DNA from: a virus
Reading direction: 5' to 3' (one strand)
Length of the DNA: 25,670 nt
Virus record (IMG/VR): IMGVR_UViG_3300040815_000701
Location: 1 to 25,670 of that record
This document shows, piece after piece, positions 1 through 25,670 of this stretch. The notes beneath the pieces were generated by a model. The model was given only the letters and a program-made list of their open reading frames with translations. It had not been told where the DNA came from and searched no databases. Both the position numbers and the translations under genes were made by a program. Within the stretch, counting starts at the first letter, position 1. Every line of letters starts with the position of its first letter.

Positions 1-2
1 AT

Positions 3-524
3 AGTGCAAGAGGTAACGTAGTTGTATTTGATGACTGTGATAGTGTATTACTAGATGACCTTGCATTAAACATTTTAAAGGCGGCACTTGATAGTGGTAC
101 TAGACGTAAAATTTATTGGAATGCTGACTCTTCAAAATTGAGAGCAGAAGGTATTCCTAATAGTTTTGATTTCCAAGGAAGTGTTTGTTTTATTACTAAC
201 ATTAAATTTGACAATGTTAGAAGTAAAAAACTTAAAGATCACCTAGATGCGTTGATGTCAAGATGTCATTATATTGATTTAACTCTTGATACTGAAAGAG
301 ACAAGTATCTTAGAATTATGCAGATTGCTAGAAAAGGTGATTTGTTTCAAGGTTACAAAATGGACGAAAGTGAAGAAAAAGAAGTACTTCAGTTTATGTT
401 CGAAAAAAGAAAGTTCCTTAGGGAGATGTCATTAAGGATGGCACTAAAGATTGCCGACCTTAAGAAGTTAAGTCCAACTAATTGGAAAAATTTAGCGGCA
501 TCAACTTGTATGCGAAGAGCATAA
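3..524 (+). CDS. AAA-type ATPase, C-terminal part (gene starts before the window)
   Basis: The reading frame is open from the left edge, so the start lies outside the window. The first visible residues form a Walker B-like strand, VVVFDDCDSVLLDD, preceded by SARGN. It is followed by a sensor-1-like strand (SVCFITN), the segment RSKKLKDHLDALMSRCHYIDL, where a late arginine may act as finger or sensor, and a helical, basic C-terminus ending TCMRRA. This order fits the second half of an AAA-type ATPase; the Walker A loop must lie upstream. By memory, similar proteins occur in marine T4-like phages without a firm role. A terminator follows directly, so this is probably the last gene of its transcript. 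The ATPase class is fairly safe; the substrate is unknown. Confidence 0.6.
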   Translation, partial: SARGNVVVFDDCDSVLLDDLALNILKAALDSGTRRKIYWNADSSKLRAEGIPNSFDFQGSVCFITNIKFDNVRSKKLKDHLDALMSRCHYIDLTLDTERDKYLRIMQIARKGDLFQGYKMDESEEKEVLQFMFEKRKFLREMSLRMALKIADLKKLSPTNWKNLAASTCMRRA

Positions 525-535
525 CAAAATTAAAA

Positions 536-553
536 GGCACCCTTCGGGGTGTC
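536..553 (+). terminator. Rho-independent terminator with UUCG loop
   Basis: A 7-bp stem, GGCACCC paired with GGGTGTC (one G-T pair), closes a TTCG tetraloop, an especially stable arrangement. The following tract TTACTTTATCTT is T-rich but not a pure T run. It sits 12 bases after the ATPase stop and before the next gene's ribosome-binding site, as expected for a transcript end. Confidence 0.75.
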
Positions 554-576
554 TTACTTTATCTTAAGGAAATGAT

Positions 577-1797
577 ATGCAATTATATAAACCAGAGGAC
601 TTTGAGTATTGTCTAAAAGTAGCAATAGGTATAATAGCAAGTCCAATACCTCCGAAATTTGTATCCAAACCTATTAGTTTGGCAAACTATGATGTTGGCT
701 TTGTTAACAATGCCGTTCGTAGTATAAACAAAGGAGAAGGGTTAAGCGATAGGCAGAGAGCCTTAACAATTAAACTAGTAAGCAAGTACACACGACAATA
801 TAAACGTTTAGGTATTGATGTAACTTCGATAATTAACAATCCAGTTTGGTCAAGTGAGTTGCGACAAGTAGATAGAAAAAAATTAATAGATATCGAAGAA
901 GACATTATTACTATTAAGTTTCCGTATCAAAAAGATATGATTAGAGAAATAAACTCTTTAGCAAAAAAATTAAGATCAGTTCGAACACAGTTTGATAAGG
1001 AAACTAAACAATATCAGACTTCATATAATGAATACAATTTACTGTCGATATTTAACTGGTCTTCTAAATATGATTTTGAGTATTCCAATAAATTTATGGA
1101 TGTGTATAAAAAGTGTAAACATATATTACACAATAGAAGTGATTATGCAATACAGTTAGTAATTGAAGATGACAAGTGTGTGCTACGAAATGCACCCGAT
1201 ACCTTAAAAGAATATTGGGTAAATAATATGGCATCCAAAAAACGTATGGAACAGATTGTTTCTGCGGCTGACCAAAATTTAGATATTGTTAATAATAGTT
1301 CAAATATTATACTATCAAATATTGGTACAAAAATACTCAAAGACAGGGGCGGCAGATTTGATTGGACAGAATACACACCAGAGCAGATATACGATTCAGC
1401 AGTTGGTGAGTTTGGATTCAAACGTGTTGGGTTTATTATAGACGGTAGAACTATGACAGAAGAACTTGCTCAGAACCTAGTAATTCTGGTGTCTAAACTG
1501 GGCAAAGACGTCTGTACAGTGCAGTTGAAGAACAACCAGCACCACTTTAACTGTAAGAAGTCATTGACTTCCGATACTAAATTTGCTATAATAGATAGTA
1601 TACAAAGGTATTCTAATCCTAAGGTAAAACATGATTGGAAGCCAGATTTTGTTATTAGTACAAATTCAATAAGCAAGTTTAGACAATACGGATTCAACAT
1701 TCTTAATGGACAAACGGGTGTAACATTCGTAAATGATGCTTGGGTTTGTTATTATACTTTAGGGAAAATAAATGCCACAAGCAAAATTACTGATTAA
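577..1797 (+). CDS. Conserved-looking unknown protein upstream of uvsW (406 aa)
   Basis: The start is supported by AAGGA at 566-570, six bases before the ATG. I do not recognise a catalytic motif. The N-terminal third has a helical segment, LSDRQRALTIKLVSKY, followed by more basic helices; the middle (about residues 120-230) is rich in lysine and predicted helical; the C-terminal third looks alpha/beta (FGFKRVGFIIDGRTM, then LVILVSKLGKDVCTVQL). No signal peptide or membrane segment is visible. The gene overlaps uvsW by 26 bases in another frame, so the two are probably translationally coupled. A role with the recombination/branch-migration helicase is an inference from position only. Confidence 0.7.
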   Translation: MQLYKPEDFEYCLKVAIGIIASPIPPKFVSKPISLANYDVGFVNNAVRSINKGEGLSDRQRALTIKLVSKYTRQYKRLGIDVTSIINNPVWSSELRQVDRKKLIDIEEDIITIKFPYQKDMIREINSLAKKLRSVRTQFDKETKQYQTSYNEYNLLSIFNWSSKYDFEYSNKFMDVYKKCKHILHNRSDYAIQLVIEDDKCVLRNAPDTLKEYWVNNMASKKRMEQIVSAADQNLDIVNNSSNIILSNIGTKILKDRGGRFDWTEYTPEQIYDSAVGEFGFKRVGFIIDGRTMTEELAQNLVILVSKLGKDVCTVQLKNNQHHFNCKKSLTSDTKFAIIDSIQRYSNPKVKHDWKPDFVISTNSISKFRQYGFNILNGQTGVTFVNDAWVCYYTLGKINATSKITD

Positions 1798-3232
1798 AGA
1801 TGAAGTAAACGTATCTATAAAAGGGTTAGAACTAGATGCTAGACGCCGATTACTTAATATGTTTAAGTATGAAGTTCCTTATGCAAGATATCTTCCAGCA
1901 GTTAGATTAGGAAGATGGGACGGCAAAGTTAGTTACTTTCAACTAGGTGGTAGTACATATATAAACCTTCTTCCAAAGATTATACCTGTATTGGAAGAAA
2001 TGAAATATCAAATAGAGTTAGATGACCAAAGAGAGTATCAAACTAAATTTGATTTTAATGAAATTACTGCTGAAGCATTTTCAGATATGACGTGGCCCAA
2101 AGGACATCAAATTGAAGGTGAGCCTATTGTGTTACGTGACTATCAAGTAGATATTATTAATAACTTTTTATCTAATCCACAAAGTATGCAAGAAATTGCC
2201 ACAGGTGCAGGTAAGACACTAATAACGGCGGCATTAAGTACAAAAGTAGAACAGTACGGAAGAAGTATTGTAATTGTTCCTAATAAGTCGTTAGTAACTC
2301 AAACTGAAGAAGACTATATTAATATGGGACTAGACGTTGGAGTGTTTTACGGCGATAGAAAAGAGTTTGGACATAAGCACACGATATGTACATGGCAGAG
2401 TTTAAATATTCTTTTAAAGAATACAAAAAATTCAGTAGCACCAATAACTATTGGAGAGTTTATTGAAGGCGTAGTTTGTGTTATGGTAGACGAAGTGCAT
2501 ATGGCAAAAGCAGAAGCACTAAAAACTTTATTAACAGGGCCTATGTCTACTATTCCTATTAGATGGGGATTAACAGGAACTATTCCAAAAGAAGATTTTG
2601 AATTTATGAGTCTTTTGGTAAGTTTGGGAGAAGTAGTTGGTCGCAAAAGTGCAAGTGAATTGCAAGAACAAGGCGTACTTGCGAATTGTGAAGTTAACGT
2701 AGTTCAATTGGTTGACCATGGAGATTATGGAAACTATCAAAGTGAATTAAAATATTTGCTAACAAATGATAAAAGACTAGATTATTTGTCTACATTAGTT
2801 AACAAAATTGGAGAAGAAGGAAACACTCTTGTTCTAGTTGACAGAGTGGAGTCGGGTAAAGAAATAGTAAAAAGATTAGGAGACAGAGCAGTATTCATTA
2901 GTGGTGCCACTAAAGCAACAGATAGAAAAGAGCATTATGATGAAATTGCAGATGTAGATAATAAAATTATTGTAGCAACATATGGTGTTGCGGCAGTAGG
3001 TATTAATATACCAAGAATTTTTAATCTTGTATTAATAGAACCGGGTAAAAGTTTTGTAAGAGTTATACAAAGTATTGGGCGTGGTATTAGAAAAGCAAGT
3101 GATAAAGATTTTGTGAAAATTTGGGATATAACAAGTACTTGTAAGTATGCCAAACGACATTTAACTAAACGAAAAAACTTCTATAAAGAAGCAAATTACC
3201 CATTTGTGGTTCAAAAGACACAATGGGATTAA
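1772..3232 (+). CDS. uvsW: UvsW-type recombination DNA helicase
   Basis: This is an SF2 helicase of 486 aa, close to the 503 aa of T4 UvsW. Motif I is ATGAGKT with Lys148; motif Ia is VIVPNKSLVTQ; motif II is DEVH at 240-243; motif III is GLTGT. The second RecA domain has VATYGVAAVGINIP (motif V region) and VRVIQSIGRGIRK (motif VI with two arginines). In T4, UvsW unwinds branched and R-loop structures and moves replication from origin to recombination mode. About 100 N-terminal residues before motif I match the small N-terminal DNA-binding domain of UvsW in position (VRLGRWDGKVSYF). The start has AGGGA about seven bases upstream and lies inside the preceding gene. Confidence 0.95.
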   Translation: MPQAKLLIKDEVNVSIKGLELDARRRLLNMFKYEVPYARYLPAVRLGRWDGKVSYFQLGGSTYINLLPKIIPVLEEMKYQIELDDQREYQTKFDFNEITAEAFSDMTWPKGHQIEGEPIVLRDYQVDIINNFLSNPQSMQEIATGAGKTLITAALSTKVEQYGRSIVIVPNKSLVTQTEEDYINMGLDVGVFYGDRKEFGHKHTICTWQSLNILLKNTKNSVAPITIGEFIEGVVCVMVDEVHMAKAEALKTLLTGPMSTIPIRWGLTGTIPKEDFEFMSLLVSLGEVVGRKSASELQEQGVLANCEVNVVQLVDHGDYGNYQSELKYLLTNDKRLDYLSTLVNKIGEEGNTLVLVDRVESGKEIVKRLGDRAVFISGATKATDRKEHYDEIADVDNKIIVATYGVAAVGINIPRIFNLVLIEPGKSFVRVIQSIGRGIRKASDKDFVKIWDITSTCKYAKRHLTKRKNFYKEANYPFVVQKTQWD

Positions 3233-3249
3233 AGGACGGAGATCCAAAC

Positions 3250-3840
3250 ATGAAAGATAATAAAGCAAAAATGCCATCATCACAACCACTTCCTAAACAA
3301 CCAGGAATGTTAATGTGGGAGGCAGGTGTTCATTACTTTGCAGATCCTTTTACTATGGAAAGCACAAAGCCTGTAGTACAATGGATTGTTGAGAAAAATT
3401 TGGCACCTGATAGTGAAAGACCAAAAGAGTTAACATTAATTATTAATAGTCCCGGAGGAGATGTCCATGCCGCATTTGCTCTTATTGATACAATGAAAGC
3501 AAGTGGTATTCCAATTAAAACAGTAGGATTAGGAATTATTGCAAGTTGTGGTATACTTACATTTATGGCAGGAACAAAAGGAAAACGTATCCTAACACCA
3601 AATACAAGTATTTTATCACATCAATATAGTTGGGGATCAGGCGGAAAAGAACATGAACTATTTGCTCGTGTTAGAGAGTTTGAACTATCAAGTGAACGTA
3701 TGGTTGAACATTATAAAAAATGTACAGGTATGTCAGAAAAGAAAATTAGAGAAGTGCTATTACCAGCAAAAGATGTTTGGCTTTCTGCCAAAGAAGCAGT
3801 TAAATATGGTATAGCAGATAAAATTAAAGAGGTATATTAA
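3250..3840 (+). CDS. ClpP-like serine protease
   Basis: A 196-aa protein with the ClpP fold signature. NSPGGDVHAAFALID is the typical early motif; the nucleophile is Ser99 in GIIASCG; His124 in SILSHQYSWG follows 25 residues later, the same spacing as Ser97/His122 of E. coli ClpP; the acid is Asp175 in KDVWLSAKEA. The triad therefore looks complete. I chose the ATG at 3250 because AAGGACGGAG lies just upstream; an ATG at 3223, inside the end of uvsW, would add nine residues. No Clp ATPase partner is in the window, so it may work alone, with a host ClpX/ClpA, or as a processing protease. It is followed by an unknown gene with TAATG overlap. Confidence 0.9.
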   Translation: MKDNKAKMPSSQPLPKQPGMLMWEAGVHYFADPFTMESTKPVVQWIVEKNLAPDSERPKELTLIINSPGGDVHAAFALIDTMKASGIPIKTVGLGIIASCGILTFMAGTKGKRILTPNTSILSHQYSWGSGGKEHELFARVREFELSSERMVEHYKKCTGMSEKKIREVLLPAKDVWLSAKEAVKYGIADKIKEVY

Positions 3841-4340
3841 TGCAGATTCTTACATTAGAAAACAAAACTTTTGTAATGAATGACTTGCCTGAAGAAGTAG
3901 AAGATTTACGTTTTGGAGTTTTGGATAATAGTAACCCAAAAGAACCAGACTACTTTTTTATTCCGTTAATTTTCCTTCAAAGTTTTAATGCACCAGCATT
4001 AGTTCTGAAGATAGGAAAACATACAATTAGAATGCCAAGAGATTGGCAATTACTAATAGGTGAAGCGGAAGTAGGCGACTTAGAAGTTGTTCCATTAACA
4101 AGTTTAAATGATAGAGGATTCAATGCTTTTACTTTCAATCCACGTGGCGATTTTAGACCAGAGTTTTTTCCGGTAGAAATTGTAGATGTATATAATGAAG
4201 TAAAATGGTTTTTTCCTAAACTTAAACCAGGGCATTTATTAGCAGTGCCATTATGTGAAGGAGAAAATCCTCCTTGTGCATATTTTGTAGAAGATATAAG
4301 TCGAACTTCGGAAGTAGTAGATGTCTCAAAAATATGGTAA
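3840..4340 (+). CDS. Unknown 166-aa protein
   Basis: Start ATG overlaps the protease stop by one base (TAATG) with AGAGG upstream. The protein is beta-strand rich and acidic, with conserved-looking patches KHTIRMPRDWQLLIGE, FNPRGDFRPEF and LKPGHLLAVPLCEGENPPCAYF. I recognise no enzyme motif, signal peptide or membrane segment. The proline/aromatic-rich C-terminal part could be a small beta-barrel, but that is only an impression. It lies in the replication and early block between a ClpP-like protease and a small unknown protein, with which it overlaps by 20 bases. Confidence 0.75.
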   Translation: MQILTLENKTFVMNDLPEEVEDLRFGVLDNSNPKEPDYFFIPLIFLQSFNAPALVLKIGKHTIRMPRDWQLLIGEAEVGDLEVVPLTSLNDRGFNAFTFNPRGDFRPEFFPVEIVDVYNEVKWFFPKLKPGHLLAVPLCEGENPPCAYFVEDISRTSEVVDVSKIW

Positions 4341-4590
4341 ATTAGTTATTAAGAAAAATGCACACGAGTATAGTTTGAAACTTAATGCTCAAGATGAGGT
4401 GCATTGGCTTAATACTCAAAGACCATTAATTGAGAATGTTGTAAACTTCTTCAATGATAGACAATTAGTAGACAAAGGAGTCAGTATTAAAATTGACTGG
4501 GATACCGAAAATAATAGATGGTATCATATAAAGTTTGAAAGTATTGACGATGCAAATTTATTTGAAATTACATTTGCAGAATATTTATAA
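4321..4590 (+). CDS. Unknown 89-aa protein
   Basis: The gene starts within the last codons of the previous gene (20-base overlap) after GGAAG. The product is small and mixed alpha/beta: a beta start (YGKLVIKKNAHEYSLKL), a helix (RPLIENVVNFFND), then two strands (VSIKIDWD, WYHIKFES) and an acidic helix-strand end (DDANLFEITF). No motif known to me. The tail of this gene carries the -35 region of the promoter for the next gene. Confidence 0.7.
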   Translation: MSQKYGKLVIKKNAHEYSLKLNAQDEVHWLNTQRPLIENVVNFFNDRQLVDKGVSIKIDWDTENNRWYHIKFESIDDANLFEITFAEYL

Positions 4591-4602
4591 AGGTGTTATA
4601 AT
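4574..4602 (+). promoter_or_regulatory. Sigma70-like promoter before the clamp-loader-like gene
   Basis: TTGCAG at 4574-4579 and a perfect TATAAT at 4597-4602 are separated by 17 bases. The start codon of the next gene begins only six bases after the -10 box, so a transcript from the usual distance would start at or next to the ATG. Confidence 0.65.
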
Positions 4603-4607
4603 ACAGT

Positions 4608-5075
4608 ATGGCAAATAAATTACCACTTAACAGAGTACTTGGAGCAATGGATCGTAAGCAGAAAGACTTCTACGATACGTTAAGCGACGAGGAAAAGAAG
4701 GCTTTTAGTGCCTTTCTTATGAACAGATATGCAAGTAGTGTCAAAGGTGCTCAAGCATTACAAGAGTGGTGGCTAATTGCTACTAACAAACGAGTAAACA
4801 CAAACTTTTTTGATTTAACTAAACACCCAAAACTTCAATGGTTATTATTAACAACTGCTAGTCCAGGTATGGGTACTGCTTTTCATGAATGGATTCCAGG
4901 TGGTAAAAAGAAAAATGCAGTAAACAATAAAATACTAAAAACTTTAAAAACATTATATCCTTTTGCAAAAGAAGATGAACTAGAACTAATGGCAAGTATG
5001 AATACAAAAGCAGATGTAAAAAAATACTTAATTAGTTTAGGTTATGACGATAAACAGATAAAAGAGATGCTATGA
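4608..5075 (+). CDS. Probable clamp-loader small subunit (gp62-like)
   Basis: A 155-aa helical protein. The pattern is that of T4 gp62 and its marine relatives: a helix with SAFLMNRYASSVKGAQALQ, a short loop, HPKLQWLLLTTASPGMGTAF in the position where gp62 proteins have a conserved helix leading to a basic loop (GGKKKN), and a C-terminal helical pair with ELELMASMNTKADVKKYL. In T4, one gp62 joins four gp44 subunits to load the gp45 sliding clamp. No catalytic motif is expected in gp62. The match is by remembered pattern, not by alignment, and gp44 and gp45 are not in the window. Its own promoter precedes it; the following gene overlaps by ATGA. Confidence 0.55.
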   Translation: MANKLPLNRVLGAMDRKQKDFYDTLSDEEKKAFSAFLMNRYASSVKGAQALQEWWLIATNKRVNTNFFDLTKHPKLQWLLLTTASPGMGTAFHEWIPGGKKKNAVNNKILKTLKTLYPFAKEDELELMASMNTKADVKKYLISLGYDDKQIKEML

Positions 5076-5587
5076 TAGATTGTAAATTATTCTTACTTTG
5101 GTATCCAGGTTCAGGAGGCAACTTTCTTCAGTCTTTGTTTACATGGGGAGATATAAAAAATGTTCCTTGTGAAATACATAACAATTTATATGATAGTACA
5201 CCGTTACCTAGTGTAGCACAAATTGATAATATGAATGATATACATATTGTTGAAAGTTCTGATTTAATAAGTTGTCATAGTCCAAATGATTTTTATTTAG
5301 ACAATTACGAATTTAAGTGCAAAGAAGCATGGGCTATTACAATAAGTGATTTAGAAACATTACAATATGTTACAGATATTAAAGATATTAAAAGTTATGG
5401 TGGAAAAAGTAAAAAGAAAGTTAAACAACGACACTTGGATAACTATAATGAAGTAGTGGAAAAAGTTTCTAAAAAGATTGACAATCTATTATTATTTGAT
5501 TATAATGATATTTTCGTTAAGAGAACAATCTTTAAAGGTTGGAAAGAAAGTATTAAACAATACCATGAAAAGAATTTAAGACTGTGA
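5072..5587 (+). CDS. Sulfotransferase-like P-loop protein, short
   Basis: The N-terminus, KLFLLWYPGSGGNFLQSLF, has the strand-loop-helix arrangement of the phosphosulfate-binding loop of sulfotransferases (PAPS-dependent enzymes), where GSGGNFL would hold the 5'-phosphate. The C-terminus, LLLFDYNDIFVKRTIFKGW, resembles the closing strand and helix seen in that superfamily. At 171 aa it is much shorter than usual members (about 250-300 aa), and the middle (lysine-rich, GGKSKKKVKQRH) is not typical, so activity is doubtful. ATGA overlap with the upstream gene shows co-translation. It could also be another P-loop NTPase-like fold. Confidence 0.5.
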   Translation: MIDCKLFLLWYPGSGGNFLQSLFTWGDIKNVPCEIHNNLYDSTPLPSVAQIDNMNDIHIVESSDLISCHSPNDFYLDNYEFKCKEAWAITISDLETLQYVTDIKDIKSYGGKSKKKVKQRHLDNYNEVVEKVSKKIDNLLLFDYNDIFVKRTIFKGWKESIKQYHEKNLRL

Positions 5588-5595
5588 TAACATTA

Positions 5596-6318
5596 ATGGC
5601 TATAGCAAAACAAACAAGAGAGAACTACAAACCAAGTGACAAACCGTTTGTATGTAAATATTGTGAAAGAGGATTTAGTAGAGAAAAAACTTTATCTACC
5701 CATGTTTGCGAACAAAAGCGTCGTTGGCAACAAGAAAAAGATAAAGGTGTACAATTAGGTTTACAATCCTATTTAAAATTTTATGAAATGACACAAGGTG
5801 GAGATGGTGCAAAAAAGACCTATGGTGATTTTGTTAACAGTCAGTATTACAATGCATTTGTAAAATTTGGTAAACATATGGTTAATATTAGTTGTATTAA
5901 TACTAATGCTTTTATTACATATGTTATTAAGAATAATATTAAATTAGATCAATGGTGTCAAGATAAACACTATCAAGCATATTTAGAAGCACACTTAAGA
6001 ACTGAAACTTGGCAAGATGCATTAACAAGAAGTTTGAAAACTATGGAATCTTGGGCAGATGAACATGGTGTACATTTACATACATACTTCTTTGCGGCGA
6101 ACCCAAATAAAATTTGTAGTCATATTGTTAATGGTAGACTCAGTCCTTGGATTATTTTTAATTGTGAAACAGGACAAAACTTACTATCTAAATTAAACCA
6201 AGAACAACTATCGATAATTTATAGTTATATTGATCCAGACTTTTGGAGAAAAAACTTTATTAAGTATCATGTAGAAACTACGATAGTTAAAGATGCATTA
6301 AAAGAAGCAAAATTATGA
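5596..6318 (+). CDS. C2H2 zinc-finger protein (240 aa)
   Basis: Near the N-terminus, FVCKYCERGFSREKTLSTHVC is a compact zinc finger: Cys-x2-Cys, a central Phe and Leu, then His-x-Cys (C2HC form). It is followed by a basic helix QKRRWQQEKDKG and about 190 residues of helical, aromatic-rich sequence without a motif I know. A zinc-binding role in nucleic-acid contact, transcription control or replication is likely but not shown. I use the ATG at 5596; a GTG at 5584 overlapping the previous stop would add four residues, and no clear Shine-Dalgarno decides between them. The 3' end overlaps the next gene by four bases. Confidence 0.75.
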   Translation: MAIAKQTRENYKPSDKPFVCKYCERGFSREKTLSTHVCEQKRRWQQEKDKGVQLGLQSYLKFYEMTQGGDGAKKTYGDFVNSQYYNAFVKFGKHMVNISCINTNAFITYVIKNNIKLDQWCQDKHYQAYLEAHLRTETWQDALTRSLKTMESWADEHGVHLHTYFFAANPNKICSHIVNGRLSPWIIFNCETGQNLLSKLNQEQLSIIYSYIDPDFWRKNFIKYHVETTIVKDALKEAKL

Positions 6319-6896
6319 GCCATAGATTACCAGACGTAGATATAGACTTTGCAGACAGAGAACGTGTATTAGATGTCATGCCCGGTGTAGCGGCTTCTAT
6401 GAACGAGCACGGGGTCGTTAAAAAGCATAATACTGGAGTTTACTATACAAAGATTCCTGTAGATCCAAGTACAAACATGAGTACACTAGATTATAAAATA
6501 GCAGAAGATAGAGGATATTTTAAATTAGATTTACTTAATGTTGCAGTATATCAAAAAGTAAAAGATGAAGCACATTTAGATAGTTTAATAAAAAGAGAAC
6601 CATTGTGGGAATTACTTTGGAAGAGCAGAGAGTTTTGTGAACAAGTTATTCATATAGGTAACTATTATGATTTAATATGTAAAATGAAACCTGATAGTAT
6701 ACCTCGAATGGCAATGTTGTTAAGTATCATAAGACCTGGCAAAGCAAAATTACAAGGTAAAACTTGGAAAGAAGTTTCTGAAGATGTTTGGAATAAACCT
6801 GAAGATGGTGCTTATTATTTTAAGAAAGCACACGCAGTCGCATATGCACATTTAGTGGCTGTACATATTAACTTATTGTGCGAGGAGTATAAGTGA
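6315..6896 (+). CDS. Miniature DNA polymerase III alpha (DnaE)-like protein
   Basis: This 193-aa protein carries the signature pieces of bacterial replicative polymerase DnaE in the right order but with most of the protein missing. [13 protein letters not shown] (Asp9, Asp11) matches the DnaE PDFDIDF motif; KKHNTGV matches the MHAGGV region; [12 protein letters not shown] (Asp72) matches VKFDFLGL with the third catalytic aspartate; [11 protein letters not shown] matches the AL.ALIRPGP region; and [13 protein letters not shown] matches the FNKSHATAYA helix. DnaE is usually over 1000 aa with PHP, thumb, fingers, clamp-binding and OB domains; none are here. All three metal-binding aspartates remain, so catalysis is possible in principle. 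It overlaps the ferredoxin gene (GTGA) and the zinc-finger gene (ATGA). Confidence 0.8.
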
Positions 6897-7249
6897 CATA
6901 TCTTGTAGATGATAAATGTATTAAATGTAGGTATACAGATTGTGTATCAGTTTGTCCAGTAGATTGTTTTTATATTGGTGAAAACTCTATAGCAATTAAT
7001 CCAGATGAATGTATTGACTGTGGAGTTTGTGAACCAGAATGTCCAGCAGGTGCCATTAGAGCAGATACGGATTTTGATCCTGAGGATAAAGAAAAATGGT
7101 TAGACATTAATACTAGAATGTCTGAATTGTGGCCAAATATAACAGAGAAAATTGACCAGTTGCCTGATGCAGATAAGTTTAATCCTAAACTGAATCCAGA
7201 GGTTGGTGACAAAACAAATGATTTAAGTGAGGAGCCTGATAAAGGTTAA
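6893..7249 (+). CDS. fdxA: 7Fe ferredoxin (3Fe-4S plus 4Fe-4S), FdxA type
   Basis: The start is GTG at 6893 with GAGGAG five bases upstream. Cysteines stand at 9, 12, 17, 21, 25, 40, 43, 46 and 50, exactly one above the numbering of Azotobacter ferredoxin I (8, 11, 16, 20, 24, 39, 42, 45, 49), so both the 3Fe-4S and 4Fe-4S cluster ligands are present. The family hallmarks [30 protein letters not shown] and LWPNITEK are intact, and the length (118 aa) is close to the usual 107-112 aa. It is a soluble low-potential electron carrier. In a phage it is an auxiliary metabolic gene, probably taken from an alphaproteobacterial host; an acidic tail of about ten residues is extra. It is coupled to the DnaE-like gene and converges with the next gene. 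Confidence 0.95.
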
Positions 7250-7620
7250 TTAGTTTTTTTGACTAATTGAATACTTCGGCGTTTAGTTCGTTTTTTAGAT
7301 AAGTCAGTTAAACTTACTTGTGGACCGGCGAGAATATTACAATCCTTGCTAATAAACGTAGTTAGATATTGTCTAAAAGGTGCCCAGTCTTGTTTAAGGA
7401 ATATGTTAATTGGTATCATTCTATTTGATTCCCACCACCATGTTTCTGCAAGTTGTAGAAAATGCTTTTTTAATTCTAAGTCTTTTATGCGTTCATAGTC
7501 GTAAAAACTCGTACAATGAGAGTCACGATTTTGTATAATACCTATATATTCTTTGTCTCCATAACTAATATGGCTCAAAAATGGGTATTGAATAAGCAAT
7601 TTTTTAAGTAGTTCTTCCAT
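7246..7620 (-). CDS. Conserved-looking unknown protein (124 aa)
   Basis: Minus-strand gene whose stop overlaps the ferredoxin stop by two bases. The centre contains an unusual tryptophan run, [19 protein letters not shown], then [13 protein letters not shown] and a basic C-terminus ([14 protein letters not shown]). By memory, proteins with this WWWESN..IPINIF pattern occur in marine T4-like phages with no known role. There is no signal peptide or membrane segment. Upstream on this strand the sequence is AT-rich with weak GAGA as a possible ribosome-binding site. The gene faces away from the late promoter at 7633. Confidence 0.75.
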
Positions 7621-7632
7621 GCGTCTCTTTTA

Positions 7633-7640
7633 TATAAATA
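7633..7640 (+). promoter_or_regulatory. T4-type late promoter TATAAATA
   Basis: Exact match to the T4 late promoter box read by the gp55 sigma factor. It lies 26 bases before the start of the virion gene at 7667, inside the short gap between divergent genes. Confidence 0.75.
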
Positions 7641-7666
7641 CAGTAGTATGTGGAAACTAAAATATA

Positions 7667-8449
7667 ATGCAAAAATTAATTGGATACTTAATAGATCAGA
7701 AACAAACAGTTGTGTATTCTCCAGATTCAACTGTAGAACATAGGAATAGAACAGTGTACTCACGTCCCTTAAAAGCATATAGAGGTATTAAAAATACTCT
7801 ACAACTACAACTGAAAGATTCAGATCAAAAACCCGTTGTCATTACTGGCAAAACATTTGTTTTTAATATTTTAAATCCTTCTACATATGTAGTTATCCTT
7901 TCTAAAACCGGAACCATATCAAATGCGAATCTAGGTAAAGTTGACTTTTTATTAACTGATTCAGATTTAAGAAACACTGATGCAAATATGTATACTTACA
8001 GTGTGCATGAATTAAATGCAGATGGTACTAGATCCGTAGTTTATGGAGGCGACAATTATGAAGCAGGTGGAACAATAGAAATTATCGATGGAGTTTACAA
8101 TGAATTTAGACCTAGTACAGAACTTAAAGTACTTTCTGATGCAGTTGGCACAGGCACACAAACAACTAGGTATACAAGTGCCGCAAACTCTTACCCAGAA
8201 TTAAATCAAAATAAAGCACTTCATACTGCTCAATACTATTTAGACGGATATACAGGCACAATTACAGTCCAAGCGACTATGGATGATGTCAGTAATCTAT
8301 TATCTGCTAACTGGGTTGACGTAACATCTAACACATATACGTCAAAAACGGGCAATGAATACGTTGAATTTACTGGCGTTTTTACAGCCGTTAGATTTAA
8401 AGACGTAAAAACACTCGGAACCTTAACAAAAGTCTTGTATCGTCCGTAG
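7667..8449 (+). CDS. Virion structural protein, probably baseplate or fibre
   Basis: A 260-aa protein of almost pure beta-strand character with many Thr, Ser, Asn and Gly. The N-terminal half (TVYSRPLKAYRGIKNTLQ, then KDSDQKPVVITGKTFVFNI) resembles the N-terminal domain of phage baseplate upper or receptor-binding proteins, in which a strand pattern around DQKP and G.TF is common. The C-terminal half (YLDGYTGTITVQATMDD ... NWVDVTSNT ... VRFKDVKTLGTLTKVLYRP) looks like a jelly-roll type beta-sandwich. An exact late promoter sits upstream, and it is not in operon with early genes, which supports expression as a virion part. Its exact place in the particle is not visible. Confidence 0.65.
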   Translation: MQKLIGYLIDQKQTVVYSPDSTVEHRNRTVYSRPLKAYRGIKNTLQLQLKDSDQKPVVITGKTFVFNILNPSTYVVILSKTGTISNANLGKVDFLLTDSDLRNTDANMYTYSVHELNADGTRSVVYGGDNYEAGGTIEIIDGVYNEFRPSTELKVLSDAVGTGTQTTRYTSAANSYPELNQNKALHTAQYYLDGYTGTITVQATMDDVSNLLSANWVDVTSNTYTSKTGNEYVEFTGVFTAVRFKDVKTLGTLTKVLYRP

Positions 8450-8463
8450 TTTTGTGCTATAAT
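8435..8463 (+). promoter_or_regulatory. Sigma70-like promoter before primase
   Basis: TTGTAT at 8435-8440 and TATAAT at 8458-8463 with a 17-base spacer. The -10 box is embedded in the perfect inverted repeat GCTATAATATAGC (8456-8468), which could be an operator. The primase ATG follows eight bases after the -10, so the transcript would have almost no leader. Confidence 0.65.
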
Positions 8464-8471
8464 ATAGCATA

Positions 8472-9482
8472 ATGCAGAACATAATTTATAATACATTTAC
8501 GAGTTTACTGCCTTCGAAGAAGAAGACAAGTCCAAGCGGTTGGATAAGTTTTAGTGGCGAATGTTGTGTACACAATAACGAGTCGCAAGATAAAAGAGGT
8601 AGAGCAGGTATAGCCGGAGGCGGTGATGGCGTTTTAAGTTATCATTGTTTTAATTGTGGATTCAAAGCACACTGGAAACCAGGATATCATCTTACATATA
8701 AAGTAAGAAAATTATTTCAATGGTTTGGTGCAGATGAAAAAACAATTAAAGGATTACAAATTGAAGCATTACGATTAAAAGAGTATGCAGAAGAAATTGG
8801 TGAAATAGAAGAAGTAGAAGAAGTTACTTTTGAAGAAAAACAATTTCCAAACGATTCTGAAACACTTTTACATTGGATACATAATCCAGGCAAACATGAA
8901 GAACAGATTGTTGCAATTACAGAGTATGCTATTTCTAGAGGATTAGAATCTCACCTTGCACATTTAAGATGGTCACCGAGCAGAGCTGGTAATTTAAATC
9001 AAAGATTAATTATCCCGTTTTATTATAAAGGTAAGTTTGTTGGTTATACAGGCAGATCAATAAACGATAATATACAACCTAAATATATGAACCATATGCA
9101 ACCTGGATATGTTTTTAATATTGATCAACAAACTAGAGAAAGAAAAATTGTTTTAGTTATGGAAGGCCCAATAGATGCATTAAAAATTGGTGGGGTCGGA
9201 ATAAACAGTAATATGATTAATGATACTCAAGCGGATTTACTTGACTCTTTAGGAAAAGATGTTATAGTAGTACCAGACCAGGACAATGCAGGAAGTAAAG
9301 TAATTGATACTGCAATTGAATACGGTTGGAGTGTAGCATTTCCAGACTGGGATAAAGATGTTAAAGACGTGAGTGACGCAATTGATACATATGGTAAATT
9401 ATATACATTATGGAGTATAATTAATACGGCACAATCTAGTAAAATTAAAATTGAACTTATGAGGAAGAAACTTGGCAACTGA
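8472..9482 (+). CDS. 61: DNA primase, T4 gp61 type
   Basis: The 336-aa length matches T4 gp61 (342 aa). The zinc-binding region is ECCVH at 30-34 with a second knuckle HCFNCGF, Cys59 and Cys62, and RGRAG between, as in phage DnaG-type primases. The TOPRIM catalytic domain shows VLVMEGPIDALKIG (acidic metal ligand) and VIVVPDQDNAGSK (D-x-D). LRWSPSRAGNLNQRLIIPF and GKFVGYTGRSIND are the conserved strands before TOPRIM. It makes RNA primers for lagging-strand synthesis together with the helicase encoded next. Its last codons overlap the helicase start, so both subunits of the primosome are translationally coupled. Confidence 0.93.
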   Translation: MQNIIYNTFTSLLPSKKKTSPSGWISFSGECCVHNNESQDKRGRAGIAGGGDGVLSYHCFNCGFKAHWKPGYHLTYKVRKLFQWFGADEKTIKGLQIEALRLKEYAEEIGEIEEVEEVTFEEKQFPNDSETLLHWIHNPGKHEEQIVAITEYAISRGLESHLAHLRWSPSRAGNLNQRLIIPFYYKGKFVGYTGRSINDNIQPKYMNHMQPGYVFNIDQQTRERKIVLVMEGPIDALKIGGVGINSNMINDTQADLLDSLGKDVIVVPDQDNAGSKVIDTAIEYGWSVAFPDWDKDVKDVSDAIDTYGKLYTLWSIINTAQSSKIKIELMRKKLGN

Positions 9483-10869
9483 ATATACAATAGACTTACA
9501 AAGACTATTCTTAGAGATGATGCTCAACGATGCAGAGTCTTATGTTAGAGTACAAAATATTTTTAACAGTGAAAATTTTGATAAAAGTTTAAGAGAACCA
9601 GCAAAATTTATCGAAAAGCACACTGCTGAATATAGTACTATGCCTACGGCTGAACAAATTAATGCGGCAACAGGTAGCAAACTTAAACCAGTAAAAGAAT
9701 TAACTGAGGGACATTATGAATGGTTTATGTCTGAATTTGAAGCATTTACTAGACGACAGGAATTAGAACGTGCGATTTTAAAAAGTGCAGACTTATTAGA
9801 AAAAGGTACATATGATCCTGTAGAAAAATTAATTAAAGATGCAGTACAAATTAGTTTAACAAAAGATTTAGGTATTGAGTACTGGGAGGATCCTAGAGCA
9901 AGACTTATGAAATTAAAAGATGGTAATGGTCAAATTAGTACAGGCTGGCCCGCATTAGATAAAAAATTATTTGGTGGATTCAATAGAGGTGAATTAAATA
10001 TTTTTGCAGGTGGTAGTGGATCTGGTAAAAGTTTGTTTATGCAAAATTTGGCAGTAAACTGGACTATGGCAGGACTTAATGGTGTTTACTTAACACTTGA
10101 ATTAAGTGAAGGATTGTGTGCTATGCGTTTAGATAGTATGGTTACAGATATTCCAAGTAAAGATATTTTTAAAGACTTGGACACACTTGAAATGAAAATT
10201 GGCATGACTGGTAAAAAAGCAGGTAGTTTAAGAATTAAGTATATGCCTGCACAAAGTAACATTAACGATATTAGAGCATATATAAAAGAATTACAAGTTA
10301 AAATAGGCAAAAAATTAGATTATATTTGTGTTGACTATTTGGACTTGTTAATGCCTGTTAGTGCTAAAGTTAGTCCTAATGATCAATTTATTAAAGACAA
10401 GTATGTAAGTGAAGAATTGCGTAACTTGGCAAAAGAAATGGATTTTATTATGGTAACTGCTTCGCAGTTAAACAGAGCGGCAGTTGAAGAAATTGAATTT
10501 GACCATTCGCATATTGCAGGCGGTATTAGTAAAATTAATACTGCTGATAATGTTATTGGTATTTTCACAAGTAGGGCAATGCGTGAACGTGGAAGATATC
10601 AAATACAGTTTATGAAAACTAGAAGTAGTAGTGGTGTAGGTATGAAAGTAGACTTAGAGTTTGATAATAATAGTTTGCGTATTAGAGATTTAGGCGATCA
10701 AGCCGAAGGTGATTATAAAAAATCTGCAGATACTAGTTCTGATGTAATGAATAAAATTAAAGCAACATCTAATATAAACAGTACACCAGACGATCAACCT
10801 GAAAAGATAGTTCGTGCTGATGTACAGTCTAATAAATTAAATGATATGCTTAAGAATTTAAAAACTTAA
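9472..10869 (+). CDS. 41: Replicative DNA helicase, T4 gp41 (DnaB-like)
   Basis: 465 aa against 475 for T4 gp41. The start is TTG at 9472, chosen because GAGGAAG lies five bases upstream and the reading frame leads into the normal N-terminus ATEYTIDLQRLFLEMML. The DnaB-type RecA core starts near residue 160 (STGWPALDKKLFGGFNRGE); Walker A is GGSGSGKS with Lys186; Walker B is YICVDYLDLL; the QLNRAA and KTRSSSGVG segments are motif 3/4 and the arginine-finger region. It unwinds the fork 5' to 3' as a hexamer and binds the gp61 primase. The C-terminal 60 residues are charged and probably disordered. The stop overlaps the 3' end of the convergent lipase gene by 20 bases. Confidence 0.95.
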   Translation: MATEYTIDLQRLFLEMMLNDAESYVRVQNIFNSENFDKSLREPAKFIEKHTAEYSTMPTAEQINAATGSKLKPVKELTEGHYEWFMSEFEAFTRRQELERAILKSADLLEKGTYDPVEKLIKDAVQISLTKDLGIEYWEDPRARLMKLKDGNGQISTGWPALDKKLFGGFNRGELNIFAGGSGSGKSLFMQNLAVNWTMAGLNGVYLTLELSEGLCAMRLDSMVTDIPSKDIFKDLDTLEMKIGMTGKKAGSLRIKYMPAQSNINDIRAYIKELQVKIGKKLDYICVDYLDLLMPVSAKVSPNDQFIKDKYVSEELRNLAKEMDFIMVTASQLNRAAVEEIEFDHSHIAGGISKINTADNVIGIFTSRAMRERGRYQIQFMKTRSSSGVGMKVDLEFDNNSLRIRDLGDQAEGDYKKSADTSSDVMNKIKATSNINSTPDDQPEKIVRADVQSNKLNDMLKNLKT

Positions 10870-11623
10870 TTTTAGGGTGTACTTTGTTAGATATTTTAAA
10901 ACTTTTATCTAATTTTGAATGGTAGTCACCGATACTGTGATCGTACACACCATCAAAAAATTGCAGTTTTTTCCAAGCAGATAGACGTCCTCTAAATCTG
11001 TCTTTTATACGTTGCCATGTACTTAATCCGTTACGAACGTTTCCGTAATGATTTAAATAATGCATTTCACCGTAGTGTCTAAAACCAAGTAAAGCAGGTG
11101 GTACTCTTGTTACAGTATCGTTATTATTAACCCAACGACAATGTTTAAATTTAAGGCTTGATATGAACTCTTTATTACCAACACGTGGAGAACCATATGT
11201 GTATAAACACATATTTTCAAACTTGTCTTGTAGTCTTGCGGCACAGATAGTTGCCATTGCGGCACCTAAACTATGACCAGTTATAGTACATTCTTTTCCT
11301 TCATGTTTGGCTACAAATTTTTCTATTTCGGGCCAAAGTTTTTCAATTTCATCGTAAAATCCACTATGTACTCTTCCAGCAACATCACTCTTATTTTTCC
11401 ATGCTTTAAGATCAGCAATTATATCGCTAGGTTGGCTTGGTTCTGTACCTCTAAAAACAACTGTTATAAGGTCTTTATTGGCAAGCAAATATGCTTGAGC
11501 GCCGTCAATATTCAAAAAATTAACGTCTTTATACCCTATTTTTTTAAAAGATGCTTCTAAAATTGGAGTTAGATTCTTATATGCTAGTGCAGAAAGCATT
11601 GCATGGTGTGAATCGTAGTTCAT
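10850..11623 (-). CDS. Class 3 lipase (alpha/beta hydrolase)
   Basis: The nucleophile elbow is GHSLG at 116-120 (Ser118), the oxyanion strand is VVFRGTE, YTYGSPRVGN is the family signature after the elbow, the acid is Asp169 in NNNDTVTRVPP and the base is probably His229 in YDHSIGDY. This is the fungal-type Lipase_3 family, which hydrolyses acylglycerols. The length, 257 aa, is complete. I use the ATG at 11623 because AAGGGA precedes it by nine bases; the ATG at 11641 would add six residues and has no good site. No signal peptide is visible, so it acts in the cytoplasm, in the virion or after lysis. It is a lone minus-strand gene between helicase and virion genes, like an acquired cargo gene. 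Confidence 0.9.
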   Translation of the reverse strand: MNYDSHHAMLSALAYKNLTPILEASFKKIGYKDVNFLNIDGAQAYLLANKDLITVVFRGTEPSQPSDIIADLKAWKNKSDVAGRVHSGFYDEIEKLWPEIEKFVAKHEGKECTITGHSLGAAMATICAARLQDKFENMCLYTYGSPRVGNKEFISSLKFKHCRWVNNNDTVTRVPPALLGFRHYGEMHYLNHYGNVRNGLSTWQRIKDRFRGRLSAWKKLQFFDGVYDHSIGDYHSKLDKSFKISNKVHPKIKFLNS

Positions 11624-11679
11624 ATTATAATTTCCCTTCATTAGTTAACTTACTAATATGTATTTACCGATATCTTTTA

Positions 11680-11687
11680 AATAAATA
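11680..11687 (+). promoter_or_regulatory. Late-promoter-like AATAAATA
   Basis: Seven of eight bases match TATAAATA. It lies 24 bases before the start at 11712, nearly the same distance as the exact late box at 7633. A TATAAT at 11691-11696 is also present but has no good -35 at the right distance. Confidence 0.5.
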
Positions 11688-11711
11688 ACATATAATACGG
11701 AGAAAACTTTA

Positions 11712-11954
11712 ATGCAAAACAAACATCGTAGTCTGCTTGAAGAATTAGACAGTATAGCAATCCCCCGAGATCGTGTACATTTAATTGAGTCTAGAGCTCA
11801 ACACATCATTGCGGGTGCAATTAACCTAGTTAACTTAATTAGAGAGTGCTATGATGACGACGTTGTTGAAGATATGGAACGTAAATTATTATTAGCGATT
11901 AAAAGGCAGGATCCTGCTAAATTTAATAATGGGTTAAAGAAGTTAAAAAAATGA
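11712..11954 (+). CDS. Small conserved-looking phage protein (80 aa)
   Basis: Start has GGAG at 11699-11702. The protein is fully helical: HRSLLEELDSIAIPRDRVHL, then IESRAQHIIAGAINLVNLIREC, an acidic turn DDDVVEDMERKLL and a basic end. By memory, a protein with the HRSLLEEL and IESRA..I..AI pattern is common in marine T4-like phages, close to virion genes. It may be a small chaperone or assembly factor, but nothing in the sequence proves that. It begins the late block and overlaps the next gene by ATGA. Confidence 0.75.
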   Translation: MQNKHRSLLEELDSIAIPRDRVHLIESRAQHIIAGAINLVNLIRECYDDDVVEDMERKLLLAIKRQDPAKFNNGLKKLKK

Positions 11955-12505
11955 GAATAGATGAATTAGACAATAAAGCAAACTTTGAAAAGAAAGTTTT
12001 AGATGCTAAAAAGAAATTAGAAGAATTAAAAGCACTTTCTAGAAAAGTAAAGCAGATGTACGAAAAAGCAATTCAGGACTATGAAAGAGTAGAAACGGAA
12101 AATGCTGAAAAATTCGACAGTGATCCTTACGAATCTTTTAAAGGATGGTTTCAGCATATGTTTAAAGCAGATGTTGAAAAAGCAGTTGCTATTCCAGGTT
12201 TAACTATATCTGATGCTAATATTAAAAAAATTGGAAAACTTATTATTGCATATGCAAGTCAAAACTATTTTTTAAAACCTAAAACACCTTTTGCAGGCGC
12301 TAACACTTTTACAAAGATTGTAAAATCAATTGATCCACAATTAGTATCTGTTGCAGATACTATCTTTGGTAGATATGTTAGAGGTGAAGAACAAAAAAAT
12401 CCAACCCCGGTTCCAGACGATATGAAAGCAGTATTACAAAATTTAACTCCAGAGCAAAGAAAACAATTACAGGATTTAATTTCCAAAGCCGGAGACAAAG
12501 CATAA
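11951..12505 (+). CDS. Unknown virion-cluster protein with MRIDE start (184 aa)
   Basis: The N-terminus MRIDEL fits the pattern M-x-[ILF]-x-E shared by several genes in this block and contains an (I)xE site as cut by the T4 prohead protease gp21. A long coiled coil follows (about residues 10-55, KKVLDAKKKLEELKAL), then a globular part with GWFQHMF and ADTIFGRYVRG, and a C-terminal helix LQNLTPEQRKQLQDLISKAG. The next gene starts at its stop (TAATG). I infer that it is packaged or assembly-related; the function is not known. Confidence 0.65.
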   Translation: MRIDELDNKANFEKKVLDAKKKLEELKALSRKVKQMYEKAIQDYERVETENAEKFDSDPYESFKGWFQHMFKADVEKAVAIPGLTISDANIKKIGKLIIAYASQNYFLKPKTPFAGANTFTKIVKSIDPQLVSVADTIFGRYVRGEEQKNPTPVPDDMKAVLQNLTPEQRKQLQDLISKAGDKA

Positions 12506-14745
12506 TGAAACTAAACGAAGTAAAATTTGAATATAAGTCCAAACAATACCTAGCAGAAAGTTGGGACGTTTTAACAGAAGCACAACAAGTGTATGTTGGC
12601 TCATGGGAAAAGAAAGTTTGGCCTCTAGTTGAAAACTACAGTAAACTATTTGAAGCAGAACTTACACAAGATCAAATTAATGGTTTGTTTAGTAAAGCAG
12701 AAACAGTTGCATCACAAAGTGGAACTAATCAAACTGTTTTAGGTAAAGCAGGAAAAATTAGTGGCAACATTGCAAGTAAACTAAAAGCAGAAATTGAAAA
12801 ACTAGCCAAACAAGCACAAGATTCACAACCTATACAAAATATTGATAATGCATTTGATGGATTAAGAACACAAATTGCACAAACAATTGGAAAAGGACCG
12901 GGTGGACAAGCAGTTTTAGGTATAGTTGATAAATGGAAAAATTATGTAAAAGAAAATCCAGCCAAAGGTGCATTTGTAATTGCGGCAATGACATCATCAT
13001 TAGCATTTGCAAGTGGTGGTATTGTTTCAGGTATGGCAATTGGTTTCTTTCTTAAATTAGCAAATAATATCTTAACAGGCGACAAATTAAGTAGTGCAGT
13101 TGCAAAAACTGGTAAGCAAATGGCAATTGGTGCTCTTGCTGGTGGACTTGGTAAAGTTGTTGCCGACGCGGCGGCAGATTTATTTCCGGCAGAAGTTACA
13201 GATATATTCACAAGTTCAGATGGAAGTACAATAGACTTGAGTCAAGTTGAAGCAATGAATATGACAGCAGAACAACTTACTCCAGACGCAGTACAAGAAT
13301 TATTACAAACTAGAAATGCATTTTTAGGTTTAGCAAAAGATTTAGCCACAGATAGCCCAGAGGCAAGTGATGCCATTGGTGAACAAATAAAAGAAATTAA
13401 CGATAAGATTTTTGAGTTATCACCAGAAGGTGCAACAGCCAATGAAGCGGCAAACAATTTAGCAACTGAATATGGCATTAAAGGTGATGGTGTTAATTTA
13501 GAAAAAACAACATCCACATCTACACAAGACGGTGATGGTCCTAATGATGTAACAGTTGAACCAGCAGGATCAATTGATGCAGATAAAATACAAGCGGCTG
13601 GCTTAGATTATATGACACAACCTGAGTTAAGTGACGAGTTTAAAGAGTTCTTAGCAGAAAAAGGAATTGACGAAGATCAAATACAAGCACAAGCAGGATT
13701 TGATAGAGCAGTTGGTAATGAAACTTGGCTAGGTGTTAAAGTTGGTGGAGAACAACAACTTCAAGCATTTGATGGCAAAATGCCAGAAGGCTTTAATACA
13801 AATGCCGTAGCACAACAAATTGATATTCCAGATGGACTTCAAGGTGGACAAACTTTCTCAAGTGAAGTATCAACTAGTTTTGATGGACTTGAAGGACAGG
13901 ATTTAAAATTTACTGCTGATTATTCATTTGAAGGTGTAGACGCAGATGGCAACGATGTTTATACAATAAAGAGTGTGTTTATTTCGCCAGAATCTAAAAT
14001 TTCAGACGCAATGCTTGATAGTTTATCCGATTCTGACCAAGAGAAATTTTGGGAATTATACGGAAAATATACTGGTGAAAATATAGATACAAGTGAAGCC
14101 GGTGTTACACAATATATTGATGACTTAAACCAAAAACTTGCAAACGGTTTTGCTGGTGCAGTAGCCACAGTTGCGTTAGCAGGTGCAGTAGCCAATGCAG
14201 AGAATAAACAAACAAAAGAATCATATGTAAGAAACGTTGAAAATCATTTAATGGAAAAATACTTGCAAGAAGGTCCAGCCTTAGATGCTATTAAAAAAGC
14301 GGCAATGGCAACTGTAAAAGGTGTAGGTACTGTGGCAGATAAAGCCGTTGGAGGTGTTACTGCGGCAGGTATGAAAGCGGCCCAAACTGCTATTAAAACT
14401 GGTAAAGCAGTTGGACATGAATTAGGTAATAAAATTACTCTTAAAAAATTACAAAGTGCTTGGGCAAAAGCAGGTAAACCAACCAACATTGCAGGTGTAG
14501 TTCAAGTTATGCAAACAGCAGGCATGGATGATGAACAAATTGGTATACTTAACAAAGAAGTAAAAGATATAGATTTAACTACTAAAGATCAACCAAATAA
14601 AGAACCGGAATCAGGATCAGATGCAAGTGCACCAGAAGCCAGTACAAGTTATATTGATATAGAAAAACTTGCAAACATAATTAAATCACAAGACTTAGAC
14701 GATGAAGTCCGAGCAATTTTAGCCAAAAGTGCAAAGGCGGCATAA
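12505..14745 (+). CDS. Large virion-associated protein with membrane-like segments (746 aa)
   Basis: Begins MKLNEVKFE, with an LxE site at residues 3-5. Residues about 153-190 are hydrophobic and small-residue rich (AFVIAAMTSSLAFASGGIVS, then GMAIGFFLKLA), consistent with one or two membrane segments; another Gly/Ala-rich segment follows (MAIGALAGGLGKVVADAAA). The middle, 240-560, is acidic, Gln/Asp-rich and probably extended. A second LxE-type site, KYLQEGPALDAIKKAA, near residue 588 opens a basic amphipathic Ala/Lys-rich stretch and a small helical domain (KLQSAWAKAGKPTNIAGVVQ). This architecture suits an internal protein processed in the prohead and ejected with the DNA. That is an inference; no enzymatic motif was found. 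TAATG coupling on both sides. Confidence 0.65.
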   Translation: MKLNEVKFEYKSKQYLAESWDVLTEAQQVYVGSWEKKVWPLVENYSKLFEAELTQDQINGLFSKAETVASQSGTNQTVLGKAGKISGNIASKLKAEIEKLAKQAQDSQPIQNIDNAFDGLRTQIAQTIGKGPGGQAVLGIVDKWKNYVKENPAKGAFVIAAMTSSLAFASGGIVSGMAIGFFLKLANNILTGDKLSSAVAKTGKQMAIGALAGGLGKVVADAAADLFPAEVTDIFTSSDGSTIDLSQVEAMNMTAEQLTPDAVQELLQTRNAFLGLAKDLATDSPEASDAIGEQIKEINDKIFELSPEGATANEAANNLATEYGIKGDGVNLEKTTSTSTQDGDGPNDVTVEPAGSIDADKIQAAGLDYMTQPELSDEFKEFLAEKGIDEDQIQAQAGFDRAVGNETWLGVKVGGEQQLQAFDGKMPEGFNTNAVAQQIDIPDGLQGGQTFSSEVSTSFDGLEGQDLKFTADYSFEGVDADGNDVYTIKSVFISPESKISDAMLDSLSDSDQEKFWELYGKYTGENIDTSEAGVTQYIDDLNQKLANGFAGAVATVALAGAVANAENKQTKESYVRNVENHLMEKYLQEGPALDAIKKAAMATVKGVGTVADKAVGGVTAAGMKAAQTAIKTGKAVGHELGNKITLKKLQSAWAKAGKPTNIAGVVQVMQTAGMDDEQIGILNKEVKDIDLTTKDQPNKEPESGSDASAPEASTSYIDIEKLANIIKSQDLDDEVRAILAKSAKAA

Positions 14746-16001
14746 TGTTAATTACAGAAATATTTGAACCTAACAAGCATCATTGGAATATTCTTAATGA
14801 AGCAGAAGGTAAAAACACACATTTAGAACACGTTGAAGATTTAATCTTTAATGAAGGATACAAAGGTGCCTTAAGAGCATTTGATTATTTAGATGCAGTT
14901 AAAGGATTATTAGAAGGTGGACAACCAGAAGGTAAAATTACTGTTAAGTGGGACGGTGCTCCTGCAATTATTTGTGGAATAGATCCAGAAGATAGTAAAT
15001 TCTTTGTAGGCACTAAATCAGTGTTTAATGCAAATACACCTAAAGTTGCTAAATCAGTAGCACAGATTAAAGAATGGTATTCTGAACAACCTTCATTAGA
15101 AGCAAAATTATTAATGGCGTTTAAACTATTACCTAAATTAGGCATAGGAACAGTTGTACAAGGCGATTTCCTTTTTGGCCCAGGTGATGTTAAAACTGAA
15201 GACGTAGGTGATGACAACTGTTATACATTTACTCCTAACACTATTACATATGCAGTGCCAGTTGATAGTGCTATAGGTAAACGTGTCGGTAAAGCAAAAA
15301 TTGGAATAGTATTTCATACAGAATACACAGGTGCTACACTATCAGAAATGACTGCAAGTTTTGGTTATAGTGTAAGAAGTTTACAAGAAACACCAGATGT
15401 ATGGTTTGATGATGCTAATTATAAAGATGTTTCAGGAATTGCAACACTTACTCCAGGTGAAGAAAAAGGCATAGATGATACTATTGCAACAGGGCGTACT
15501 ACACTTAAAAAAGTAGGTACTAAAATGGATGCAGTATTATCGGCAGAATTTGCAAAATTTATTAAACCATTTATTAATAACAATGTAAGAGCTGGTGAAC
15601 AAGTTGGTGAACCTACAAAGTTTTTAGAAAACTTTATGAATTATTACACTGATAAAATGAATAAAGAAATTGAAAAATTAAAAGGTGGTGCAGAAAGTCC
15701 AGCGGCACAAAAACGTATAGATAAAATTGAACAACAAAAACAATTTTTAGCAGATAATAGTAATACGTTACTATTGACATTGGCAGTATATCGTCGTATA
15801 ATAAGTGCTAAATTAATGTTAATTAAAAAATTAAGTAATGTAGATAAAATTGGAACATTTGTAAAAACAGAAAATGGATACAGAGTTACAAACCATGAAG
15901 GATTTGTAGCATTTGGTGTAGACGGTGGAGCCGTTAAACTAAACGATAGAATGGAATTTAATGCATTAAATTTCTCAGCAACTAAAACGTGGGCAAGTTA
16001 A
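14745..16001 (+). CDS. Nucleotidyltransferase / RNA-DNA ligase-like protein
   Basis: 418 aa. KWDGAPAI with Lys68 is the KxDG nucleotidyl-acceptor motif of ATP ligases and capping enzymes. GTVVQGDFLFGPGD is in the place of motif III, HEGFVAFG (Glu385) fits motif IV (EGxV), and AVKLNDRMEF with Lys398 fits motif V. Order and spacing suit a covalent nucleotidyltransferase, with an unusually long insert (about 210-350) that is mostly helical and Lys-rich. Motif V is K-L rather than the classical K-x-K. The start MLITEIFE closely resembles the first residues of T4 Alt (MELITELFDE by memory), an injected head protein that gp21 trims. I therefore infer a virion-packaged ligase-like enzyme. The substrate (RNA, DNA or protein) is open. 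Confidence 0.75.
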   Translation: MLITEIFEPNKHHWNILNEAEGKNTHLEHVEDLIFNEGYKGALRAFDYLDAVKGLLEGGQPEGKITVKWDGAPAIICGIDPEDSKFFVGTKSVFNANTPKVAKSVAQIKEWYSEQPSLEAKLLMAFKLLPKLGIGTVVQGDFLFGPGDVKTEDVGDDNCYTFTPNTITYAVPVDSAIGKRVGKAKIGIVFHTEYTGATLSEMTASFGYSVRSLQETPDVWFDDANYKDVSGIATLTPGEEKGIDDTIATGRTTLKKVGTKMDAVLSAEFAKFIKPFINNNVRAGEQVGEPTKFLENFMNYYTDKMNKEIEKLKGGAESPAAQKRIDKIEQQKQFLADNSNTLLLTLAVYRRIISAKLMLIKKLSNVDKIGTFVKTENGYRVTNHEGFVAFGVDGGAVKLNDRMEFNALNFSATKTWAS

Positions 16002-16744
16002 TGGAAGAAAAATTTACTAGAACAGAATGGGCGGCAATGGAAGGTGGGCATGAAGTTCCATCTAAAAAGTTATTCGAATTTATGAATGATGAACTAGCAG
16101 AAGCACGATTATTTAAAAATCCTAAACAGTTTATTACAACAAAAAAAGAAGATATTGCGGCTAACGTTTATGCACACTTATTAGGTGTACAAGCAATGCG
16201 TTATACTGATCCAGGTAAAGCCAGTACATATGCTAGAGACACTTTAAGATTTAATGGCTTTGACGGTGTAAGAACTGGTGGAACAGATTTACATAACTTG
16301 ATTGCAGGTTTAGAACGTAAAGGTGGTTATAATATTCCTACGGCACAAATTAAAAGATATTTAAAAAATGTACAAAACGGTGTAGTAGATACACAATTAG
16401 ATAGACGTACAATGATGGCAGTTGAACGTTCTCTGTCAATTAGAGATAGTAAATTAACATCTATGAGAAGAATTATTGGCGACTGGCCTCGTGCTTTACC
16501 TAATGAACAAAAAGCAGGTGCAACACGCTTAGGCTTTATGTTAAATCATTATGCAAGAGGTAGTGATTTAGCACAACCGTACAATCAAAGTGTAAAAGGT
16601 ATTGCGGCAAATAATGCTAAAAGCCCTTATAACTCTGCACTTACTTGGGCGGCAGTGGCGGCTGGTGCTTACATAGGATACAAAGCAATTCGAAATCCAA
16701 ACATTAAAAACATCAATAAAAACTACAAAGTAAAACCTGCTTAA
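16001..16744 (+). CDS. Unknown protein with C-terminal membrane-like segment (247 aa)
   Basis: I use ATG 16001, which overlaps the previous stop (TAATG) as do many starts here; ATG 15989 would add four residues. The protein is helical and basic: EEKFTRTEWAAMEGGHEVPS, then IAANVYAHLLGVQAM, YARDTLRFNGFDGVRTGG, and a long Arg/Lys-rich middle (RRTMMAVERSLSIRDS). Near the end, SALTWAAVAAGAYIGYKAI is hydrophobic and followed by a basic tail with Asn-Lys repeats, like a tail anchor or a membrane-penetrating segment. No enzyme motif recognised. Its place directly behind the ligase-like gene suggests a common role in the virion or at ejection. Confidence 0.65.
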   Translation: MEEKFTRTEWAAMEGGHEVPSKKLFEFMNDELAEARLFKNPKQFITTKKEDIAANVYAHLLGVQAMRYTDPGKASTYARDTLRFNGFDGVRTGGTDLHNLIAGLERKGGYNIPTAQIKRYLKNVQNGVVDTQLDRRTMMAVERSLSIRDSKLTSMRRIIGDWPRALPNEQKAGATRLGFMLNHYARGSDLAQPYNQSVKGIAANNAKSPYNSALTWAAVAAGAYIGYKAIRNPNIKNINKNYKVKPA

Positions 16745-16925
16745 AACTATCTATACATTATATTATAGTATATAAGGTGTTTGCAAGATATAAATATATT
16801 GTATAAGGCAACTTATATTAATAGCAATTATTATGGCATTATAGGCAACAACATTAAGGCACGACCAGGCACACATTAGGCATCCGAAAATATCAATCCG
16901 TTAAAGTAACGTAAATGAGGAAGCA
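16745..16925 (+). other. Longest intergenic region with repeated GGCA elements
   Basis: No open reading frame of note. GGCA occurs at 16807, 16835, 16844, 16858, 16868 and 16879, mostly inside [AT]TA(A/T)GGCA-like contexts; the last four are 10-14 bases apart. A TATAAATA box is at 16789. No strong hairpin and no tRNA are visible. It could hold protein-binding sites, an untranslated leader or a small RNA. Confidence 0.5.
16789..16796 (+). promoter_or_regulatory. T4-type late promoter TATAAATA
   Basis: Exact late box. It lies 129 bases before the ATG at 16926, leaving a leader that contains the GGCA repeats. Confidence 0.6.
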
Positions 16926-17186
16926 ATGAGTACAACTCGAGAAATAGAAAAAGAAAGCCTAGAAGCCCATGTAGAATTATGTGCGGCGAGGTATTCACGT
17001 TTGGAAGAAAAACTAGACAATCTAGAGGGTCGAGTCATCGGCATTGAAACTGTACTTGGCGAAATACGAGATACAGTTATCAAAGATAGAGAAAAACGTC
17101 AATCCCAACTTATTATGTGGGGAATGACTATTATTGGCTCATTAGTCAGTGCAGTAGCCATTTTATCTTACAATTTATTCATTTAA
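16926..17186 (+). CDS. Coiled-coil protein with C-terminal membrane segment (86 aa)
   Basis: GAGGA at 16917-16921 supports the start. Residues 1-62 form a charged coiled coil (ARYSRLEEKLDNLEGRVIGI, IETVLGEIRDTVIKDREK), followed by one membrane segment LIMWGMTIIGSLVSAVAILS and a short tail YNLFI. This is the layout of XhlA-type hemolysin/holin-associated proteins, in which a cytoplasmic coiled coil precedes one membrane span. A role in lysis is possible; a membrane-anchored adaptor is an equal alternative. No endolysin is in the window. Confidence 0.7.
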   Translation: MSTTREIEKESLEAHVELCAARYSRLEEKLDNLEGRVIGIETVLGEIRDTVIKDREKRQSQLIMWGMTIIGSLVSAVAILSYNLFI

Positions 17187-17221
17187 TACAATTCACAAAA
17201 AATCAAAACCGATTAATCTAT

Positions 17222-17229
17222 ACTAAATA
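17222..17229 (+). promoter_or_regulatory. Late-promoter-like ACTAAATA
   Basis: Shares the TAAATA core with the exact late boxes. It is only eight bases from the ATG at 17238, which also lacks a clear ribosome-binding site. Confidence 0.35.
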
Positions 17230-17237
17230 GTAGTGTT

Positions 17238-17540
17238 ATGCTTATATTAGAACTTTTTAGCGACGAAAATACAGAATTAACAGAAACCAAAATGGCATGG
17301 GGCCGTTCTGGTAATAAAGTTGTGCGTAAGTACAGATGTTCAATTGGTCGTTTAAAAGGTAAAATTGTAAGTAGTCCAGGCGCTTGTTTTAAAGCACCGG
17401 ATATTAAAAAACGTATTAAGTTAAAAATGACTAAGGCAAAAGTCGGTGCTAGAATGAAGTTGAAATCGAAACGTACTAAACGTATCAATCCAGCAAGTAA
17501 ACGTGTTCAAGCATTAAACAAAGCAGGACGTAGAAAATAA
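17238..17540 (+). CDS. Very basic internal-type protein (100 aa)
   Basis: The N-terminus MLILELFSDEN carries an IxE site and resembles the T4 Alt targeting peptide; it is acidic. From residue 19 the protein is strongly basic: MAWGRSGNKVVRKYRCSIGR, then KAPDIKKRIKLKM, MKLKSKRTKRINPASKR and a GRRK end. Two cysteines (in YRCS and GACF) are 17 residues apart. Removal of a short acidic leader to leave a DNA-binding basic core is just how phage internal head proteins are made, so I infer an internal, DNA-associated protein. By memory, similar basic proteins exist in marine T4-like phages. TAATG coupling to the next gene. Confidence 0.7.
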   Translation: MLILELFSDENTELTETKMAWGRSGNKVVRKYRCSIGRLKGKIVSSPGACFKAPDIKKRIKLKMTKAKVGARMKLKSKRTKRINPASKRVQALNKAGRRK

Positions 17541-17794
17541 TGAAATTTTCAGAATTATTTGAACAACCTATGACAGGCAAAGTAACTAAAGTTGCTGGCG
17601 ATAGTGTTGAAATAAGTGATCCAAAAAAACCTGGAATCACTACTAAAGTTGATTTGAAAACAATGGATGTTGATAACTCAAATCCAAATGCTCCTACGTT
17701 AAAACCTAAGTCAAAAAAGCCACAAGGACAAGGGTCAAAAATTAGACCAGGACAAACAGTTAGTATCGCTTCCGAAGAGAAAAAAAAAGACTGA
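17540..17794 (+). CDS. 84-aa N-terminal domain, probably joined to the kinase by -1 frameshift
   Basis: Begins MKFSELFEQ with (L)FE at 6-8, matching the shared targeting-like peptide. Then comes a small beta-domain, TGKVTKVAGDSVEISDPKKP and GITTKVDLKTMDV, reminiscent of an SH3/KOW-like barrel, and a basic linker ending SIASEEKKKD. In-frame translation stops at 17792-17794, directly after a run of nine A (17780-17788). If ribosomes slip back one base there, translation continues as AGA CTG ACT GAC into the kinase domain and gives one protein of about 302 aa. Confidence 0.7.
   Translation: MKFSELFEQPMTGKVTKVAGDSVEISDPKKPGITTKVDLKTMDVDNSNPNAPTLKPKSKKPQGQGSKIRPGQTVSIASEEKKKD
17780..17788 (+). 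other. A9 slippery run: candidate -1 frameshift site
   Basis: Codons GAG AAA AAA AAA GAC in the upstream frame permit simultaneous -1 slippage (A AAA AAA type). The upstream frame ends four bases later; the -1 frame has no stop until 18445. A weak 4-bp hairpin, CCTT-GAAG-AAGG, begins 11 bases downstream (17799-17810). A single-base sequencing or assembly error in the homopolymer would look the same. Confidence 0.6.
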
Positions 17795-18447
17795 CTGACC
17801 TTGAAGAAGGCATAAACGATCCAGCAATTTTTAAAGCAATATTCCTAGCAGGCGGCCCTGGTAGTGGTAAAAGTTTTATGGTAAAGCAAACGGCTTTACA
17901 ATCTATGGGGTTTAAGTTAATTAATAATGACGCCGCATTTGAAAAATATTTACAAGACGCAGGATTAGATCCAGCAGATCCTGATGTTATTGCTAGTCCA
18001 CAAGGACAAAAAATTAGAGACAAAGCAAAACGAATAACAAAAAGTCTTCTTGCTATGCATCTAGGACAAAAACTAGGTTTAGTTATAGATGGAACAGGCA
18101 AAGACTATGCAAAGATTTCTAAACAAGCACAAACCCTAAGAAAATTAGGATATGAAGTTGGCATGATTTTTGTCAACACAGATTTAGAAACTGCAATTAA
18201 TAGAAACAAAAGTAGAGAAAGAGTATTACCAGATCCTTTGGTCACAAGTATGTGGAAAGATGTACAAAACAATATTGGCAGATTTCACAATTTCTTTGGA
18301 AGAAATATGTTTGTTGTAGACAATTCAGAAGGATCAGACACTAACGGTGTTATTTTAAATATGTATAAAAGAATGCAGGAGTTTGCAGATTCTCCGCATA
18401 CTAGCCCAGTAGCAAAAAATTGGATAAAGAAAATACAAGGAAAATAA
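17788..18447 (+). CDS. P-loop polynucleotide-kinase/zeta-toxin-like domain, no normal start codon
   Basis: IFLAGGPGSGKSF is a Walker A loop (Lys111 in the fused numbering), INNDAAFEKYL resembles the substrate-binding acidic loop of zeta toxins and polynucleotide kinases, LGLVIDGTGKDY is the second strand with a conserved Asp, and INRNKSRERVLPDP is the arginine-rich lid. Between the stop at 17761 and the P-loop there is no ATG, GTG or TTG in this frame (a CTG is at 17791); the first ATG, at 17878, lies behind the P-loop and would yield a dead protein. So the domain needs frameshifting from the gene at 17540, a rare start, or the sequence has an indel. There is no phosphatase domain as in T4 Pnk. 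Confidence 0.75.
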   Translation, partial: RLTDLEEGINDPAIFKAIFLAGGPGSGKSFMVKQTALQSMGFKLINNDAAFEKYLQDAGLDPADPDVIASPQGQKIRDKAKRITKSLLAMHLGQKLGLVIDGTGKDYAKISKQAQTLRKLGYEVGMIFVNTDLETAINRNKSRERVLPDPLVTSMWKDVQNNIGRFHNFFGRNMFVVDNSEGSDTNGVILNMYKRMQEFADSPHTSPVAKNWIKKIQGK

Positions 18448-18449
18448 CA

Positions 18450-18656
18450 GTGGCATATTTTGAATTTTCTAATGGCGCAAGGGTGTCATTAACAAAGGAC
18501 GAAGAACAATTTTTAAATGAATTTAAAAAGTCGATAAAGTTGACTGATTTAAATGAAAGCCAATTAAAATTGGCATTTATGTTAGTAAATAAAAGTGTAC
18601 TCAATAGGAAAAAGAAAAATGGTGATCTCTACTATGTCAAAGAAAATAAAAAGTAA
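18450..18656 (+). CDS. Small unknown protein (68 aa)
   Basis: I use the GTG at 18450, three bases after the kinase stop, because AAGGA at 18437-18441 precedes it by eight bases; a TTG at 18420 inside the kinase gene would add ten residues without a site. The product starts with a beta-hairpin (AYFEFSNGARVSLTKDE), then has two helices (QFLNEFKKSIKL, ESQLKLAFMLVNKSVL) and a basic end. No known motif. Confidence 0.55.
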   Translation: MAYFEFSNGARVSLTKDEEQFLNEFKKSIKLTDLNESQLKLAFMLVNKSVLNRKKKNGDLYYVKENKK

Positions 18657-19074
18657 AGTATCTGTCTCAAAAATTAAGAATTTTTTAGAAGAAAAATCTA
18701 ATAATTTACCCGTAGTATCAGTAAATGGTGCCCACGTTAAAGTGGGTAAATACTATTGCTTAGAACGTAATGGTGTATGGGAAGTATACGATAATGGTAC
18801 ACTAATTAACTCGTTTACCTTACGAAAAAGTGCCCTTGCTTGGGCTGTAGCGTCATTACAAGGGCAAACAAATGATGCACAACAAGTTGAAGCATATGAT
18901 TTGAAGTTTAGTCGATATTCGAACGATTCTTACTTATTTTATGAGAGATATAAGACTGCAACCGACGAATTTCGTAAAGAATTAATGTATATTAGGTATG
19001 AAGAGAGCGAATATCATAAAAATGGCATTAGAGACCAGTTAGATGAATCAATTAAAAAGATTCAAATCAACTAA
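18634..19074 (+). CDS. Unknown 146-aa protein
   Basis: Starts inside the end of the previous gene. ATG 18634 (MSKKIKSK) has GGTGA upstream; ATG 18619 with AGGA upstream is an equal choice and would add five residues. A short helix (KIKNFLEEKSNNLP) is followed by a beta-rich part, VSVNGAHVKVGKYYCLERNG and WEVYDNGTLINSF, then helices (SALAWAVASLQG) and a charged coiled-coil-like end (YERYKTATDEFRKELMY). No catalytic or membrane motif. A role in the late block is assumed only from position. Confidence 0.65.
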   Translation: MSKKIKSKVSVSKIKNFLEEKSNNLPVVSVNGAHVKVGKYYCLERNGVWEVYDNGTLINSFTLRKSALAWAVASLQGQTNDAQQVEAYDLKFSRYSNDSYLFYERYKTATDEFRKELMYIRYEESEYHKNGIRDQLDESIKKIQIN

Positions 19075-19077
19075 ATA
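19070..19077 (+). promoter_or_regulatory. Late-promoter-like ACTAAATA
   Basis: Same octamer as at 17222. It lies 26 bases before the ATG at 19104, the same distance as the exact late box at 7633 has to its gene. Confidence 0.45.
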
Positions 19078-19103
19078 GTAATAACGTAGATTAGGGAACT
19101 CAC

Positions 19104-20129
19104 ATGGAATTAAATGATTTAAATAAAATAACGAGAAGTAATAAGTTAAATAACTTATTAAACACTCGCTTTGGATTCGATTTTGATTTATCGAAAATAA
19201 ATGAAACTATTGCTAAACAAATGCTTAATACTGCAAACAGAGAAATGTCTGAAATTGCAGAAAGCAGTGGAGATTATCAAGTAAATAAAAAATACTTAAT
19301 GTCTAAACTAGTTAAAGAAACAATTGAAGCATGGCAAGTAGAAAACAATTTAAATGTTAACGAAGCACCAAAAGACGATAACACAGAATTAGCAAAAGGC
19401 GAATTAGAGCCAGGCGATGGTAAAATTGAACCACAACAAAATTCACCACAAGCACAAAGTAGACGTGCAAACGCATTACGTTTGCTTGTAGGTCCACAAA
19501 ATTACATGAAAGCCAAACGTGCTTTAGATATGTACAAAAAAGGTCAAACAGTTCCCCCAACATTGATGACAGGTTTAATGCCAATTATTGATATGATTGA
19601 TGAAATTATGTCTAGTAATTTAGCAAACGTTAGATTCTTACAAATGGTTGACAAACGTGCAAGAAAGCAATTAGGTATTAAAGAGAGCGTTCTTAAAGAA
19701 GGCGAAATGGAAAGTGCTGAATTAGTATTAGCATCAAAAGACATGGTTGACAGAATTCAAAGTATGTTAGAAGATGTTAGTGAAATGCAGGCAGAAGATT
19801 TACTTCCATTAACAGATCAAATTCGTGACGAAATGGGTAACGAAAAAGCAGAAGCATTTATGAATGCGGCTAAAGGTTCGTTAGAAAGTTTATTAGATGC
19901 AATCACAACTGCAAGAGGCGATATGGATAATGCATCACGTATATTAACTGGTACTGCTGAAGAGTCAGGCACAGATTTAACTGCCGAAGAACCAGAAGCA
20001 GAAGAACCAACTGCAGAACCTGAAGACACTTCAACTGAAGAACCAACTGATGATGTATCAGTTGATTTAGATGCTGGTCCAGAAGGACAAGAAGGCGTTG
20101 ACGATTTAGATAGACAAGAACGTCCGTAA
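19104..20129 (+). CDS. Virion or prohead-core-like structural protein (341 aa)
   Basis: AGGGAA upstream supports the start. The protein is almost wholly helical. A first domain (1-85) is followed by an acidic/Gln-rich linker, a region with RRANALRLLVGPQNYMKAKR, a middle domain (ESAELVLASKDMVDRIQSML, EDLLPLTDQIRDEMGNEKAE, ESLLDAITTARGDMDNASRI) and a long acidic Glu/Pro/Thr tail. KEGEMESAE near 200 could be a protease site. By memory, the LVLASKDMVDR segment is typical of a virion protein of marine T4-like phages. Acidic, helical proteins are also usual for prohead cores (gp22), an alternative. TAATG coupling to the next gene. Confidence 0.6.
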   Translation: MELNDLNKITRSNKLNNLLNTRFGFDFDLSKINETIAKQMLNTANREMSEIAESSGDYQVNKKYLMSKLVKETIEAWQVENNLNVNEAPKDDNTELAKGELEPGDGKIEPQQNSPQAQSRRANALRLLVGPQNYMKAKRALDMYKKGQTVPPTLMTGLMPIIDMIDEIMSSNLANVRFLQMVDKRARKQLGIKESVLKEGEMESAELVLASKDMVDRIQSMLEDVSEMQAEDLLPLTDQIRDEMGNEKAEAFMNAAKGSLESLLDAITTARGDMDNASRILTGTAEESGTDLTAEEPEAEEPTAEPEDTSTEEPTDDVSVDLDAGPEGQEGVDDLDRQERP

Positions 20130-20491
20130 TGAAAGCAAGTGATTTCATCACAGAAAGTATTCCGTCAGGAGTTAACAAACTAATGAGTTTGTTATTATTC
20201 CTTAGAAATCGTGCTGAACAATCAGGTGCAAAAAATCAAATATCAATGAATGCATTATCAACCATGGCAACTGGTGTAGGTATTCCATTATCATATGATA
20301 GTTTTGCGGCAATTCATCAACAGAATCCTGCAATACAAAATTTAGTTACAGACTTCAATAAAGATACAGTTATTTTTAAAAATACTGATGGTAAAGACGA
20401 CCAAAGTATTGCAACACCAGATGATGTAGATACAGAGCCAACAACGCAAGTTGATAAAATGGCTAAACGTGCTCTAAAGAAACGTACATAA
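20129..20491 (+). CDS. Small virion-cluster protein with MKASDFITE start (120 aa)
   Basis: The N-terminus MKASDFITES has an IxE site at 7-9, similar to the T4 internal-protein peptide MKTYQEFIAE (by memory). It is followed by a conserved-looking helix, GVNKLMSLLLFLRNRAE, a mixed domain (SYDSFAAIHQQNPAIQNLV, FNKDTVIFKN), an acidic linker, and a basic tail KMAKRALKKRT. By memory, homologues with the NKLM..L.FLRNRA pattern are widespread in marine T4-like phages as small virion proteins. It ends the late block; a sigma70-like promoter starts six bases later. Confidence 0.65.
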   Translation: MKASDFITESIPSGVNKLMSLLLFLRNRAEQSGAKNQISMNALSTMATGVGIPLSYDSFAAIHQQNPAIQNLVTDFNKDTVIFKNTDGKDDQSIATPDDVDTEPTTQVDKMAKRALKKRT

Positions 20492-20496
20492 TTTAC

Positions 20497-20526
20497 TTGA
20501 CTTCTAGGTCAATATTACTGTATAAT
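20497..20526 (+). promoter_or_regulatory. Strong sigma70-like promoter before the nuclease gene
   Basis: TTGACT at 20497-20502 and a perfect TATAAT at 20521-20526 with an 18-base spacer, the best match in the window. The nuclease ATG follows 31 bases later. It marks the switch from late to early genes. Confidence 0.8.
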
Positions 20527-20557
20527 TGTAACATACTTAATCAAATAGAGAATTTAC

Positions 20558-21241
20558 ATGATAACTCAACGTTACGACTATACTCCCATTAAACGTCAAC
20601 AAGTAGACGGCAAAAGATTATACACAACACCGACAGGTGAAGCAGTCCCTAGTGTTACAACAATCTTAGATAAAACTAAATCAGAAGAAAAGAAACAAGC
20701 ACTCCGTAACTGGAAGAAACGTGTTGGTGAGGCAAAGGCACAAGAAATTGTAACTGAAGCCGCTGGGCGTGGAACTCGTATGCACAAATGGTTAGAAGAT
20801 TATTGTATTGCAGATGTAATTAAAGATCCTGGTAGTAACCCTTTCAGTCAACAAAGTCATAAAATGGCAGGAATTGTTATTGAAAAAGGTATGTCTAAGG
20901 TAAGTGAAATTTGGGGAACAGAAGTTCCTTTATACTTTCCAAAAATTTATGCAGGTACTACAGACTGTGTTGGAATGTACGAAGGTGCACCCGCAATTAT
21001 TGATTTTAAACAAACTAATAAACCTAAAAAAACAGAATGGATAGGAGATTACTTTTTACAGTTGGCGGCATATGCCGAAGCACACAACGAAGTACATGGT
21101 ACTAATATACAAAAAGGTGCAATTTTAATGTGTAGTAAAGACTATGAGTACCAATCTTGGGTACTAGAAGGTGAAGATTATAAAAATACTGTTAAAATGT
21201 GGTGGAATAGGGTTGAAGAGTTTTATACAAAACATAACTAG
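20558..21241 (+). CDS. PD-(D/E)XK exonuclease, RecB/Cas4-like
   Basis: 227 aa. VPSVTTILDKTKSEEKK and the helix ending AGRGTRMHKWLEDY (motif I His region) begin the fold. YAGTTDCVGMY has the first catalytic Asp136; AIIDFKQT has Asp149 and Lys151 as D-x-K; and FLQLAAYAEAH has Gln168 and Tyr172, the QxxxY motif of RecB-type nucleases. This combination is diagnostic of single-strand-specific PD-(D/E)XK nucleases such as RecB and Cas4. There are no cysteines for the Cas4 iron-sulfur cluster in the usual place. It likely trims DNA ends in recombination or degrades host DNA. It has its own early promoter and stands alone between late genes. Confidence 0.92.
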   Translation: MITQRYDYTPIKRQQVDGKRLYTTPTGEAVPSVTTILDKTKSEEKKQALRNWKKRVGEAKAQEIVTEAAGRGTRMHKWLEDYCIADVIKDPGSNPFSQQSHKMAGIVIEKGMSKVSEIWGTEVPLYFPKIYAGTTDCVGMYEGAPAIIDFKQTNKPKKTEWIGDYFLQLAAYAEAHNEVHGTNIQKGAILMCSKDYEYQSWVLEGEDYKNTVKMWWNRVEEFYTKHN

Positions 21242-21243
21242 AG

Positions 21244-21251
21244 CATAAATA
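21244..21251 (+). promoter_or_regulatory. Late-promoter-like CATAAATA
   Basis: Seven of eight bases match TATAAATA. It lies 18 bases before the tail-fibre ATG, with AGGAGA between. Confidence 0.6.
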
Positions 21252-21269
21252 CGTTATAGGAGACTACAA

Positions 21270-22850
21270 ATGGCAGTAATTCAGATTTCAAAAATTCAAC
21301 ACCGTAGAGGCTTAAATGCTGACTTGCCACAATTATCAAGTGCAGAGTTAGGTTGGGTCATTGATGAACGTAAGTTATACGTTGGAAACGGAACAACATC
21401 AGAAGGTGCACCGGCAATTGGTAATACAGAAATATTAACACAATATAGTGATATTTTAGGCAGTATTAACAGTTATACATATAAAGGTGCAGAAGTTGGT
21501 TACACGGCACAAACAACGTCAAGTGGTGCTAGTGTTCAGCGTTCTTTACAAAGCAAATTAGATGATGTCATTAATGCCAAAGATTTTGGTATTGACGGTG
21601 ATGGAGTAACAGACCAAGCCGCTAAAATTAACTTTATGTTAAACCAAGTTTACTCACGTGAACATACAAACCCAGAATCATTAAAAACAGTTTATTTTCC
21701 AGCAGGTACATATGTTGTATCTGACTCGATTAAGTTTCCTAGAAATTCAGATATTGTTGGCGACGGTGCAGGATCGACTATTTTCAAAAGAACAACAAGT
21801 GCAGGTTTAGTTGGCGAAACATCTGACAGTAAACAACAAACAGGCGCAAACGTTGGTATAGGTGGAGCATTAAAACCTAAAAATATAAACATTACTGGTG
21901 TTCAATTTTATAATTCAGAAAATGATCATAACTTTTTAGTTGACCAATCAAACATGGTAACATTTACAAATGTTAGATTTAAAGGTAGACACGTTACAAA
22001 TCCAACTTCAATTGGAAATAGAAAAGCAGGAGTTGTAATAACACAAACTACGGCAACAGATACAAAAAATGTTAAATTTGAAAATTGTGATTTTGCAAAA
22101 CTTGACCTTGCATTAGATTGTGACCATGACGTTACAAACATAATTTTTAATAATTGTTATATACATGATAACTTTGCAGGAATCATTGTTGGTAATAATA
22201 TAACTGGTGCATCACCAAGTGTAACAGGACCACGTGGAGTTAAAGTTTCAAATTGTTTATTTGAAATTATTTACAAAGAAGCAATTAAAACAACAACTGT
22301 ACAAGAGTTTTCAAGTTCATTTAATACATTTAAAACTTGTGGAGTTTCTGGTATTGCATCTGGCGGAACACCAACTTGTCCAATTATTAATTTCGATAGT
22401 GATAACAATATTAGTTTTGGCGATGCATTCGACAGAACAACATCACAACAAGCAACATTTCCTAATATAGAAAACAATGGTAAATCTGTATTTGGTTTAA
22501 TTGCTGGTGATAAATTAAGTTATGGTTTACATACTTCAGAAGCAGGTAAAAGTACAACCTTAACTGACAATACTTCTGTCGCTACAAATACTACAATAGA
22601 CTTTGATTCTTCAGTACTGATAAATGCAGTAGTTGACTTCGTGATTGAACGTGGCAATGCAAGACGTACTGGACAATTACATATTGCTGGTAGTAATACA
22701 CAAGGATATTCATTTGAACAAGATTTTACTGAAAATTCAGATCCAGGTGTAGGACTTACATTTGATTCTGTAAATGGTACTGTTCAGTACACAACAACAT
22801 CTACAGGCAGTGACGCAACTTTAAAATATCGTATAACTAAATTCTCTTAA
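21270..22850 (+). CDS. Tail fibre/spike with pectate-lyase-like beta-helix (526 aa)
   Basis: The start has AGGAGA upstream. Residues about 5-60 (KIQHRRGLNADLPQLSSAEL, DERKLYVGNGT) form the short N-terminal fold common to phage receptor-binding proteins such as Mtd. From about 105, INAKDFGIDGDGVTDQAAKI is the entry signature of pectate-lyase-3 beta-helices, followed by YFPAGTYVVSDSIKF, and then regular coils rich in Asn, Ile and Val (NITGVQFYN, NVKFENCDFA, IIFNNCYIHDN). The last 130 residues are a separate Thr/Ser-rich beta domain. This is a trimeric host-recognition or glycan-degrading spike. Catalytic residues cannot be assigned by reading alone. Confidence 0.9.
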   Translation: MAVIQISKIQHRRGLNADLPQLSSAELGWVIDERKLYVGNGTTSEGAPAIGNTEILTQYSDILGSINSYTYKGAEVGYTAQTTSSGASVQRSLQSKLDDVINAKDFGIDGDGVTDQAAKINFMLNQVYSREHTNPESLKTVYFPAGTYVVSDSIKFPRNSDIVGDGAGSTIFKRTTSAGLVGETSDSKQQTGANVGIGGALKPKNINITGVQFYNSENDHNFLVDQSNMVTFTNVRFKGRHVTNPTSIGNRKAGVVITQTTATDTKNVKFENCDFAKLDLALDCDHDVTNIIFNNCYIHDNFAGIIVGNNITGASPSVTGPRGVKVSNCLFEIIYKEAIKTTTVQEFSSSFNTFKTCGVSGIASGGTPTCPIINFDSDNNISFGDAFDRTTSQQATFPNIENNGKSVFGLIAGDKLSYGLHTSEAGKSTTLTDNTSVATNTTIDFDSSVLINAVVDFVIERGNARRTGQLHIAGSNTQGYSFEQDFTENSDPGVGLTFDSVNGTVQYTTTSTGSDATLKYRITKFS

Positions 22851-22856
22851 TAAAGA

Positions 22857-23297
22857 ATGTTTGATTTAAAACCTGAAGACAGAATACATTTCTGGAGACA
22901 ATTTCGTGTCAAATTAAAGGAAATGGAAACAGAAGAAGCTCTACAGTCTGTAGTTGATTTGTGGGGTAAATGTCCTACAACCAACGGTTACTTGGATTAT
23001 GCAGATTGTAAGGATTGGCCTGACCCTTGGACACTACTTAATGATAATCATTATTGTGATGTAGCAGTTGCATTGGGTATATTTTATACAATTTATTTGT
23101 CAGAAATACTTGACAATAGCACCTTAAGTATAGTAATATATAAAGATGAACACGGATTCGTTAATGCAGTGCATATAACAAAATATGCTCTTAATATAAC
23201 TTATCGACAAGTATTAAATACTACATCGATACCAAAAGATTTATCAATCTTTAAGGTGTATACAGTAGACGACCTTAAAGCACAAAAGTATCTATAA
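22857..23297 (+). CDS. Conserved-looking unknown protein (146 aa)
   Basis: Starts six bases after the fibre stop with only weak AAAG as ribosome site. KPEDRIHFWRQFRVKL, GYLDYADCKDWPDPWTLL and DVAVALGIFYTIYLSEI are distinctive patches; the last may be a buried hydrophobic helix. A beta part (LSIVIYKDEHGFVNAVHI) and a basic-acidic end follow. By memory, the DWPDPW pattern is frequent in marine T4-like phages next to structural genes; function unknown. Its place behind a tail fibre gene may suggest a fibre chaperone, an inference without direct support. Confidence 0.7.
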   Translation: MFDLKPEDRIHFWRQFRVKLKEMETEEALQSVVDLWGKCPTTNGYLDYADCKDWPDPWTLLNDNHYCDVAVALGIFYTIYLSEILDNSTLSIVIYKDEHGFVNAVHITKYALNITYRQVLNTTSIPKDLSIFKVYTVDDLKAQKYL

Positions 23298-23321
23298 ACA
23301 AAAAGAACAAGGCATCAAATA

Positions 23322-25625
23322 ATGACACAGATTCAAGTAACAAAACGTGATGGCACCAGGGAAGATTTAGACTTAGAAAAAATGCACAAAGTTGTGTTTT
23401 ATGCTTGTCAAAATATTACAGGCGTAAGTGCTAGTGAAGTAGAAATTAAATCACACTTATCATTTTATAGCGGAATAACTTCAACAGAGATTCAAGAAAC
23501 ACTTATTAAAAGTGCGGCAGATCTCATTAGTGAAGAAACACCAAACTATCAATGGGTAGCAGGAAGACTTATTAATTATCATTTGCGTAAAATGGTATAT
23601 GATGCTTTTAAACCATTACCAATTATTGACATAGTAAAGAAGAATATTGAACTAGGATTTTATGATGCTGAAATCTTAGATTTATATTCTGATGAAGAAT
23701 TTGCACAATTTGATACTATTGTAAAACATGAACGTGACGAAGAAATGACTTATGCGGCAATGGAACAATGGCGTGGTAAGTATCTAGTTAAGAATCGTGT
23801 AACAAACACAATGTATGAAACACCACAAGTAGCCTATTTACTAATTGCGGCTACATTGTTTGCAAAATATCCTAAAGACACAAGAATGCAATATGTAAAA
23901 GACTATTATGATGCTATTAGTACTTTTGCTATTTCGTTACCTACACCTGTTATGGCAGGAGTTCGTACACCACAAAGACAATTTTCTTCTTGCGTTTTAG
24001 TAGAAACTGGAGACAGTTTAGATAGTATTAATGCTACAACAAGTAGTATTGTAAAATATGTTTCACAAAAAGCAGGTATTGGTATTGGCGCTGGATCTAT
24101 TCGTGCCTTGGGAAGTCCCATTCGTAACGGTGATGCATATCATACAGGTGTAATTCCTTTTTACAAAATGTTCCAAGCGGCAACACGTTCTTGTTCGCAA
24201 GGTGGTGTTCGTAATGGTGCGGCAACGTTGTACTATCCAGTATGGCATTTAGAAATTGAAGATATGCTAGTGCTAAAGAACAACAAAGGAACTGAAGAAA
24301 ATAGAGTTAGACATATGGACTATGGAGTTCAGTTTAATAAACTTATGTATGAACGTTTACTTACAAACGAAAATATAACTCTTTTTTCACCTCAAGATGT
24401 ACCAGGATTATATGAAGCCTTTTTTGCAGACCAAGACGAGTTTAAACGTTTATACGAAACGGCAGAACGTAACACAAGAATTCGAAAGAAAAGTATTCGT
24501 GCTAGTGATTTGTTTAGTGCATTTATGGAAGAACGTAAAAACACAGGTAGAATTTATTTAATGAATGTTGACCATGCAAATGACCATGGAGCATTTATTG
24601 CCAAAGACGCACCAATTAAACAAAGTAACTTATGTTGTGAAATTAACTTACCAACTAAACCATTAAATGACTTTAATGATCCAGAAGGTGAAATTGCTTT
24701 ATGTACATTAAGTGCTATCAATTGGGGTAATATTAAAGAGCCAGCAGATTTTGAAAAACCATGCGACCTGGCAGTTCGTGGATTGGATGCATTATTAACT
24801 TATCAGAATTACCCAGTAACTGCGGCTAAAAATAGTACAGAAAAAAGACGTCCTTTAGGCGTTGGTATTATTAATTTAGCATATTGGATGGCTAAAAATG
24901 ATATGACATACACAAACCCTAATTTGGACTTAATTGATAGATATGCTGAAGCATGGAGTTATTACTTAATTAAAGCAAGTGCAGATTTGGCAGTTGAGCA
25001 AGGATCTATAAGTGGTAACATGGAAACAAAATATGGACATGGTATTACACCTAATATGACGTATAAAAAAGACGTTGATGAATTAGTAACACACAAAGAA
25101 CGTATGCCATGGAAAAGTCTGCGTAAACAACTGCAAAAAACAGGTATTAGAAATAGCACATTAATGGCGTTAATGCCCGCGGAAACGTCAGCACAGATAA
25201 GTAACAGTACCAACGGAATTGAACCACCACGTGCATTCGTTAGTGTTAAACAAAGTAAAGATGGTGTTTTAAGACAAGTTGTCCCTGAGTTTAGAAGACT
25301 CAAAAATAAGTACGAAATGTTATGGTCTCAAAAGTCTCCAGAAGGCTATCTTAAGATTATGGCTGTACTGCAAAAGTATATTGACCAAGGTATTAGTGTC
25401 AATACAAGTTACAACCCGACACACTATGAGGATGAAAAAATTCCAATGAGTGTTATGTTACAACATTTAATTATGTTTTACAAGTTTGGTGGTAAACAAT
25501 TATATTATTTTAACACCTATGATGGGCAAGGTGAAATCGACGTCGATAAGTTTAACGTCGAAGATAAACAAGTAGACTTACTAGATGATATAGACGACGC
25601 TAATTGCGACTCGTGTGTAATATAA
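23322..25625 (+). CDS. nrdA: Class I ribonucleotide reductase, large subunit
   Basis: 767 aa against 761 in E. coli NrdA, and residue numbers run one or two lower throughout. An ATP cone opens the protein (TQIQVTKRDGTREDLDLEKM). Active-site cysteines are Cys224 in FSSCVLVE and Cys461 in ALCTLSA; the thiyl-radical Cys438 sits in SNLCCEI with Asn436 and Glu440; the radical-transfer tyrosines are Tyr728-Tyr729 in KQLYYFN. The C-terminal redox pair is C-x2-C (CDSCVI), closer than the C-x4-C of E. coli. It makes deoxynucleotides for phage replication. nrdB follows 18 bases later. The ferredoxin encoded at 6893 could help keep the partner subunit reduced, a speculation. Confidence 0.97.
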   Translation: MTQIQVTKRDGTREDLDLEKMHKVVFYACQNITGVSASEVEIKSHLSFYSGITSTEIQETLIKSAADLISEETPNYQWVAGRLINYHLRKMVYDAFKPLPIIDIVKKNIELGFYDAEILDLYSDEEFAQFDTIVKHERDEEMTYAAMEQWRGKYLVKNRVTNTMYETPQVAYLLIAATLFAKYPKDTRMQYVKDYYDAISTFAISLPTPVMAGVRTPQRQFSSCVLVETGDSLDSINATTSSIVKYVSQKAGIGIGAGSIRALGSPIRNGDAYHTGVIPFYKMFQAATRSCSQGGVRNGAATLYYPVWHLEIEDMLVLKNNKGTEENRVRHMDYGVQFNKLMYERLLTNENITLFSPQDVPGLYEAFFADQDEFKRLYETAERNTRIRKKSIRASDLFSAFMEERKNTGRIYLMNVDHANDHGAFIAKDAPIKQSNLCCEINLPTKPLNDFNDPEGEIALCTLSAINWGNIKEPADFEKPCDLAVRGLDALLTYQNYPVTAAKNSTEKRRPLGVGIINLAYWMAKNDMTYTNPNLDLIDRYAEAWSYYLIKASADLAVEQGSISGNMETKYGHGITPNMTYKKDVDELVTHKERMPWKSLRKQLQKTGIRNSTLMALMPAETSAQISNSTNGIEPPRAFVSVKQSKDGVLRQVVPEFRRLKNKYEMLWSQKSPEGYLKIMAVLQKYIDQGISVNTSYNPTHYEDEKIPMSVMLQHLIMFYKFGGKQLYYFNTYDGQGEIDVDKFNVEDKQVDLLDDIDDANCDSCVI

Positions 25626-25643
25626 GAAAATGGAGAATTATAA

Positions 25644-25670
25644 ATGAGTGTTTTTAATAGTAGTAAAAAG
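25644..25670 (+). CDS. nrdB: Ribonucleotide reductase small subunit, first codons only
   Basis: ATG 25644 with GGAGA upstream reads MSVFNSSKK before the window ends. MS-VFN is a usual NrdB start in T4-like phages, and the position behind nrdA fits. Only nine residues are visible, so the call rests mainly on context. Confidence 0.7.

Follow-up and report, generated by a model that had tools for sequence, protein, structure and literature searches.

A conserved A9 run between a KOW-like protein and a P-loop kinase is a probable programmed slippage site in phages

Analysis of a 25,670-nucleotide stretch of viral DNA (referred to as the window; IMG/VR record IMGVR_UViG_3300040815_000701), probably from a T4-like phage of marine origin, points to a run of nine adenines (A9) as a conserved and selected programmed slippage site. 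It would yield two products, one a short KOW-like protein and the other its fusion to the kinase, a reading to which we assign a probability of about 0.72. With normal decoding, translation would end at the TGA at 17792, yielding a KOW-like protein of 84 aa that begins with a capsid-targeting-like leader. In some events one base would be gained relative to the frame, either through addition of an A by RNA polymerase or through a -1 slip of the ribosome, resulting in a 302-aa fusion. The leader would carry this fusion into the prohead core, and the prohead protease may then cut LEE/G (the slash marking the cut), setting the kinase free inside the head, from where it would be ejected into the host. 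Slippage, both its occurrence and its frequency, as well as packaging and cleavage are what we infer from sequence comparison. The features involved are collected in Table 1.

Table 1 Coordinates of the junction and its flanking features in the window.
Feature	Position	Strand	Remarks
Upstream ORF, 84 aa, normal-decoding product	17540-17794	+	KOW/SH3-like small domain, then Lys/Pro-rich tail
Capsid-targeting-like leader MKFSELFE, L-x-E at its end	17540-17563	+	Putative function, from gp21 consensus and capsid targeting sequence (PMC9026906)
A9 slippage run (candidate)	17780-17788	+	Upstream frame reads AAA AAA AAA
Kinase reading frame, 219 codons post-slip	17788-18447	+	Zeta_toxin/AAA_33-type P-loop kinase
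CTG overlapping the TGA stop (CTGA)	17791-17793	+	Most plausible near-cognate start
TGA 17792-17794 stops upstream frame; TGA 17796-17798 stops third frame	17792-17798	+	
Junction motif L-E-E/G, gp21-type prohead-protease consensus	17800-17811	+	Immediately 5' of kinase; predicted cleavage
Walker A (P-loop) GGPGSGKS	17851-17874	+	

The 3' end of the upstream ORF reads ...GAG AAA AAA AAA GAC TGA. The kinase frame lies at -1 relative to this ORF, remains open to 18447 after the TAG at 17761-17763, and is the sole open frame past the two TGA stops. An earlier sequence-only reading had held that the kinase has no ATG, GTG or TTG before its Walker A motif, and the frames of the window bear this out: none of the three was found in the kinase frame between the TAG and the P-loop, and the earliest ATG, at 17878, is already past the latter. 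The same reading had the upstream gene enter AAA AAA AAA and stop four bases on, with a -1 slip fusing both parts gaplessly into about 302 aa, and this was confirmed as well (83 + 219 = 302 aa; predicted junction peptide ...EEKKKRLTDLEE). In the upstream reading frame the heptamer is A AAA AAA (17782-17788) followed by G, which fits an in-phase X XXY YYZ arrangement. The likeness to dnaX that had been drawn holds for the kind of run but not for its phase, the run here being A AAA AAA then G and dnaX having A AAA AAG, which is more slippery.

An IMG/VR protein search with the kinase as query returned 592 relatives, the best 80 of which were kept, and a search with the upstream domain brought in L088, L093 and L094. 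Frame break, exact A9 and GACTGA, without a standard kinase start, recur in eight other contigs from independent assemblies (L002/L003/L008, L004/L005, L006/L007 and L088), always with nine A. The check proposed earlier, conservation of break and A-run in related phages, thus came out positive for both. Including the window, the frame-broken set comprises nine contigs from different metagenomes in five lineages with diverged flanks, the eight others having kinase identities of 59-92% where measured. Among the best 80 of the 592 relatives, L002-L008 have no kinase start and share an identical A9GACTGACTGACCTTGAAGAAGG, while in L088 the DNA after GACTGA differs. Even L006 is identical over the 32 bp from the run onward, possibly through recombination; as the lineages are of common ancestry, the run does not represent many independent trials. 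In L093 and L094 the 302 aa of the fusion occupy a single frame, and A9 is retained in another codon phase (GAA AAA AAA AGA). Single-frame homologues without any run, which the sequence-only reading had named as evidence against slippage, do exist: the more distant L103 and L137-L139, which share the upstream neighbour gene, are fused in frame and have no A-run. Yet a conserved frame-broken group coexists with them, and L093/L094 keep their A9. Nearly all remaining kinase homologues examined have their own start or are fused in frame to longer proteins. In the kinase tree, the frame-broken forms, L093/L094 and L103 form one clade (91/97); the tree requires three changes between the broken and in-frame states and its branches are long, which makes the history unsure.

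Across the break, purifying selection acts on the kinase. Among frame-broken pairs its dN/dS is 0.24-0.34, the in-frame pair L093/L094 has 0.19, and the synonymous excess is significant for both comparisons with the window (p 2e-5 for L002, 1.5e-11 for L004). Both Pfam matches, Zeta_toxin and AAA_33, lie above their cut-offs (43.6 bits vs 22.3 and 42.5 vs 27). Fold neighbours in the PDB are polynucleotide kinase, zeta toxin and adenylate kinases, and viral neighbours are mostly Zeta-toxin/AAA-domain proteins, the best being from Agrobacterium phage Atu_ph07. The earlier proposal of programmed slippage to a short product and a kinase fusion is thus supported, at the level of sequence, by the conserved A9 and break, by purifying selection and by the in-frame relatives.

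Elsewhere, long runs are less frequent than expected. In the window, A9 is the sole A or T run of at least 8, although a dinucleotide model predicts 10.9 such runs; shuffling synonymous codons of the window genes gave a mean of 11.6, with at most one run in 0 of 300 shuffles. In G001, a frame-broken relative of 306,714 bp, the junction run is the only A/T run of at least 9, against 23.7 expected. Further, all three invariant Lys codons within the run are AAA in all five lineages, vs two of ten in the KOW gene. When the window and loci L095-L179 were scanned mechanically for A-runs of at least 6 at start-less frame breaks, with shifts of +1 or -1 allowed, matches came at two places only, all A9 or A10 and all -1. 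The broader statement that nearly every A/T run of at least 9 sits at a frame break proved too strong, since longer contigs carry a few others that are non-coding or in frame; it does apply to G001 and to the window.

A second A9/A10 -1 junction (e.g. L143:4788-4796) is found in sister phages at L142-L150, L152-L157, L171 and L177-L179, which share a neighbouring 100-aa gene. There, the counterpart of window gene 19104-20129, whose copy in the window is a PHROG 'virion structural protein', ends in SKKK or SKKKS at the run, with TC before it. The domain that follows continues in -1, and in the window this same domain has its own ATG (20129). All 13 listed loci have [VI]xE after the second junction, and domain identities fall as low as 35%; relatives of this domain were sought in annotated phages and none were found. 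At the place equivalent to the CTG of the window, the codons are GTA, ATA or GTC. The A9 cases show the better phase A AAA AAG, then a stop, and downstream RNA structure is strong in several lineages (z -3 to -5), which makes a ribosomal mechanism likelier here than at the junction of the window (site 1). L143 and L147 also contain a GC-rich, terminator-like hairpin, AAAGCGGCCGGAGTGGCCGCTTT, about 50 nt past A9 and within the frame of the downstream domain.

For site 1, we lean towards slippage by RNA polymerase rather than by the ribosome, given that the run always has nine A, occurs as A9 in two phases, has the poorer ribosomal phase and shows no downstream structure. RNA-polymerase slippage calls for a homopolymer of about nine or more A/T, and all lineages have A9, a length that allows efficient slippage of bacterial RNA polymerase (PMC5009743); counting against it, one study found that T runs make E. 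coli RNA polymerase slip more than A runs do (PMC6260861). A programmed -1 slip of the ribosome alone on A AAA AAA, of the lambda G/GT or dnaX type, would give the same products with no role for RNA polymerase, and is in our view a possible but rather unlikely explanation. It would fit the fact that every break in the scan is -1 and never +1, it may draw on the phase and structure of the sister junction, and tail and capsid genes of phages often use frameshifting (PMC5009743, PMC10885494). However, the site 1 heptamer is the poorer one (PMC5009743), and in every lineage the run exceeds what a ribosome needs by two A's. Pseudoknot-free folding of the frame-broken sequences gave no significant RNA structure downstream of site 1 (z about 0, range -0.7 to +1.8). 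By reading, GAAGAG or GAGG either abuts the 5' end of the run or lies 2 nt before it, at a non-canonical spacing, and a well-placed Shine-Dalgarno-like stimulator was not found at this site. With neither of the two found, a purely ribosomal mechanism would be weak.

The main sequence-compatible alternative to slippage is termination-reinitiation, in which translation stops at the TGA and restarts at the overlapping CTG (17791) to give a separate kinase. The CTG is present in every frame-broken lineage, even though combining CTA with TAA or TAG as the stop would preserve the Leu (L093/L094 have CTA) and TAA is the commoner stop among the window genes (TAA 21, TGA 7, TAG 2; n=30). A purine-rich GAAGAG or GAGG is available upstream, and translational coupling is frequent in frame-transition genes (PMC3711429). 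Nevertheless, reinitiation leaves unexplained the exact A9, its presence in in-frame relatives and its standing as the only run of at least 9 in 306.7 kb. The CTG lies 11-13 nt from the purine stretch (by reading), the leader of the product, counted through the motif, would be just 6 residues long, vs 10-16 in 30 of 31 stand-alone leaders and 8 in the other, and the sister junction has GTA, ATA or GTC at that place. We regard reinitiation as improbable. Still less probable is phase variation at the DNA level, with replication slippage between A9 and A10 toggling the fusion in the population. A9 is a plausible contingency tract, and poly-A phase variation has been described in bacteria (PMC3441752), but A10 was seen at site 1 in 0 of 9 frame-broken contigs and the in-frame relatives keep A9 with another upstream base count.

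A sequencing or assembly error, the true run being A10 within a continuous gene, had been put forward as the simple alternative. Homopolymers are error-prone on some platforms, but this would have to apply to nine contigs from different metagenomes and five lineages with diverged flanks, and L093/L094 demonstrate that assemblies do return an in-frame version where one exists. A9 and break in eight other independent contigs, together with purifying selection on the kinase, exclude such an error for practical purposes. An equally implausible pseudogene, with the kinase start lost and decay under way, would account for the missing standard start codon and was rejected on the dN/dS of 0.24-0.34 within frame-broken lineages, where the P-loop is intact and the kinase full length.

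The protein upstream of the run matches Pfam KOW2_Spt5 weakly, below the curated cut-off (E 0.0059). Relatives of this domain were found at 70-96% identity in ten IMG/VR contigs and at 42% in one further contig, and none were found in annotated phages or in bacterial and archaeal genome contigs. The AF2 model of the natural fusion of L094 places beta strands at residues 11-45 with moderate confidence and a low-confidence linker (residues 77-85) at the junction between two predicted domains. Directly 5' of the kinase, [LIVM]xE is present in 58/58 distinct homologues, against a background of 2.1% per position. Stand-alone kinases carry capsid-targeting-like leaders, for example MLSFSEYLEE or MDNFKEHLELME, whose length is 10 or 12 residues in 24/31 distinct cases, 10-16 in 30/31 and 8 in one; the 8-residue MKFSELFE of the upstream protein is likewise a short leader ending in L/I-x-E. 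Cleavage by T4 gp21 takes place after L/I-X-E, and for head targeting 10 IPIII residues are enough (PMC9026906). The frame-broken relative G001 encodes both gp21 (E 3e-29) and gp23 (E 2e-99), the latter with LxE motifs near its N-terminus. Leader and gp21-type motifs thus lend indirect support to the earlier suggestion of a short packaged domain. As a counterpoint, [LIVM]xE/G is homologous across the kinases and could have been retained for folding.

Short [LIF]xE leaders also begin neighbouring proteins of the window at 14745, 17238 and 20129 (MLITEIFE, MLILELF and MKASDFITE), possibly marking a cluster of head-packaged proteins. The first of these positions belongs to a DUF6267 family protein (14745-16001; Pfam E 1.7e-107), a few genes upstream.

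The closest precedent is found in tssM1 of Citrobacter rodentium and tssM3 of Yersinia pseudotuberculosis, which undergo poly-A transcriptional slippage in opposite phases (PMC4256274). They share with the present case a poly-A run before a stop and two length variants, and slippage yields the long form in one and the short form in the other, as it would in the frame-broken and in-frame A9 groups. TssM, however, is a bacterial T6SS membrane protein and tssM1 has a run of 11, whereas here a phage protein has exactly nine and a protease-like junction motif. In dnaX (-1 ribosomal in E. coli, RNA-polymerase slippage in Thermus; PMC5009743) an A-run likewise gives two products with a common N-terminus; here the gene is another, the phase is A AAA AAA, and no stem-loop or well-placed Shine-Dalgarno-like stimulator was found at site 1. 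The T4 internal proteins, which have a capsid targeting sequence and are cut by gp21 at L/I-X-E (PMC9026906, PMC3012670), resemble the present proteins in their short N-terminal LxE leader, and gp21 and gp23 are encoded in G001. Packaging in the present case is predicted from sequence. We know of no T4 internal protein that is attached via slippage.

Tail chaperones provide the most familiar cases of slippage in phages. In lambda G/GT, a tail chaperone, as in other phage frameshifts, a -1 fusion in a dsDNA tailed phage likewise gives short and long forms, whereas the fusion proposed here carries an enzyme, and to our knowledge no protease motif accompanies G/GT-type frameshifts. Retroviral Gag-Pol compares in its way of working only: slippage gives a minority of structural proteins that bear an enzyme, which a protease releases. 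The two are non-homologous, the present case concerning a DNA phage with a putative packaging part. Tentatively, poly-A slippage in T4-like marine phages could be a Gag-Pol-like way of loading cargo: at two separate junctions it would add a cargo domain to a head-targeted protein in a set ratio, and the prohead protease motif found there would let the cargo be freed within the head.

No published account of this junction was found in open-access text; new in this analysis are the [LIVM]xE motif, the capsid-targeting-like leaders, gp21 and gp23 in a relative, and the second junction. If true, a recoding event would meter an enzyme into a capsid at two loci of related phages, and the idea of a packaged kinase becomes directly testable. 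Gene callers easily miss the fusion, the sole kinase start available to them being the internal ATG past the P-loop. Further cases may be searched for by a lone A9 or A10 at a frame break with [LIV]xE within a few codons.

Two other runs should be mentioned. A third candidate (L210:8476-8485, G011), known from a single contig, combines A10 with a -1 break between a glycosyltransferase-8-like ORF and an open frame of 335 codons, 321 of which follow the run. By far the longest run seen consists of 16 T, or A16 when read from the opposite strand, and lies within a 164-codon open frame (L206:12621-12636, G006).
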